Part shown: positions 1 to 64,000 of the stretch, one piece after another | Numbering within the stretch: the stretch's first letter is position 1 | How the letters are laid out: every line of letters starts with the position of its first letter | NCBI RefSeq assembly: GCF_004761865.1 | Contig: NZ_SJDM01000001.1 | Coordinates: 319,549 to 383,548, forward strand | Direction: 5' to 3' | DNA from: Crenalkalicoccus roseus | GTDB taxonomy: Bacteria > Pseudomonadota > Alphaproteobacteria > Acetobacterales > Acetobacteraceae | DNA length: 64,000 bases | Notes under the pieces: generated by a model | Told to the model about the DNA's origin: nothing | The model's database searches: none | Seen by the model: the letters and a program-made list of their open reading frames with translations, nothing else | Translations under genes and position numbers: made by a program

Positions 1-1
1 G

Positions 2-436
2 CCCTTCGACCCGCCGGAGCTCGTGGCGCGCATCCAGGCCGTGGTGCGGCGCGCCAAGGGCTTCGCCCAGCCCACCCTCTCGGTGGGGGACCTCACGCTC
101 AACCTGGCCTCGCGGGAGGTCACCGTGGGCGGTGTGCCGGTGCACCTGACCGGCAAGGAATACGCGGTGCTGGAGCTGCTCACCCTGCGCAAGGGCACGG
201 TGCTGACGAAGGAAGCCTTCCTGAACCACCTCTACGGCGGCATGGACGAGCCCGAGATCAAGATCATCGACGTCTTCATCTGCAAGCTGCGCAAGAAGCT
301 GGCCCAGGCCGGGGCGGACAACCTGATCGGCACGGTCTGGGGGCGCGGCTACGTCTTGCGGGACCCGGCCCAGCCGGGGGGCCGCCCCGCCCTTGCCCCG
401 AAGGCCATGGGCCTGTCCGCCGCCCACGCCGCGTGA
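2..436 (+). CDS. ctrA: CtrA-family response regulator, 3' part
   Basis: The first bases are already in frame, so the start and most of the receiver domain lie outside the window. The visible 144 residues are the end of the receiver (KPFDPPEL-like helix, ending near VRRAKG) and a complete OmpR/PhoB winged-helix DNA-binding domain. The stretch [19 protein letters not shown], then [11 protein letters not shown] and VWGRGYVL, is the hallmark of CtrA, the alphaproteobacterial master regulator of cell cycle and motility. CtrA is normally phosphorylated through CckA and ChpT. The 3' end faces cheR across a repeat-filled gap. A ChpT-like gene lies 6 kb away. Family assignment is secure; whether this is the only CtrA in the genome cannot be seen. 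Confidence 0.93.
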
Positions 437-775
437 GCCGCCGGCCGGCGCCGCACAAGGGGCCCGCCGGGCCTCGCCGCGATGGCGCCTGCGCTGCCCG
501 ATGGTGGGGGGAACCGGGCAGCGCGCCAGGGACGGAAGCGGCCCCGTGGTACCTGATCCACGGTGGTGGAAGGGCCGAAGCGGTGAACCGGTCGCCCGGC
601 ATGGAGCGGAAGCCTTGATCCACCGGAGCGGATCACGCGTGGCCCTCGCCGGTTGACGCCCCATCCGCGAAGGCGGAATGGCCGGAGCGGTGACTCAGCC
701 ACCCAGTGAAGGGCGGAAGCGCGATCCATCAAAGGGGATCCGCTGCAGCCGGGCCGCCCCCCGTTCCTCCGCCCC
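437..775. other. Intergenic gap without a gene
   Basis: This gap of about 340 bases separates the converging 3' ends of ctrA and cheR. Open frames here have no recognisable domain and look like GC-rich chance frames. The main content is two copies of the dispersed GGATC-type repeat at about 549-740. No clear intrinsic terminator with a T-run is visible. Confidence 0.6.
549..740. repeat. Two adjacent copies of a dispersed intergenic repeat
   Basis: Copy one runs about 549-635 and copy two about 655-740. Both contain an AGCGGTGA core followed by a CGCCCGG or CCACCCAG segment and end in a GATCC-type box. Copy two aligns over about 85 bases with the reverse complement of 57961-58050: both have CCGGAGCGGTGA, CCACCCAG, GAAGGGC and GAAGCG in the same order and spacing. 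The element lies outside genes at every site where I recognise it. Confidence 0.75.
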
Positions 776-1603
776 CTACACCGCCAGCGCCGCCACGCGC
801 GGCAGCGCATAAGCGCCGCGGGCGCCGGAGACGGGGACCAGCCGGTCGGTCAGGCCGAGCACCGTCTCCGCCCCGCCCAGATACAGCACGCCATCGTCCG
901 CCAGCCGCTCCGCCACCGCCGCCAGCACCCGCGCCTTGGTGGGCGGATCGAGATAGATCAGCACGTTGCGGCAGAAGATCACGTCGAACCGCCCAAGCGG
1001 GCGCAGATCGTCCAGCAGATTCCAGCGCAGGAAGCGGGCCATGGCGCGCAACTCGGGCGCGACCCGCCAGCGCCCGGCTTCCTGGCGGAAATGCCGCACC
1101 AAGCGCTGGATGGAAAGGCCGCGCTGCACCTCGAACTGGGTGAACAGCCCCTCGCGCGCCCGCGCCAGCACCTCCTGGGCGATGTCGGTGCCGAGAATCT
1201 CCACCTTGCGCCCGGCCAGCTCCGGCCCCAGCTCCTCCGCGATCATGGCGACCGAGTAGGCCTCCTGCCCGGTCGAGCAGGCGGCCGACCACACGCGCAG
1301 CACCGCCCCCGGCGGCCGCGCCGCGGCCAGGGCGGGCAGCAGGCCGCGCAGATGCTCGAAGGGTGCGCCGTCGCGGAAGAAGGAGGTCTCGTTGGTGGTC
1401 AGCGCCTCTGTCACCGCCTCGGCCAGCGGCCCGGAAGGGGCGTCGCGCAGCCGCGCCGCCAGCGCGTCCAGCGTCGGCAGGCCCTCCCGCCGCAGCAGCG
1501 GAGCGAGGCGCGTCTCCAGCATGTAGAGCTTGTCCGGCGTCAGGACCAGGCCGGAGCGGGCCTTCACCACCCGGGCGACCAGCTCGAAATTCCCGGCGAT
1601 CAC
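776..1603 (-). CDS. cheR: Chemotaxis protein methyltransferase CheR
   Basis: 275 aa SAM-dependent methyltransferase that methylates glutamates on chemoreceptors in adaptation. An N-terminal helical CheR domain (about residues 1-70, with ALTTNETSFFRD) precedes the catalytic domain, which carries VWSAACSTGQEAYS and the FDVIFCRNVLIYLDP motif. The GTG start is chosen because it overlaps the cheB stop as GTGA and gives the usual family length; the open frame runs further upstream but that part is antisense-like low-complexity sequence. Last gene of the che operon. No methyl-accepting receptor or CheD is visible, so its receptor must be encoded elsewhere. Confidence 0.92.
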   Translation of the reverse strand: MIAGNFELVARVVKARSGLVLTPDKLYMLETRLAPLLRREGLPTLDALAARLRDAPSGPLAEAVTEALTTNETSFFRDGAPFEHLRGLLPALAAARPPGAVLRVWSAACSTGQEAYSVAMIAEELGPELAGRKVEILGTDIAQEVLARAREGLFTQFEVQRGLSIQRLVRHFRQEAGRWRVAPELRAMARFLRWNLLDDLRPLGRFDVIFCRNVLIYLDPPTKARVLAAVAERLADDGVLYLGGAETVLGLTDRLVPVSGARGAYALPRVAALAV

Positions 1604-2675
1604 GCGGCCGCCCCCCGCCCCGCCACCATGGTGGCGATCTGCTCCCCGAGCGCCTCGGGCGGCAGCAGGGCGCGCGCCAGCCCGGCCCGGGCCACCGCGC
1701 CCGGCATGCCCCAGACCACGGAACTCGCCTCGTCCTGCGCCAGCACCGTCCCGCCCGCCGCCGCCACCGCGCGGCAGCCGGCGAGCCCGTCCTGTCCCAT
1801 TCCGGTGAGGATCACCGCCAGCACCCGCCCGCCGCAGAGCGCAGCGAGGCTGCGCAGCATCGGGTCCACGGCGGGGCGGCAGAAATTCTCCGCCGGCCCG
1901 TCGGACAGGCGCGCCACCAGCGCCCCGTCGGGCAGGGCCTCGGCCAGCAGGTGCCGGTCGCCCGGCGCCAGGTAGAGGCGGCCGGGACGCAGCGCTTCCC
2001 CGTCCCGCGCCTCGGCACAGCCAGGGCCGCCGAGCCGGTCCAGGTGGTCGGCGAGCATCGCCGTGAAGCCCGCCGGCATGTGCTGCACCACCAGGACCGG
2101 CACCGGCAGCCCGCGCCCGAGGCGTCGGACCAGCGCCGAGAGCGCCTGCGGCCCGCCGGTGGAGCAGCCGATGCCGACCACGCGCGGCGCCGGGCCGCCA
2201 AGGCCCCACGCGGCGCGCCCCGGCCCCGGCGCGGGCACCTGCGGCCGGCGCATCCGCGCCCAGCCGCGGATCTTCGCCAGCAGCTCCGCCCGGAAGGCAG
2301 GATCGGCCAGGCCGCCGCCCGCCGCGCCGGGCTTCGGCACGTAGTCCACCGCCCCCGCGCGCAGCGCCGCCATGGCGGCCGCGGCGCCGCGCTGGGTCAG
2401 GCTGCTGGCGACGATCACCGCCGGCGGGGCGTGGCGCCGCAGGATCAGCGGCAGGGCCGTCATCCCGTCCATCACCGGCATCTCGAGATCAAGCAGGACC
2501 ACCTCGGGCCGCTCGGCCTCCGGCAGCGAATCGAGCAGGGCCAGCGCCTCCCGCCCGTCCCGGGCGCGTCCCACGACGCGGATCCCCCCCTCCTGCTCCA
2601 GCACGCGCGCCAGGGCGGCGCGGACGGTGGCGCTGTCGTCGCACAGCAGCACCCGGACCGGCGCGGCGGCGAGGC

Positions 2676-2679
<4 letters not shown>
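1600..2679 (-). CDS. cheB: Protein-glutamate methylesterase/deamidase CheB
   Basis: 359 aa. The N-terminal receiver domain has acidic pair D14-D15 and phosphoacceptor D64 (LLDLEMP). A Pro/Ala-rich linker leads to the methylesterase domain from about residue 165. The catalytic triad is visible: S173 in GIGCSTGGP, H200 in VVQHMPAGF and D297 in LTGMGQDG. It removes receptor methyl groups when phosphorylated by CheA. The start ATG overlaps the stop of the upstream CheY-like gene as ATGA, and the stop overlaps the cheR GTG, so the three are probably translationally coupled. Confidence 0.95.
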
Positions 2680-3082
<403 letters not shown>

Positions 3083-3086
<4 letters not shown>

Positions 3087-3562
3087 CCGATCGCCAGCAC
3101 CCGCTCGACATCGAGCAGGATGACGAGCCGGTCCCCCAGGCGGTGCACGCCCACCGCCACCTCCCGCCAGAGGGGGTCGAGCGTCGGCGGGTTGGCGGCG
3201 CGGTCGGCGCGCGGCAGGGGCACGACATCGCCCACCTGGTCCACGATCAGGCTGTAGAGCTCGGTCTCGCCCTCGACCACCACGCTCATGCCCGGGGCGC
3301 CGGCCGGCCGCGGCGGCAGGCCGAGGCGGCGGCGCAGATCGAGCGCGGTGACGATGCGACCGCGCAGGTTCAGGCTGCCCGCCACCTCGGGCGGCGCCAG
3401 CGGGATGCGGGTGATCGCCTGCGGGCCGAGCACGTCGCGTACCGCGAGCACCGGGACGGCGCAGAGCTGATCGGCGAGGGTCAGGGTCAGGAAGACCTCC
3501 GCCGCCTCGTCGCCGCGCGGCGCCTCCGCCGGCGCCGGCCGCTGCTGGATGCCCATCGTCAC
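3083..3562 (-). CDS. cheW: Chemotaxis coupling protein CheW
   Basis: 159 aa CheW-type SH3-like beta protein that bridges chemoreceptors and CheA. It has the fold's typical segments: the LTLADQLCAVPVLAVRDVLG strand region near residue 30, the SLNLRGRIVTALDLRRRLG motif near residue 65 and a C-terminal VILLDVERVLAIG strand. It sits four bases downstream of cheA on the same strand. An alternative start two codons in (second Met) is possible. Confidence 0.93.
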
Positions 3563-3566
3563 CTCC

Positions 3567-6095
3567 TCAGGCGGCGGCTGGCGCCGCCAGGCAGCGCTGC
3601 AGGCTCTCCAGCAGCGCGGAACGGTCGAACTTGGCGACGTAGTCGCTGAAGCCGGCCTCGCGCCCCTGCGCCACGTCCTCGGGGCCGCACCGCCCGGACA
3701 GGGCGATCATCGGCAGGTCGCGCCAGGCGCCGCCCTGACGCACCGCCCGCGCCAGCGCCAGCCCGTCCACCTCCGGCATCACGATGTCGGAGACGATGGC
3801 GTCGAACTCCGCCCCCGCGTCGCGCAGCCGCAGCGCCTCCTGCGCCGTCGGCACCGCGGTCACGGCATAGCCGGCGGCGCCGAGCGCGGGCACGACGAGG
3901 TTGCGGAAGAAGGCGCTGTCCTCGACCACCAGCACGCGCTGCCCGCCGCCCCGCCGCTGGCCGAACCAGTCCTGGCCCGCCTCGCGCAGCCACCAGGCGG
4001 TGTCCAGCACCTCCGTCACCCGCCCGCCCAGCACCGCGCTGCCGAGGAATCCGGGCCGCGCCCCGGCCGCGTCGATCGCCAGGCGCTCCTCGATCACGTC
4101 GAGGATCTCCTCCACCATCAGGCCCATGGCGCGGTCGTCCTCGCCGAACACCAGCACGCGCTGCTGCGCCGGCGCCGCGGCGAGGCTCCAGCCGGGATCG
4201 GCCGGCACCAGCGGCATCAGCCGGCCACGGTACTGCACCACCGGCCGCCCGCCCGCGCTCTCGATCTGCTCGCGCGCCACCGTCTCGATCCGCGCCACGA
4301 GGCCGAGCGGCACCGCCTTCGGCGTGGCGTCGCCGGCGCGGAACAGCAGCAGCGCCGAGCGCTGCGCCGAATGCGCGCCGCCCCCGAGGCGCGCCCCGCG
4401 CCCCGCCTCCTCGGCGCCCTCTCCGGCCATGCCGACGCTGCGCGCGATGCCGTTGAGGTCGAGGATCATGATGACGCTGCCGTCGCCGAGGATGGTGTTG
4501 CCGGAGAACAGCGTCAGGTCGCGCAGGATCGGCGCCACCGGCTTCACCACGATCTCCTCGGTGTCGAAGACGCGGTCCACGATGATGCCGAAGGTCTGGG
4601 CGCCGACCTGGGAGACGACGACGAAGCCCTGCTCCGCCGGCGCCTCCTCCAGGCGCAGCAGGCCGGCGAGGCCGACCAGGGGCAGCAGCCGCTCGCGCAG
4701 CCGCATCACCGGCGCGTCCTTGATGCGCTCGACGCGCGGCCCGTCCGCCCCGCCGAGGCGCACCAGCTCGACCACGCCGATCTGCGGGATGGCGAAGCGG
4801 TCGCCCCCCGCCTCCACGATCAGGGCGGAGACGATCGCCAGCGTCAGCGGGATCTTGACCACGAAGGTGGTGCCCTGGCCGGGGCGGGAGCGCACCTCGA
4901 TGGTGCCGCCGATCCGCTCCATGTTGGTCTTGACCACGTCCATGCCGACGCCGCGGCCGGAAACGGCGGTGACGGCGGCGGCGGTCGAGAAGCCGGGGCG
5001 GAAGATGAAGCGCATGACCTCGCGCTCCGGCATGGAGGCGAGCTCGGCCTCCGTCGCCAGCCCCTGCGCCAGCGCCTTGGCGCGAATGCGCGCCACGTCG
5101 AGGCCGCGCCCGTCGTCGCCGATCTCGAGCAGGATGTGCCCGCCCTCGTGATAGGCGTTGAGCGTGATCCGCCCGGTCTCGGGCTTGCCGGCGGCCCGCC
5201 GCTCCTCCGGCCGCTCCAGCCCGTGGTCGGCGGAGTTGCGGACCATGTGGGTGAGCGGATCCTTGATCAGCTCCAGCACCTGGCGGTCGAGCTCGGTGTC
5301 GGCGCCGCGCATCTCGAGCTCGATGCGCTTGCCGAGCTCGACGCCGAGGTCGCGCACCAGGCGCGGCAGCTTGGCCCAGGCATTGCCGATCGGCTGCATG
5401 CGCGTCTTCATCACCCCCTCCTGCAGCTCGGAGGTGATCTGCGAGAGGCGCTGCAGCGGCGCGGCGAAGGCGGCATCGGTGCCCTGGCGCGCGGTCTGCA
5501 GGAGCTGGTTGCGCGTCAGCACCAGCTCCGAGACCAGGGTCATCAGGTCCTCGAGCACCTCCACCGCCACGCGGATCGTCTGCGGCGCGGCGGCGGCGCC
5601 CTCCGCCACGGGCTCGGGCGCAGGCGGCGACGCGGCGGGCGGAGGGGAAGCGGGCGGGGCCGCGGCGGCGGGGGGCGGGACGGGGGCGGGAGGGGCTTCC
5701 GGGGCGGGGGCGGGCCCCTCCCCGGCGGCGGCCGCGTCGAGTGCCGCGATCAGCGCCGCGTCGTCGCCCGCGGGCTCCGCGCCCGTGGCCTCGAGCCCCG
5801 CGACGATGCCGCGCATGGCGTCCAGCGCCCGCAGCGTCAGGGAGATGCCCGCCTGGGTCACCGGCAACGTGCCGTCGCGCCAGCGGCCGAGCACGTTCTC
5901 CGCCGCGTGCGCCACCGATTCGAGCCGCGGCAGCCCGAGGAAGCCGCAGGTGCCCTTCACGGTGTGGACGATGCGGAACACCTCGGCGAGCGTGCCCTGG
6001 TCCCCGGGATGGCGCTCCAGCCGCACCAGCGCCGCATCGAGCGCAGCCAGGCCCTCATTCGTCTCGGTCAGGAAGTCGGCGAGCAGATCGTCCAT
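3567..6095 (-). CDS. cheA: Hybrid chemotaxis histidine kinase CheA with C-terminal receiver
   Basis: 842 aa. The N-terminal Hpt domain carries phospho-accepting H44 in VHTVKGTCGFLGL. A Pro/Ala-rich linker (about 120-180) replaces a recognisable P2 domain. Then come the dimerisation region, the HATPase domain with HMVRNSADHGLE, DDGRGLDV and GRGVGMDVVKTN, a CheW-like P5 domain, a second CheW-like segment (about 585-710) and a receiver domain with phosphoacceptor D770 (VSDIVMPEVDG). The frame extends 5' beyond this ATG but the Hpt fold starts here. The extra CheW segment and receiver set it apart from E. coli-type CheA and recall hybrid CheA/FrzE kinases of alternative Che systems. Confidence 0.93.
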   Translation of the reverse strand: MDDLLADFLTETNEGLAALDAALVRLERHPGDQGTLAEVFRIVHTVKGTCGFLGLPRLESVAHAAENVLGRWRDGTLPVTQAGISLTLRALDAMRGIVAGLEATGAEPAGDDAALIAALDAAAAGEGPAPAPEAPPAPVPPPAAAAPPASPPPAASPPAPEPVAEGAAAAPQTIRVAVEVLEDLMTLVSELVLTRNQLLQTARQGTDAAFAAPLQRLSQITSELQEGVMKTRMQPIGNAWAKLPRLVRDLGVELGKRIELEMRGADTELDRQVLELIKDPLTHMVRNSADHGLERPEERRAAGKPETGRITLNAYHEGGHILLEIGDDGRGLDVARIRAKALAQGLATEAELASMPEREVMRFIFRPGFSTAAAVTAVSGRGVGMDVVKTNMERIGGTIEVRSRPGQGTTFVVKIPLTLAIVSALIVEAGGDRFAIPQIGVVELVRLGGADGPRVERIKDAPVMRLRERLLPLVGLAGLLRLEEAPAEQGFVVVSQVGAQTFGIIVDRVFDTEEIVVKPVAPILRDLTLFSGNTILGDGSVIMILDLNGIARSVGMAGEGAEEAGRGARLGGGAHSAQRSALLLFRAGDATPKAVPLGLVARIETVAREQIESAGGRPVVQYRGRLMPLVPADPGWSLAAAPAQQRVLVFGEDDRAMGLMVEEILDVIEERLAIDAAGARPGFLGSAVLGGRVTEVLDTAWWLREAGQDWFGQRRGGGQRVLVVEDSAFFRNLVVPALGAAGYAVTAVPTAQEALRLRDAGAEFDAIVSDIVMPEVDGLALARAVRQGGAWRDLPMIALSGRCGPEDVAQGREAGFSDYVAKFDRSALLESLQRCLAAPAAA

Positions 6096-6177
6096 GGCGC
6101 CCCTCGTCACCCGTGGCCGGAGCGTGCGGCGAGGGGTCCGAAGATTCGGTAAAGCGGCGCACCCCGCCGGGGGCGGC

Positions 6178-6798
6178 TCAGGCCGGCTCCAGCAGCAGCA
6201 GCGGGCACCCGCCCTCCGGCGCGGCCGACAGGCCGAGGGAGAGGCGCCAGCCCTCCGCCCGCGCCAGCGCCAGCAGCAGCGGCACCAGCACCGCCCGTGG
6301 CCCGCCCTCCGGCAGGGCCGCCGGGGCCTCGTCCGCAAGCGCCGCCACGAGCCCCGAAGGCCAGGCGGCGGAGGTCCCCTCCGGCCGCACCGTCAGCCCC
6401 CGCGCCGCGTCGCCGGCGAGGTGGGCGGTGCCGCCGCGCGGCAGCGCCTCGGCCGCGAGCAGGAGGGCGTTGAGCACGAGGGGCACGAGCGCGCCCGGCA
6501 GCCTGCCGCCCGGGGCCGGCGCCTCCAGCGCGAACCGCACCCTCGGCGCGGCGGGCGCGCCCTGCAGCAGCGCCAGCAGCCCCTCCCGGTCGAGATCCTC
6601 CCCCGCCTCCCCCCAGGCCGCGGCGTAGAGCCGCAGGCGCTGGCGGAGCAGCGCCGCCGTCTCCCGCGCGAGGTCGAGCGTCGCCGGATCGTCGGGCTCG
6701 ACCAGCGCCAGCGTGCCCTCGAGCGCGGCGACCGCCCCGCCGAGGTCATGGCACAGCCGGGCCGCGAGCAGGCGGGCGAGAGGCAGGTCGTGGCTCAT
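6178..6798 (-). CDS. chpT: ChpT-like histidine phosphotransferase
   Basis: 206 aa. The N-terminal helix carries LLAARLCHDLGG with candidate phospho-histidine H17, the signature of the ChpT/HPTransfase family. The rest resembles a degenerate HATPase-like fold (GALVPLVLNALLLAAEALP). ChpT relays phosphate from CckA to CtrA and CpdR. The start is the ATG preceded by GGAAGGG at seven bases; a GTG nine bases upstream would abut that site and is unlikely. It heads the che operon, 82 bases before cheA, and lies near ctrA. The family assignment rests on the N-terminal motif; the C-terminal half is diverged. Confidence 0.78.
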   Translation of the reverse strand: MSHDLPLARLLAARLCHDLGGAVAALEGTLALVEPDDPATLDLARETAALLRQRLRLYAAAWGEAGEDLDREGLLALLQGAPAAPRVRFALEAPAPGGRLPGALVPLVLNALLLAAEALPRGGTAHLAGDAARGLTVRPEGTSAAWPSGLVAALADEAPAALPEGGPRAVLVPLLLALARAEGWRLSLGLSAAPEGGCPLLLLEPA

Positions 6799-6885
6799 GC
6801 GCGGCACCCTTCCATACGCAGCGCCCTGGCTTAGACTGATCCCCTGATCGGATGGTTACCACGGCCAGGGGACCGAGCCACGGCG

Positions 6886-7065
6886 GTGCCAAGCCTCATC
6901 GAGCCCGGCATGCGCGTCCGCCTTCCCGCCCGCCCCGACTGGGGGACGGGCCAGGTGCAGTCCGTGATCGGCGACCGGATCACCGTGAATTTCGAGCACG
7001 CGGGCAAGGTGCTGATCAACGGCGCGGTGGCGGAACTCGAGGTGGTGGAGGCCGACCGGGGCTGA
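6886..7065 (+). CDS. DUF3553 small protein
   Basis: 59 aa protein read from a GTG codon. It contains [20 protein letters not shown] and [10 protein letters not shown]-like segments (here [15 protein letters not shown]), typical of the DUF3553 family, a small SH3-like fold common in alphaproteobacteria whose function is unknown. It is divergent to chpT and about 95 bases upstream of moaA on the same strand. No strong ribosome binding site is visible; an ATG eight codons in is an alternative start but would cut the conserved EPG motif. Confidence 0.8.
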
Positions 7066-7160
7066 GCGCATGGCCGCCACCCCTTCCAAGGGCTTGCGCT
7101 CGGCCGGGGTTGGGGACCAAATGCCCTGCGTCGCAGCATCGCCCCAGGGGGACCCGGTCC

Positions 7161-8153
7161 ATGCTCGATCCGTTCGGCCGGCGGATCACCTATCTCCGCG
7201 TCTCGGTCACCGACCGCTGCGACCTCCGCTGCGTCTACTGCATGGCGGAGGACATGACCTTCCTGCCCAAGGCGGAGATCCTGACACTCGAGGAGCTGGA
7301 CCGCCTCTGCGGTGCCTTCATCGGCCTCGGCGTGGAGAAGATCCGCCTGACCGGGGGGGAGCCGCTGGTCCGGCGCAACGTCATCTCGCTGTTCCGCAGC
7401 CTCGGCGCCCGGCTGGGCGGCGGCGGGCTCAGGGAGCTGACCGTCACCACCAACGGCACCCAGCTCGCGAAGCTCGCCGGGGAGCTGCACGCGGCGGGGG
7501 TGCGGCGGGTCAATGTCAGCCTCGACACGCTCGACCCCGCGACCTTCACCGCCATCACCCGCTGGGGGCGGATCGAGCAGACGCTGGACGGCATCTTCGC
7601 CGCCAGGGCCGCCGGCCTCGCCGTGAAGATCAACGCCGTCGCCCTCAAGGGCGTGAACGAACACGAATTCGACCGCATGATCGCCTGGTGCGGCGAGCAT
7701 GGCTTCGACCTCTGCCTGATCGAGACCATGCCGCTCGGCGAGATCAGCGGCGACCGGACCGAGCAGTACCTGCCGCTCTCGCTCGTCCGCTCGCGCCTGA
7801 AGCGGTCCTGGACGCTGGAGGAGACCGACTACCGCACCGGCGGACCGGCCCGCTACTACACGGTGCGGGAGACCGGGCGGCGCATCGGCTTCATCACGCC
7901 GATGACGCATAATTTCTGCGAATCCTGCAACCGCGTGCGCCTGACCTGCACCGGCACCCTCTACATGTGCCTCGGCCAGGAGGACGCAGCCGACCTGCGC
8001 CGGCCGCTGCGCGACCCCGCGGTGGACGAGGAGGGGCTGCGCGAGGCCATCCTGGAGGCGATCGCCCGCAAGCCGAGGGGCCATGACTTCGTCATCGACC
8101 GCCGCCACAACCGCCCGGCGCTCGCCCGCCACATGAGCGTGACGGGGGGCTGA
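7161..8153 (+). CDS. moaA: GTP 3',8-cyclase MoaA (molybdenum cofactor)
   Basis: 330 aa radical SAM enzyme making 3',8-cyclo-7,8-dihydro-GTP, the first step of molybdopterin synthesis. The radical-SAM cluster cysteines C20, C24 and C27 ([10 protein letters not shown]) are present, followed by LTGGEPL. The second cluster motif [12 protein letters not shown] lies near the C-terminus, and the protein ends in the conserved GG pair needed for activity with MoaC. The start is set at MLDPFGRR, the usual family N-terminus, although the frame is open further upstream. No molybdenum-cofactor riboswitch is seen in the leader. Confidence 0.95.
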
Positions 8154-8162
8154 GGGCGGGGC

Positions 8163-8555
8163 ATGGGCCAGCTTCAGGACCTCGCCGCGCGGCTGGCGCT
8201 GCCGGGCCTCCCGGAATGGACCGGGCTGCTCGCCCTGCTGGTGCTGATGCTGGCGGGTCTCGCCTACCTGCTGATGCCCTTCGCCGTGTTCGGCGTGAAG
8301 GGCCGGCTGGAGGGGATCGAGGCGCAGCTCGACGAGCTGCAGGCCGAGATCCGCAGCCTCTCGCTTCGCCTCACCGAGACGCCGCGCCGCGCCGCGGCGG
8401 TGGAGGACTGGGTCGAGCCACCCCCGCCCCGCCGCGCCGAGGAGCCGGCGCCCCGCGTCACGCCGCCCATTCCGCCCCCCGCCGCCTGGCCCGAGGGCGG
8501 GCGGCGGCGGGAGGAGCCGCGCCTCGACTGGCCCGGCCGCCGCGGACAGGGCTGA
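8163..8555 (+). CDS. Small membrane protein with coiled coil
   Basis: 130 aa, no family recognised. One hydrophobic segment (about residues 18-42, LLALLVLMLAGLAYLLMPFAVFG) is followed by a heptad-like stretch (RLEGIEAQLDELQAEIRSL) and a long Pro/Arg/Glu-rich tail. It starts nine bases after moaA and probably shares its transcript. The layout, a single anchor plus a short coiled coil and a disordered cytoplasmic tail, suggests a scaffold or accessory membrane protein, but no function can be assigned. Confidence 0.6.
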   Translation: MGQLQDLAARLALPGLPEWTGLLALLVLMLAGLAYLLMPFAVFGVKGRLEGIEAQLDELQAEIRSLSLRLTETPRRAAAVEDWVEPPPPRRAEEPAPRVTPPIPPPAAWPEGGRRREEPRLDWPGRRGQG

Positions 8556-8570
8556 GCCGCGGCGGCGGCC

Positions 8571-9500
8571 TCAGGCCGGCCGTGGCGGCCGTTCGCCGAT
8601 CAGCCCCTGCGGCCGGTAGAGCAGGATGAGCTGCAGGGCGAGCCCGATCAGGAACAGCCGCACATAGGCCGCGCGCGTCGCCAGCTCGCCCGGAAGCTGC
8701 CCCGCCAGCCAGTCGGTCGCCGCCCACAGCGCCCACACGGCGACGGCGCCGAGGATGGCGCCGAGGTTGTTGCCCGACCCGCCGGCGATCAGCATCACCC
8801 AGACCAGGAAGGTCGCGGTCACCGGGTCCAGCGCGTCCGGCCCCATGAACTTGAAGAAATGCGCGAGCATCGCGCCGGCCAGCCCCATGCAGGCGGCGCC
8901 GAGCACGAAGGCCTGCAGGCGGAAGGCGGCCGGGTTCTTGCCCGCGGCCTTGGCCGCCTCCTCGTCGTCGCGGATGGCGCGCAGCGTGCGGCCGAAGGGG
9001 GAGCGGGCCGTCGCCTGCGCCATGGCGTAGAGCCCGGCCACCACCGCCGCCACCAGCGCGAGATAGGCGAACTGCCCCCAGGGCAGGCCGAGCCCCTCGA
9101 AGGGGCGCGGGATGCCGGGGATGCCGAGCGGCCCGCCGGTCAGCCAGTCCTCGTTGCGCACGATGAGGCGTAGGATCTCGGCGATGCCGATGGTGGCGAT
9201 CGCCAGGTAGTCGGCACGCAGCCGCAGGCTGATGGCGCCGATCGGCAGCGCCAGCAGCGCGCCGGCCAGCGCCGCCAGCGGCCAGGCCAGCCACCAGGGC
9301 CAGCCGAAGCCGCCGAGATGCTGCGCGCTGCCCCCCACGGTCAGGATCGCCGAGGTGTAGGCGCCGACCGCGACGAAGGCGAGCGGGCCGAAATTCATCA
9401 GCCCCGTCAGCCCCCACTGCAGGTTCAGCCCGAGCGTCAGCGCGGCGTAGATCCCGGCCAGCGTCAGGATGGTGGCGAAGTAGAGCGCGAACGGCTCCAT
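8571..9500 (-). CDS. livM: Branched-chain amino acid-type ABC permease LivM
   Basis: 309 aa inner-membrane permease with about eight to ten hydrophobic segments. Family motifs visible are GLNLQWGLTGLMNFGPLAF near residue 25 and the cytoplasmic ATPase-contact loop around GRTLRAIRDDEEAAKAAGKNP near residue 185. It is the last gene of a five-gene importer transcribed from 13124 down. The start overlaps the livH stop. Substrate is not determined by sequence; such transporters in this group also carry amides and short-chain or aromatic acids. Confidence 0.9.
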   Translation of the reverse strand: MEPFALYFATILTLAGIYAALTLGLNLQWGLTGLMNFGPLAFVAVGAYTSAILTVGGSAQHLGGFGWPWWLAWPLAALAGALLALPIGAISLRLRADYLAIATIGIAEILRLIVRNEDWLTGGPLGIPGIPRPFEGLGLPWGQFAYLALVAAVVAGLYAMAQATARSPFGRTLRAIRDDEEAAKAAGKNPAAFRLQAFVLGAACMGLAGAMLAHFFKFMGPDALDPVTATFLVWVMLIAGGSGNNLGAILGAVAVWALWAATDWLAGQLPGELATRAAYVRLFLIGLALQLILLYRPQGLIGERPPRPA

Positions 9501-10384
9501 CAGCCCATTCCCCGGAACAGCCCCTGCGGGCGGAAGATCAGCACCAGCACCAGCACGGCGAAGGCGACCGCGGTCTTGTAGGCGGGCTGCAGCAGCGGCT
9601 CCCCGGCCAGGAAGGGGTAGGAGGAAAGCTCCTCGGCCAGCCCCAGCAGCAGCCCGCCCAGCGCCGCGCCCCAGGGCCGGCCGATGCCGCCCAGGATCGC
9701 CGCGGCGAAGGCGGCGAGCAGCACGTTGAAACCGAGCATCGGCGTCAGCTCGGTGTCGATCGCAAGGAAGGTGCCGGCGATCGCCGCCAGCGCCGCCGCC
9801 ACCGCCCAGGTGAGGCGGATCACGCCGGCCACCGGCACGCCGGTGACGCGCGCGAGGTCCGGGTCGTCCGCCATGGCGCGCATCGCCCGCCCGGCGCGGG
9901 TGCGCGCGAGCAGCAGGTGCAGCGCCAGCGCCGCCAGCGCTGCGCCGGCCAGGATGAACAGGTGGCGCTGCTGGATGCGCACCTCGCCGAACAGCAGCGG
10001 CGGCACCAGCCCCTGCCCGTAATTCTGCGGCGTCGGGCCGAAGACGAAGTAGACCACGGCGCGGATCATCAGCGCCGCGCCGAAGCTCGAGATCAGCAGC
10101 ACCGCCGGCGCGGCGCGGCGCAGCCGCCCGAAGAAGGCCGCATCCGCCGCCCAGGCGACGGGGATCGTCGCCGCCACCGCGAAGGGCAGCGCCACCCAGG
10201 GGCTGATGCCGAGCGCCAGCACCGCCACCAGCGCCGCATAGGCGCCCCAGGTCATCATGTCGCCATGCATGAAATTGGCGAAGCGCATGACGCCGTAGAC
10301 CAGCGACACCCCCGCCGCGGCGAGGGCGTAGATGGCCCCGAGCACCAGGCCGGGGATCAGGTAGAAGTTGAGGAGTTCCAGCAC
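9500..10384 (-). CDS. livH: Branched-chain amino acid-type ABC permease LivH
   Basis: 294 aa membrane permease, GTG start. The N-terminal GAIYALAAAGVSLVYGVMRFANFMHGD motif, the conserved start of LivH proteins, lies at residues 17-42. The EAA-like loop is near GRAMRAMADDPDLARVTGV. It pairs with LivM to form the transmembrane channel. Seven bases separate it from livF upstream. Confidence 0.9.
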   Translation of the reverse strand: MLELLNFYLIPGLVLGAIYALAAAGVSLVYGVMRFANFMHGDMMTWGAYAALVAVLALGISPWVALPFAVAATIPVAWAADAAFFGRLRRAAPAVLLISSFGAALMIRAVVYFVFGPTPQNYGQGLVPPLLFGEVRIQQRHLFILAGAALAALALHLLLARTRAGRAMRAMADDPDLARVTGVPVAGVIRLTWAVAAALAAIAGTFLAIDTELTPMLGFNVLLAAFAAAILGGIGRPWGAALGGLLLGLAEELSSYPFLAGEPLLQPAYKTAVAFAVLVLVLIFRPQGLFRGMG

Positions 10385-10390
10385 GCGCCC

Positions 10391-11095
10391 TCAGCCCCCG
10401 AGGAACAGCCGGCCGATCTCGGGGTTGGCGAGCAGCGCCGGCCCCGCATCCTCCGCCCGGTTGCGGCCCATCGCCAGCACCACGCCGCGATCGGCGATGG
10501 CGAGCGCGGGGCGCGCGTTCTGCTCCACCATCAGCACCGCCGTGCCGCCCGCCGCGATCTCGCGCACCTTGTCGAAGATCAGCCCGCAGAAGCGCGGCGA
10601 GAGGCCGGCCGTCGGCTCGTCCAGCATGATCAGCCGCGGCTCCAGCATCAGCGCGCGCCCGACCGCGACCATCTGCCGCTGCCCGCCGGAGAGGCTGCCG
10701 GCGGGCACGCGGCGCTTCTCGCGCAGCTCGGGGAAGATCGCGTGCACGCGCGCGATCCCCTCCGCCACGGCGGCGGGGCGGACGAAGGCGCCCATCGCCA
10801 GGTTCTCCTCCACGGTCAGGGAGGGGAAGACGTTGCGCTCCTGCGGCACGTAGGCGAGGCCGCGCGCCACCATCCCCTCCGCCGGGCGGTTGGCGATCTC
10901 CTCGCCGCCGAAGCGGATGCTGCCCTGGCGCACCCGCACGAGGCCGGCGACCGCCTTCATCAGCGTGCTCTTGCCGGCGCCGTTGGGGCCGATGACGACC
11001 ACCACCTGCCCGGGCGCCACCGTCAGGTCCACGCCGTGCAGGATGTCCGCCTCGCCGTAGCCGCCGACCACGCCCCGCGCCTCGAGCAGGCTCAT
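10391..11095 (-). CDS. livF: ABC transporter ATP-binding protein LivF
   Basis: 234 aa ATPase. Walker A GPNGAGKST near residue 37, signature LSGGQRQMVAVGRALM, and Walker B RLIMLDEPTAGLSP are intact. The compact size and the short H-loop region are typical of LivF. The ATG overlaps the livG stop (ATGA). The frame is open further upstream, but that part is antisense to livG and not coding. Confidence 0.92.
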   Translation of the reverse strand: MSLLEARGVVGGYGEADILHGVDLTVAPGQVVVVIGPNGAGKSTLMKAVAGLVRVRQGSIRFGGEEIANRPAEGMVARGLAYVPQERNVFPSLTVEENLAMGAFVRPAAVAEGIARVHAIFPELREKRRVPAGSLSGGQRQMVAVGRALMLEPRLIMLDEPTAGLSPRFCGLIFDKVREIAAGGTAVLMVEQNARPALAIADRGVVLAMGRNRAEDAGPALLANPEIGRLFLGG

Positions 11096-11892
11096 GACGC
11101 GTCGGGCTCCAGCGCCATGCCGAGATAGGCCTCGGCCACCGTCGGGTCGGCGCGCACCTCCGCCATGCTGCCGCTGGCGATGACGCGCCCCTCCGCCATG
11201 CAGTGGACGGGGTGGCAGAGCTCGGCCACCAGGTCGAGGTCGTGCTCGATGACGAGGAAGGTGATGCCGTCCTCGCGGTTCAGCCGGGCGATGGTGGCGG
11301 CGATCTCGCGCAGGAGGGTGCGGTTCACCCCCGCCGCGGGCTCGTCGAGCAGGATCAGGCTCGCCCCGCTCATCAGGGCGCGGCCGAGCTCGACCAGCTT
11401 CTTCTGCCCGCCGGACAGCGCCGTGGCCGGGGCGTCGGCGTGGCGCGCCAGGTTCAGCCGCTCCAGCACCGCCATGACGCGGGCGCGCAGCGCGCGCTCC
11501 TCCTCGCGGATGCGGCGCCGCGCGAACCAGGGGCGGGGCAGGCGCTCGCCCGGCTGGTCCGGCGCGGCGACGGCGAGGTTCTCCGCCACCGTCAGCCGCC
11601 CGAACAGGCGCGGGATCTGGAAGGTGCGGGCCAGCCCGGCGCGGTGCAGCCGCCAGGGGGGCGCGCCGGTCACTTCCTGTCCGCGCAGCCACACCCGCCC
11701 GCCATCGGGGCGGAGGAAGCCGGCCACGGTGGCGAAGAAGGTGGACTTGCCCGCGCCGTTCGGCCCGATCAGCCCGGTGATCGAGCCCTCCGGCACCGCG
11801 AGCGAGACGCCGTCGAGGGCGGTGAAGCCCCCGAAGCGCTTGGTCAGCCCCTCCGCCGCGAGCGCGGCCGGCGCTGTCGCCGCGCCGCTCAC
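11092..11892 (-). CDS. livG: ABC transporter ATP-binding protein LivG
   Basis: 266 aa ATPase. Walker A GPNGAGKST, the LivG-type loop ARTFQIPRLFGRLTVAENL, signature LSGGQKKLVELGRALM, and Walker B LILLDEPAAGVNRT are present. The GTG start overlaps the stop of the binding-protein gene as GTGA. It energises the same importer as livF. Confidence 0.92.
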   Translation of the reverse strand: MSGAATAPAALAAEGLTKRFGGFTALDGVSLAVPEGSITGLIGPNGAGKSTFFATVAGFLRPDGGRVWLRGQEVTGAPPWRLHRAGLARTFQIPRLFGRLTVAENLAVAAPDQPGERLPRPWFARRRIREEERALRARVMAVLERLNLARHADAPATALSGGQKKLVELGRALMSGASLILLDEPAAGVNRTLLREIAATIARLNREDGITFLVIEHDLDLVAELCHPVHCMAEGRVIASGSMAEVRADPTVAEAYLGMALEPDAS

Positions 11893-13124
11893 TCCGCCAG
11901 GTTGGCGACGACGGTGATGCGGCCGTCCTGCACCTCCCAGACCTCGATGCGGCCCTGGGCGTCGCCCTGCTGGTTGAACTCGATCGGGCCGGAGGCGCCT
12001 TCGTAGTTGACGGCCTGGCCCTGGGCGAGCAGGTCGCGCGCGCGGGCGAACTCGCCGGGCCCCACCACCTCCCCCGGCGCGTTCGCCACCTCGCGCAGCG
12101 CGCCGCGGATGGCGGCGCGATCCGGCGCGCCGGCGCGCTGGATGGCGAGCGCGATCACATAGGCGGCGTCATAGGCCTGGGCGACGAAGGCCGCGCCCGG
12201 GTCGAGGTTCGGGTTGGCGCGACGGAAGGCCTCCTCGTACTTCCGGCGCTGCTCGGGCGCGGCGGCAGTGCCCGGGGCGGTGCCGAAGCTGCCCTGCAGC
12301 GCCCGCGCCCCCACCGCCTCCACCACGGACTGGTCGCGCATGCCGTCGGTCAGCACGAAGCGGTTGAAGAACCCGTTCTCGATGGAGTTGCGGAGGATGG
12401 TGTTGCCGCCCGAGGCCGGGTAGCCGACCAGCATCAGCGCCTGCGGACTGCCGCGGCCAGCGAGCGTCTGCAGCTCGGCACGGTAGGAGGGGCGGTTCTC
12501 CTCGAAATTCTGCGTGGCGGTGACCGTGCCGCCATGGCCGCGGAAGGCCTCGGCGAAGGCGGCGGAGAGGCCGCGGCCGTAGTCGTTGTTGATCGCCATC
12601 ACCGCCACGCGCTCGATGCCGCGCTCGCGCGTCACCCGCCCGAGCACCTGGCCCTGCAGCCCGTCGGGGACGGCGGTGCGGAACACCGTGTCGTTGTCCT
12701 GCAGCGCGCTGATCGCGGGCGCGGTCGCGGAGGGCGAGATGATGGGCACGCCGGCCGGGATGGTCACGGCGTTGGCGACGGCGATGGTGATGCCGGAGGC
12801 CATGGGCCCGATGATGGCGGCAACATTGTCGGCCTGCACGAGGCGGGTGGCCACCGTCACGCCGACCTGCGGATTGGTCTGGTCGTCCGCCTCCACGAGC
12901 TGGAGCCGGCGGCCGTTCAGCACGCCGCCCGCGGCGTTGATCTCCTCGAGCGCGAGCGCGATCCCGGCGCGGATCGGCGGCACGAAGGCGGCGAGGCCGC
13001 CCGAGGCGGACAGGATGGCGCCGATGCGCACCGCCTCGCCCTGCGCGCGGCCGGGGCGGGGCAGGATGAGGGTGGCGGCGCCCAGGGCAAGGGCGGCGCG
13101 CCGGCCGATGGTGGAATGGATCAT
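11889..13124 (-). CDS. Periplasmic substrate-binding protein of Liv importer
   Basis: 411 aa Peripla_BP_6 family protein. It has a signal peptide (MIHSTIGRRAALALGAA..., cleavage after GRAQ) with a GRR pair that could also be read by Tat. The family's IGAILSASGGLAAF strand, the DDQTNPQVGV loop and the IGPMASG phosphate-loop-like turn follow. The start is the ATG preceded by GGGAGG at seven bases; the frame is open 48 bases further but lacks a ribosome site there. First gene of the importer operon. Ligand unknown. Confidence 0.9.
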   Translation of the reverse strand: MIHSTIGRRAALALGAATLILPRPGRAQGEAVRIGAILSASGGLAAFVPPIRAGIALALEEINAAGGVLNGRRLQLVEADDQTNPQVGVTVATRLVQADNVAAIIGPMASGITIAVANAVTIPAGVPIISPSATAPAISALQDNDTVFRTAVPDGLQGQVLGRVTRERGIERVAVMAINNDYGRGLSAAFAEAFRGHGGTVTATQNFEENRPSYRAELQTLAGRGSPQALMLVGYPASGGNTILRNSIENGFFNRFVLTDGMRDQSVVEAVGARALQGSFGTAPGTAAAPEQRRKYEEAFRRANPNLDPGAAFVAQAYDAAYVIALAIQRAGAPDRAAIRGALREVANAPGEVVGPGEFARARDLLAQGQAVNYEGASGPIEFNQQGDAQGRIEVWEVQDGRITVVANLAE

Positions 13125-13210
13125 GACGAGGCCTCCCGGTGCCGTCTTCTCCGACGCCGCGCCGTTCCGCAAGCGGGCAATGCGCGGCCGCCTTCAGATA
13201 AGTTCTTCCA

Positions 13211-13229
13211 GCGCCGCACCAAGCGGCGC
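13211..13229 (-). terminator. Hairpin downstream of HU gene
   Basis: A perfect 7-bp stem, GCGCCGC (13211-13217) and GCGGCGC (13223-13229), with a five-base loop lies about 60 bases past the HU stop and ahead of the Liv operon. There is no real T-run on the minus strand after it, so termination is inferred only from stem strength and position. Confidence 0.4.
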
Positions 13230-13287
13230 GGACGGCGCCCGGGGCGGGGACCGCGGAGGCGGCCCGCGCACCCCCGCCTCCGGCCGC

Positions 13288-13599
13288 CTACTTGCTGCCG
13301 GCCTTGCGCCTCGCCTTCTTCAGCCCGGCAAGGGCGGCCTCCTTGAGGGCGGGGCTGGCCTTGAAGCGGACGGTGGCGCCGGCCTTGACGGCGACCTTCT
13401 CGCCGGTGCGCGGGTTGAGCGCGGTGCGCTTCGGGGTCTCGCGCACGATGAAGGCGCCGAACTCGGGCAGGGTGAAGCGGCCGGTCTCGACGATCTCGCG
13501 CTTGATCGCCTCGATCAGCTCGCCGGCCAGGCGGTTGGCGGCGACCGCGGGCATCTCGGTCGCCTGTACGATCACCTCGGTGAGGAACTTCTTCGACAT
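13288..13599 (-). CDS. HU-family DNA-binding protein
   Basis: 103 aa histone-like protein. It has the HU/IHF fold: helical N-terminus, GRFTLPEFGAFIVRE strand and the arm motif ALNPRTGEKVAVKAG that inserts a proline into the minor groove. A basic Lys/Arg-rich tail (KKARRKAGSK) extends past the usual 90 residues. It bends and compacts DNA nonspecifically, probably as a homodimer. Single gene between two transporter operons. Confidence 0.92.
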   Translation of the reverse strand: MSKKFLTEVIVQATEMPAVAANRLAGELIEAIKREIVETGRFTLPEFGAFIVRETPKRTALNPRTGEKVAVKAGATVRFKASPALKEAALAGLKKARRKAGSK

Positions 13600-13832
13600 G
13601 CGCGTTCTCCCTACGCAGCGCCGCCCCCATAGCCCGAGCCACGGCCCATGTCAGTGCGCATCCCCAACCGTGGGGAGGCGGATGATCCCGCCGCCACCCC
13701 GGGCGGAAAGAAAGCAATTCTCCAAAAAGCCCCAGAAACATAATTCCATGCTTTTGTTCGCGGGGATATTGCCGCCGGCGAGGAAAATCCTTTTCTAATG
13801 CCGCATCCGGGCGCCGGTGGAGGATTTCACGG
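13600..13832. promoter_or_regulatory. Divergent regulatory gap, AT-rich
   Basis: The 233 bases between the HU gene and the importer operon contain, at about 13710-13800, one of the most AT-rich patches in the window, with runs such as CCAAAAAG and a short GAAAA-TCC-TTTTC inverted repeat (13783-13795). It most likely holds promoters for both directions, but no clean -35/-10 pair can be assigned. A GGAGG about nine bases before 13833 serves as ribosome site for the importer gene. Confidence 0.4.
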
Positions 13833-14873
13833 ATGGATTGCTGCCTGACGATCGGGGGCGGGGAGGCGCCGCGCTCCGGGCTCGACCGCCGCACGGCGCT
13901 GAAGGGCGCGGCCGCCGCCGCAGGCGGGCTGGCGCTGGCCACGCCGGCGCAGGCCCAGGGCGCCCAGCGCCTCCGCCTCGCCTTCTGCGGCCAGCTCCTC
14001 TGCGTCGTGCCCTACGAGGTGGCGCGGGAGCGCGGGCATTTCCGCGAGCAGGGCTTCGAGATCGAGCTGGTCTACACCCGCGGCGGCAACCAGGCGATGC
14101 AGGCGCTGGTCGGCGGCGCGGTGGACTATGCCGGCACCTCCTTCGACGTCGCGCTGCAGGCCTTCGCCAACGGCGCGCAGATCCGCCGCTTCGCCTCCAC
14201 GGGCCGGCTGCCGCTCTTCGCGCTCGTCACCGCGCCGCGCACGGCGCAGCAGATCGCCGACGTGAAGGCGCTGGAGGGGCGGACGCTCGGCGTCTCCGCC
14301 CTCGGCAACGCCGACCACGTGCTGCTGCTCTACCTGATGCGTCAGGCCGGCGCCGACCCCGGGCGCGCGCGCTTCGCCGCCATCGGCACCAACCTGTTCG
14401 AGGCGCTGCGCCGCGGCCAGGTGGAGGCCGGCATGGTGCAGGAGCCGGCGCTGACCCTGGTGCAGGAGGCGGGCGGCAAGGTGCTGTTCAACGCCATGGA
14501 CCTCGGCCACGCCCGCAGCATGCTCGGCGGCGCCTTCGAGTTCATGGGCGTCGCCTACCGCGCGGCAGAGCGCGAGCGCCGGCTGGAGGAGATGCGCCGC
14601 CTCGCCCGCGCCCTCGCCGCCGGGCTGCGCGACACCCGCGCCCTGCCGGTGGAGGAGGTGGTCGCCGCCCTGCCGCGGGAGCTCGTCGCCGGCGGCGACT
14701 GGGGACGCCTCGGCGTGATCCTGGAGCGCCACCGCGAGTCGCTCTACCCCGAGGATGTGCGCATCGACACCGAGGCCGCGCGGCGGGTCGAGGTGGCGCA
14801 GCGCGTCGCCGGGGTGCTGCAGAGGGAGGTCGAGTTGCCGGTCCTGCTCGACCGGGCCGTGCTGGAGGGATGA
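13833..14873 (+). CDS. ABC importer substrate-binding protein, NMT1/SsuA-like
   Basis: 346 aa periplasmic protein. A twin-arginine signal (DRRTALKGAAAAAGG, cleavage near AQAQG) precedes an NMT1/TauA/SsuA-type fold: VPYEVARERGHFREQGFEIE and GGNQAMQALVGGAVDYAGTS match the family's binding region. Homologues bind sulfonates, nitrate, or thiamine and pyrimidine precursors. It starts a four-gene operon and its stop overlaps the ATPase start. The unusual partner is the MerB-like gene at the operon's end, so the ligand may be a compound that enzyme cleaves. Confidence 0.85.
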   Translation: MDCCLTIGGGEAPRSGLDRRTALKGAAAAAGGLALATPAQAQGAQRLRLAFCGQLLCVVPYEVARERGHFREQGFEIELVYTRGGNQAMQALVGGAVDYAGTSFDVALQAFANGAQIRRFASTGRLPLFALVTAPRTAQQIADVKALEGRTLGVSALGNADHVLLLYLMRQAGADPGRARFAAIGTNLFEALRRGQVEAGMVQEPALTLVQEAGGKVLFNAMDLGHARSMLGGAFEFMGVAYRAAERERRLEEMRRLARALAAGLRDTRALPVEEVVAALPRELVAGGDWGRLGVILERHRESLYPEDVRIDTEAARRVEVAQRVAGVLQREVELPVLLDRAVLEG

Positions 14874-15640
14874 ATTTGCTTCGCATCGAGAATCTGAGCC
14901 TCGGCTACGGGGGCGAGCCGGTCCTGGCCGACCTCGACCTCGCGCTCGGCGCCGGGGAGTTCGCCAGCCTCGTCGGGCCTTCCGGCTCGGGCAAGACCAG
15001 CGTGCTGCGCGCCATCGTCGGGCTGCAGCAGCGCCAGTCCGGGCTGATCGACCTGCGCACGGGGCCGGAGGAGATCGGCTTCCTGTTCCAGGACGACGCG
15101 CTGCTGCCCTGGCGCACGGCGCGGGAGAACGCCGCCCTCGGCCTGGTCATCCGCGGCACGCCGAAGGCCGAGGCGCTGGCCCAGGCCGATGCCTGGCTGG
15201 AGCGGCTCGGGCTCAAGGGGCTCGGCGGGCGCTATCCGCGCCAGCTCTCGGGCGGGCAGCGCAAGCGGGTGGCGATCGCGCAGGTGCTGGTGCTGCGCCC
15301 GCGGCTGCTGCTGATGGACGAGCCCTTCGCGGCGCTCGACGCCATCGTGCGCACGCGCATCACCCAGGACCTGCTCTCGCTGGTGGAGCGCGAGCGCATC
15401 TCCGTGCTGCTGGTCACGCACGACCTCGAGGAGGCGCTCTCCGTCTCCGACGTGGTGCACGTGCTCTCCAACGGCCCGCGGGCGCGCATCCTCGCCAGCC
15501 GCAGGGTGCCGATCCCGCGCCCGCGCGACCTGCTGGCGGCGCGCGGCCACCCGGCCTTCGCGCCGCTGCTGCGCCAGCTCTGGCGCGACCTCGCCGGGGA
15601 GACGGAAGGCGCGCCGGCGCGGCTGGAGGAGGCGGCCTGA
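14870..15640 (+). CDS. ABC importer ATPase, SsuB/TauB-type
   Basis: 256 aa. Walker A GPSGSGKTS near residue 40, signature LSGGQRKRVAIAQVLVLRP and Walker B LLLMDEPFAALDAI are intact, with the SsuB/NrtD-type LLPWRTARENAALGL Q-loop region. The ATG overlaps the stop of the binding-protein gene and its own stop overlaps the permease ATG, so the operon is tightly coupled. Confidence 0.92.
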   Translation: MNLLRIENLSLGYGGEPVLADLDLALGAGEFASLVGPSGSGKTSVLRAIVGLQQRQSGLIDLRTGPEEIGFLFQDDALLPWRTARENAALGLVIRGTPKAEALAQADAWLERLGLKGLGGRYPRQLSGGQRKRVAIAQVLVLRPRLLLMDEPFAALDAIVRTRITQDLLSLVERERISVLLVTHDLEEALSVSDVVHVLSNGPRARILASRRVPIPRPRDLLAARGHPAFAPLLRQLWRDLAGETEGAPARLEEAA

Positions 15641-16401
15641 TGCGCGCCTTCCTCGACCGCCTCTGGATCCGCCGCCTGATCGCCCTGTCGCTGCTGATTG
15701 CGTTGTGGGAGCTCGCCGGCCGCGCCGGGCTGCTCGACCCGCTCTACTTCTCGACGCCAAGCGAGGTGGCGCTGGTCGGCGCCGGGCTGTTCCTCGACGG
15801 CAGCATCTGGCCGCACCTGCAGGCGACCTTCACCGCGGCGCTTCTCGGCCTCGGCGCCGGGCTTGCGATCGGCGTGGCGCTCGGCTTCGCCGCGGCGCTG
15901 GTGCGCCCGCTCGCCGACCTGCTCGAGCCGGTGATGATGCTGCTCAACGCCATCCCGCGCGTGATCCTGGCGCCGCTCTTCGTCATCTGGCTCGGCATCG
16001 ACCTCGGCTCGAAGGTGGCGCTGGCGACGGTGCTGGTGGCGGTGCTGGTGTTCTTCGCCGTCTATGGCGGGGTGAAGGAGGTGGACCAGCGCCTGGTGGA
16101 GCGCGTCAGGACGCTCGGCGGCGGCCGCGCCGTGCTGGTGCGCGAGGTCTACATCCCCTCGGTCACCGCCTGGGTGATGGGCAACCTGAAGGTGGCGGTG
16201 GGCTTCGCCTTCACCGGCGCGGTGGTGGGGGAGTTCGTCGCCTCCGCCCGCGGCCTCGGCTACCTGCTGCAATTCGCCCAGAGCACCTACAACGCCAGCC
16301 TGAGCCTCGCCCTGGTGGTGATGATCATGGCCTTCGTGCTGGTGCTGTTCATGCTCTCCGAGGCGCTGGAGCGGCGCCTGCTGCGCTGGCGGCACCGGTG
16401 A
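15640..16401 (+). CDS. ABC importer permease, SsuC/TauC-type
   Basis: 253 aa inner-membrane permease with about six hydrophobic segments. The BPD_transp_1 EAA loop appears around RVRTLGGGRAVLVREVYIPS (about residues 155-175), and NAIPRVILAPLFVIWLGID is typical of the SsuC/TauC group. Its TGA overlaps the GTG of the MerB-like gene (GTGA), so expression of the two is probably linked. Confidence 0.9.
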   Translation: MRAFLDRLWIRRLIALSLLIALWELAGRAGLLDPLYFSTPSEVALVGAGLFLDGSIWPHLQATFTAALLGLGAGLAIGVALGFAAALVRPLADLLEPVMMLLNAIPRVILAPLFVIWLGIDLGSKVALATVLVAVLVFFAVYGGVKEVDQRLVERVRTLGGGRAVLVREVYIPSVTAWVMGNLKVAVGFAFTGAVVGEFVASARGLGYLLQFAQSTYNASLSLALVVMIMAFVLVLFMLSEALERRLLRWRHR

Positions 16402-17159
16402 GCGCGGCGGCGGCAGGCTTCGCGGAGGGCGAGGACTTCCCCCTCCGCCCCGGCGTGCGCATGCCGGACTGGTCGCTGGTGACCGACCCGGCCGCCCGCG
16501 CCGCCCTCGCCGAGAGCATGGCGGTGGCCGGGCGGCGGGAGAAATGGGCCGGCCTCTCCCCGGCCGAGGACCGCCTGTGGCAGGCGGTGCTGCGCGGCTT
16601 CGCCGCCACCGGGCGGGCGCCGGCGACGGCGACGCTGGCCGGGGAGGCGGGCCTCTCCGCGCCCGAGGTGGCGGAGCATCTGGCGGCGCTGCGGCGGCGC
16701 GACCTGCTGGTGCAGGACGCCTCGGGCGAGGTCTCCGCCGCCTATCCCTTCTCCGCCTGGGAGACGCCGCACCGCGTGGCGCTCGGGGTCGCGGCGCGGC
16801 CGGTCTTCGCGCTCTGCGCCATCGACGCGCTCGGCGCCGGCGCCATGCTCGGCCTCGAGTCGCGGGTGGACTCCGCCTGCGCCGCATGCGGCGCCCCGAT
16901 CCGCATCCGCATCGCGGCGCGCGGCCGGGCGCTGGCGGCGGTGGCGCCCGAGGGCGCCGTCGTCTGGTGCGGCATCCGCTACGCGGGGGGCTGCGCCGCC
17001 ACCTCGGGCTGCGCGCTCAAGCTGTTCTTCTGCTCCGAGGCGCATCTCGACGCCTGGCGGCAGCGGGCCGGACCGGACGCGCCGGGGCACCGCCTCGCGA
17101 TCGGCGCGGCGCACCAGCTCGGCATGGCGCTGTTCGTGCCGATGCTGGCTCCGGGGTAG
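16398..17159 (+). CDS. MerB-like (alkylmercury lyase family) protein
   Basis: 253 aa. After an N-terminal winged-helix-like region (about 50-120) comes a MerB-type domain. FALCAIDALG supplies C140 and D143, matching catalytic C96 and D99 of E. coli MerB. VDSACAACGAPI supplies C161, matching C117. SGCALKLFF supplies C205, matching catalytic C159. Extra cysteines at 164, 191, 199 and 212 are unusual. MerB cleaves the carbon-mercury bond of organomercurials. No merR, merT, merP or merA is nearby; instead the gene is coupled to an NMT1-type importer. The GTG start overlaps the permease stop. The true substrate is uncertain. Confidence 0.78.
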   Translation: MSAAAAGFAEGEDFPLRPGVRMPDWSLVTDPAARAALAESMAVAGRREKWAGLSPAEDRLWQAVLRGFAATGRAPATATLAGEAGLSAPEVAEHLAALRRRDLLVQDASGEVSAAYPFSAWETPHRVALGVAARPVFALCAIDALGAGAMLGLESRVDSACAACGAPIRIRIAARGRALAAVAPEGAVVWCGIRYAGGCAATSGCALKLFFCSEAHLDAWRQRAGPDAPGHRLAIGAAHQLGMALFVPMLAPG

Positions 17160-17165
17160 CGGGCC

Positions 17166-17921
17166 TCAATTCACCCCGACCGCGCCGCCCATGACGTCGC
17201 CGATGCCGCGGTGGATCACCAGGTCGGCGATGTCGTCGAGCCCCGTCTCCTCGTTGTTCACGATCACCAGCCGCGCCCCGTTGCGCTTCGCCATCTCCGG
17301 GAAGCCGGCGGCCGGATAGACGACGAGCGAGGAGCCGAGGACGATGCAGAGATCCGCGGCCAGGATCTCCGTCTCGGCGCGCCGCATCGCCGCCTCCGGC
17401 ATCGCCTGGCCGAAGCTGATGGTGGCGGTCTTGATCAGCCCGCCGCAGGCATGGCAGTCGTGCACATCGCCCTCGCGCTCGAACGCCGCGCGCAGGTCGT
17501 CGATCTCGTAGCGGCGCCGGCAGTCCAGGCAGTGCGCGTAGGTGCCGTTGCCGTGCAGCTCGATCACCTTCTCCTCCGGGATGCCGGAGGCCTGGTGCAG
17601 CCCGTCTATGTTCTGGGTGATGACGGCGGAGACCCTGCCCTCGCGCACCAGCCGCGCCACGGCGCGGTGGCCGCGGTTCGGCTCGGCGGCGCGCATCACC
17701 GGCTCGCTGGCGAATTTCCGCCGCCAGGCCTCGCGCCGCGCCTCGCGCGAGGCGACGTATTCGTGGAAGTAGATCGGCCGCATCTGCGCCCAGATGCCGG
17801 TCGGGCTGCGGAAGTCGGGGATGCCGGATTCGGTGCTGATGCCCGCCCCGGTGAAGACCACGCCGCGCCGCGCCTCCGCGATCATGCGGCGCAGCGCCGC
17901 CACCTCCCGTTCCTGGTCCAT
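17166..17921 (-). CDS. NAD-dependent protein deacylase (Sir2 family)
   Basis: 251 aa sirtuin. NAD-binding GAGISTESGIPDFRS at residues 25-39, ITQNIDGLH at 101-109, catalytic H123 in ELHGN and four zinc cysteines (C131, C134, C156, C159). It removes acetyl or longer acyl groups from lysines using NAD. Residues FHEYVASREARREAWRRK after the NAD loop differ from the Tyr/Arg pair seen in CobB/SIRT5 desuccinylases, so substrate preference is open. It converges with the MerB-like gene, seven bases apart. Confidence 0.92.
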   Translation of the reverse strand: MDQEREVAALRRMIAEARRGVVFTGAGISTESGIPDFRSPTGIWAQMRPIYFHEYVASREARREAWRRKFASEPVMRAAEPNRGHRAVARLVREGRVSAVITQNIDGLHQASGIPEEKVIELHGNGTYAHCLDCRRRYEIDDLRAAFEREGDVHDCHACGGLIKTATISFGQAMPEAAMRRAETEILAADLCIVLGSSLVVYPAAGFPEMAKRNGARLVIVNNEETGLDDIADLVIHRGIGDVMGGAVGVN

Positions 17922-17945
17922 GCGCTCCGTCCCCTCCTCCTGGGC

Positions 17946-19538
17946 TCAGGCGGCGGCGTCCTCCCGGATCATCGCCGCGCCCTTCTCGGCGATCATGATC
18001 GTCGGCGCGTTGGTGTTGCCCGTGGTCAGCGTCGGCATCACCGAGGCGTCCACCACCCGCAGCCCGCACACGCCGCGCACGCGCAGGCGGGAATCCACCA
18101 CGCTCGCCGGATCCTCGCCCATGCGGCAGGTGCCGACCGGGTGATAGAGCGTGGTGCCGTGGCGGCGCGCGTAGTCGTGCAGCGCCTCCTCAGAGGTCAC
18201 CCCCGGCCCCGGCGCGGTCTCGGCCACGCTGTGGCGGGCGATGGCTGGCGCGGCGAGGATCGCGCGCGTCAGGCGGATGCCGGCGGCCAGCACCTCCCGG
18301 TCCGAGCGCGCGGCGAGGTAGTTCGGCCGGATCTCCGGCTTCTCCAGCGGATCCGGGGAGCGGGCCATGATGGTGCCGCGGCTGTCCGGCCGCACCGGGC
18401 AGACGGCGACCGTCATGCCAGGCTCCCGCTCCAGCACGCCGAATTGCAGCGCGTCGTAGCTCGCCGGCGTGAACAGGAGCTGCAGGTCCGGGCTCGCCAG
18501 CCCCTCGCGCGAGCGGCAGAAGACCTGTGCGGTGGTGACGCCGAAGGTGAGCGCGCCGCGCCCGGCGAAAGCGAAGCGCGCGACCTCCCGCGCCAGCCTC
18601 CATCCGCGGGCGAGCTGGTTGGTGGAGACGGCGTCGCGCACCCGGTGCTGCACGCGGGCGACGTAATGGTCCTGCAGGTTCCGGCCGACCTGCGGCGCAT
18701 CGTGCACCACCGCGATGCCGAGCGCGCGCAGATGCTCCGCCGGGCCGATGCCGGAGAGCTGCAGCAGGTGCGGCGAGTTCACCGCCCCGCCGCTCAGCAC
18801 CACCTCGCGCGCGGCTCGAATCTCGCGGATCCGCTCGCCCTGGCGGAAGGCGGCGCCGACGCAGCGCCGCCCCTCGAACAGCAGCCGCGTCGCCTGCGCC
18901 CCGGTCACCACGCGCAGATTCGCCCGCCCCCGCGCCGCGGCGAGGAAGGTGCGCGCGGTGGAGCCGCGGAAGCGGCCGTTGCGCGTCATCTGCGAGTAGC
19001 CGACGCCCTCCTGCTCCGGCCCGTTCAGGTCCTCGCGGAAGACGTGGCCCGCCTGCTGCGCCGCCTCGACGAAGCGGTGGGTGAGCGGCAGGATGGTGCG
19101 GTAATCCTCGACGCGCAGCACCCCGCCCCGGCCGCGCCAGGCGGGGTCGCCCTTCGCGTAGTGCTCCGAGCGGCGGAAGAAGGGCAGCACCTCGTCATAG
19201 CTCCAGCCGCGGCAGCCCATCTGCGCCCACAGGTCGAAATCGGCCCGGTTGCCGCGCACGTAGAGCATGCCGTTGATGGAGCTCGATCCGCCGAGCACGC
19301 GCCCGCGCGGCCAGTGGATGGCGCGGCCGCCGCTGCCCGGCTCGGGTTCGGTCGCGTAGTTCCAGTTGACGCGCGGGTTGCGGACCAGCCGCAGCACGCC
19401 GGCGGGGATGTGGATCCAGGGCAGCCAGTCGCGCGGCCCGGCCTCGAGCAGCGTCACCCGCGCCCCGGTCTCGCTGAGGCGGCTGGCGACGACGCAGCCG
19501 GCGGAGCCGGCGCCGATCACCAGGTAGTCCGTCTCCAT
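17946..19538 (-). CDS. GMC-family FAD oxidoreductase (choline dehydrogenase-like)
   Basis: 530 aa. The N-terminal FAD fold YLVIGAGSAGCVVASRL starts five residues in, followed by the GMC signature PRGRVLGGSSSINGMLYVRG. The second GMC motif GAVNSPHLLQLSGIGP and the C-terminal HPVGTCRMG with the catalytic His region, ending TTGNTNAPTIMIAEKGA, are complete. It oxidises a primary or secondary alcohol. The open frame extends 5' but the fold starts at this Met. An ABM-family gene lies 14 bases upstream, suggesting a joint role in breakdown of an unknown alcohol. Confidence 0.9.
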   Translation of the reverse strand: METDYLVIGAGSAGCVVASRLSETGARVTLLEAGPRDWLPWIHIPAGVLRLVRNPRVNWNYATEPEPGSGGRAIHWPRGRVLGGSSSINGMLYVRGNRADFDLWAQMGCRGWSYDEVLPFFRRSEHYAKGDPAWRGRGGVLRVEDYRTILPLTHRFVEAAQQAGHVFREDLNGPEQEGVGYSQMTRNGRFRGSTARTFLAAARGRANLRVVTGAQATRLLFEGRRCVGAAFRQGERIREIRAAREVVLSGGAVNSPHLLQLSGIGPAEHLRALGIAVVHDAPQVGRNLQDHYVARVQHRVRDAVSTNQLARGWRLAREVARFAFAGRGALTFGVTTAQVFCRSREGLASPDLQLLFTPASYDALQFGVLEREPGMTVAVCPVRPDSRGTIMARSPDPLEKPEIRPNYLAARSDREVLAAGIRLTRAILAAPAIARHSVAETAPGPGVTSEEALHDYARRHGTTLYHPVGTCRMGEDPASVVDSRLRVRGVCGLRVVDASVMPTLTTGNTNAPTIMIAEKGAAMIREDAAA

Positions 19539-19552
19539 CCCCGCCGCCCGGG

Positions 19553-19864
19553 TCAGGCGGCCGGCGTCAGCACGTGGATGACGCGCTTCTCGATCATGTC
19601 CTTGGTCTTCGCGGCGTACTCCGCCATGTGCGGCGCCGCGGCATGGGCCTTCAGCGCCTCCGCGCTCTCCCACTTCTCGATCACCACGAAGGTGTCGGGG
19701 CCGAAGGGGGTCTGGAAGCGGCCCATGCCCTCCGCGTCCACGGCCGGGCCGTACTCGATGCAGCCCTTCTCGGCGTGCACCGCGGGCATGTTGGCGCGGA
19801 ACGCCTTCAGCACCTCCTCGCGCATGCCGGGCTTGGCGGTGATGATGGCGATGACGTGGATCAT
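19553..19864 (-). CDS. ABM-family monooxygenase-like protein
   Basis: 103 aa ferredoxin-like dimeric alpha/beta barrel, similar to YgiN-type putative quinol monooxygenases. IAIITAKPGMREEVLKAF at the N-terminus, the central CIEYGPAVD and FVVIEKWESAEALKAH strand-helix are the family's core. Substrate unknown. It is the first gene of the pair with the GMC oxidoreductase. Confidence 0.85.
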   Translation of the reverse strand: MIHVIAIITAKPGMREEVLKAFRANMPAVHAEKGCIEYGPAVDAEGMGRFQTPFGPDTFVVIEKWESAEALKAHAAAPHMAEYAAKTKDMIEKRVIHVLTPAA

Positions 19865-20032
19865 GGGCGTCCCTCCGGTGTGCGCGGCCGATGCTAGGGC
19901 AGATCCCGTTCAGGCGGAATCACCCGGGCGGGTGACGATGCCCGCCCATCGAGGGGCCGGAGCAGCTGCCGCGGGGTGGCGCCAAGCCCCGCCGCAGCGG
20001 ATCGCGCCGCGGGGCGTAAGGCGGCCTGGCGC

Positions 20033-20824
20033 TCACCCCAGCGCCAGGCGGAGTGCCCGGCGCAGCGCCCCGACCGGGTCGCGCCCGCCGCCCGAGGCGA
20101 CCAGGGCGACATGCCCGCCCCGCTCCACCATGTGCCGCGCGCCGGGCAGCAGGGCGGAGGCGAGCGGCACCAGCCCGTCATTCGGCCCCGCCAGGCGCCA
20201 CAGCCGCGCGGCGGCGACCGCGTAGGCGCGGTCCCTCCCCCGCGCCGCCGACGGGTCCAGCACCGTCGCCGCCGTCACCACCGGCAGGCGCCGCAGCAGC
20301 GCCGCCACCTCCGCGGCGTGCTCCTCCATCCAGAGGGCGCGGGCGGCGGTGGTGAGGTCCGGAACGCCCGCCCCGTCGCCGCAGCCGAGCAGACGCATCC
20401 AGCCAAGCGCCAGCGCGTGCAGCGGCCGCCGGCGCAGCACCGCATCGGCCACCGGCGTGCCGAGGAAGGGCGACTGGAAGGCGATGAAGGCGGCGCAGCG
20501 CGAGGCCGCCTCCGGATCCGTCAGCGCCGCCAGCGCCTCCAGCCCGCCCTTGCTGTGCGCGAACAGCAGCGCCGGCCGCGGCACCGCCAGCAGCGCCGCG
20601 CGCAGCCGTGTCGCGTTGGCGGCGACCGGCGCCGCGGTCGGCACCCGCACCACCTCCGGCACGGCGCCCATGGCGCGCAGCCAGTCCTGCTGCGCCCCCA
20701 TGTAGTCCACGCCGAGGCGGCGCAGCCGCGCCGTCGCCTCGCCGATCAGCCCGTAGGCGAGCAGCGCCGGCCGCCCGGCGAGCCAGGCGCGCACCCCCTC
20801 CTCCCCTGCCGGCGCCTCCGTCAC
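20033..20824 (-). CDS. Alpha/beta hydrolase
   Basis: 263 aa. A nucleophile elbow AHSKGG (Ser near residue 93), an acid in GPNDGLVP and a C-terminal His in RGGHVALV form a plausible triad. The region around the elbow resembles triacylglycerol lipase-like hydrolases with GHSKGG. No signal peptide. The GTG start overlaps the aminopeptidase stop (GTGA), which fixes the start although the frame is open upstream. Substrate unknown. Confidence 0.75.
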   Translation of the reverse strand: MTEAPAGEEGVRAWLAGRPALLAYGLIGEATARLRRLGVDYMGAQQDWLRAMGAVPEVVRVPTAAPVAANATRLRAALLAVPRPALLFAHSKGGLEALAALTDPEAASRCAAFIAFQSPFLGTPVADAVLRRRPLHALALGWMRLLGCGDGAGVPDLTTAARALWMEEHAAEVAALLRRLPVVTAATVLDPSAARGRDRAYAVAAARLWRLAGPNDGLVPLASALLPGARHMVERGGHVALVASGGGRDPVGALRRALRLALG

Positions 20825-22590
20825 AGGGGCGCGCAGGCCTCGCGCAGCCAGGAGGCGGTGGCGGCATCGCAGCGCGGGGCGACCGCTTCCAGCACCCGCG
20901 CGTGGTAGGCATCCACCCAGGCGCGCTCGGCCGCGGTCAGCAGGGTGGGCTCGACCAGCCGCCGCTCGTAGGGGGCGAGGGTGAGGGTCTCGAACTCCAG
21001 GAAGGGCTTGGTCTGGTCGGGCTGCTCCGGCGCCTCGCGCACCAGCAGCAGGTTCTCGATGCGGATGCCATAGCGGCCCGGCAGGTAGAAGCCCGGCTCG
21101 TCGGAGAGGATCATGCCCGGCGCCAGCGGCACCGGCTTCGCCGTCCGGCTGAAGGCCGCCGGCCCCTCGTGCACGGAGAGGTAGCTGCCGACGCCGTGGC
21201 CGGTGCCGTGATCGTAGTCGAGCCCCATCTCCCACAGCGGGCGGCGGGCGACGGCGTCGAGGTGCGGCCCGGCGACGCCCTTCGGGAAGCGCAGCGTCGC
21301 CAGCGCGATGTGCCCGCGCAGCACCGCGGTGTAGCGGGCGCGCAGCGGGGCCGGCGCCTCGCCCGGCCCGGTCCAGAGGGTGCGGGTGACGTCGGTGGTG
21401 CCGTCCAGGTACTGGGCACCGGAATCGATCAGGTAGCACTCGTCGGGCCGGATCGGCCGGTCGCTCTCCGGCGTGGCGCGGTAGTGGACGATGGCGCCGT
21501 GCTCGCCGGCGCCGCTGATGGCGGGGAAGCTCTCGGCGCGGAACAGCGCCACCTCGCGCCGGAAGCCGAGCAGGCGCCCGGCGGCGGCGATCTCGGTCAG
21601 GCCGCCCCGCGGCGCCTCCTGCGCGAACCAGGCGAGGAAGCGGGCCAGGGCCACGGCGTCGCGGGCGTGCGCGGCGCGGGCGCCCGCCTGCTCGACGGGG
21701 TTCTTGCAGGCGCGCGGCAGGCGGCAGGGATCCTCGCCCTCCACCACCTCCGCCCCGGCCTCGCGCAGGGTCTCGGCGAACCAGGCCGGCGTCGCCTCCG
21801 GGTCCACGCGCACGCGCCGCCCGGCCAGGGCGCGCAGCGCGGCGGGCAGATCGGCGCGCGGGCGCACCATCACCGCGTTGCCGAGGTGGGCGCGCGTCTC
21901 GGGGGGCACCTTGCCCGGCTCAACGAACAGCTCCGCCGTGCCGTCGGCGCGGAGCAGGGCGAAGCCGAGCACCAGCGGCGTGTGCGCGAGGTCGCCGCCG
22001 CGGATGTTCAGCAGCCAGGCGATGGAATGCGCATCCGCCAGCACCGCCGCATCCTGCCCGGCCTCGCGCAGCGCGGCGGCGGTCTCGGCCCGCTTCTCCT
22101 CGGCCGGCCTGCCGGCGTATTCCAGGGGGTGGGGCCGGGCGGGGGCCATGGGCGGGGCGGGACGGTCGGTCCAGATGGCGTCGAGCGGGTTGGCGGGCAG
22201 CGGGACCAGGGTCACGCCCGCCTCGGCCAGCCGCTTCAGCCCCGCCTCCGGGTGCAGCCAGGGGTCGTAGCCGATCCGCCTGCCGGCGGCGTGCTGCCTC
22301 AGCCACCCGGCGGGCGGCTCCTCGGTGATGTGCCGGCGCTCCCACAGCGCCGGGTCGGTCTGCTGCGCGAGCTGGGTGGTGTAGCGCCCATCCGTGAACA
22401 CCGCGGCACGATCCGCCAGCACCACGGCGAGGCCGGCGCTGCCGGTGAAGCCGGTGAGCCAGGCGAGGCGCTCGGCGGAGGGGGGGACGTACTCGCCGAG
22501 ATGCTCGTCGGCGCGGGGGACGAGGAAGCCGTCCACCCCGGCGCGGGCCAGTTCGGCGCGGAGGGCGGCGAGGCGTTCGGCGGGCGTCAC
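20821..22590 (-). CDS. Xaa-Pro aminopeptidase (M24B)
   Basis: 589 aa by the start chosen here, a GTG with GGAGG about ten bases upstream; a GTG 39 bases further 5' is possible. Two creatinase-like N-terminal domains (VPRADEHLGEYVPPSAERLAW near residue 20) precede the pita-bread metallopeptidase. Metal ligands are seen in LIDSGAQYLDGTTDVTRT (two Asp), GTGHGVGSYLSVHE (His), SDEPGFY (Glu) and a final Glu in RIENLLLV. It cleaves the N-terminal residue from peptides with proline second. The two-domain N-terminus and size match the long AmpP2 form. Confidence 0.92.
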   Translation of the reverse strand: MTPAERLAALRAELARAGVDGFLVPRADEHLGEYVPPSAERLAWLTGFTGSAGLAVVLADRAAVFTDGRYTTQLAQQTDPALWERRHITEEPPAGWLRQHAAGRRIGYDPWLHPEAGLKRLAEAGVTLVPLPANPLDAIWTDRPAPPMAPARPHPLEYAGRPAEEKRAETAAALREAGQDAAVLADAHSIAWLLNIRGGDLAHTPLVLGFALLRADGTAELFVEPGKVPPETRAHLGNAVMVRPRADLPAALRALAGRRVRVDPEATPAWFAETLREAGAEVVEGEDPCRLPRACKNPVEQAGARAAHARDAVALARFLAWFAQEAPRGGLTEIAAAGRLLGFRREVALFRAESFPAISGAGEHGAIVHYRATPESDRPIRPDECYLIDSGAQYLDGTTDVTRTLWTGPGEAPAPLRARYTAVLRGHIALATLRFPKGVAGPHLDAVARRPLWEMGLDYDHGTGHGVGSYLSVHEGPAAFSRTAKPVPLAPGMILSDEPGFYLPGRYGIRIENLLLVREAPEQPDQTKPFLEFETLTLAPYERRLVEPTLLTAAERAWVDAYHARVLEAVAPRCDAATASWLREACAPL

Positions 22591-22816
22591 GGCAGGCGGG
22601 CCTCCATTTTCAAGAAAACATGCATCCACAGAAAGTCATGCTTCAGGCGCATGGCAATGCCTCGCCCTTCGCACGGGGACCGGATCGTTCCCGCGCCTAT
22701 CTCATAGATGCGCAGCGCGGGCACGATCCGGCCCGGAGCCCGGTCCGGACGGGACCCGCGCCGCCCGCCCCGGCCGCCGCCCAGGCACCGGCGCGGCAGA
22801 TGCTGGAACGCTAGCC

Positions 22817-23149
22817 ATGGACGCCCGTATCACCAAGGCGGAGCTTGCCCGCCTTCTCCCCCGGCTGCACGGCCTCGACGCCGGCCGGCCGGAGAACCTG
22901 TTCCTCGCCGTGCTGCGGCTGCAGGACGCCCTGCTCGCCGCGATGGACGCGGTGGCCGGGCTCGCCCGGCGCCTCGGCGCCTGGTACCGCCGGCAGTGCA
23001 CCATCGCCGAGCTGAGCGCGCTGTCGGACCGCGAGCTGGCCGATATCGGCCTCTCCCGCTTCGACATCGCCCGCCTCGCCGAGGCGGCGGAGGAGCCGCC
23101 GGAGCGGTCCGCCCGGCCGGCTCCCCGACCCGCCCGCGCCGCCGCCTGA
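22817..23149 (+). CDS. DUF1127-containing protein
   Basis: 110 aa. Residues about 55-85 (RRQCTIAELSALSDRELADIGL then SRFDI) form the DUF1127/YjiS domain, a short Arg-rich helix pair that in alphaproteobacteria is linked to small-RNA turnover and phosphate responses. The preceding 50 residues are helical and unassigned, and the tail is Pro/Ala/Arg-rich. Most DUF1127 proteins are only 45-70 aa, so this is a long form. Single gene, divergent from the aminopeptidase. Confidence 0.82.
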   Translation: MDARITKAELARLLPRLHGLDAGRPENLFLAVLRLQDALLAAMDAVAGLARRLGAWYRRQCTIAELSALSDRELADIGLSRFDIARLAEAAEEPPERSARPAPRPARAAA

Positions 23150-23229
23150 GGCCCGCGGCCCGTGCCCGGATGCGCGGGCCGCCCGCGTGAGCCCCGGGGC
23201 CGGGCGCGCCCCGGCCCCTCACGCGGCGC

Positions 23230-24483
23230 ATGACAGGGTCGGCGCAGCCGGCATTTGCCCATCCCGCTTCCCTCGACTCTGATGGCCCGATGCCAGCCGC
23301 CCTCTGGGCCGTGGTTGCCGCCGCGGCCGCCTCCATCAGCCTCGCCCTGGGCGTGAGGCAGACCTTCGGCCTGTTCCTGCTGCCGCTGGCGGCGGAGGAG
23401 GGGCTGTCGCCGGTCTGGCTCGGCACCGCGGTCGCCATCCACAACCTGGTCTGGGGCCTGGGCCAGCCCCTTTCCGGTGCCGTCGCGGACCGGCACGGCG
23501 CCGGGCGGGTGATGGCGGGGGGCGCGGTGCTGCTCGCGGCCGGGCTCGGCCTCGCGGCGCTGGTCCCGCACCCCGCCACCATCCTGTTCGGCATCGGCGT
23601 CCTGACCGGGCTCGGCGTCGCCTGCACCGGCACCGGCGCGGCGCTGGCCGCGGTGGGGCGCGCGGTGCCGCCGGAGAGGCGCGGCGAGATGATCGGGCTG
23701 GCGAGCGCCGGCGGCTCGCTCGGCCAGGCGGCGATGGTGCCGCTGGCGCAGAGCCTGATCGGCGGCGTCGGCGCAGTGGCGACGCTCGGCATCCTCGCCC
23801 TCTCCGTGCTGGTGATCCTGCCGGTGGCCCGCGGCGTGGAGTGGCGGGCGCCGGCGCGCACCGGCGGGCCGGCGCCGACCGGCCTCGCCGGCCTGCCGGG
23901 TCTCGCGCGCAGGGCGCTCGGCGAGCGGGACTACGCCCTGCTCACCGCCGGCTTCTTCGCCTGCGGCTTCCAGCTCGGCTTCCTGACCCTGCACCTGCCC
24001 TCGCACATCCAGCTCTGCGGCCTGCCGATGGAGCTCGGCGCCATGGCGCTGATGACGATCGGGCTGTTCAACATCCCCGGAAGCTGGCTGTGCGGGCGCG
24101 TGAGCAACCACGTCCGCCCGGAGCTGGCGCTGGGCTGGATCTACCTGCTGCGCAGCGCCGCCATCGCCGCCTACGTGCTGGCGCCGCCGAGCTACGGCGG
24201 CACGCTGGTCTTCGCCGCGGTGATGGGCTTCGTCTGGCTCGGCACCATCCCGCTGACCAGCGCGGCGATCGCGCGCCGCTTCGGGGTGCAGGATCTCGGC
24301 GCCCTCTACGGCGTGTGCTTCCTGTCGCACCAGATCGGCGGCTTCCTCGGCACCGCCGCCGGCGCCCTGCTGCTGGAGCGGGCGGGCAGCTACGACGCCT
24401 TCTGGCCGGTGATGATCGCGGTCGGCCTGGCGGCGACGGCGGCGAACTGGGCGACGCGCCCGCCGGCGCGGGCGCTGGCCTGA
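23230..24483 (+). CDS. MFS transporter
   Basis: 417 aa with twelve predicted membrane segments. The cytoplasmic loop GAVADRHGAGRVMAGG after helix 2 is the MFS signature A, and the mid-protein loop lies around residues 205-225. It most resembles the monocarboxylate/OxlT-like branch (N-terminal SLALGVRQTFGLFLLPLA). Substrate unknown. A Met 20 residues in (MPAALWAV) is an equally plausible start, since neither has a clear ribosome site. Confidence 0.85.
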   Translation: MTGSAQPAFAHPASLDSDGPMPAALWAVVAAAAASISLALGVRQTFGLFLLPLAAEEGLSPVWLGTAVAIHNLVWGLGQPLSGAVADRHGAGRVMAGGAVLLAAGLGLAALVPHPATILFGIGVLTGLGVACTGTGAALAAVGRAVPPERRGEMIGLASAGGSLGQAAMVPLAQSLIGGVGAVATLGILALSVLVILPVARGVEWRAPARTGGPAPTGLAGLPGLARRALGERDYALLTAGFFACGFQLGFLTLHLPSHIQLCGLPMELGAMALMTIGLFNIPGSWLCGRVSNHVRPELALGWIYLLRSAAIAAYVLAPPSYGGTLVFAAVMGFVWLGTIPLTSAAIARRFGVQDLGALYGVCFLSHQIGGFLGTAAGALLLERAGSYDAFWPVMIAVGLAATAANWATRPPARALA

Positions 24484-24506
24484 CGCGGCGGCCCGCCCGC
24501 CGGGCG

Positions 24507-25478
24507 TCAGGCCTGCAGCGCCGCCGGCAGCTTGAAGGTGATGCGCTCCTCGGCCACCACCACCTCCTCGATCGCCAGCTCGAAGCGCTCGGCGAGACGG
24601 GCCAGCACCTCCTCCACCAGCACCTCCGGCGCGCTGGCGCCGGCGGTGACGCCGATGGCGCCGAGCCCCTCGGCGATGCCGGGGTCGAGGTCGCGCCCGC
24701 GCTGCACCATCACCGCCCGCGGGCAGCCGGCCCGCTCCGCCACCTCCACCAGCCGCAGCGAGTTGGAGGAGTTGGGGGCGCCCACCACCACCATCAGCGC
24801 CACCCGCGGCGCGATCGCCTTCACCGCCGCCTGGCGGTTCGTGGTGGCGTAGCAGATGTCCTCCTTCGCGGGGGCGTGGATGCCGGGGAAGCGCGCGCGC
24901 AGGGCGGCGACGATGCCGGCGGTATCGTCCACCGAAAGGGTCGTCTGGGTGATGAAGGCGAGCGGCCGGTCCTCCGGCACCGCGACGTCGCGCGCCTGCG
25001 CCTCGTCCTCCACCAGGGTCACCGCGCCCTCGGGAAGCTGGCCCATGGTGCCGATCACCTCCGGATGGCCGGCATGGCCGATCAGCAGGATGTGGCGGCC
25101 GCGGGCGAAATGGTGCTCGGCCTCCCGGTGCACCTTGCTGACCAGGGGGCAGGTGGCGTCCAGGTAGAAGAGCTTGCGCCGCTCCGCCTCCCTGGGCACG
25201 GATTTCGGCACGCCATGGGCGCTGAACACCACCGGCGCATCATCCGGCACCTCGTCCAGCTCCTCGACGAAGACGGCGCCCTGGCGCTCCAGCCGCTCGA
25301 CCACGAAACGGTTGTGCACGATCTCGTGCCGGACATAGACGGGGGCGCCGTAGCGGCGGATCGCCTCCTCGACGATCTTGATCGCGCGGTCCACGCCGGC
25401 GCAGAAGCCGCGCGGGCCGGCGAGCAGGACGTTCAGCCGGGGCCTCGCGGCCGCGGCCGGGCTGGGGGTCTGGTCCAT
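24507..25478 (-). CDS. ispH: 4-hydroxy-3-methylbut-2-enyl diphosphate reductase IspH
   Basis: 323 aa, last enzyme of the MEP isoprenoid pathway, giving IPP and DMAPP. The three iron-sulfur ligands are present: C26 (GPRGFCAGV), C110 (DATCPLV) and C209 ([10 protein letters not shown]). The His residues SAHG and GHAGHPE and the active-site region NSSNS are also seen. The start at MDQTP follows normal family length; the longer open frame upstream is antisense to the lipoprotein gene. Confidence 0.96.
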
Positions 25479-25634
25479 CGGGTGCCTTCCGGCTTCGGGC
25501 CATCGCGCCGCGCGGGCGGAGGGGGCGCTCCTACTGCGGCGCAGTACTATCGCATCGCGCGGTTTCGTGCCACGCCGCCGCCGGGACGGAGGGGCGCGCG
25601 ACGGGCGCGGCCCGGCAGGGAACCAGGGAAGGGC

Positions 25635-26183
25635 ATGGAACGAATGGGCAAGCAGGGCGGTCTGGTCCTCGGGGCGGCGGCGCTGCTGGCGGGATGCGCC
25701 GGCGGGCAGACGGGCGGGGTGCCGATCGCCTGCCCCACCCCGGCCATCCTGGCCGATGCGGCGGACCTCACCCGCCACCGGCCGGGACCGGTGCGCGACC
25801 TGACCACGCTCGAGTTCGACGCCCGCCTGGCCGGGCTGCGCGGGGGGTGCCGCGCCGGCCGCCGCGACCGCGCGGTGGAGATGGATTTGAGCCCGAGCTT
25901 CACCGTGGAGCGCGGCGCGGCGGCGCAGGGGCGCGTGGTGGACCTGCCCTGGACGGTGGCGGTGGTGGACGACCGCACCGAGGAGCCGATCGGCCGCCCG
26001 CAGCGCTTCGTGGAGCGGGTGGTGTTCGGCCCGAACCAGATCCGCGCCGAGATCGAGGGGCGGCGCGTCACCATCACCCTTCCCGCGACCGGGGAGCGGC
26101 GGGTGCAGGACTACCGCGTGCTGGTCTTCTTCCAACTCACCGAGGAGGAGCTGGCGCTGAACCGCCGCCGCGGCCCGCGCTGA
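25635..26183 (+). CDS. Putative lipoprotein
   Basis: 182 aa. The N-terminal signal has lipobox LLAGC with acylated C21, so the mature protein is probably membrane-anchored in the periplasm. The remainder is an all-beta-like domain with a conserved-looking [22 protein letters not shown] end; no named family is recognised. The start has AGGGAAGGG close upstream. It lies between ispH (divergent) and the glycine riboswitch and is probably monocistronic. Confidence 0.75.
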
Positions 26184-26249
26184 GCGGGCGGGCCGCGAAG
26201 ACCGTTGCGCCGGAGAGGGGCGCGGGCTAGACCGGGCCATCCCGCTGAT

Positions 26250-26460
26250 CCCGCGCGGGAGAGAGCGGCCGGGGCGCCCTGCCCGCATGGCCGCCGCCGA
26301 AGGCGCAACCGGCCCCCGGAAACGCTCAGGCAGAAGGGCCGCGCGGGGAAGGGACCTCTGGAAAGCCCGGCGCCGCCAGGCGCCGGCACCGACGGAGTAA
26401 GGCCCGGCCGCCCGCACCCCGGGCGGGGCCGAATCTCTCAGGTCATGGGACAGAGGGGGG
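26250..26460 (+). ncRNA. Tandem glycine riboswitch
   Basis: Two adjacent glycine aptamers precede gcvT. Aptamer 1 (about 26250-26362) has CGGGAGAGAGCGG, GCCGCCGAAGGCGCAACCGG and GAAACGCTCAGGCAGAAGGG. Aptamer 2 (about 26363-26460) has CACCGACGGAGTAAGGC, GAATCTCTCAGGTCATGGGA and CAGAGGGG. These are the conserved core segments of the glycine riboswitch class, which turns on gcv expression when glycine is high. The control element is presumably in the 40 bases before the gcvT GTG, where GGGAG serves as ribosome site. Boundaries are approximate. Confidence 0.93.
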
Positions 26461-26500
26461 CCACGGATCCGAACCGCCGCCATCGCGGCAGGGAGCAGCC

Positions 26501-27622
26501 GTGGCCGCCCAGGACCAGCCCCCCCAGGACCAGCCCCTGCAAGAGACGCCGCTCGCCGCCCTGCACCGCGCGCTCGGCGCGCGCATGGTGCCCTTCGCGG
26601 GTTATGCGATGCCGGTGCAGTACCCGGACGGCATCATGGCCGAGCACCTGCACTGCCGCGCCGCCGCCGCCCTGTTCGACGTCTCCCACATGGGCCAGGC
26701 GGAGCTGGTGGGCGACGGCGCGGCCGCAGCGCTGGAGCGGCTGACGCCGGCCGACGTGCAGGGGCTGAAGCCGGGCCGGCAGCGCTACGGCCTGCTCACC
26801 ACCATGGCCGGCGGCATCTTCGACGACGTCATGGTCGCCAACCTCGGCGACCGGCTGCACCTGGTGGTGAACGCCAGCCGCAAGGAGGAGGATTTCGCCC
26901 TCATCGAGGCGGCGCTGCCCGCCGGGGTGCGCCTGCGCCGCCTGCCCGACCGCGCGCTGGTGGCGCTGCAGGGGCCGAAGGCCGCCGAGGCGGTGGCGCC
27001 GCTCGCGCCCGACCTCGGCGCGCTCTCCTTCCTCGGCGTCGCCGAGACGGCGCTCGGCGGCATCCCCGCCCTGGTCTCGCGCTCCGGCTACACCGGCGAG
27101 GACGGGTTCGAGATCAGCATCCCCGCCGAGCGGGCGGAGGAGCTGGCGCGCGCCCTGCTGGCGCGGCCCGGCGTGCGGCCTGCCGGCCTCGGCGCCCGCG
27201 ACTCGCTCCGGCTGGAGGCGGGGCTCTGCCTCTACGGCAGCGACATCGACGAGACGACGAGCCCGGTGGAGGCGGCGCTGACCTGGACCATCGGCAAGCG
27301 CCGCCGCATGGCCTGGGACTTCCCCGGCGCCGAGCGGGTGCGCGAGGAACTCGCCAACGGGGCGCGGCGCCTGCGCGTCGGCCTCCGCCCGGAGGGGCGC
27401 CAGCCCGCCCGCGCCGGCACCCCGATCCAGGACGGGGACACGGTGGTGGGCGAGGTGACCTCGGGCGGCTTCGGCCCCTCCCTCGGCGGGCCCATGGCCA
27501 TGGGCTACGTCGCCCGCCCCCATGCCGCGGACGGCACCGCGCTGACCCTGCTGGTGCGCGGCAGGCCCCTGCCGGCGCGCACCGTCCCCCTGCCCTTCGT
27601 CCCCCACCGCTACGCCCGCTGA
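26501..27622 (+). CDS. gcvT: Glycine cleavage system aminomethyltransferase GcvT
   Basis: 373 aa T-protein. It transfers the methylene group from H-protein-bound aminomethyl to tetrahydrofolate. [20 protein letters not shown] at residues 22-40, [21 protein letters not shown] and [17 protein letters not shown] are family motifs. The GTG start has GGGAG five bases upstream. First gene after the glycine riboswitch, followed by gcvH and gcvP. Confidence 0.95.
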
Positions 27623-27638
27623 CCGGAGACCCGCCCCG

Positions 27639-28012
27639 ATGACCGAGCTGCGATTCACCAAGGACCATGAATGGGTGCGCCTCGAGGGCGAGGTCGCCAC
27701 CGTGGGCATCACCGACCACGCGCAGAACGCGCTCGGCGACGTGGTCTTCGTGGACCTGCCGGAGCTCGGGCGCGAGGTCGCCGCCGGCGAGGCCTGCGCC
27801 GTGGTCGAGAGCGTGAAGGCCGCCTCCGACGTCTACGCCCCGGTCGCCGGGCGGGTGGTGGAGACCAATGCCCGCCTCGCCGAGGATCCCGGCCTGGTCA
27901 ACCGCGAGCCGACCGGCGAGGGCTGGTTCTTCCGCATCGCGCCGAAGGACCCCGCCGAGGTCGCCGGGCTGATGGACGCGGCCGCCTACGCCGCCTTCGT
28001 GGAGAGCCAGTC

Positions 28013-28016
<4 letters not shown>
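27639..28016 (+). CDS. gcvH: Glycine cleavage system H protein GcvH
   Basis: 125 aa lipoyl carrier. The lipoylated lysine sits in [15 protein letters not shown] near residue 64; [19 protein letters not shown] at the N-terminus is the typical H-protein strand. It shuttles the aminomethyl intermediate between GcvP, GcvT and lipoamide dehydrogenase. Its TGA overlaps the gcvP GTG. Confidence 0.96.
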
Positions 28017-30909
<2,893 letters not shown>

Positions 30910-30913
<4 letters not shown>

Positions 30914-31479
30914 CGCCCCCCGCGCCGGTGCGGCCCTGGCGCCGCGCCGGCGCGCGCACCCTGGTCCGCGACCGCTGGATCCATCTCCGCGCCGAGGCCT
31001 GGGAGACGGGCGTGGGCCTGCGCCTCGACCCCTGGTACATGCTGGACTGGCCCGACTGGGTGCATGTGGTCGCGCTGGACGCGGCGGACCGGCTGGTGCT
31101 GGTGCGCCAGTTCCGCCCGGGCGCCGGGGCGGCGATGCTGGAGCTGCCGGGCGGGGCGATGGAGCCAGGTGAGGCCGATCCCCTCGCCGCCGGGCGGCGC
31201 GAGCTGCTGGAGGAGACCGGCTTCGACGCCGCCGAATGGCACCCCGTGGCGGCGCTGTCGCCGGAGCCCGCGCACGCGACGAACCGCATCCACTTCCTGC
31301 TCGCCCTCGGCGCCGCGCCGGCGCGGCCGCAGCGCCTCGGCCCCGGCGAGGAGATCGCGGTGGAACTCCACCCGCTGGCGGCGGTCCTCGCCGGGCTGGA
31401 GGGCGGCCTGCTCGGCCATGCCGGGCATGTCGGCGGGCTGCTCCTGGCGCTGCGGCAGGCGGGCCGGATCCGGTTCTGA
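30910..31479 (+). CDS. Nudix hydrolase
   Basis: 189 aa. A complete Nudix box starts at [18 protein letters not shown] and continues LLEETGF (about residues 78-102), with the catalytic REx2EE glutamates. The substrate region resembles ADP-ribose pyrophosphatase-like members ([11 protein letters not shown] before the box). The ATG overlaps the gcvP stop (ATGA), so it is probably translated with the glycine cleavage system and under the same riboswitch. Substrate unknown; a housekeeping role on an oxidised or nucleotide by-product is possible but inferred. Confidence 0.88.
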
Positions 31480-31483
31480 CGGT

Positions 31484-31510
31484 GCCGGGGCGGCAGTCCG
31501 CCGCCCCGGC
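31484..31510. terminator. Bidirectional hairpin between convergent genes
   Basis: A perfect 11-bp stem, GCCGGGGCGGC (31484-31494) and GCCGCCCCGGC (31500-31510), with loop AGTCC fills the gap between the ends of the gcv operon and the convergent sugar dehydrogenase gene. No T-run follows on either strand. Position and symmetry suggest it terminates transcription from both sides. Confidence 0.6.
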
Positions 31511-31518
31511 CAGCCGCA

Positions 31519-32700
31519 TCACTGGCGCCGCGCCGTCACCCGCAGCACCTCGCCATCCTCATGCTCGGTGAGCAGCCACAGCGCACCCTCGCGGTCCACC
31601 CTCACGTCGCGGATCCGCCGGTCGAGGTCGCGCAGCATCCACTCCTCCTGCGTGACCCGGCCGTCCTCGATGCGGGTGCGCACCACCGCCCGGCCCCGCA
31701 GCGCGCCATGGAGCAGGTCGCCGCGCCATTCAGGAAACATCTCGCCCCGGTAGATGGCGAGGCCCGAGGGGGCGACGGTCTCCTCGAAGATGTGCAGGGC
31801 CGACTCCATCCCCTCCCTCTCGGTGCCGACGCCGATCGGGGCGCCGGAATAGTCCTTGCCGCCGGTCAGGAAGGGCCAGCCGTAATTCTTCCCCGCCTCG
31901 ATGCGCTGGATCGTGTCGCCGCGCTGCGGGCCATGGTCGTTCAGCCACAGCGTGCCCGTCTCGGCATCCAGCGCCATGCCCTGCGGGTTGCGCAGGCCGA
32001 TGGCATAGATGTGGGGGTCCCTGCCTTCCTGGCCGAGGAAGGGGTTGCCGGGCGCCGGCTCCCCGTCGAAGGTCATGCGGATGACCGAGCCGGCATGGTC
32101 GTCCGCCCTCTGCGCGCGGCCCATGTTGCGCCGGTCGCCGATGGTGAGCAGCAGCACGCCCTCGCGCGGGTCCACCGCCATCCGTCCGCCGAAATGCAGG
32201 CCGCTGCCGTCCGGATTGTTCTGCATGAAGATGACGCGCACATCCTCGAGCCGCGCCTGGCCGCCCTGCTCGGCCAGCCTGCCGCGGGCCACCGCGGTGC
32301 CGCCGCCCTCCTCGGTCCAGCGCGAGAAGCTGAGGAACAGGGTCCGGTTGCGCTCGAATTCGGGGTGCAGCACCACGTCGAACAGCCCGCCCTGGCTGCG
32401 GCCGGTGGGGCCGGGGTAGCGGTACACCTCCGGCACGCCCTGCACCGCGGGCGAGAGCGCGCCGTCGCGCCCGAGGATGCGCAGCCGGCCGGGGTTGCGC
32501 TCCGTCACCAGCACCCGGCCGTCGGGCAGGAAGGCCATGCCCCAGGGATGCTCGAGGCCGCGCGCCATGGTCTCGACGCTGACGGCGTGCTTCTCGGTCT
32601 CAAGATGGCGCGGCTGCGCGGCGGCGGGCGCGGCGAGCAGGCCGGCACCGAGCGCGGCGGCCGCCGCCACGCGAATGGATGCACTCAGGCTTGGCAACAT
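31519..32700 (-). CDS. PQQ-dependent sugar dehydrogenase-like protein (YliI/Asd type)
   Basis: 393 aa secreted beta-propeller. A signal peptide (ALGAGLLAAPAAAQP) is followed by the GSDH domain: GLEHPWGMAFLPDGRVLVTE, the Q/H-rich GLFDVVLHPEF, and the calcium/PQQ-region segments GGRMAVDPREG, AIGLRNPQGMALD and NDHGPQRGD. It should oxidise aldoses in the periplasm with PQQ. No PQQ synthesis genes are in the window. The start at MLPSLSAS is chosen for the signal peptide; the open frame runs 5' without a credible domain. Confidence 0.9.
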   Translation of the reverse strand: MLPSLSASIRVAAAAALGAGLLAAPAAAQPRHLETEKHAVSVETMARGLEHPWGMAFLPDGRVLVTERNPGRLRILGRDGALSPAVQGVPEVYRYPGPTGRSQGGLFDVVLHPEFERNRTLFLSFSRWTEEGGGTAVARGRLAEQGGQARLEDVRVIFMQNNPDGSGLHFGGRMAVDPREGVLLLTIGDRRNMGRAQRADDHAGSVIRMTFDGEPAPGNPFLGQEGRDPHIYAIGLRNPQGMALDAETGTLWLNDHGPQRGDTIQRIEAGKNYGWPFLTGGKDYSGAPIGVGTEREGMESALHIFEETVAPSGLAIYRGEMFPEWRGDLLHGALRGRAVVRTRIEDGRVTQEEWMLRDLDRRIRDVRVDREGALWLLTEHEDGEVLRVTARRQ

Positions 32701-32806
32701 CGAACGTCTCCCGGCAGCGTTGCGAAGGTATCGGGCCCGCGGGCCCGTTCGCGAACGCCGGCGGTGGCGGCGCGGTTCGGCGCCGCCCGGCGCGGCGGGA
32801 GGAAGG

Positions 32807-33550
32807 ATGGCGGGGAACGGCATGGCGCCGCGACGCGGCGGGCTCCGGGACAGGCTGGCGCCGCTCGGGGAGCGGCTGGAACTCGGCAGCATCGTGCTGC
32901 TGCTGCTTCTGGTCACCGGCGTCTGGGGCTTCATCGAACTCGCGGGCGAGGTGGTGGAGGGAGAGACCGAGCGGCTCGACCGCGCGCTCCTGCTCGCGTT
33001 CCGCGCCCGCGACGACCCGGCGGAGCCGCTCGGCCCCCTCTGGCTGCAGGAGATGGGGCGGGACCTGACCGCGCTCGGCGGGGTGGCGGTGCTGAGCCTC
33101 GTGACCATCGGCGTCCTTGCCTTCCTGGCGATGCGCCGGCTCTGGGCCGCGGCGGGGCTGCTGCTGGTGGCGGTGCTCGGCGGCCTCGCGGTCAGCACGC
33201 TGCTGAAGGAGCATTTCGAGCGCCCCCGCCCCGACCTCGTGCCGCACGGCTCGATCGTGACCGACGCCAGCTTCCCGAGCGGCCATTCGATGATGGCGAC
33301 GGTGGTCTACCTCACCCTCGGCGCGCTGCTCGCGCGGGTGGAGCCGGGGCTGCGCGTCAAGGTCTTCGTCCTTGGCTTCGCGGTGCTGCTGGCGCTGCTG
33401 GTCGGGGTGAGCCGCGTGTATCTCGGCGTGCACTGGCCGACCGACGTGCTGGCCGGCTGGGTGCTCGGCGCCGCCTGGGCGCTGCTGTTCTGGCTGATCG
33501 CGCGCTGGTTGCAGCACCGCGGGCGGCTGGAGGTGGACCGGGGAGAGTGA
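32807..33550 (+). CDS. PAP2-family membrane phosphatase
   Basis: 247 aa with about six membrane segments. The three phosphatase motifs are complete: KEHFERPRP, SFPSGHSMMA and SRVYLGVHWPTDVLAG. It dephosphorylates a lipid phosphate such as undecaprenyl pyrophosphate or phosphatidic acid at the periplasmic face. The ATG has GGAGG four bases upstream. A hairpin follows the stop. Confidence 0.9.
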   Translation: MAGNGMAPRRGGLRDRLAPLGERLELGSIVLLLLLVTGVWGFIELAGEVVEGETERLDRALLLAFRARDDPAEPLGPLWLQEMGRDLTALGGVAVLSLVTIGVLAFLAMRRLWAAAGLLLVAVLGGLAVSTLLKEHFERPRPDLVPHGSIVTDASFPSGHSMMATVVYLTLGALLARVEPGLRVKVFVLGFAVLLALLVGVSRVYLGVHWPTDVLAGWVLGAAWALLFWLIARWLQHRGRLEVDRGE

Positions 33551-33574
33551 GCGCCGCGCCCGCGCGGGCGGCGC
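33551..33574 (+). terminator. GC-rich hairpin after PAP2 gene
   Basis: Directly after the stop, arms GCGCCGC (33551-33557) and GCGGCGC (33568-33574) pair, and the ten bases between them can extend the stem partly. There is no T-run, so this is a likely but unproven terminator. Confidence 0.4.
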
Positions 33575-33621
33575 AACCGCGCGCGCCGTGCCGGGTTTCC
33601 GCCTGCACGGAGGACATGACG

Positions 33622-34179
33622 ATGCGGAGGCTTCCTCTTGCCCTGGCCGCGGCGCTGCTGGCGGCGCCGCTGCCGGCGATGGCGCAGACATCGGCCGAGC
33701 TGGTCTATTCCCAGCCGCTGACGCAGGAGGCGATCCGGCAGGTGCAGGAGAGGCTGCGCGAGGCCGGCGCCTATGGCGGGCGCGCGGACGGCGTCTGGGG
33801 CCCGGAAAGCCGGGCGGCGCTGGAGCGCTTCCAGCAGAGCCGCGGCCTGCAGGTGACGGGCCAGCTCAACCCGGCGACGGCGGCGACGCTCGGCCTCAGC
33901 CCGGCGGCGCTGGTGGGCGATGGGCGCGAGCGCATCGCCGCTCCCGCCGCGGGCGCCATCGCCGGCGACACGCTGGGCGCCGAGGCGGTGCGGCAGGTGC
34001 AGTCCCGGCTGCGCAGCCTCGGCTACTACCGCGCCGAGGTGGACGGCATCTGGGGCCCGCGCACCCAGGCGGCGATCGAGGAGTTCCAGCAGGGGCGCGG
34101 CCTGCAGGCGACCGGCCAGCTCAATCCGGCGACCGTGCAGGCGCTGGGGCTCGACCCGAGCGCGCTGGCGGCCCGCTAG
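33622..34179 (+). CDS. Secreted protein with two peptidoglycan-binding domains
   Basis: 185 aa. A signal peptide (MRRLPLALAAALLAAPLPAM, cleavage after AMA) is followed by two PG_binding_1 repeats, about residues 30-90 and 115-180. Each has the pattern VQxRLRxxGxYxGxxDGxWGPxTxAALExFQQxRGLQxTGQLNPAT. No catalytic domain, so it probably anchors to or senses the cell wall. An ATG six bases upstream exists but lies too close to the GGAGG; this one has eight-base spacing. Confidence 0.85.
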   Translation: MRRLPLALAAALLAAPLPAMAQTSAELVYSQPLTQEAIRQVQERLREAGAYGGRADGVWGPESRAALERFQQSRGLQVTGQLNPATAATLGLSPAALVGDGRERIAAPAAGAIAGDTLGAEAVRQVQSRLRSLGYYRAEVDGIWGPRTQAAIEEFQQGRGLQATGQLNPATVQALGLDPSALAAR

Positions 34180-34180
34180 C

Positions 34181-34260
34181 GCCCGATCCGCGGAGGCGGG
34201 AGCGGCGGATCAGCCGCCCGGCAAGGAGCGGCGGCATGATCCGCCAGGGCAGATCACGCC
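34181..34260. repeat. Copy of dispersed intergenic repeat
   Basis: Bases 34181-34199 are identical to the reverse complement of part of the 49080 tandem unit (GCCCGATCCGCGGAGGCGG). The rest shares CAGCCGCCCGGCAA and TGATCCGCC with the element at 57195-57262 and includes a GGCGG-ATCAG-CCGCC hairpin (34204-34218). It lies between the convergent ends of the peptidoglycan-binding gene and sdhB, where it may end transcription. Confidence 0.65.
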
Positions 34261-34303
34261 GCGAGGCATTTTCCGCGGGCCGCGCCGCCCCGGAGCGGAG
34301 GCC

Positions 34304-35086
34304 TCAGCCCTGCCGCTCGACCAGAAGCTGCTTGATCTTGCCGATCGCCGCCGCCGGGTTCAGGCCCTTGGGGCAGGTGCGGGTGCAGTTCATGATGGTG
34401 TGGCAGCGGTAGAGGCGGAACGGATCCTCGAGCTGGTCCAGCCGCTCGCCCGTATGCTCGTCGCGCGAATCGGCGATCCAGCGATAGGCCTGCAGCAGCA
34501 CCGCCGGGCCGAGATAGCGGTCGCCGTTCCACCAGTAGCTCGGGCAGGCGGTGGAGCAGCAGAAGCAGAGGATGCACTCCCACAGGCCGTCGAGCCGCGC
34601 GCGCTCCTCGCGGCTCTGCCGGCGCTCGGCGTCGGGCGGCGGCGGGGTGTCGGCCTTCAGCCAGGGTTCTATGGAGCGGAGCTGGGCGTAGAGCTGGGAG
34701 AGATCCGGCACCAAATCCTTCACCACCGGCATGTGCGGCAGCGGATAGATCCTGACCTCGCCCTTCACGTCCTCGATCGGCTTGAGGCAGGCCAGCGTGT
34801 TCAGCCCGTCGATGTTCATCGAGCAGGAACCGCAGATCCCCTCGCGGCAGGAGCGGCGGAAGGTGAGGGTGCTGTCCACCTCGTTCTTGATCTTGATCAG
34901 CGCGTCCAGGACCATCGGGCCGCACTGGTCGAGGTCGATCTCGTAGGTGTCGGTGCGCGGGTTCTCGCCCGAGTCCGGGTCCCAGCGGTAGATCCTGAAC
35001 GCCTTGACGTTCTTCGCGCCGGGCGGCGCCTTGTAGGTCTTGCCCGGCTGGATGGTGCTGTTCCTGGGAAGGGTGAAGGTCGCCAT
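34304..35086 (-). CDS. sdhB: Succinate dehydrogenase iron-sulfur subunit SdhB
   Basis: 260 aa subunit of complex II. The 2Fe-2S motif [16 protein letters not shown] lies near residues 75-92, and two ferredoxin-type cysteine clusters [16 protein letters not shown] and [17 protein letters not shown] carry the 4Fe-4S and 3Fe-4S centres. Last gene of sdhCDAB. The start at MATFTLPRN is the normal family N-terminus. Confidence 0.97.
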
Positions 35087-35100
35087 TCGGCCGGATTCCC

Positions 35101-36912
35101 CTAGTAGACCCGCGCCTTGGGCGGGAAGACCTGCACCTCGTTGGTGAGGGTGCGCATCTTCACGTCGCGGTAGTCGAGGCGGGTGCGGTAGTTCTCGTCC
35201 ACCCAGGCCAGGGTGTGCTTCATCCAGTTCTCGTCGTCGCGCTCGGGGTAGTCCTCGTGCGCGTGGGCGCCGCGGCTCTCCTTGCGCGCCTCGGCGCCGA
35301 CGATGGTGGTGAGCGCGTTGCCGAGCAGGTTGTCGAGCTCCAGCGCCTCGACCAGGTCGCTGTTCCAGATCAGGCTGCGGTCGGTGACGCGGAGGTCGGC
35401 GTAGCCCGCGGCGATCTTCTCCATCTTCTCCACGCCCTCCTTCAGCAGTTCGGAGGTGCGGAAGACGGCGGCGTGGGCCTGCATGGTGCGCTGCATGGTC
35501 AGGCGCAGCTCCGCGGTCGGCGTGCCGCCCTTGGCGTGGCGGACGCGGTCGAAGCGGTCGAGCGCCTTCTCGCCGGCGCCCGGGGGCAGCGGCGGCTGGG
35601 AGGCGCTGGGGCGGAGCGTCTCGGCGGCGCGGTGCGCGGCGGCGCGGCCGAACACCACGAGGTCGAGCAGCGAGTTGGTGCCGAGGCGGTTGGCGCCGTG
35701 CACCGAGACGCAGGCCGCCTCGCCCACCGCCATCAGCCCGGGCACGACGCGGTCCTGGTCGTCCCGCGTCGGGTTCAGCACCTCGGTGTGGATGTTGGTC
35801 GGGATGCCGCCCATGTTGTAGTGCACGGTCGGCAGGATCGGGATCGGCTCCTTGGTCACGTCCACGCCGGCGAAGATCTTGGCGGTCTCGGAGATGCCGG
35901 GCAGCCGCTCGTGCAGGATGTCGGCGCCGAGATGCTCGAGGTGCAGGTGGATGTGGTCCTTCTGCGGGCCGCAGCCGCGCCCCTCGCGGATCTCCATGGA
36001 CATGGCGCGGGAAACGACATCGCGCGAGGCGAGGTCCTTCGCCGTCGGGGCATAGCGCTCCATGAAGCGCTCGCCCTCGGAGTTGGTCAGGTAGCCGCCT
36101 TCGCCGCGCGCCCCTTCCGTGATCAGGCAACCCGCGCCGTAGATGCCGGTGGGGTGGAACTGCACGAATTCCTGGTCCTGCAGCGGCAGGCCGGCGCGCA
36201 GCACCATCCCGCCCCCGTCGCCGGTGCAGGTGTGGGCCGAGGTGCAGGAGAAGTAGGCGCGGCCGTAGCCGCCCGTGGCCAGCACCGTGGTCTGGGCGCG
36301 GAAGCGGTGGATGGTGCCGTCCTCGAGGTTCCAGGCGACGACGCCGCGGCAGGCGCCCTCGTCGTCCATGATCAGGTCGAGGGCGAAGTACTCGACGAAG
36401 AACTCGCAGCCGTGCTTGAGCGACTGCTGGTAGAGGGTGTGCAGGATGGCATGGCCGGTGCGGTCGGCGGCGGCGCAGGCGCGCATCGCCGGCGTCTTGC
36501 CGTAGTGCTGCATGTGGCCGCCGAAGGGGCGCTGGTAGATGCGCCCGTCCTCGGTGCGGCTGAACGGCACGCCGTAGTGCTCGAGCTCGATCACCGCCGG
36601 GATCGCCTCGCGGCACATGTACTCGATGGCGTCCTGGTCGCCGAGCCAGTCCGACCCCTTGACGGTGTCGTACATGTGCCAGCGCCAGTCGTCCTCGCCC
36701 ATGTTGCCGAGCGCGGCGCCGATGCCGCCCTGCGCGGCGACGGTGTGGCTGCGCGTCGGGAAGACCTTGGTGATGCAGGCGGTCTTGAGGCCGGCGGCGC
36801 CCATGCCGAAGGTGGCGCGCAGGCCGGCGCCTCCCGCGCCGACCACCACGACGTCGTAGGTGTGGTCGACGATCCGGTATGCGCCCCGGGAGGGCTGGGT
36901 GATCGCGTTCAT
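35101..36912 (-). CDS. sdhA: Succinate dehydrogenase flavoprotein subunit SdhA
   Basis: 603 aa. The FAD-binding [17 protein letters not shown] is near residue 22, and the covalent FAD histidine motif [17 protein letters not shown] near residue 54. [20 protein letters not shown] and [17 protein letters not shown] complete the substrate site. It oxidises succinate to fumarate in the TCA cycle. It starts 28 bases after sdhD. Confidence 0.97.
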
Positions 36913-36940
36913 CGTTCCCGTTTCCGTTCCGCCCGCCGCC

Positions 36941-37339
36941 TCAGACCGCGATCCTGAGGACCGCCAGCGCGGCGGCGAGGCCGAGCAGCCAGCAGAGGGC
37001 CTTCACGCCGAGGATGTAGGCCATCCGCAGCCATTCCTGGTTGATGTAGTCCTCGAAGATCACCTGCGCGCCGAGCGCCGTGTGATAGAAGCTGAGCCCG
37101 ATCGTCAGCAGCAGCAGCACCGCGTTCCAGGGCCGCGCGATCCAGGCCACCGTCTCGGCGTGCGTCGCCCCCGCCAGCAGCGCGGCGGAGATCACGAACC
37201 AGAGCGTCAGCGGCAGCAGGGCGGCGGAGGTGACGCGCTGCACCCACCAGTGGCGCACCCCGCTCTTCGCTGAGCCGAGGCCGCGCACCCGCCCGAGCGG
37301 GGTGCGCAGGGTGGTGGTCCGGACCTGGTCTTCGGCCAT
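36941..37339 (-). CDS. sdhD: Succinate dehydrogenase membrane anchor SdhD
   Basis: 132 aa with three membrane helices. [19 protein letters not shown] near residue 21 is the alphaproteobacterial SdhD motif, and [17 protein letters not shown] carries the heme-ligand His region. Together with SdhC it binds heme b and ubiquinone. Confidence 0.93.
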
Positions 37340-37349
37340 GACGTGCTCC

Positions 37350-37796
37350 TCAGCCCCAGAAGGCGATGGCGATGATCCAGGTCAGCACCGTCAGCACCGC
37401 AGTGCCGATCAGCACGGCGCGGCCGCTGCGGTAGGTGGCCGGGATGGTGTAGCCGTAGCCCGCGTCCCAGGCGAGGTGGCGGATGCCGTTCAGGGTGTGG
37501 AACCACGCCGCCGCGGACATGCCGAACAGGATCAGCAGCCCGAGGAAGGAGCCCAGGAAGCCCTGCACCCGGGCGAAGGCCTCCGGCCCCGCCGCGGCGG
37601 CGAGCAGCCACCAGACCAGCAGCAGCAGGCCGAGGCTCCAGATCACGCCGGTGATGCGACCGCTGATCGAGAGCGCGCTCGTCATCTGCAGCATGTCGTA
37701 GACCTGCAGGTGCGGCGAGAGGGGCCGGCGCACGGGCGTGCCGTCCGAACGGCGACCGATCATGGTCGCCTCGCGCGAATCCTGCATGATGGACAT
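37350..37796 (-). CDS. sdhC: Succinate dehydrogenase cytochrome b subunit SdhC
   Basis: 148 aa with three membrane helices. RPLSPHLQVYDMLQMTSALS then ISGRITG is the quinone-site signature of SdhC, and WFHTLNGIRHLAWDAGYG carries the heme His. The first gene of the operon; a candidate promoter lies about 90 bases upstream. A start at MIGRR, 12 codons in, is also possible. Confidence 0.94.
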   Translation of the reverse strand: MSIMQDSREATMIGRRSDGTPVRRPLSPHLQVYDMLQMTSALSISGRITGVIWSLGLLLLVWWLLAAAAGPEAFARVQGFLGSFLGLLILFGMSAAAWFHTLNGIRHLAWDAGYGYTIPATYRSGRAVLIGTAVLTVLTWIIAIAFWG

Positions 37797-37885
37797 GGGC
37801 GGATGCTCCGGAGCTGCGGGGCGCCGGGCCCGCCCGGCGAGGCCCTCGGGTCCCGGCGGCGGCAGGCGGCGCGCTTGTGCCGGAC

Positions 37886-37915
37886 CTTCTATGGTGGCGC
37901 GTGGCGGAGCGTCAA
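37886..37915 (-). promoter_or_regulatory. Candidate sigma-70 promoter for sdhCDAB
   Basis: On the minus strand, TTGACG (37910-37915) and TAGAAG (37886-37891) are separated by 18 bases and precede sdhC by about 90 bases. The -35 matches the consensus at five of six bases and the -10 at four. An AATTCC/GGAATT inverted pair (37914-37919 and 37935-37940) overlaps the -35 box and could be an operator half-site pair. Confidence 0.4.
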
Positions 37916-37949
37916 TTCCACGGGACCAATGGAAGGAATTGCTGCCTCC

Positions 37950-37977
37950 GGGTTATAGGAAATATATCCTAAAACCC
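37950..37977. promoter_or_regulatory. 28-bp AT-rich near-perfect palindrome
   Basis: Each 14-base arm reads GGGTTWTAGGAWAT toward the centre and 12 of 14 pairs match. The two mismatches are A/A-type at arm positions 6 and 12. It is AT-rich amid very GC-rich sequence and ends one base before the ATG of the small ORF at 37978. TATCCT (37965-37970) sits seven bases before that ATG, a spacing that would fit a -10 box of a leaderless transcript. It looks like an operator for a dimeric regulator; the regulator is unknown. Confidence 0.6.
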
Positions 37978-38130
37978 ATGCCCGAACCCGCCCCGCGCCC
38001 CCCCGCCCGGCCGAGGAGGACGCCGCCGCGCCCCGGCCTGCCCCAGCGCCTGCTGCCCTGGCTCGACCTGATCGGCAAGCTGCTCGCTGCCATCGCCACG
38101 GCACTGGCGATCTGGAAGGGGCTGGGCTGA
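37978..38130 (+). CDS. Possible 50-aa single-pass membrane peptide
   Basis: Starts at the ATG directly after the palindrome. The first 30 residues are Pro/Arg-rich (MPEPAPRPPARPRRTPP), followed by a hydrophobic segment LLPWLDLIGKLLAAIATALA ending IWKGLG. No ribosome site is visible, so if expressed it may be leaderless. No family is recognised. The abrupt end and the amphipathic/TM helix make it a plausible small protein, but chance is not excluded. Confidence 0.4.
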   Translation: MPEPAPRPPARPRRTPPRPGLPQRLLPWLDLIGKLLAAIATALAIWKGLG

Positions 38131-38150
38131 GCCCCGCACGGCCCCAAGGG

Positions 38151-38471
38151 TCACGAGGCGAGCTTCAGCCCCGCCACCCCGGCCAGGATCAGCGCCAGGC
38201 AGAGGATGCGGAGCGCGGTCGCCGGGTCGCCCTCCACCGCCATGCCCCATATCGCCGCCCCCGCCGCGCCGATGCCGGTCCAGACCGCATAAACCGTACC
38301 GATCGGGATGGTCTGCAGCGCACGCGACATGCAGTAGAAGCTGACCGCCATCGCCCCCACCGTGGCCAGGCTCGGCCCGAGGCGCGTGAAGCCCTGGGTG
38401 TATTTCAGCAGGATCGCCCACACGACCTCGAACAGCCCGGCCACGCCGAGCCACACCCAGGCCACCGCCAT
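38151..38471 (-). CDS. sugE: SMR-family exporter, SugE/Gdx-like
   Basis: 106 aa, four membrane helices. The helix-1 glutamate (GLFEVVWA, E15) that binds substrate is present, and KYTQGFTRLGPS and VYAVWTGIGAAGAAIWG are the SugE/Gdx signature rather than the EmrE one. Gdx proteins export guanidinium. I looked for a guanidine riboswitch upstream and did not find one. Divergent to the DMT transporter at 38560. Confidence 0.85.
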   Translation of the reverse strand: MAVAWVWLGVAGLFEVVWAILLKYTQGFTRLGPSLATVGAMAVSFYCMSRALQTIPIGTVYAVWTGIGAAGAAIWGMAVEGDPATALRILCLALILAGVAGLKLAS

Positions 38472-38559
38472 CCATCCCCTCTCCCGCTTCCTCGGCTTGA
38501 CAGGCGCCGCCCGCTGCGGCGCGGTGCGGCGGAACGTTCAGGGCGCAGCGCGAACCGAG

Positions 38560-39432
38560 ATGATGACAACCGCCATCCTGTTCCTGCTGCTCGCCAACCT
38601 CCTCTATGCCATCGGCTACGCGCTGGCGAAGCTGCTGGCGGCGGATCTCGACCCGATCGGGATCACCTTCCTGCGCAGCGGCCTCGTGCTGCTGGCCGCC
38701 GCGGGCCTCTCCTTCCGCCTGCCGGATCCGGCCGGCGCCTGGCGCCGCGCCGCCCGGCCGCCGCGGGCCTGGGACCAGCGCCTGGCGGCGGCGGCGCTGG
38801 TCGTCTCCAGCACCATCAGCGTGTTCGGCTATGCGCTGCTGCCCTTCACCGAGGCCTCGGCCCTCGGCTTCACCGGCCCGATCATCCTGACCGCCTGCGG
38901 CGCGCTGCTGCTGCGCGAGCGGGTGACGCCGCGCCGCTGGCTGGCCGTGGCCCTCGGCTTCGCCGGCATGCTGGCGATGCTGCGCCCGGGCGGGGAGCTG
39001 TTCCGCCCCGAGGCGGCGGTGCCGATCGCCGGGGCCCTGCTCTATGCGCTCTACCAGGTGCTGCTGCGCCGCCTGCGCGGGGCGGCGACGGAGACCGACG
39101 CCATGGTGCAGGGCGCCATCGCCGGCGTCGTGCTGCTCGGCCCGCTGATGCCGCTGGTCTGGCGCACGCCGGAGGGGGCGGTGCTGGCGCTGGTGCTGCT
39201 CTACACCGCGGTGCAGACAGCCGCGCTCGCCGCCCTCGCCGCGGCGATGCGCCGGGGCGAGGTCTCGGCGCTCGCGCCCTGGCACTATGCGCGCCTGGTC
39301 TTCGCCGTGGCGCTCGATGCGGTGCTGTTCGCCCGCTTCCCGCCCGCCGGGGCGCTGGCCGGCGCGGCGCTGATCGCCGCCGGGGGGCTGCTGCTGCTGG
39401 TGCCGGAGCGCCGGCGCAAGGCGGGGCGCTGA
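38560..39432 (+). CDS. EamA/DMT-family transporter
   Basis: 290 aa, ten predicted membrane helices in two EamA repeats. TEASALGFTGPIILTACGAL in the first half and the ERV/PRRW loop after helix 5 are family features. Substrate unknown. A second ATG follows directly and could be the start. Two bases separate it from the AEC transporter gene, so the two are co-transcribed. Confidence 0.88.
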   Translation: MMTTAILFLLLANLLYAIGYALAKLLAADLDPIGITFLRSGLVLLAAAGLSFRLPDPAGAWRRAARPPRAWDQRLAAAALVVSSTISVFGYALLPFTEASALGFTGPIILTACGALLLRERVTPRRWLAVALGFAGMLAMLRPGGELFRPEAAVPIAGALLYALYQVLLRRLRGAATETDAMVQGAIAGVVLLGPLMPLVWRTPEGAVLALVLLYTAVQTAALAALAAAMRRGEVSALAPWHYARLVFAVALDAVLFARFPPAGALAGAALIAAGGLLLLVPERRRKAGR

Positions 39433-39434
39433 CC

Positions 39435-40364
39435 ATGCGGGTACTGCTCGAGGTGGTGGCGCCGGTCTTCGCGGTGATCGCCCTCGGCTGGGCGGCGGCG
39501 CGCTGGCGCCATGTGGACCAGGCGGGGTTCCGCGGCCTCAACGCCTTCACCTTCGGCCTCGCGGCGCCGGCGCTGCTGTTCCTCGGCGGCACCACCGGGC
39601 CGGGCGGGGGCGGGGCGGCGGCGCTCGCCTTCTTCCTCGGCACCGCGGTGCTCTACGCGGGCACGCTGTGGGCGGCGCGGCGCGGCGCGGGCATGGCGCT
39701 GGGGCCGGCGGGGATGCTGGCGCTCGACGCCACCTTCGGCAACACGGTGATGATGGGCATTCCCCTCGTCACCGCCGCCTTCGGGGCGGAGGCGCTGGCG
39801 GTGCTGCTGGCGATCCTGGCGCTGCACTCCATGCTGCTGCTCGGCACCGCGACGGTGGTGGCGGAGCTGGCGCTGCACGCGAACGCGCCGCTCGGCCGCG
39901 TGCTGCGCGCGACCGCGCTCGGCGTGCTGCGCAACCCGATCGTGATGGCGGTGGCGCTGGCGCTGGCCTGGCGCCTGCTCGGCCTGCCGGCGCCGGCGGG
40001 GGCCGCGCAGCGCACGCTGGAGCTGCTCGGCGCCGCCGGGCCGCCGGTGGCGCTGTTCTGCCTCGGCGGCAGCCTCGCCGGCTTCGACGCGCGCGGGATG
40101 TGGCGGGAGACGGCGCTGGCCTGCGCGCTGAAGCTGCTGGCGATGCCGCTGCTGGTCTGGGCGGCGGCCCGGCTGCTCGGCCTCTCCCCCTTCGAGACGG
40201 CGGTGACGGTGGTGGTGGCGGCGCTGCCCACGGGGGCCAACGCCTACCTGCTGGCGCAGCGCTACCGCATCGGCGCGGAGCGGTCGGGGGCAACGGTGCT
40301 GGTCAGCACCCTGCTGTCGCTGGCCACGCTGTCGGCGCTGCTGGCGTGGTTCGGGACGGGGTGA
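39435..40364 (+). CDS. AEC (auxin efflux carrier-like) transporter
   Basis: 309 aa with ten membrane helices. TFGNTVMMGIPLV near residue 105 and the C-terminal ALPTGANAYLLAQRY are typical of bacterial AEC permeases such as the malonate MdcF group. It follows the EamA gene directly. Substrate unknown. Confidence 0.88.
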   Translation: MRVLLEVVAPVFAVIALGWAAARWRHVDQAGFRGLNAFTFGLAAPALLFLGGTTGPGGGGAAALAFFLGTAVLYAGTLWAARRGAGMALGPAGMLALDATFGNTVMMGIPLVTAAFGAEALAVLLAILALHSMLLLGTATVVAELALHANAPLGRVLRATALGVLRNPIVMAVALALAWRLLGLPAPAGAAQRTLELLGAAGPPVALFCLGGSLAGFDARGMWRETALACALKLLAMPLLVWAAARLLGLSPFETAVTVVVAALPTGANAYLLAQRYRIGAERSGATVLVSTLLSLATLSALLAWFGTG

Positions 40365-40412
40365 GGGAAAGACACTTGTGGGCCGAATCCGTCCGATGAC
40401 ATCCTTCGGCGC

Positions 40413-41357
40413 ATGGGCATCCCCGATTACGAAACCCTGATGCTGCCGCTCCTCCGTCACGTCGCGGCGCAGGGCGAGGCTCATATCCGGGATCTGTCGG
40501 AGGCGCTGGCTCAGGAGTTCGGGCTGTCGGAAGCCGAACGGTCTCTCACGATCCCGAGCGGCAAGACGCCGGTGATCCGAAGCCGCGCAGGCTGGGCGCG
40601 AAGCTATCTCGTGCAGGCGGGGCTTCTCGAGGCGGTTCGCCGGGGCGTGGTCCGGCTCACCGAGCGGGGCCGGCAGGTGCTCGCCGCCGGGCCGCCGAGG
40701 ATCGACACCGCCTTCCTCCTGCAGTTTCCCGAGTTCCGGGAGTTCAGGAGACGGTCGCGGCAGGATGCCGGAACAGATCCGGCCGGCGACCCCACTGCCC
40801 CGGCTCCGAACGGAATCGCCGCAGGCACGCCCGACGACCAGATCATGGCCGCTGTCGCAACGATCGAGGCCAAGGTTCGGGACGAGCTCCTGGAACGCCT
40901 GCTCGGATCGCCGCCGGCCTTTTTCGAGCAGGCCGTGGTCGATCTGCTGCTGGCCATGGGCTATGGCAGCACGGCCGAGGATGCCGGCACGGCGCTCGGC
41001 AGGTCCGGCGATGGCGGCGTGGACGGGGTGATCCGGGAGGACCGCCTCGGCCTCGACCTGATCTACATTCAAGCCAAGCGCTACCGGGACAGCGCGGTGA
41101 CCGCCGACCAGCTTCGCTCCTTCGCCGGGGCGCTGGACGACAAGGGCGCGCGCAAGGGCGTCTTCATCACGACCAGCCGCTTCACCGCCGATGCCGAGCG
41201 CTTCGCCGAACGGCAGCAGATGAAGCGCATCGTCCTCATCGACGGCGAGAGACTCACGCGCCTGATGCTGCGGCACGATGTGGGCGTCCGCCCCGACCGC
41301 ACCATCGTGCTCAAGCGGATCGACCTCGACTACTTCGAAGCCGACGACATCGCCTGA
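40413..41357 (+). CDS. mrr: Mrr-type restriction endonuclease
   Basis: 314 aa. An N-terminal Mrr_N winged-helix domain (about residues 1-95, with GKTPVIRSRAGWARSYLVQAGLL) precedes the Mrr_cat nuclease domain. The PD-(D/E)xK site is visible as D204 (GDGGVDGVI), Q220 and K222 (YIQAKRY). Mrr proteins cut foreign DNA with methylated bases. Codon use is clearly less GC-rich than that of neighbours, and GACACTTG occurs just before (40371-40378) and just after (41385-41392) the gene. No methylase is nearby, as expected for a type IV system. Likely acquired horizontally. Confidence 0.92.
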   Translation: MGIPDYETLMLPLLRHVAAQGEAHIRDLSEALAQEFGLSEAERSLTIPSGKTPVIRSRAGWARSYLVQAGLLEAVRRGVVRLTERGRQVLAAGPPRIDTAFLLQFPEFREFRRRSRQDAGTDPAGDPTAPAPNGIAAGTPDDQIMAAVATIEAKVRDELLERLLGSPPAFFEQAVVDLLLAMGYGSTAEDAGTALGRSGDGGVDGVIREDRLGLDLIYIQAKRYRDSAVTADQLRSFAGALDDKGARKGVFITTSRFTADAERFAERQQMKRIVLIDGERLTRLMLRHDVGVRPDRTIVLKRIDLDYFEADDIA

Positions 41358-41459
41358 AACGACGTCCGGGTTGCGAAGACCGAGGACACTTGGTTTCCTG
41401 GCCGGAGAGCGCGGGAGGGCGGCGCCCTCTCGCATCCCCTTGCACCGCCCAAGCCTCCC

Positions 41460-41819
41460 ATGCCCGACACCCTGATCTACACCCTGGTCCGCCGCGCCGA
41501 GTGGCGCGCCGCCGAGGCCGCCGGCGAGTACCGCGGCAGCACCGACGACGCGCGCGACGGCTTCCTGCACTTCTCCACCGCCGCGCAGGTGCGGGAGAGC
41601 GCGGCGAAGCACCGGCGGGGCGAGGCCGACCTGCTGCTGGTCGCGGTGGAGGCCGCCGTGCTCGGCCCGGCGCTGCGCTGGGAGCCGGCTGCGGGCGGCC
41701 GGCGCCCCGGGCTGTTCCCGCACCTCTACGGGCCGCTGCCGCTCTCCGCCGTGCGTTCGGTGGCGGCCCTGCCGCTCGGGGCGGATGGCGCCCACCTCTT
41801 TCCGCCCGGCTTCCCGTAG
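41460..41819 (+). CDS. DUF952 family protein
   Basis: 119 aa. LIYTLVRRAEWRAAEAAGEY at the N-terminus, DGFLHFSTAAQV and the C-terminal FPHLYGPLPLSAV are the conserved DUF952 motifs, a fold related to glutathione-S-transferase-like or ADP-ribosyl-type domains without known function. Its last 94 bases overlap the antisense end of the convergent DMT transporter. Confidence 0.85.
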   Translation: MPDTLIYTLVRRAEWRAAEAAGEYRGSTDDARDGFLHFSTAAQVRESAAKHRRGEADLLLVAVEAAVLGPALRWEPAAGGRRPGLFPHLYGPLPLSAVRSVAALPLGADGAHLFPPGFP

Positions 41820-42670
41820 CCGGCGGCGCGCAGCCGCGCCCGCTCGCTCATCAGGCAGGCGACCACCACCACCGCGCCGCCGAGCAGCGTCATCGGGTCG
41901 GGCGGCGTGCCCCAGATCAGCAGGTCGAGCGCCACCGACACCGGCAGCGCCGCGTAGCCGTAGGTGCCGAGCCGCGCGGCGTCGGCATGGCGGAAGGCGG
42001 CCGCGGTCAGCGCCACCGCCGCGCCCGCCAGCACCCCGCTCGCCGCCAGCATGGCGAGATGCAGCGGCGGCGGCGCCACCCAGTCGCGCAGCGCGAAGGG
42101 ACCGTAAAGCAGGATGCCGAGCAGGCTCGGCCAGAACAGGATGCGGGCGATGCCGGGCTCGTCGCGCAGCATGCGGTTCACCGTCTGCGTCACCGCGAAG
42201 CTCGCCGTGCCCATCAGCACGCTGAGATAGCCGAGCAGCGGCCCGCCGCCGGTCAGCTTCGGCGCCACCGCCAGCAGCACGCCGGCGAACCCCACGGCGC
42301 ACCAGGCCCAGGCGGCCGGGGGCACCCGCTCGCGCAGCACGGTGGCGGCCAGCGCCAGCGTCATGAAGGGCGCGGTGAAGAAGACGAGATAGCCCTCGGC
42401 CAGCGGCAATTGCCGGAAGGCGAGGAAGAACCCGGCCGCGCCCACCATCATGGACAGCGCCCGCAGCAGGTGCAGCCACGGGCGGGTCGTGCCGATGGGC
42501 CCGAAGGCGCCGCGCCAGACCGCGCGCGCGGCCAGGAACAGGCCGATCAGCACCAGGTAGCGGAAGGCGATCACCTGGCCGAGCCCGTACTGGCCGGAGA
42601 GCAGCTTGTTGTTGGCGTCGAGAAGCCCGTAGACGACGATCCCGGCCAGCAGCAGCGCCGGACCCTTCAC
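41726..42670 (-). CDS. EamA/DMT-family transporter
   Basis: 314 aa, two EamA repeats and ten helices. YLVFFTAPFMTLALAATVLRE in the first repeat and AAFRHADAARLGTYGYAALP in the second are typical. The GTG start is chosen for its AGGAGG five bases upstream; a GTG 18 bases further is possible. The C-terminal 30 residues are Gly/Arg/Ser-rich and antisense to the DUF952 3' end, so the natural stop could have been lost by a frame extension. Substrate unknown. Confidence 0.85.
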   Translation of the reverse strand: MKGPALLLAGIVVYGLLDANNKLLSGQYGLGQVIAFRYLVLIGLFLAARAVWRGAFGPIGTTRPWLHLLRALSMMVGAAGFFLAFRQLPLAEGYLVFFTAPFMTLALAATVLRERVPPAAWAWCAVGFAGVLLAVAPKLTGGGPLLGYLSVLMGTASFAVTQTVNRMLRDEPGIARILFWPSLLGILLYGPFALRDWVAPPPLHLAMLAASGVLAGAAVALTAAAFRHADAARLGTYGYAALPVSVALDLLIWGTPPDPMTLLGGAVVVVACLMSERARLRAAGYGKPGGKRWAPSAPSGRAATERTAESGSGP

Positions 42671-42779
42671 TGCGCCTCCTCCCGCCACGGTGCCCGTCCC
42701 TTGTCGCGGGGCGGCGGGGCGGCGTCAATCGCCGCCATGGCTTCCCTTGGCGCGGCGCCTCGGGCAGATGGGGCGCGCC

Positions 42780-43847
42780 ATGATCCCCCGCCTCGCCTCC
42801 GCCCTCATGCCCCTGATGCGCGCCCTCGACGCCGAGACGGCGCACGGTCTCGCGCTGCGGGCGCTGGCGGCGGGGCTGGCGGGGCGAGAGGCGGGGCCGG
42901 ACGATCCGGCGCTGGCCACCACCGCCTTCGGCCTCTCCTTCCGCAACCCGATCGGCCTCGCCGCCGGGTTCGACAAGGATGCGGTGGCGGTGCTGCCGCT
43001 GATGCGCCTCGGCTTCGGCTTCGTCGAGGCCGGCACGGTCACGCCGCGGCCGCAGGCGGGCAATCCCCGCCCGCGCCTGTTCCGCCTGGAGGAGGACCGC
43101 GCCGTCATCAACCGCATGGGCTTCAACAATGCCGGGCTGGAGGCGTATCGGGCGCGTCTCGCCGCGCTGCCCCGCCCGCTGCCGGCGGTGCTCGGCGCCA
43201 ATATCGGGGTGAACAAGGAGGGGGCGGAGCCGGAGCGCGACTACCCCGCCCTCTACGCGGCGCTGGCCCCGTTCGCGGACTACGTGACGGTGAACGTCTC
43301 CTCCCCCAACACGCCGGGCTTCCGGGACCTGCAGGGGGAGGCGCGGCTGGCGGCGATCCTCGATGCCCTCGCCGCCGCGCGCGCCGGGCTCGCCAAGGCG
43401 CCGCCGCTGCTGGTGAAGATCGCGCCCGACCTGGCCGAGGACGCGCTCGGCCCGATCGTCGAGACCTGCGCGGCGCGCGGCGTCGCCGGGCTGATCGTCT
43501 CCAACACCACGGTGGCGCGGCCGGAAACGCTGCGCTCCCGCCATCGCGGCGAGGCGGGGGGGCTCTCCGGCGCGCCGCTCTTCGCCCGCTCGACCGAGGT
43601 GCTGCGGCGCTGCTTCCGCCTGGCGCGGGGGCGTCTCGCGCTGGTCGGGGTCGGCGGCGTCGCCACCGGCGCCGACGCCTACGCCAAGATCCGCGCCGGG
43701 GCCGCGCTGGTGCAGATCTACACCGCCTTCGCCTATGCCGGCCCGGCGCTGGTGCCGCGGATCAAGGCCGAGCTCGCCGCCCTGCTCCGGCGCGACGGCT
43801 TCGCCCGTGTCGCCGACGCGGTCGGCGCGGATGCCCAAGGGGGATAG
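42780..43847 (+). CDS. pyrD: Dihydroorotate dehydrogenase (quinone), class 2
   Basis: 355 aa membrane-associated FMN enzyme of pyrimidine synthesis, passing electrons to quinone. NPIGLAAGFDKDAVA, the catalytic-Ser region VNVSSPNTPG, and the FMN segments KIAPDL, SNTT and GVGGVATG are present. The N-terminal amphipathic helix of class 2 enzymes is seen at residues 1-30. The start at MIPRL is preferred; an ATG 12 bases upstream is possible. Confidence 0.95.
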   Translation: MIPRLASALMPLMRALDAETAHGLALRALAAGLAGREAGPDDPALATTAFGLSFRNPIGLAAGFDKDAVAVLPLMRLGFGFVEAGTVTPRPQAGNPRPRLFRLEEDRAVINRMGFNNAGLEAYRARLAALPRPLPAVLGANIGVNKEGAEPERDYPALYAALAPFADYVTVNVSSPNTPGFRDLQGEARLAAILDALAAARAGLAKAPPLLVKIAPDLAEDALGPIVETCAARGVAGLIVSNTTVARPETLRSRHRGEAGGLSGAPLFARSTEVLRRCFRLARGRLALVGVGGVATGADAYAKIRAGAALVQIYTAFAYAGPALVPRIKAELAALLRRDGFARVADAVGADAQGG

Positions 43848-43852
43848 GGACC

Positions 43853-44713
43853 ATGCAGATACTCGACGGCATCGCGCCGATCGCCGACCGCTACGACGGC
43901 TGGGTGCTCGACCTCTGGGGCGTGGTGCATGACGGGCGCCGCCCCTACCCCGGCGTGGCGGAGGCGCTGGCGGAGCTGAAGCGGCGCGGCAGGCGGGTGG
44001 CGTTCCTCACCAATGCGCCGCGCCGCTCCTGGTTCGTGCAGGGGATGCTGGACCGGATGGGGCTGGATCGCGGCCTCTACGACGGCATCGTCTCCTCCGG
44101 CGAGATCGCCTGGCGGATGCTGCGGGAGCGGACGCATCCCTGGTTCGCCCGCCTCGGCCGCCGCGCCTTCCACATCGGCCCCGAGCGCGACCTCTCCGTG
44201 GTCGAGGAAGGGGTGGCGGAGCTGGTCGCCGACCCCGCCGAGGCCGACTTCCTGCTCAACACCGGCCCCGACCCGGAGCGCGGCGCGCACGACGCCGGCC
44301 GCTACCGCCCGGCGCTCGAGGCCTGCGCCCGGCACCGCCTGCCCATGCTCTGCGTCAACCCCGACCGGCACGTGATGGTGGGCGGCGAGAAGCTGATCTG
44401 CGCCGGGGCCCTCGCCGACATCTACCGCGCGATCGAGGGCGACGTCTTCGAGGTCGGCAAGCCGGATCCCGCCGTCTACGACCCGGTGCTGGAGCTGCTC
44501 GGCACGCCCGACCGGGCGCGGGTGGTGGCGGTGGGGGACAGCCCGCACACCGACCTCGCCGGGGCGCGCGCCGCCGGGCTCGATGCGGTCTGGGCGCTCA
44601 CCGGCCTCGCCGCCGAGGCGCATGGCGAGGCGCCCTCGGCCGAGCTGCTGGCGGCGGTGGCGGCGCGAGAGGGGGTGGACCCGGTGGCGGCGCTGCGCGC
44701 GCTGCGCTGGTAG
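43853..44713 (+). CDS. HAD-superfamily phosphatase (TIGR01459-like)
   Basis: 286 aa. The HAD nucleophile motif is D20 in VLDLWGVVHDG, followed by FLTNAPR, a capping domain (about 90-190) and the metal motif VAVGDSPHTDLAGA. The layout matches the NagD-like group found beside other genes in alphaproteobacteria. It starts five bases after pyrD. Substrate unknown; a small phosphorylated sugar or nucleotide is typical. Confidence 0.88.
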   Translation: MQILDGIAPIADRYDGWVLDLWGVVHDGRRPYPGVAEALAELKRRGRRVAFLTNAPRRSWFVQGMLDRMGLDRGLYDGIVSSGEIAWRMLRERTHPWFARLGRRAFHIGPERDLSVVEEGVAELVADPAEADFLLNTGPDPERGAHDAGRYRPALEACARHRLPMLCVNPDRHVMVGGEKLICAGALADIYRAIEGDVFEVGKPDPAVYDPVLELLGTPDRARVVAVGDSPHTDLAGARAAGLDAVWALTGLAAEAHGEAPSAELLAAVAAREGVDPVAALRALRW

Positions 44714-44726
44714 GGCAGGCCGGGGC

Positions 44727-46670
44727 TCAGCGCCGGCCGCCGCCCTCGCCACGCCCGCCGCCCTCGGGGCGCTGCTCGCCGCGGGCGCGGCGCACCATGC
44801 TCTCGCAGCGCGGGTCGTCGCCCACGCCGAACTGGATCAGCGGCAGCGCGGCGAGCGGCGGGGCGATCGCCGCCAGCGCCCCGGCGATGCCGCCGCGCGC
44901 GATCAGCTCCGACGGGTCCGGCGCGACGCGCGGCGCGCGCAGCGTGCCGCTGATCACGATCGGTGTCGGCACGGCGCCGACGGTGAGATGCTTGGAGTCC
45001 GTCCGCAGCCGGATCTCCAGCCGCTCGCGGCCGAGGTCCACCACCCCCTGCCCTTCCGTGATGGTCCGCTCGGTCTCGAGCAGCAGGGCGCGGCTGATCA
45101 GCCTGCCGTCGCGCAGCACGGCGTCGGTGACGAAGCACTCCACCGCCGCCCGCTCCGGCAGGCCGAGCGCGGAGAGCAGCGCATTGGCGAGGCGCAGGCC
45201 GGAGAGGTCCACCAGCAGCGCGCTGAGGTTGCCGCCCGCCATGATCAGGGTCAGCCCGCCCCGGCCACGGGCGAGGAGGTCGGCGAAGGAGGTGCCCTCC
45301 CCCTCGATCCGCGCCGCGCCGGCAAGCCCCCCCGCGCCCTCGAACACCGTCACCTGCATCAGCCGCGCCAGATCCACCTGCCGGAACTGCAGCTCGGCCG
45401 TGGCGCGCACACCGCCCTCCGGCCGCGGCGCCAGGGCAAGCTCGACGAGGATGCGGCCGCGCCCGACCCCGAAGCGCAGCGGGTGCAGGGGGAGATCGCC
45501 CCCCACGAGCTCGAGCCGCGCCTCCAGATCGTCGAGCGGCACGGCATCCGGGCGCTGGATGCGCTCGGCGCGGTAGAGCAGGAAGACGTCGGCCATCTCC
45601 AGCTTCGGCAGGTTGAAGGGCGCATCCGGCAGCACCCGTTCCCGCGCCGGCCGCGCCTGCCGTCCCGGCTCGCCGCCGATGAAGCCGGCGAGGTCGGCGA
45701 GGTCCACGCTGCGCGAGCGGAGCTCGGCCCGCACCTCGGGCCGCTGCGCCCCCGGGGCGACGGTGATCGCGCCCTCCAGCTCGCTGTTGCCGACCCGGCC
45801 GGCGATGTTGGTGAAGCGGAACCGCCCCTCGGCGTAGTCGAGGTCGCCGGCCAGCCGGCAGGGGGGCGTCGCCGGCACCGGCACGCCGGTCAGCGGCGCC
45901 AGCAGCGCCATGTCGGGTCCTTCCAGCAGCAGCGCCACCTCGGCGCCGCGCAGGTTCAGCGGGTCCTGCAGCGTGCCCCGCACCGTGGCCCGCGTCGGAC
46001 CGTTGGCGAGGTGCAGCTCCACCGGCCAGGGGTTGGCGGGATCGCGCAGGCCGAGCAGCCCGCCGGCGTGCAGCCGGGCGAGGATGGGCTGGCCGGCATA
46101 GCTGCCCTCGGCCTCGGCCCGGATCATCGGCTCCTGCCCCGGCTCCTCCACCGTGGCGAGGGCGAGCGCGACATCGGCGTCGAGCGGGGCGAGGGTGACC
46201 CGCGCGCCGCCCTCGCGGATGCGCAGCACCCCGATGCGCGGGCCGGGGGCGGGTGCCGCGCCCTCGCCGGCGGGCGTGAGGCGGAAGGCGTAGTTGCTGC
46301 GCCCGTCCTCCGTGGCGATGGCGCGCAAAGCCGGGCGGTCAAGCTCCACCAGCGGCAGCACGAGCCCCTCCCCCCGCAGCCAGGCCAGGGCGTCCAGATG
46401 CACAATCAGGCGCGGGATGCGGGCGAAGGGCTCCCCGGCCGGGAAATCGGGCGGGTTGGCGATGGTGACGTCACGGGCGGTCAACACCAGGGGAGAGCCG
46501 GGCCGCAGGCGCAGCCCGCCAATCGTCACCTCGCGGCCCAGGGCGGCGGCGGCCTGGCGTTCCAGGATCGGGGGCAGCCAGAGCGGCAGGGAGAGCAGCG
46601 CGAGCGCCAGCAGGGCCAGCAGCCCGGCCCCGCCCCAGAGACCCCATTGCAGCGCGCGCCGCCCTGCCAT
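44727..46670 (-). CDS. AsmA-family protein
   Basis: 647 aa. One N-terminal membrane helix (GLLALLALALLSLPLWLPPI) is followed by an AsmA N-terminal domain (LGREVTIGGLRLRPGSPLVL, ARDVTIANP) and a C-terminal AsmA_2-like domain (about 430-600) with the end segment ISGTLRAPRVAPDPS. Proteins of this family are long periplasmic bridges thought to move phospholipids to the outer membrane. The start is the ATG with GGGGAGAGGG directly upstream; an ATG 15 bases 5' lacks one. Confidence 0.88.
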   Translation of the reverse strand: MAGRRALQWGLWGGAGLLALLALALLSLPLWLPPILERQAAAALGREVTIGGLRLRPGSPLVLTARDVTIANPPDFPAGEPFARIPRLIVHLDALAWLRGEGLVLPLVELDRPALRAIATEDGRSNYAFRLTPAGEGAAPAPGPRIGVLRIREGGARVTLAPLDADVALALATVEEPGQEPMIRAEAEGSYAGQPILARLHAGGLLGLRDPANPWPVELHLANGPTRATVRGTLQDPLNLRGAEVALLLEGPDMALLAPLTGVPVPATPPCRLAGDLDYAEGRFRFTNIAGRVGNSELEGAITVAPGAQRPEVRAELRSRSVDLADLAGFIGGEPGRQARPARERVLPDAPFNLPKLEMADVFLLYRAERIQRPDAVPLDDLEARLELVGGDLPLHPLRFGVGRGRILVELALAPRPEGGVRATAELQFRQVDLARLMQVTVFEGAGGLAGAARIEGEGTSFADLLARGRGGLTLIMAGGNLSALLVDLSGLRLANALLSALGLPERAAVECFVTDAVLRDGRLISRALLLETERTITEGQGVVDLGRERLEIRLRTDSKHLTVGAVPTPIVISGTLRAPRVAPDPSELIARGGIAGALAAIAPPLAALPLIQFGVGDDPRCESMVRRARGEQRPEGGGRGEGGGRR

Positions 46671-46704
46671 CCCTCTCCCCGTCATGCGGGGCCGCGCCCC
46701 AGGC

Positions 46705-46770
46705 CCGGAGCGGATCCCCTCCGGATGGGGCCACCCGGGCGGAAGAAGACGCTCCGGATCAGGGCACCGG
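46705..46770. repeat. Diverged copy of dispersed intergenic repeat
   Basis: Contains CCGGAGCGGATCC, GGGGCCACCCGGGCGG and a CTCCGGATCAGGGC end, in the order seen in other copies but with more changes. It lies between the start of the AsmA gene and the end of the hydroxyacid dehydrogenase gene. Relation to the family is less certain than for the other copies. Confidence 0.4.
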
Positions 46771-46880
46771 CCGCGCGCCGGGGCGAGCGGACGATTCCCC
46801 GTGCCCCGCCAGGGGAAGCGCACGGAAGGCGGCCGGGTTCGCGGGGCGGAAGGGAGCTCCCCCGGCTGGCGCGGGCCGGC

Positions 46881-47801
46881 TCAGCGCCCCTCGCGCACGA
46901 TGCGGCGGCAATGTTCCAGCGCCGCCTCCATGAGATTGTCGCTCGCCTCGGGCGTGCGGAAGGCGGCGTGCGGGGTGAGGGTGGTGTTGGGCAGGCGCCG
47001 CAGCCGGTGGCCCTCCGGCAGCGGCTCCTCGGCGAACACGTCGAGCGCGGCGTGGCCGAGCTGCCCCGCCTCCAGCGCCTCGATCATCGCCGCCTCGTCC
47101 ACGATGGCGCCGCGCGCGGTGTTCACCAGGATGGCGCCGCGCCTCATCGCGGCGATCCGCTCGCGCGAGAGGAAGCCGCGCGTCTCGTCGTTCAGCAGGA
47201 GGTGGATGGAGAGCACGTCGCTCTCGGCCAGCAGCCGCTCCAGCGGCACGAACTCGACGCCGGGATGCGCCTTGGGCGTGCGGTTCCAGGCCAGCACCCT
47301 CATGCCGATGCCGGCGCAGAGCCGCGCCATCTCCGCCCCGATGCCGCCGAAGCCGAGCAGCCCGACCGTCTTGCCGGTGAGCTGCATGCCCACCGTCCGC
47401 GGCCACTGGCCGCGGCGCACCGCGGCGTCCATCGCCGCGGTCTGGCGCGCCGCGTCCCACATCAGGGCGAAGGCGTGCTCGGCCACCGCCGTGTCGCCAT
47501 AGCCCTTGATGATGTGCACCAGGACGCCGCACTCGGCCTCCAGCTCCTCCGGGTTCATGTAGCTGTGCGCGCCGGTGCCGAGGAAGACGATGTGCTTCAG
47601 GTCCGGGCACTGCTTCACGACCGCGGTCGGGAATTGCGTGTGGTCGTCTATGGCGATGGCATAGCCCTTGAGCAGCGCCGGCAGGTCGGCGGGCCTGATG
47701 TCCGGGTCGCGGTGGATGGTGACCGGCGGGTCGTCCTTGCGGTGCAGCTTCTCCGTCACCGCCGCGAGCGACGGGTTGGCGTCCACGAAGATCGCGCGCA
47801 T
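46881..47801 (-). CDS. D-isomer-specific 2-hydroxyacid dehydrogenase
   Basis: 306 aa. NAD-binding LLGFGGIGAEMARL (GxGxxG) near residue 146, catalytic Arg in LVNTARGAIVDE, Glu in DVFAEEPLP and His in TPHAAFRTP are all seen. It interconverts a 2-oxo acid and a D-2-hydroxy acid. Coming after the mandelate-racemase-family gene it could reduce the 2-oxo acid made by that dehydratase; this is inference. Confidence 0.9.
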   Translation of the reverse strand: MRAIFVDANPSLAAVTEKLHRKDDPPVTIHRDPDIRPADLPALLKGYAIAIDDHTQFPTAVVKQCPDLKHIVFLGTGAHSYMNPEELEAECGVLVHIIKGYGDTAVAEHAFALMWDAARQTAAMDAAVRRGQWPRTVGMQLTGKTVGLLGFGGIGAEMARLCAGIGMRVLAWNRTPKAHPGVEFVPLERLLAESDVLSIHLLLNDETRGFLSRERIAAMRRGAILVNTARGAIVDEAAMIEALEAGQLGHAALDVFAEEPLPEGHRLRRLPNTTLTPHAAFRTPEASDNLMEAALEHCRRIVREGR

Positions 47802-47905
47802 GGCGGCTGCTCCCCCGGTTGGATGGCGGCCCATGGTAGCGGCGGGCGGTGCCCCGTCCAGCCCGCCGCGGCCCCGGGGCGGCGCGCGGAGGGCCGGAGG
47901 CGGCG

Positions 47906-49000
47906 CTACACCTCGGCGGCGAAGCGGGCGAGCGCCGCCTCGTCCCATTCCAGGCCGAGGCCGGGGCGCGCCGGCACCTCCGCCATGCCGTCGCGCACGA
48001 CGAGGGGCTGGCGCAGCAGCGGCCCGGCGATGTCGAGGTGCTCGAGAAGGTGGGCCGTCGGCGTGGCGGGCAGGAGCTGCGCGCTGGCCTCGACGAAGAT
48101 GTGCGAGGACATCGGAACGCGCCTGGCCGCGGCGAGCGCCGCCGCCTGCATCCAGCCGGTGACGCCGCCGATCTTCATGGCGTCCGGCATGCAGAGATCC
48201 ACCGCGCCGGCGTCGAGGGCCCGGGCCATCCCGCGCGGTCCCCACCAATTCTCCCCGCCCTGCACCGGCAGGGCGAGCGCGGCGCGTAGCCCGGCGAGGC
48301 CCGCATCGTCATCCGCCGGCAGCGGCTCCTCCAGCCAGCGCACGTCGAGTTCCTGCAGGGCGCGGCCGCGCCGCTCCGCTTCCGGCCGCGTCAGGCCCTG
48401 GTTGTAGTCCACCAGGATCTCCGTGTCTGCGCCCACCACCTCCCGCACGGCGCGCACCGTGGCGAGGTCGTCCTCCAGCCGCGGGTGGCCGAGCTTGAAC
48501 TTCACCACCCGCGCCCCGGTGGCGGCGACCGCCCGACCTGCCTCCTCGGCCAGAATCGCGGGGCCCCAGCCGCGCAGGCTGGCATAGGCCGGCAGCGGGC
48601 GGGGCTCGGCGCCCAGCAGACGGCAGAGCGGCACCCCGGCGGCGCGCGCCAGCGCGTCCCACATCGCCATATCGAGGGCGGAGAGGGCGATCTGCACCAG
48701 CCCTTCCGTGCCGAGGATGCGGAAGGCGTTGTGCAGCTCCGGCCACAGGCTCGCCGGCGCCAGCGCCCGGCCGGCCAGCGTGGCGCCGATGTTGCGCACC
48801 AGCGCCGCGGTCGGCCCGAGCGCGGCCGGGGTGTAGGGGAAGACATAGGCGTTGCCGGCGACACCCTCCGCGGTGCGCAGCTCCGCGATCACCAGCGGCG
48901 CGCGGGAGATGGTGTTGAGGCTGTTGCGCAGCGGCGGGTCGAGGGGCGCGTCGATGGCCCGCACGGCGACGTCGCGGATCGTCAGGTTCGGCAGCGTCAT
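47906..49000 (-). CDS. Mandelate racemase/muconate lactonizing enzyme family protein
   Basis: 364 aa enolase-superfamily enzyme. The second-strand KxK motif VKFKLGH near residue 165, the metal ligands VDYNQGL (Asp near 193), EEPLPADD (Glu near 219) and GGENWWG (Glu near 244), and SSHIF (His near 297) define the mandelate racemase subgroup. Such enzymes are acid-sugar dehydratases or racemases. It lies 104 bases upstream of the hydroxyacid dehydrogenase and downstream of the repeat array. Substrate unknown. Confidence 0.88.
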   Translation of the reverse strand: MTLPNLTIRDVAVRAIDAPLDPPLRNSLNTISRAPLVIAELRTAEGVAGNAYVFPYTPAALGPTAALVRNIGATLAGRALAPASLWPELHNAFRILGTEGLVQIALSALDMAMWDALARAAGVPLCRLLGAEPRPLPAYASLRGWGPAILAEEAGRAVAATGARVVKFKLGHPRLEDDLATVRAVREVVGADTEILVDYNQGLTRPEAERRGRALQELDVRWLEEPLPADDDAGLAGLRAALALPVQGGENWWGPRGMARALDAGAVDLCMPDAMKIGGVTGWMQAAALAAARRVPMSSHIFVEASAQLLPATPTAHLLEHLDIAGPLLRQPLVVRDGMAEVPARPGLGLEWDEAALARFAAEV

Positions 49001-49039
49001 GGCGCGTCCTCCTCCCTGGGCGGGGTGGCTGCGGCGTGT

Positions 49040-49283
49040 TCCGCTTCGATGGATCTTCCGTCCCTTGTCGGGCGGCTGCTTCACCGCTCCGGCGTGCCGC
49101 CTCCGCGGATCAGGCGCCTTCGCCGGGCGGCCGATTCACCGCTCCGGCGTGCCCGCCTCCGCGGATCGGGCGCCTTCGCCGGGCGGCCGATTCACCGCTC
49201 CGGCGTGCCGCCTCCGCGGATCGGGCGCCTTCGCCGGGCGGCCGATTCACCGCTCCGGCGTGCCGCCTCCGCGGATCGGGCGC
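49040..49283. repeat. Tandem 55-bp expansion of the dispersed repeat
   Basis: The leftmost part (about 49045-49118) is a full-length element that aligns with 57961-58050. Its second half is then repeated: units begin at 49080, 49135, 49191 and 49246 with spacings 55, 56 and 55. The extra base is one C in the second unit. Each unit has TTCACCGCTCCGGCG, CCTCCGCGGATC and CGCCTTCGCCGGGCGGCC. The fourth is cut after CGGATCGGGCGC, exactly where the cupin stop codon begins. It fills the gap between two minus-strand genes. Confidence 0.92.
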
Positions 49284-49732
49284 TAGCCCGGGGGCGGCAG
49301 GAAATCCACCTCGCAGGTGGCGCTGATGCGCACCACCTCGGCCGGATCGGAAAGGCCGTGGATGCGCGTGAACAGCTCGAACAGCTTCCGCGCGGGCGAG
49401 ACCCAGAACAGGGCCCGCACCGGCTTCCCCGACTTGTTGAAGATGCCGTGCGGGACGCCCCTGGGCAGGCGGACCAGGTCGCCCGCCCTGGCATAGGCCA
49501 CCTGGCCGTCGAGCAGCAGCTCGTACTCGCCCTCCAGCACCCGGATGAACTCGTCCTGGGTGGGGTGGATGTGCGGGGGCACGAAGGTGCCGGGCGGGAA
49601 CAGCGTGTCGAAGGCGAAGCTGCTCTCGCAGCAGGCGACGGGCTTGTAGGTCTGGCCGAGGATGTTCCAGACGATGCCATCGAGGCCCTGCCCGGCGGGC
49701 GTGACGCCGGCGGTGAAGGCGGGCGGTTCCAT
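49283..49732 (-). CDS. Cupin-domain protein
   Basis: 149 aa single cupin. Metal-binding motif 1 PPHIHPTQDEFIRVLEGE (His-x-His, Glu) near residue 52 and motif 2 PRGVPHGIFNKSG near residue 90 are complete. Possible roles are a small dioxygenase, isomerase or sensor. It follows livF of the second Liv importer by 19 bases and its stop abuts the tandem repeat. Confidence 0.87.
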   Translation of the reverse strand: MEPPAFTAGVTPAGQGLDGIVWNILGQTYKPVACCESSFAFDTLFPPGTFVPPHIHPTQDEFIRVLEGEYELLLDGQVAYARAGDLVRLPRGVPHGIFNKSGKPVRALFWVSPARKLFELFTRIHGLSDPAEVVRISATCEVDFLPPPG

Positions 49733-49751
49733 GCGACGTCCTCTCCCTCTC

Positions 49752-50462
49752 TCAGATGTGCAGGTAAGTGTCGCGCACCTCGGGCGCGCGGGCCAGCTCC
49801 TCGCTGGTGCCGGTCCACACCACGCGCCCCTTCTCGATGACGACGTGGCAGTCGGCCAGCCGCATCACCGCGGCGAGGTTCTTGTCTATCAGCAGGATGG
49901 ACTGCCCCTCGGCCTTCAGCCTGGCCAGCACCGCCCAGATCTCGGCGCGGATCATCGGCGCCAGGCCCTCGGTCGCCTCGTCCAGGATCAGCAGCTTCGG
50001 GTTGGTCATCAGGGCGCGGCCGATCGCGACCATCTGCTGCTCCCCGCCCGAGAGTCTCGCGCCGGGGCTGCGCCGCCTCTCGCGCAGGCGGGGGAACAGC
50101 GCATAGACCGCCTCGAGGTCCCAGCGCGGGGCGCGCCCCGCGGCGCCGGCGCGGTTGGCCGCGGTGGCGACCAGGTTCTCCTCGACGGTGAGGGTGGGAA
50201 AGACCTGCCGTCCCTCCGGCACGAGGCCGATCCCCTGCCGCGCCACCTTGTGCGGCGGCAGGCCGGACAGCGTCATCCCCTCGAAGCTGACGCGGCCCGC
50301 CCAGGGCCGCAGCAGGCCCATCACGGCGCGCACCGTGGTGGTCTTGCCCATGCCGTTGCGGCCGAGCAGCGTCACCACCTGGCCCCTGCCCACGGCGAAA
50401 TCCACCCCGAAGAGCACCTGGCTCTGCCCGTATCCGGCGGCGAGGCCCTCGACGGCCAGCAT
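49752..50462 (-). CDS. livF: ABC transporter ATP-binding protein LivF (second set)
   Basis: 236 aa. Walker A GRNGMGKTT (note Met in the loop), signature LSGGEQQMVAIGRALM and Walker B LLILDEATEGLAP are intact. Last ATPase of the second Liv-type importer (49752-54319). The start overlaps the livG stop by one base. Confidence 0.92.
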   Translation of the reverse strand: MLAVEGLAAGYGQSQVLFGVDFAVGRGQVVTLLGRNGMGKTTTVRAVMGLLRPWAGRVSFEGMTLSGLPPHKVARQGIGLVPEGRQVFPTLTVEENLVATAANRAGAAGRAPRWDLEAVYALFPRLRERRRSPGARLSGGEQQMVAIGRALMTNPKLLILDEATEGLAPMIRAEIWAVLARLKAEGQSILLIDKNLAAVMRLADCHVVIEKGRVVWTGTSEELARAPEVRDTYLHI

Positions 50463-51238
50463 CAGGCCGCGACACCCTCTGGCAGCGCCTCATCCTCGCC
50501 GAGATAGGCGGCGCGCACCTCCGCATTGCCCCGGATCGCGTCCGGGCTGCCGGTGGCGATGACCCTGCCGTAGACCAGGACGGAGATGCGGTCGGCCAGC
50601 GCGAACACCGCCCGCATGTCGTGCTCCACGAGGACGATGGTGTAGTCCCGCCTCAGCCGCCGCAGGATGGCGATCAGCCGCTCCGTCTCCTCCGGCCCGG
50701 CGCCGGCCAGGGGCTCGTCCAGCAGCAGCAGCCGCGGCCGCGTCGCCAGGGCGATCGCGAGTTCGAGCTGGCGCTTCTCGCCATGGCTCAGCGAGCCGGC
50801 GGGCACCGCGGCGCGGGCGCCCATCCCCACCTCCTCCAGCGCCGCGCGGGCGGCGTCGTTCAGCGGCGCCTCCAGGGCCACGGGACGGAAGAAGCGGAAG
50901 GAGGAGCCCTCCCGCGCCTGCACCGCCAGGGCCACGTTCTCGAGCGCCGTGAAGCCCGGCACGATGCAGGTGATCTGGAAGCTGCGCGCAAGGCCCGCGC
51001 GCACCCGGCGGTGCAGGGGCAGGCGGGTGATGTCGCGCCCGGCGAAGAGGATCTGGCCCGCATCCGGCGCCAGGGTGCCGCTGACCTGGTGTATCAGCGA
51101 CGTCTTCCCCGCCCCGTTCGGCCCGATGATGGCGTGGATCTCGCCGGCCGGCACGGAGAGCGAGACGTCGTTCGTCACCACCAGGCCGCCGAACTGCTTG
51201 CGCAGCCGGCGCAGCTCCAGGAGGGGCGGCTCAGCCAT
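50462..51238 (-). CDS. livG: ABC transporter ATP-binding protein LivG (second set)
   Basis: 258 aa. Walker A GPNGAGKTS, the LivG loop ARSFQITCIVPGFTALENVAL, signature LSHGEKRQLELAIALATRP (His replaces the usual Gly in LSGGE) and Walker B LLLLDEPLAGAGPEE. Its ATG overlaps the livM stop by eight bases. Confidence 0.9.
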   Translation of the reverse strand: MAEPPLLELRRLRKQFGGLVVTNDVSLSVPAGEIHAIIGPNGAGKTSLIHQVSGTLAPDAGQILFAGRDITRLPLHRRVRAGLARSFQITCIVPGFTALENVALAVQAREGSSFRFFRPVALEAPLNDAARAALEEVGMGARAAVPAGSLSHGEKRQLELAIALATRPRLLLLDEPLAGAGPEETERLIAILRRLRRDYTIVLVEHDMRAVFALADRISVLVYGRVIATGSPDAIRGNAEVRAAYLGEDEALPEGVAA

Positions 51239-52187
51239 GGCGCGCCGCCTCCCTCGGCGCCAGCAGGCCGGCGAGGCCGCCGCGCAGGAACAGCACGCAG
51301 AGGATCAGCAGCGGGCCGAAGATCATCCGCCAGTGTTCGGTCAGCGCGGCGAGCTGCTCCTCCAGCAGCACGTAGGCGAGGGCGCCCAGGATCGCGCCAT
51401 GCAGGCTGCCCACGCCCCCGAGGATCACCATGAACAGCAGCTCGCCGGACCGCTGCCAGGAGATGTAGGCGGGCGCCACGAACTCGGTCGCGTTGGCGAG
51501 CAGCACGCCGGCGAGGCCGCCCACCGCGCCGGCGATGACATAGGCGACGAGGCGGAAGGGATAGGGGTTGAACCCCACCGCCAGGACGCGCTGCGGGTTC
51601 TCCCTCGCCGCGCGCAGGACGCGGCCGAAGCGGCTGGCCAGCAGGACGCGGCACAGCAGCCACGCCAGCACGAGCAGGCCGAGGCAGACATAGTGGAAGG
51701 CCATGCGGTCCTGCAGCCAGTCCCGGCCGAACACCGTGTTGCGCGCATAGAGCGTGTAGCCGTCGTCTCCGCCATAGGGGGCGAGCGAGGCGGCCGTGAA
51801 GTAGGCCATCTGGCCGAAGGCGAGCGTGATCATGATGAAGTGCACGCCGCTCGTGCGGATGGCGACGGCGCCCGTGACCAGGGAGAACAGGGCCGCGGCG
51901 GCGATCGCCACCGGCACCACGATGGCCGCCTCCACGATGTTCGCGGCGTCGAGGATGACGACGGCGTAGCAGCCGAAGCCCATGCTGGCCGCGTGCCCGA
52001 GGCTGACCAGCCCCGCCCCGCCGACCAGCAGCGACAGCGAAACCGCCGCGATGCCGAGGATCATCGCCCGGGCCATGAGGGTGAGCTCATGGCTGTGGGA
52101 GAAGCCGAGCAGCGGCGCGGCGGCGAGCAGGAGGAAGACCAGGAGGGGCACGGCCTCCCGCCGCAGGAGGGCGCCCGGGGCCGTCAT
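51231..52187 (-). CDS. livM: Branched-chain amino acid-type ABC permease LivM (second set)
   Basis: 318 aa, about ten membrane segments. GGAGLVSLGHAASMGFGCYAV near residue 57 and the cytoplasmic loop GRVLRAARENPQRVLAVGF near residue 195 are LivM features. The ATG overlaps the livH stop (ATGA). Sequence differs strongly from the LivM at 8571, so the two systems are not a recent duplication. Confidence 0.9.
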   Translation of the reverse strand: MTAPGALLRREAVPLLVFLLLAAAPLLGFSHSHELTLMARAMILGIAAVSLSLLVGGAGLVSLGHAASMGFGCYAVVILDAANIVEAAIVVPVAIAAAALFSLVTGAVAIRTSGVHFIMITLAFGQMAYFTAASLAPYGGDDGYTLYARNTVFGRDWLQDRMAFHYVCLGLLVLAWLLCRVLLASRFGRVLRAARENPQRVLAVGFNPYPFRLVAYVIAGAVGGLAGVLLANATEFVAPAYISWQRSGELLFMVILGGVGSLHGAILGALAYVLLEEQLAALTEHWRMIFGPLLILCVLFLRGGLAGLLAPREAARHG

Positions 52188-53107
52188 GCCGCGCGGACGG
52201 GAAACAGGCCGGCGGGACGGATGGCGAGGATCGCGGCCATGGCGATGTAGATCAGCATGGAGGCGAGCGCCGCCCCCGCCTGCCGCGCCGCGGAGGGATC
52301 GAGGAAAAGCCGCATCAGGTCCGGCATGAGCGACTTGCCGACCGTGTCGATCAGCCCGACCAGCAGCGCCGCGACGAAGGCGCCGCGGATTGAGCCGATG
52401 CCGCCGATGACGATGACCACGAAGGCCAGGATCAGCACCGTGTCGCCCATGCCCGGCTCGACGGAGAAGATCGGCCCCGCCATCACCCCGGCGAAGCCCG
52501 CCAGCATGGCGCCGAAGCCGAACACCACCATGAAGAGGCGGCGGATGTCCACGCCGAGGGCCGCGACCATCGGCGCGTTGGTCGCGCCCGCGCGCACCAG
52601 CATGCCCACTCTCGTCCGCTCCACGAGGACCCAGAGCAGCAGGGCGGTGGCGAGGCCGGCGGCGATGATCGCCAGGCGGAAGACGGGGTACTGCAGCCCC
52701 GGCATCACCTCGATGCCGCCGGAGAGCAGGGCGGGAATGGGCACCTGCAGCGGCGCCGTGCCCCAGATCGCCTTGACCGCCTGGTTGAGGAAGAGGATGA
52801 CGCCGAAGGTGGCCAGCACCTGGCTCAGGTGGTCGCGCTCGTAGAAGTGCCGGAAGACCAGGAATTCCAGAACCAGCCCGAGCGCCAGCGCCGCGGGCAG
52901 GGCGAGCAGGAGTCCCAGCCAGAAGCTGCCGGTCGCGGCGGCGAAGGTCGCGCCGAGATAGGCGCCCAGCATGTACTGCACGCCATGGGCGAGGTTGATG
53001 AAGTCCATCACGCCGAAGACCAGCGTGAGCCCCGCCGCGACCAGGAACAGCAGGACCCCGAATTGCAGGCCGTTCAGGAACTGCACCAGGAGGAGCTGGA
53101 GCGACAT
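52184..53107 (-). CDS. livH: Branched-chain amino acid-type ABC permease LivH (second set)
   Basis: 307 aa. The N-terminal GLQFGVLLFLVAAGLTLVFG, then MDFINLAHG, is the LivH signature, and VRAGATNAPMVAALGVDI is the EAA-like loop near residue 175. It starts 15 bases after the binding-protein gene. Confidence 0.9.
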   Translation of the reverse strand: MSLQLLLVQFLNGLQFGVLLFLVAAGLTLVFGVMDFINLAHGVQYMLGAYLGATFAAATGSFWLGLLLALPAALALGLVLEFLVFRHFYERDHLSQVLATFGVILFLNQAVKAIWGTAPLQVPIPALLSGGIEVMPGLQYPVFRLAIIAAGLATALLLWVLVERTRVGMLVRAGATNAPMVAALGVDIRRLFMVVFGFGAMLAGFAGVMAGPIFSVEPGMGDTVLILAFVVIVIGGIGSIRGAFVAALLVGLIDTVGKSLMPDLMRLFLDPSAARQAGAALASMLIYIAMAAILAIRPAGLFPVRAA

Positions 53108-53122
53108 CGCGCCGGCCGCGCC

Positions 53123-54319
53123 CTAGGCGCTGCGCATCCGGCATTCGGCCGCGTAGGGATCCACGTCGTTCTCCAGCACCTTGCGCACCGTCTCGGTCTG
53201 GAACCGCCCGTCGGGGCGCCGGACCACCTTCAGCAGCCAGTGGTCCTGGACCGGATAGTGGTTCGTCCCGAACCTGAAGCTGCCCCGCACCGAGCGGAAA
53301 TCGGCGGCGCGGATGGCCTCGCGCAGCGCGTTCTTATCGCCGAGATTGCCGCCCACCCTGCTGACCGCGGAATGCAGGAGCATGGCGGCGTCGTAGGCCT
53401 GCGCGGCGTAGCTGGCGGGAACGTAGTTGTAGGTGGCCTCGAAGTCGCGCACGAAGCGGCGGTTGGCCTCGTTGTCCATGTTCGGCGCCCAGGGCGCGGC
53501 GGAGAAGAAGCCCTCGGCCGCCTCGCCCTGCGCGGGCAGCGTCGCCTCGTCCACGGTGAAGGTGGACAGGAAGGGAATGCTGGCGAGGCCCGCCTGGCGG
53601 TACTGCCGCACCAGGTTCACCCCGAGCCCGCCAGGCATGAAGGTGAACAGCGCGTCCGGCCGCGCCGCGGCGATCCGCGCCAGCTCGGCCGAGAAGTCGA
53701 GATGGGTGAGCGGCACGTAGACCTCGTCCACCACCTCGCCCCTGAAGCGGCTCTTGAAGCCGGCCATGGCGTCGCGTCCCGCCTGGTAGTTCGGGGTCAT
53801 CAGGAAGACGCGGCGATAGCCCTCGTCCTGCGCCGCCTGGCCCATGACGGAGTGGACCTGGTCGTTGTTGTAGCTGGTCGTGAAGAAGAAGGGGTTGCAG
53901 CCGCGGCCGGCGAAGGTGGAGGGGCCGGCATTGGTGGAGATCAGGAAGGTGTTCGTCTCCGTCACCGGCCGCATGATGGCCTGGAGGATGTTGGAGAACA
54001 CCACGCCGACGATGAAGTCGCAGCGGTCCCGCTCCAGGGCGGCGCGCACCTTGGTGACGGCGACGTCGGGCCGCAGCTCGTCGTCGATGACGATCACCTC
54101 GGCCGGCCGGTTGCCCAGCCGGTTCTCGAGGTGGCGCATCCCCAGCAGGAACCCGTCGCGCAGATGCGTGCCGAGCGCGGCCTGCGGCCCGGTCAGCACC
54201 GCCACCAGCCCGATCCGCACTGGGGCCTGCTGGGCGCGCGCCACCCGGGGGGCGCCAAGGATGCCCGCGCCGGCCGCCGCGGCCGCGCCGCCGATCAGGG
54301 TCCGCCTGTCCATCCGCAT
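53123..54319 (-). CDS. Periplasmic substrate-binding protein of second Liv importer
   Basis: 398 aa Peripla_BP_6 protein with a Tat-type signal (DRRTLIGGAAAAAGAGILG, cleavage after VARAQ). RIGLVAVLTGPQAALGTHL and the VVFSNILQAIM turn resemble aromatic-acid and amide-binding members rather than leucine-binding ones. The ATG with GGGGAAGG five bases upstream is chosen. First gene of the importer proper; the hydrolase and SDR genes precede it. Ligand unknown. Confidence 0.88.
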   Translation of the reverse strand: MRMDRRTLIGGAAAAAGAGILGAPRVARAQQAPVRIGLVAVLTGPQAALGTHLRDGFLLGMRHLENRLGNRPAEVIVIDDELRPDVAVTKVRAALERDRCDFIVGVVFSNILQAIMRPVTETNTFLISTNAGPSTFAGRGCNPFFFTTSYNNDQVHSVMGQAAQDEGYRRVFLMTPNYQAGRDAMAGFKSRFRGEVVDEVYVPLTHLDFSAELARIAAARPDALFTFMPGGLGVNLVRQYRQAGLASIPFLSTFTVDEATLPAQGEAAEGFFSAAPWAPNMDNEANRRFVRDFEATYNYVPASYAAQAYDAAMLLHSAVSRVGGNLGDKNALREAIRAADFRSVRGSFRFGTNHYPVQDHWLLKVVRRPDGRFQTETVRKVLENDVDPYAAECRMRSA

Positions 54320-54370
54320 CGGTGCCTTCCCCGTACCGTCTCCCGCTGCGGTTATTTTAAGCTTCAAGTG

Positions 54371-55213
54371 TCAGCCGCGCGCAAGCCCGCGCGACATCTC
54401 CGCCAGCCGCCGGGAAAGGGGCGACGCCGGATCGGACAGGGGCGCCAGCACGGTGAAGTGATTGGCGCCCGGCAGCGCCTCCCATCCGCCGCCCCAGGCC
54501 TCCGCCATGTCCCGCGTCTGGCGCAGGAACTCCGCGCTCTCCGCGCCCCCCACCACCGCGTGCAGCGAGGCCGGGCCCGCATGCGCCGGCCGCGGCAGGA
54601 AGCGGGGCGAGAGGCGCCGCGCCTCCGCCACGTCGAGGCGCAGCGCGGCGCCCATCGTGGTGCCGAGGAGCGGCTCCAGCTCGAACACCCCGGAGACCGG
54701 CAGCGCCGCGGCCACCAGATCCGGCGGCAGGGCGGGATCGAGCGCCCGCCACTCGGTGGCCAGCAGCATCGCCGCCAGATGCCCCCCGGCGGAGTGCCCG
54801 GAGGCCAGCAGCCGGCGGCCGCGCCCGGCCGGATGCCGGCGCAGGAAGGCCGCGGCCGCGCGCATCTGCTCCACGATCCGCGCCAGCGGCACGGCGGGAC
54901 AGAGATCGTAGGACGGCACCGCGACCGCGATGCCGAGCAGGTTCGGCCCGCGCGCGCAGTGGCTGACCCAGCTCCGGTCCAGCGCCTGCCAGTAGCCGCC
55001 ATGGATGAACAGGGCGACCGGCGTGTCCGCGGCGGGATCGGCGGCGGGCCAGAACAGGTCGAGCCTTTCCCGCTCGCCGGGGCCGTAGGCCAGGCCGAGC
55101 TCCGCGCGCGGGCAGGCCTCCCGCCAGGCGGCGGAGGCGCGGGCCCATTCCTCGAGAAGGCGCGGGTGCTCCGGCACGCGCGCGCGGTTGTCGTACTCTG
55201 CCTGCAGGTCCAT
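54371..55213 (-). CDS. Alpha/beta hydrolase, kynurenine formamidase-like
   Basis: 280 aa. Oxyanion motif HGGYW near residue 72, nucleophile elbow GHSAGGH near residue 141 and a late His in PGANHFTVL fit carboxylesterase/formamidase-type hydrolases. No signal peptide. It lies in the minus-strand catabolic operon between an SDR and the Liv importer, so it probably cleaves an ester or amide of the imported compound. Start at MDLQAEYD by homology to the family N-terminus. Confidence 0.85.
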   Translation of the reverse strand: MDLQAEYDNRARVPEHPRLLEEWARASAAWREACPRAELGLAYGPGERERLDLFWPAADPAADTPVALFIHGGYWQALDRSWVSHCARGPNLLGIAVAVPSYDLCPAVPLARIVEQMRAAAAFLRRHPAGRGRRLLASGHSAGGHLAAMLLATEWRALDPALPPDLVAAALPVSGVFELEPLLGTTMGAALRLDVAEARRLSPRFLPRPAHAGPASLHAVVGGAESAEFLRQTRDMAEAWGGGWEALPGANHFTVLAPLSDPASPLSRRLAEMSRGLARG

Positions 55214-55274
55214 GGGCGCATTTGAGTGCCGGCGCATCCGGCCCGCAACACCCGGAACGCGCCCAGAGCCGGGG

Positions 55275-56030
55275 TCAGGTGAGGAAGGCGCCGCCATTCA
55301 CATGGATGGTCTGGCCGGTGATGTAGCCGCCCTCGGGGCCGGCCAGGAGGCGCACCACCTCCGCGATCTCCTCCACCCTGCCCTTGCGCCCGAGCGGCAC
55401 CGCGCCCTCGGCGCGCAGCATTCCCGGCACGGCGCCGGCGGACGCGCCGCGCGCCGTGTCTATGAGGCCCGGCGCGACGCAGTTGCAGCGTATGCCGTGC
55501 GGCGCCAGCTCCACGGCCAGCGCCCGCATCAGCCCCTCGAGCCCGGCCTTGGAGGCGGAGACATGCGCGCGGCTCGGCGTGCCGATGTGGGTGGAGATGC
55601 CCGACAGGCCGATGATGGCGCCGCCGCCGCGACGGATCATGTGCGGCACCACGGCACGCGCCAGCAGGAAGGCGCCGTCCAGCGCCACGGACAGGATCTC
55701 GCGCCATTCCTCGAAGGACATCTCGGCGAAGGGCGTCTGCCGCCGCAGCCCGGCATTGGAGACGGCGATGTCCACGCCGCCGAGCGCCGCCGCCGTGTCC
55801 TCCACCATTCGCGTCACCGCCGCGGGATCGGAGACGTCGGCGAGATGGGCGATGGCCCTGCCGCCCATGGCGCCGATCTCGGCCGCGACCGCCTCGACGG
55901 CGCCCCGGTCGGAGCGGCCGTTCACCACCACCGCCGCGCCGTCCCGCGCCAGGCGCAGCGCGATGGCGCGGCCGATGTTCCTGCCCGCGCCGGTCACCAG
56001 CGCCACCTTGCCGTCCAGAATTCCCGCCAT
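55275..56030 (-). CDS. SDR-family protein lacking the catalytic tyrosine
   Basis: 251 aa. NAD(P)-binding TGAGRNIG (13-20), NAG at 92-94 and Lys161 are present, and S143 sits where the catalytic Ser is expected. The YxxxK motif is changed: the Tyr position is V157, preceded by H156 (AHVSASK). A classical SDR uses that Tyr as the acid. The gene is either an atypical SDR using another residue such as H156, or a non-reducing protein. First gene of the minus-strand operon; divergent to the SDR at 56107. Confidence 0.88.
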   Translation of the reverse strand: MAGILDGKVALVTGAGRNIGRAIALRLARDGAAVVVNGRSDRGAVEAVAAEIGAMGGRAIAHLADVSDPAAVTRMVEDTAAALGGVDIAVSNAGLRRQTPFAEMSFEEWREILSVALDGAFLLARAVVPHMIRRGGGAIIGLSGISTHIGTPSRAHVSASKAGLEGLMRALAVELAPHGIRCNCVAPGLIDTARGASAGAVPGMLRAEGAVPLGRKGRVEEIAEVVRLLAGPEGGYITGQTIHVNGGAFLT

Positions 56031-56106
56031 GTCCGCCTCCCGTTGTCCGCCGCCGATGCGCCCCGTAGAAGATCGGCCAACGGGACGTTCAGGGAAAGGC
56101 CGGGCG

Positions 56107-56868
56107 ATGGCGGATCTGGAAGGCAGGGTGGCGCTGGTGACCGGCGCGAGCCGCGGCCTCGGCGAGGGGGCGGCGCGCGCCCTGGCGGCGCGGGGCGCGG
56201 CGGTGATGCTGCTCGCCCGCGACGGCGCGGCGGCGGGCGCGGTGGCGCGCGGCATCGCGGCGGAGGGCGGGCGGGCCGAGGCGCTGGCCTGCGACGTCGC
56301 CGACCACGCCGCGGTCGCGCGCGCGGTGGCGGAGACCCGGGCGCGGCTCGGCCGGCTCGACATCCTGGTCAACAACGCCGGCGTCATCGAGCCGATCGCC
56401 GCGATCGCCGAGTCCGACCCCGCCGCCTGGGCGCGCAGCATCTCCATCAACCTGGTCGGCGCCTACAACGCCGTGCGCGCGGCGCTGCCGGGAATGCTCG
56501 AGGCGGGCGGCGGCAGGATCGTCAACGTCTCCTCCGGCGCCGCCTACCGCCCGCTCGAGGGCTGGAGCGCCTACTGCGCCGGCAAGGCCGGGCTGGCGAT
56601 GCTGACGCGCGCCATCGCCCTGGAGACGGAGGGGCGGGGCATCCGCGTCTTCGGCTTCTCCCCGGGCACCATCGACACCGACATGCAGGCGAGGATCCGC
56701 GCCTCGGGGATGAACCCGATCAGCCGCATCCCGCGGGCCGAGCTCTCGCCCGTCGCGCATGCGGTGCGCGGCCTGCTGCATCTCTGCACCCCGGCCGCCG
56801 ACGACCTCGCCGGCCAGGACGTGTCCATGCGCGACGAGGCCTTCCGGCGCCGCATCGGGCTCGGCTGA
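56107..56868 (+). CDS. SDR-family oxidoreductase
   Basis: 253 aa classical short-chain dehydrogenase. TGASRGLG (12-19), NNAG (89-92), Ser at 142 or 143 and the catalytic pair Y156 and K160 (YCAGK) are complete. It reduces or oxidises an alcohol/ketone with NAD(P). Single gene, divergent to the catalytic-Tyr-lacking SDR. It ends about ten bases before the glutamate dehydrogenase remnant. Confidence 0.9.
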
Positions 56869-56879
56869 CGCGGCCGGCG

Positions 56880-57023
56880 GCCCCCGGCATCGGCCAGGAT
56901 GCCGGGCAGCACCACCACGCCCGCCCGCTCCAGGATGTGGTCCGCCTCCGGCGTGACCAGGCCGTTGGCCAGTTCGAGGACGATCCGCGCCCGGACCCGG
57001 AACGCGTTCTCCTCGTAGATCAT
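56880..57023 (-). pseudogene. Fragment of Glu/Leu dehydrogenase (gdhA-type)
   Basis: 48 codons that align to the C-terminal NAD-domain segment of glutamate dehydrogenases: [18 protein letters not shown], then TPEADHIL and [11 protein letters not shown] match the family's EENA, ANGPTTPEAD and PDILANAGG motifs. The expected P after ANG is L, and N in LANAGG is D. Homology stops abruptly at ADAGG; the family's following VTVSYFEW is absent. No upstream catalytic domain is found. It is a relic, not an intact gene. Confidence 0.75.
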
Positions 57024-57088
57024 GTTCTGTGGCGTGCCGCCTCGTCGAGGCGCGTGGGCGCCAGTTTGAGAATGTTGCCTCCCTTCAT
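57020..57088 (-). CDS. 22-aa open frame with strong ribosome site, unknown
   Basis: Starts [17 protein letters not shown] and ends RHRT. AAGGAG lies eight bases before the ATG, a strong signal. Its stop overlaps the ATG at the start of the gdh fragment. It could be a truncated gene start left by the deletion that made the relic, or a short leader peptide. No family recognised. Confidence 0.3.
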
Positions 57089-57194
57089 CAGGGTTCTCCT
57101 TTCGCCGCCCCGGCCATCGGGGCAGCGTCCAGGCGCCGGGGCGACCGGATGTTGCAGCTCCGCCGCCGCAATCCTCGCCAAGGCGCGGCCGCTG

Positions 57195-57262
57195 GCGCCT
57201 GATCCGCCGGGCGGCGAAGCAGCCGCCCGGCAATGGGCGCAGACGTGATCCGCCGAAGTGGA
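57195..57262. repeat. Dispersed repeat copy with a 9-bp hairpin
   Basis: Contains GCCTGATCCGCCGGG, CAGCCGCCCGGCAATGG and TGATCCGCC, matching 34201-34250 in order. CCGGGCGGC (57207-57215) and GCCGCCCGG (57222-57230) pair perfectly around loop GAAGCA. The remaining bases 57089-57446 hold no credible gene. Confidence 0.6.
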
Positions 57263-57446
57263 TCATGCCGTGGCGGCACCGCGGGGGGCATCCTCCGCTC
57301 GCATCCGCCAGGGTTGGCTCGTCAGGCCGCGCGTCCGGCTTGGGGCGGCAGCCATCGCGGCGTCCGCCGGGGCGGCAACGTCCTCCTTTCGGCGATGCGC
57401 GGGGCCGATGCAACCCCGCCCCGGGCATGGCTGGGGGGCGGAGCGG

Positions 57447-57851
57447 TCACGCCAGGGCCGCCGCCCCTTCTCCGCCGCCCGCCGGCGTGCCGGGCGCCCA
57501 CACCCGCAGGACGGTCAGCCGCCGGAGCCGGCCGTCCTGGGTGGGCCAGTCGATGGACTGCCCCTCCGAGAGCCCGATCAGCCCGGCGCCGACCAGCGAA
57601 AGCACGGAGATCCGCCCCTCGGCGATGTCGGCCTCCCCCGGCAGGACCACCCGCACCCGCCGCGCCTCGCCCGTCGTCGTGTCGAGGAACTCGACCTCCG
57701 AGCCGACCGCCACCACGCCCGCGGGCAGCGCCTCCGCCGGCACCACCTCGGCGCGGTCGGCCTCCTGCATCAGCAGGCGGGCGACCAGCGGGTTCCGCCG
57801 GGCCACCACCCCCGCCAGCGCGACCAGCCGCTCATGGTCGCGCGCCGACAT
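57447..57851 (-). CDS. Rnk-like GreA/GreB C-terminal-domain protein, probable 5' frameshift
   Basis: 134 aa as read from this ATG (MSARDHERL). An N-terminal helical part leads to a GreA/B_C-type domain with VGSEVEFLDTTTGEARRVRVV, PGEADIAEGRISVLSLVGAGLIGL and WPTQDGRLRRLTVL. Rnk proteins bind RNA polymerase. The conserved RPPLVMSARD start lies in frame but has no ribosome site. An ATG at 57895 with GGGAG seven bases upstream reads MSEATEAG and would join RPPLVM if one more G were present in the five-G run at 57871-57875 (minus strand). The gene is either frameshifted or wrongly read there. Confidence 0.72.
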   Translation of the reverse strand: MSARDHERLVALAGVVARRNPLVARLLMQEADRAEVVPAEALPAGVVAVGSEVEFLDTTTGEARRVRVVLPGEADIAEGRISVLSLVGAGLIGLSEGQSIDWPTQDGRLRRLTVLRVWAPGTPAGGGEGAAALA

Positions 57852-57895
57852 CACCAGCGGCGGGCGCAGGCCCCCGCCTCCGTTGCCTCGCTCAT

Positions 57896-58387
57896 GGGCT
57901 TGCTCCCTTCCGGATCCTGGGTCCCGTGCTGCGGGCCAAAGTGGCGATCGGGCGCTGCGGCGTGACCCCTTCGCCGGATCACGCTTCGGCCCTTCCCTGG
58001 GTGGCCGGTTCACCGCTCCGGCGCTCCCGCCTGCGCGGATCAGGCGCCAAGCCTTCGGGGCGGCGGCAGGTCTCGTTTTCCAGGAAGATCGTCCCCAGGC
58101 CCGGATGGGTGCGAGAGGCACCCCCGTCGGCCCGGGGCTAGGTGCCTGCGATCAGGCTACCCGCGTGGGCGAGGCGACGCCGGAAGGTCGCGCTGACCCA
58201 CATAATGCCCAACTCTGCCGCTTCCGCCGGCGCGGTCAAGTCACGTCGGCGCGCCGCGGATCCCGGCCCGGAAGGTCCCGCCCCCGCGCGTTGATCCGCC
58301 CGGCATATGGGCATAGCCTCCCTGGGCGGGAACAGCCAGCGAAGCAAGAGGCCGCGGCACAGCGGCGAAGGGGAGGAGCGCCGGCCG
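57896..58387. other. Gap upstream of the tcu-like operon
   Basis: This stretch of about 490 bases holds one copy of the dispersed repeat (57961-58050) and otherwise nothing I can assign. TTGATC (58291-58296) followed after 17 bases by TAGCCT (58314-58319) is a weak promoter candidate for the operon at 58388. No regulator gene is present. Confidence 0.4.
57961..58050. repeat. Full-length copy of dispersed intergenic repeat
   Basis: About 85 bases with the order GCCGGATCACGCTTCGGCCC, GGGTGGCCGGTTCACCGCTC, CGGCGCTCCC and CGCGGATCAGGCGCC. It aligns end to end with the reverse complement of 655-740 and with the first unit at 49045-49118, making it a good reference copy. Confidence 0.75.
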
Positions 58388-59887
58388 ATGCCGAACGGCA
58401 CCCATTACGACGTCATCGTGGTTGGCGCGGGCAACGCCGCCCTCTGCGCCGCCCTCTCCGCCCGCGAGCAGGGCGCCCGCGTGCTCGTGCTCGAGAAGGC
58501 GAGCGAGGAGGAGCGCGGCGGCAACTCCACCTTCACCGCCGGCGGCTTCCGCTTCGTCCATGACGGGCTCGAGGATCTGCGCCGGGACGTGCTGGTGGAC
58601 CTCTCGGAGGCTGAGGCGGCCCGGATCCACATCCCGCCGCTGCCGCCGGACCTCTACATGCGCGACCTGATGCGGGTGACGGAGAACCTAGCCGACGAGA
58701 GCCTCGCCGGGATCCTGATAGGCAGGTCGCGCGAGACGATCGTGTGGATGCGCGGCAAGGGCGTGCGGTTCATCCCGATGTTCGGGCGCCAGTCCTACGT
58801 GGTGAACGGCCGGCACCACTTCTACGGCGGCGTGAACGTCGAGGCTGTGGGCGGCGGCTGGGGCCTGGTGGACTTCCTGGTCAAAGCCGCGGAGCGCGAG
58901 GGCATCGAGATCCGCTACCGCACCGGCCTGCGCCGGCTGCTGCAGGCGAGGAGCGGGGAGGTGACCGGCGTGCTCGCCTTCGGCCCGCGCGGCTACGAGG
59001 AGATCACGGCCCGCGCCGTGGTGCTGGCCTGCGGCGGCTTCGAGGCGAACCCGGAAATGCGGGTGCGCTACCTCGGCCAGGGCTGGGAGCTCTGCCGCGT
59101 CCGCGGCACGCGCCACAACACCGGGGACGGAATCCGCGCCGCGCTCGACATCGGGGCGCAGGCCTATGGGGGCTGGTCCACCTGCCACGCGGTGCAGTGG
59201 GACATCAGCGCGCCTCCCTTCGGGGACCGGGTGGTGCTCGACAACTTCCAGAAGCACTCCTACCCCCTCGGCATCATCGTCAACCTCGAGGGGGAGCGCT
59301 TCGTCGACGAGGGCGCGGACTACCGGAACCACACCTACGCGAGATACGGCCGCGAGGTGATGAAGCAGCCGCAGCGCACCGCGGTGCAGATCTTCGACAG
59401 CAAGACCATCGGGATGGTCCGCGACGAGTACCGCATCAGGCAGGTGACCAAGGCGGAGAGCGACACCATCGAGGGCCTGGCGCGCGCCCTCGACATCGAT
59501 GTGGAAGGGCTCAGGCGCACCGTCGCCGGGTTCAACGCCGCCTGCCAGCCGGGGGAGTTCAACCCCGCCATCCTGGACGGCAAGTGCACCAGGGGGATCA
59601 CGCCGCCCAAATCCAACTGGGCGCTGCCGATCGACCAGCCGCCCTATCACGGCTTCGTCGTCACCTGCGGCATCACCTTCACCTTCGGCGGCCTCAGGAT
59701 CAACGCGCAAGGCGAGGTGCAGGACACCACCGACGCCTCCATCCCCGGCCTCTATGCCGCGGGGGAGCTGGTCGGCGGCATCTTCTATCAGAACTACCTG
59801 GGTGGCGCCGGCCTGATGTCGGGGTCGGTCTTCGGCCGGCTCTCCGGCCGCTCGGCGGGGCTGCACGCCATGAAGGGCGACGGATGA
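58388..59887 (+). CDS. tcuA: FAD-dependent tricarballylate dehydrogenase-like (TcuA)
   Basis: 499 aa flavoprotein of the fumarate reductase/SdhA-like family. VIVVGAGNAALCAALSAREQ at residue 9 binds FAD, RGGNSTFTAGGFRFV and the C-terminal TFTFGGLRINAQGEV and GLYAAGELVGGIFYQNYLGG match TcuA. TcuA oxidises tricarballylate to cis-aconitate. The usual partners TcuB (electron transfer) and TcuC (uptake) are not in the window. The start is set at MPNGTHYD, after GGGGAGGAG about ten bases upstream. First gene of the four-gene operon. Confidence 0.85.
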   Translation: MPNGTHYDVIVVGAGNAALCAALSAREQGARVLVLEKASEEERGGNSTFTAGGFRFVHDGLEDLRRDVLVDLSEAEAARIHIPPLPPDLYMRDLMRVTENLADESLAGILIGRSRETIVWMRGKGVRFIPMFGRQSYVVNGRHHFYGGVNVEAVGGGWGLVDFLVKAAEREGIEIRYRTGLRRLLQARSGEVTGVLAFGPRGYEEITARAVVLACGGFEANPEMRVRYLGQGWELCRVRGTRHNTGDGIRAALDIGAQAYGGWSTCHAVQWDISAPPFGDRVVLDNFQKHSYPLGIIVNLEGERFVDEGADYRNHTYARYGREVMKQPQRTAVQIFDSKTIGMVRDEYRIRQVTKAESDTIEGLARALDIDVEGLRRTVAGFNAACQPGEFNPAILDGKCTRGITPPKSNWALPIDQPPYHGFVVTCGITFTFGGLRINAQGEVQDTTDASIPGLYAAGELVGGIFYQNYLGGAGLMSGSVFGRLSGRSAGLHAMKGDG

Positions 59888-59891
59888 GGCC

Positions 59892-60875
59892 ATGACGGTC
59901 GCGGGCAGGACCTACCTCATTACCGGCGGGGCGAGCCTGATCGGCTCGCACCTCGCCGATGCGCTCCTCGAAGCGGGCGCGGGCGAGGTCCGCCTGCTCG
60001 ACAGCTTCGTCCTCGGCGCCCCGGACACCATCGCGCACCTGCTGGAGGACCGGCGGGTGAGGCTGATCCGCGGCGACATCCTGCGGCTCGGCGAGGTGCT
60101 GGAGGCGGCGCAGGGCGCCGACGGCATCTTCGCCCTGGCCGGCTTCCTCACGATCCCGATGCACGCCAATCCCGCGCTCGGGGTTCAGGTGAACACGGTC
60201 GGGCTGCTGAACACGCTGGAGGCGGCCCGCTTCGCCGGGGTGCGGCGGGTGGTGTTCTCCTCCTCGGTCGCGGCCTATGGCGATGCGCAGGCGGAGACGC
60301 TGGCGGAGGACACGCCGCCCGTCATCGCCTCGCTGTCGCCGATCTCCGCGGTCTATGGCGTCAGCAAGCTGTTCGGCGAGTGCCTGTGCCGCCTCTACGC
60401 GCAGAAACACGGGCTGGAGTTCAACGCCCTGCGCTTCTCCTCGGTGTATGGAGAGCGCCAGCACGCACGGGCGGTGAACGCCAACTTCATCGCCGAGACC
60501 TATGAGCGCATCCGCCGCGGCGAGCGGCCCGTCATCGTCGGCGATGGCCGCGAGGTGCACGACTACATCCATGTCTCCGACGTCGCCCGTGGCTGCCTCG
60601 CCGCCATGTCCGGCGCCGAGCACGGCCATGTGCTGAACCTCGCGACCGGCGTGGACACCTCCCTCGCCGAGGTGGTGCAGGCGGTGCTGCGCGCCTGCGG
60701 CGCCACGCTGCAGCCGGAATACCGGCCGGACACCCGCCCCGTACGCTCCGCCGGCGGGAACCGGCTGTGCTTCAGCCGCGCCAGGGCCGAGGCGGTCATC
60801 GGCTGGACGCCGAGGGTGAGCCTCGAGGAAGGCATCCGCCGCTACATCGCCTGGCGGGAGGCACGGCCGCGCTGA
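59892..60875 (+). CDS. NAD-dependent epimerase/dehydratase
   Basis: 327 aa extended SDR. GxxGxxG motif GGASLIGSH near residue 12, catalytic Ser in VVFSSSVAAYGD and the YxxxK in YGVSK near residue 158 are complete. VHDYIHVSDVA is the family's C-terminal sugar-binding region. These enzymes normally modify nucleotide sugars. Sitting inside a tricarboxylate operon four bases after tcuA is odd and its substrate is unclear. Confidence 0.88.
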   Translation: MTVAGRTYLITGGASLIGSHLADALLEAGAGEVRLLDSFVLGAPDTIAHLLEDRRVRLIRGDILRLGEVLEAAQGADGIFALAGFLTIPMHANPALGVQVNTVGLLNTLEAARFAGVRRVVFSSSVAAYGDAQAETLAEDTPPVIASLSPISAVYGVSKLFGECLCRLYAQKHGLEFNALRFSSVYGERQHARAVNANFIAETYERIRRGERPVIVGDGREVHDYIHVSDVARGCLAAMSGAEHGHVLNLATGVDTSLAEVVQAVLRACGATLQPEYRPDTRPVRSAGGNRLCFSRARAEAVIGWTPRVSLEEGIRRYIAWREARPR

Positions 60876-60904
60876 GCGCGGCCCCTGCCACGAAGGAAAG
60901 CGCC

Positions 60905-62314
60905 ATGACCCGTGCGACCCTGCCGTCCGAAGCCGCCGCCGCGGGGCTGGCGCGGCGCATCGCCGACTTCGCCGCGGCGCTCGACCACGGTTCGATTCCG
61001 GAGGCGGTGCGCGAGCGGGCGCGGATCCAGATGCTGGACGGAATCGGCGTCGGCCTCGCCGCCAACGCCTACCCCTTCGCGGCGCGGGCCCTGGCCGGCA
61101 TCCGCGCGCTCGGGGGCGCCGGCGAGTGCGGCGTGCTCGGGCGGGCCGAGCGCCTGCCGCCCCGCGACGCCGCGCTGGCCAACGGCATCCTGATCCACGG
61201 GCTCGACTTCGACGACACGCATCTCGCCAGCATCGTGCACGCGACCGCTGCCTGCCTGCCCTGCGCCCTCGCCCTCGGCGAGCATCTGGGCGCGCACGGG
61301 CGGGAGGTCCTGGCAGCCTATGCGGGCGGCATGGAAGTGGCGATCCGCATCGGCGCGGCGGCGAAGGGCGGCTTTCACCATGCCGGCTTCCACGCCACCG
61401 GCATCGTCTCCCACTTCGCCAGCGCCGTCGTCGCCGGCAGGCTGCTCGGCCTCACGGCGGAGCAGCTCGTCGCCGCGCAGGGCATCGCCGCGAGCACGGC
61501 GGCGGGCGTGCAGGTGTTCCTGGAGGAGGGCGCCTGGACCAAGCGCCTGCATCCGGGCTGGGGCGCGGTCGGCGGCGTCACCGCGGCGCATCTCGCCCGG
61601 CACGGCTTCGTCGGGCCCAGCCGCCCCTACGAGGGCAGGTTCGGCCTGCTGGAGACGCACCTGCAGGCGCATGCCGCCGCGGCCGATCCCGCGCTGATCG
61701 CCGACGCGCTCGGCGAGCGCTGGGACCTCGCGGACACGGCGATCAAGCCCTACCCCGTCTGCCACTTCATCCATGGCGCCGCCGACGCGGCCCTGCTGCT
61801 GCGGGAGGAGGCGCCGGACCCGCGCGCGATCCGCCATCTGCGCATCCTGCTGCCCGCCCCGACCCTGCCGATCGTCGCGGAGCCGGCGGCCGAGAAGGCC
61901 CGCCCGCGGACCGACTACGCGGCGAAGTTCAGCGCGCCCTTCGTCGTCGCCACCTGCCTGCTGCGCGGCCGCTTCGGCCTCGCGGAGCTGGAGCCGGAGG
62001 CGCTGGTCGATCCGGAGGTGCTGGCGCTCTGCGGCCGCAGCACCTGCGAGGCCGATCCCGACACCGCCTTTCCCGCCTACTTCTCCGGCGGGGTGGAGCT
62101 GGACATGGCGGATGGGCGGAGGCTGCGCCGGCATGTGCGGGTGAACGGCGGCGCCGGGGAACGCGCGCTCGACGCGCGCGCCGCCTCCGGGAAGTTCCTC
62201 GCCGCGGCCGGCATGCACCTTTCGCCCGAGGCGGCGGAGCGCGCCTGCGCCGCGGTGCTGTCCATTGACAGCCGGCCGCTGCGGGAGACCATGCGCGCCC
62301 TGACCACCGGCTGA
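60905..62314 (+). CDS. MmgE/PrpD-family protein
   Basis: 469 aa, the full MmgE/PrpD length. IPEAVRERARIQMLDGIGVG near residue 35, the active-site region ILIHGLDFDDTHLASIVHAT and the KPYPVCHFIHGA segment are present. Family members are 2-methylcitrate dehydratase, cis-aconitate decarboxylase and related enzymes. In this operon it probably hydrates or dehydrates a tricarboxylate. AAGGA lies eight bases before the ATG. Confidence 0.88.
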   Translation: MTRATLPSEAAAAGLARRIADFAAALDHGSIPEAVRERARIQMLDGIGVGLAANAYPFAARALAGIRALGGAGECGVLGRAERLPPRDAALANGILIHGLDFDDTHLASIVHATAACLPCALALGEHLGAHGREVLAAYAGGMEVAIRIGAAAKGGFHHAGFHATGIVSHFASAVVAGRLLGLTAEQLVAAQGIAASTAAGVQVFLEEGAWTKRLHPGWGAVGGVTAAHLARHGFVGPSRPYEGRFGLLETHLQAHAAAADPALIADALGERWDLADTAIKPYPVCHFIHGAADAALLLREEAPDPRAIRHLRILLPAPTLPIVAEPAAEKARPRTDYAAKFSAPFVVATCLLRGRFGLAELEPEALVDPEVLALCGRSTCEADPDTAFPAYFSGGVELDMADGRRLRRHVRVNGGAGERALDARAASGKFLAAAGMHLSPEAAERACAAVLSIDSRPLRETMRALTTG

Positions 62315-62370
62315 GGCGGCGCCCCGGCCAGGGCAGTCCCGCCGACTTCCCCCGCATCCGGGAGGGGCGC

Positions 62371-63546
62371 ATGACGCAGAGTCCGATCCCCGCCGTCTTC
62401 ATGCGCGGCGGCACCAGCAAGGGCCTGATGTTCCACGCGCGTGACCTGCCGGCCGATCGCGCCGCCTGGGATGCCCTCTTCGCCGCGGCGATGGGCTCGC
62501 CGGACCCCCATGGCCGCCAGCTCGACGGCATGGGCGGCGGCGTCTCCTCGCTGTCCAAGGTCTGCGTGCTGGCGCCCTCCGGGCGCGAGGACGCGGATGT
62601 GGACTACACCTTCGCCCAGGTGCTGATCCGGGAAGCCCGCGTGGACTACGGGAGCAATTGCGGCAACATGAGCGCCGCCGTCGGCCCCTTCGCCGTCGAT
62701 GAGGGGCTGGTGCGCGCGAAGGGCGACACCGCCACGGTGCGCATCCACAACACCAACACGCGGAAGATCATTCACGCCACCTTTCCCGTCGCCGGTGGGC
62801 GGGCCCGCTACGACGGCGCGCTGGAGATACCCGGCGTCGGCGGCAGCGGCGCGCCGATCCGGCTCGACTTCCTGCAGCCCGGCGGCGCCACCACGGGGCG
62901 GCTGCTGCCGGGCGGCGGGGTCCGCGACCGGCTCGAGGTGCCGGGGCTTGGCGGCATCGAGGCCTCGCTCGTGGACGCCGCCAACGCCGCAGTCTTCGTC
63001 CGCGCCCGCGACATCGGCCTGGCCGGGACCGAGCTGCCCGACCGGCTCGAGGCCAGCCCCGGCATCCTGGACCTGCTCGACGCGATCCGGCGCCAGGCCT
63101 CGGTGCGCATGGGCATCGCCCCGGATCCGGAGGCGGCGCGCCGGATCAGCTCGGTGCCCTTCGTCTGCCTCGTCGGCCCGGCCGCCGCCTCGCCCACCCT
63201 CGCGGGCGGCACCATTCCCGCCGCCGGCATGGACCTGACGGTCCGCGCCCTCTCCAACGGCCAGCCGCACCGGGCCCTGCCACTCACCGTCTCGCTCTGC
63301 GCCGCGGTGGCGGCGCGGATCCCGGGCACGGTGGTGGCGGAGGCGTTGCCGCCCGGCGCTCCCGCCGGCGGGCCGCTGCGCCTCGGCATGCCCTCCGGGG
63401 TCCTGAGCGTGGCAGCGGAGGTGGCGGAGGAGGGCGGCCGGTGGGTCGCCCGGTCCGGGTCGTTCTACCGCACCGCGCGCCGCCTGTTCGACGGCCGCGT
63501 ATGGGTGCCCGCCGCCGCCCTCGGGCCGGTCAGCCGCGCCGGATGA
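62371..63546 (+). CDS. prpF: PrpF-family isomerase/tautomerase
   Basis: 391 aa. MRGGTSKGLMFHARDLP at the N-terminus is the PrpF signature. The two catalytic-region motifs SLSKVCVLAPS (Lys) and GSNCGNMSAAVGPFA (Cys) are present. Members isomerise 2-methyl-cis-aconitate or trans-aconitate, or tautomerise 4-oxalomesaconate (GalD). With tcuA and prpD here, an aconitate-type substrate is likely. Its last 17 bases overlap the convergent mnmA end. Confidence 0.9.
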   Translation: MTQSPIPAVFMRGGTSKGLMFHARDLPADRAAWDALFAAAMGSPDPHGRQLDGMGGGVSSLSKVCVLAPSGREDADVDYTFAQVLIREARVDYGSNCGNMSAAVGPFAVDEGLVRAKGDTATVRIHNTNTRKIIHATFPVAGGRARYDGALEIPGVGGSGAPIRLDFLQPGGATTGRLLPGGGVRDRLEVPGLGGIEASLVDAANAAVFVRARDIGLAGTELPDRLEASPGILDLLDAIRRQASVRMGIAPDPEAARRISSVPFVCLVGPAAASPTLAGGTIPAAGMDLTVRALSNGQPHRALPLTVSLCAAVAARIPGTVVAEALPPGAPAGGPLRLGMPSGVLSVAAEVAEEGGRWVARSGSFYRTARRLFDGRVWVPAAALGPVSRAG

Positions 63547-64000
63547 AGCCGCCGCCGAGCACGCGGTCGCCGTCGTAGAACACCGCCGCCTGGCCGGGGG
63601 CGGCGATGGCGGGCTCCTCCGGCGTGACGCGTGCGCGGGCGCCGTCCCAGGTCACGACCGCCGCGCGGGGCGCCTCGCGGGCGCGCAGCTTCACCTGGCA
63701 GCGCAGCGGCGCCGCGGGCGGCGGGACCAGCCAGTTCACCTCGCCGACCGCGATCTCCGCCTGCGGCAGCGCCTCGCGCGGGCCGACCACCACGCGCCGG
63801 CGCGGCGCATCGAGGGCGGCAACGTAGAGCGGCGCCTCGCCCTCCCGCCGCGGCAGGCCGAGGCCCTTCCCCTGCCCCACCGTGTAGCGCGCGAGGCCCT
63901 GGTGGCGGCCGAGCACGCGCCCCTCCCGGTCCACGATCTCGCCCGGCTCTGCGGCCTCGGGGCGGAGCCGCGCCACCACCTCGTGGTAGCGGCCCTGGGG
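63530..64000 (-). CDS. mnmA: tRNA 2-thiouridylase MnmA, C-terminal part
   Basis: 156 aa of a longer protein whose start lies beyond the window. LARYTVGQGKGLGLP, YVAALDAPRRRVVVGPREAL, GEVNWLVPP, RCQVKLRAREAPR and PGQAAVFYDGDRVLGGGFI are the C-terminal MnmA domain. The enzyme thiolates U34 of tRNA-Lys, -Glu and -Gln. The catalytic cysteines are in the missing N-terminal half. Confidence 0.92.
   Translation of the reverse strand, partial: PQGRYHEVVARLRPEAAEPGEIVDREGRVLGRHQGLARYTVGQGKGLGLPRREGEAPLYVAALDAPRRRVVVGPREALPQAEIAVGEVNWLVPPPAAPLRCQVKLRAREAPRAAVVTWDGARARVTPEEPAIAAPGQAAVFYDGDRVLGGGFIRRG

Follow-up and report, generated by a model that had tools for sequence, protein, structure and literature searches.

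Organization of the four-gene operon

We analysed a stretch of 64,000 nucleotides of Crenalkalicoccus roseus DNA (the window), in which four genes for a binding protein (SBP), the ATPase and the permease of an ABC transporter, and a MerB-like protein follow each other. The features of the locus, in coordinates of the window, are as follows.

13833..14873, + strand: SBP of the NMT1/SsuA type with a Tat signal, 346 aa; ATG start; PF09084, E=7e-18
14870..15640, + strand: ABC transporter ATPase, 256 aa, without cysteine; PF00005, E=1e-29
15640..16401, + strand: ABC transporter permease, 253 aa, without cysteine; PF00528, E=9e-22
16398..17159, + strand: MerB-family organomercurial-lyase-like protein, 253 aa; GTG start; PF03243, E=1e-27
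16443..16475, + strand: RPGVxxPDWS motif in the N-terminal part of the MerB-like protein, which marks this MerB subfamily in alignments
16815..17035, + strand: catalytic region of the MerB-like protein with C140-A-I-D143, C161-A-A-C164, C199, C205 and C212, located by alignment column counts

The SBP and ATPase genes share an ATGA overlap, the ATPase and permease genes meet in TGATG, and the permease and MerB-like genes share a GTGA overlap. With four reading frames on the same strand and an overlap at every junction, the locus agrees with the original prediction of one operon with overlapping stops and starts. The operon is flanked on its 5' side by a divergent small HU/IHF-like gene and on its 3' side by a convergent Sir2-like gene, both named from reading of the sequence. 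A scan for promoters and terminators at the operon gave signals no better than those of shuffled sequences, and an Rfam search of the same region returned nothing meaningful. All four reading frames lack an in-frame TGA, and hence a selenocysteine codon.

The MerB-like protein belongs to the MerB family

The MerB-like protein matched PF03243 with 97.1 bits against a cut-off of 27 in the Pfam search, and the whole-genome search gave the same result. It missed the cut-offs of the NCBIfam MerB equivalogs (NF009710, 65.1 against 193 bits; NF033555, 62.4 against 200 bits), and a relative encoded in a mer operon (L046) likewise scored under the NCBIfam MerB equivalog cut-off. The counterparts of the MerB residues C96, D99, C117 and C159, which had been predicted to be kept, are C140, D143, C161 and C205. 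In an alignment of 46 relatives, C140, D143 and C205 are present in all 46 and C161 in 45. Four further cysteines are also present as predicted, and three of them are common in the subfamily (C164 in 43, C199 in 34 and C212 in 41 of the 46 relatives), while C191 occurs in two and is not conserved.

The structure model of the protein had a pLDDT of 93.1 and contained a MerB-type active site in a MerB fold. All 11 fold matches in the PDB at E<=0.001 were MerB or MerB2 structures, with a best TM-score of 0.84 on target length. The predicted winged-helix-like N-terminus appears in the model and gave a weak IclR-HTH match in the Pfam search. Since solved MerB proteins align across most of this N-terminus, it is an ordinary part of MerB and no special feature. 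The profile score, the residues of the site and a model that matches MerB structures alone establish the protein as a true member of the MerB family, and it would presumably cleave carbon-metal bonds.

Descent of the lyase from mer operons

From a search across 84,980 species genomes, the best 80 relatives of the lyase were examined. These are mostly from Alphaproteobacteria, and in 54 of the 80 the locus encodes a MerA with a C-terminal CC; 14 of the 54 were counted as lyase fusions, and plasmid records annotate such lyase-reductase fusions as MerBA. The lyase tree unites the proteins of C. roseus, Siccirubricoccus sp. G192 and Elioraea sp. Yellowstone in a single clade (99/92), next to which stand, as its sister group, five Roseomonadaceae-type lyases from merT-merB-merA operons (100/98). 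The MerB1 protein of plasmid pMR68 is 42% identical to the MerB-like protein from end to end and shares its N-terminal motif. The pMR68 cluster merR-orf4-orf5-merT1-merP1-merF-merA-merB1 gives E. coli phenylmercury resistance and mercury volatilisation from phenylmercury, the activity of merB1 being known at the level of the whole mer cluster only (PMC3737084). A search of viral contigs for relatives of the lyase found none.

Judged from its position in the tree, the MerB-like protein is nested among ordinary mer-operon lyases and is descended from them. Because its kin stand in ordinary mer operons, where many adjoin MerA or are fused to it, the substrate to assume by default is an organomercurial.

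The four-gene unit is conserved in three genera

When the same gene order was searched for elsewhere, it was found in two further genera, so that the linkage of transporter and lyase is conserved. Siccirubricoccus sp. G192 (67-83% identity) and Elioraea sp. Yellowstone (57-80%) carry the identical four-gene order, and packing is equally tight in all three genera while the flanking genes differ. Among the best 80 lyase relatives, ABC genes adjoin the lyase only in this three-member clade. In the SBP tree, too, the three genera group together as a clade (100/99), and they branch among themselves as in the lyase tree. The congruence of the two trees indicates that the four genes were inherited as a block. 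The unit is most simply explained by one joining event, to which the three operons can probably be traced. At the loci of the three genomes no regulator gene was found beside the operon, and a comparison of the three upstream regions revealed no clearly conserved operator. All three genera that carry the unit are bacteria of soil and water.

A rare transporter subfamily with paired cysteines

The SBP scored 18.8 bits with the Tat signal model TIGR01409, above the cut-off of 16.7, in agreement with its predicted export by the Tat pathway. It has four cysteines in all: C3 and C4 form an M-x-C-C motif before the twin arginines, and C52 and C57 lie in the sequence FCGQLLC. Both M-x-C-C and FC(G/S)QLLC are invariant in six aligned members of the SBP subfamily, which are 42-78% identical to the C. 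roseus SBP, and a seventh member from another family of Pseudomonadota keeps both motifs, its CC being displaced by a single position. Conservation of the M-x-C-C motif ahead of the Tat motif thus extends from Acetobacteraceae as far as Thermus. In a comparison with some two dozen distant paralogues of the NMT1 type, taken from the same bacterial family, none had the C52 and C57 pair, and two had the second cysteine. The structure model of the SBP, built from three usable sequences, had a pLDDT of 34; by general likeness to type II SBPs, C52 and C57 may be placed in the loop that follows strand 1. The subfamily is rare, and counting the own genome each time, it was found in 2 of 385 genomes of the class, 2 of 299 of the phylum and 3 of 200 of the order.

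The nearest NCBIfam models are of the taurine and 2-aminoethylphosphonate types for the ATPase, and TauC, SaoP and SsuC for the permease, all under cut-off. The transporter might accordingly import an ordinary NMT1-type ligand, such as a sulfonate, taurine, a thiamine precursor or another thiol or sulfur compound, with merB co-carried for detoxification or protecting thiol uptake. The ATPase, the permease and the SBP do score best with taurine and sulfonate models, and transporter homologues exist without MerB. However, these scores are far below the cut-offs (SsuA 60.7 against 163.5 bits, TauA 20.2 against 304, TauB 183 against 357, and TauC 98 against 342), the paired cysteine motif is unlike the distant NMT1 paralogues, and the four-gene unit is kept strictly, with tight packing, by three genera whose flanking genes differ. 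We consider an ordinary ligand to be quite unlikely.

Four of the seven subfamily members have no MerB neighbour, namely those of Thermus brockianus and of the genomes G750, G350 and G018, which indicates a transporter independent of MerB, whose substrate need not be the MerB substrate. On a plasmid of Thermus brockianus, a SaoD/DsrE protein is encoded as the fourth gene beside the transporter, and in G750 a NifU-like gene and a SaoD/DsrE gene are found there. Both of these SaoD/DsrE proteins, in operon with MerB-less transporter homologues, exceed the NF040913 cut-off. At the G350 and G018 loci, neither MerB nor SaoD/DsrE nor a NifU-like protein is encoded next to the transporter. These neighbourhoods are consistent with a link of the transporter with thiol- or metal-related proteins, in an indirect way. 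Genome G176 was dropped as a further example, as what it holds of the transporter is a remnant with a deletion and broken reading frames, and no remnant of MerB is present.

The SaoD/DsrE neighbours bring to mind the selenocysteine-assisted organometallic (SAO) system. As summarised in a review, SAO, there attributed to Haft and Gwadz 2023, combines a MerB-like lyase with ABC import and has selenoproteins among its SBP, permease and lyase (PMC13188914). Our locus, with the same kinds of parts (MerB-like lyase, SBP, ATPase and permease), with weak matches to SaoL, SaoA, SaoP and SaoX, and with SaoD-type proteins adjoining homologous transporters elsewhere, might be a cysteine-containing member of SAO itself. 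We regard such membership as very improbable. All four models missed their cut-offs (SaoL 63.8 against 140 bits, SaoA 148.9 against 360, SaoP 85.4 against 295, and SaoX 10.7 against 300), in-frame TGA is absent from the four genes, a search of the C. roseus genome gave no match to SaoD/DsrE (NF040913), and the lyase groups with mer-operon MerB in the tree. SaoD/DsrE was also rejected as a marker of SAO, since its gene is solitary in T. thermophilus HB27 and in Thermomicrobium adjoins that of a metal ABC transporter.

Other mer genes in the genome

We then considered the prediction that classical mer genes are absent. It held for the neighbourhood, where neither merR nor merT was found beside the four-gene operon, and for canonical MerA, since no protein above 454 bits was found genome-wide in the three genomes with the four-gene unit (G000, G087 and G096). 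The best match to the MerA model in the C. roseus genome (G000) had 358.8 bits and is best read as a dihydrolipoyl dehydrogenase-like protein without the C-terminal CC. For the genome as a whole, however, the statement was too strong, because contig C98 (8.6 kb) carries an atypical locus of merR, merT, a GDCCVxC gene and an FAD disulphide reductase gene. This reductase scored 302 bits against the MerA model, whose cut-off is 454, has the motif GTCALRGC and lacks the C-terminal CC. The same contig also carries apparent phage tail genes, named from reading of the sequence.

The missing MerA can be read in another way, in which the compound handled by the operon is a natural non-mercury organometal or organometalloid, or else the complex of a soft metal, to which the lyase has been re-tuned; no Hg(II) would then be made and no MerA needed. 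Such handling of non-mercury organometals or organometalloids is also the supposed role of SAO. All three genomes lack MerA above cut-off while close relatives with merT-merB-merA operons have it, the transporter subfamily occurs elsewhere with SaoD/DsrE and a NifU-like protein, and the ABC-linked lyases form a clade of their own. Against this reading, the lyase keeps its active-site residues unaltered, and its nearest relatives are plain mer lyases. Moreover, about half of the MerB-bearing genomes (906 of 1795) are without MerA anyway (PMC8261052). Weighing both sides, we find a substrate other than mercury unlikely.

Proposed function

We suggest, with a probability of about 0.55, that the four genes form an uptake-and-lysis operon, in which a soft organometal, most likely an organomercurial, is imported by the ABC transporter and its carbon-metal bond is then cleaved by the MerB-type lyase. 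The Tat-exported SBP would capture the cation of a soft organometal, free or complexed with a thiol, through C52 and C57, and the ATPase and permease would carry it into the cytoplasm. There, the lyase would take the organometal on C140 and C205 with D143 as proton carrier, and a proton-assisted split of the carbon-metal bond would yield a hydrocarbon and a metal ion. Methyl- or phenyl-mercury is the most likely kind of substrate because of the ancestry of the lyase; since MerB acts on some organotin compounds, an organotin-like substrate is also possible. As the three genomes have no canonical MerA, import and cleavage of an organomercurial would release Hg(II) inside the cell, and in C. roseus the unlinked merR-merT-GDCCVxC-reductase locus could handle the released metal. 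The lyase activity of the MerB-like protein, import by the ABC transporter, the nature of the substrate and the part played by the SBP cysteines are what we infer from the locus and its relatives.

The original prediction of import followed by cleavage stands insofar as an ABC importer of its own is coupled to the lyase, an arrangement shared by three genera whose flanking genes differ and supported by congruent trees; the part that called for an unknown carbon-heteroatom substrate gives way to an organomercurial as the default. As a broader and more tentative proposal, to which we give less than even odds, the operon would represent a dedicated ATP-driven organometal importer feeding a MerB-type lyase in aerobes without MerA, with an organomercurial or another organometal or organometalloid being actively taken up and split. 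The FCxQLLC/M-x-C-C subfamily would then form a broader counterpart of SAO without selenium, one that in Thermus and other Pseudomonadota also cooperates with SaoD/DsrE.

To our knowledge, the bacterial organomercurial importers known so far are small Mer membrane proteins. An SBP-dependent, ATP-driven organomercurial importer would, if true, be new and matter for methylmercury cycling, and the operon would provide a selenium-free model for SAO-type organometal metabolism. It also bears on the open question of why half of the MerB-bearing genomes have no MerA (PMC8261052). The four-gene unit suggests that an organometal is actively imported before it is split, a pairing that, going by the review of SAO, has so far been described only for that selenium-dependent system (PMC13188914).

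Comparison with known systems

The lyase resembles the MerB proteins of mer operons (PF03243), in particular an alphaproteobacterial subfamily that includes the MerBA fusions and MerB1 of pMR68, in its family, fold, set of Cys and Asp residues, RPGxxxPDWS extension and tree position. It differs from them in that it sits with an ABC importer rather than with merR, merT, merP and merA, in a genome without MerA above cut-off. In mer systems, MerT, MerP, MerC and MerE bring mercurials into the cell for MerB and MerA; these are small membrane proteins, whereas the C. roseus transporter is of the ATP-driven, SBP-dependent type. With the importers of the SsuA/TauA/NMT1 type (TIGR01728, PF09084), the transporter shares the general family of SBP, ATPase and permease, but it has the FCxQLLC and M-x-C-C motifs, falls far under the NCBIfam cut-offs and is coupled to a lyase.

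Our comparison with SAO draws on the review PMC13188914 and on the NCBIfam models. Like SAO, the C. roseus operon joins a MerB-like lyase with an SBP-dependent ABC importer, and its SBP carries reactive residues, which are selenocysteine in SAO and cysteine here. Unlike SAO, it has no selenocysteine codons and no adjacent SaoB, SaoC, SaoD or SaoT, its proteins score under the Sao cut-offs, and its lyase is of mer-operon descent. The failure of the Sao models, the absence of a selenocysteine codon and the mer-type lyase together indicate that the locus would work like SAO but belongs to the MerB family. As to the earlier suggestion of a possibly undescribed uptake-and-lysis system, the coupling of a MerB-like protein with ABC import has a precedent in SAO as that review presents it, while the version in these Acetobacteraceae-type bacteria, which uses cysteine only and a MerB of the mer-operon type, looks undescribed. 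The four-gene locus is real and conserved, its substrate is one that we infer, and its concept has a precedent in the selenium-dependent system.

Transporter homologues outside the four-gene operon

Homologues of the transporter, which consists of the substrate-binding protein (SBP), the ATPase and the permease, were found outside the four-gene operon at the following loci.

L180:5906-9240, (-) strand, another Pseudomonadota family: one operon in which the transporter precedes a NifU-like and a SaoD/DsrE protein
L170:11896-14759, Thermus brockianus plasmid: transporter and SaoD/DsrE gene, near IS1634 transposases
L163:3945-6345, (-) strand, relative G176: broken transporter copy with SBP fragments and an SBP-ATPase deletion; MerB remnant absent

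Since the SBP of the Thermus brockianus plasmid is more than 50% identical to that of the window, the sequences point to a wide spread of the transporter subfamily by horizontal transfer. An M-x(1,2)-C-C motif lies at the extreme N-terminus of the SBP, before the Tat twin arginines (window 13833-13844; SBPs of loci L045, L051, L171, L170, L164 and L180), and it is kept across the range from Acetobacteraceae to Thermus. The motif is thus kept in a stretch that is normally removed together with the signal peptide.

The SaoD/DsrE family by itself was rejected as a marker of the selenocysteine-assisted organometallic system, because its protein adjoins a metal ABC transporter in Thermomicrobium (L175:4094-7405) and stands alone in Thermus thermophilus (L174:7001-7402).

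Mer-like genes and MerB fusions

The window's own genome carries an atypical mer-like locus on contig C98.

L185:1826-4315: merR, merT, GDCCVxC protein and FAD disulphide reductase

The reductase lacks a C-terminal CC, and the locus is unlinked, with phage-tail-like genes on the same contig. In many Alphaproteobacteria (L053-L076), MerB of the window lyase's subfamily is fused to the mercuric reductase MerA in a single chain (MerBA).
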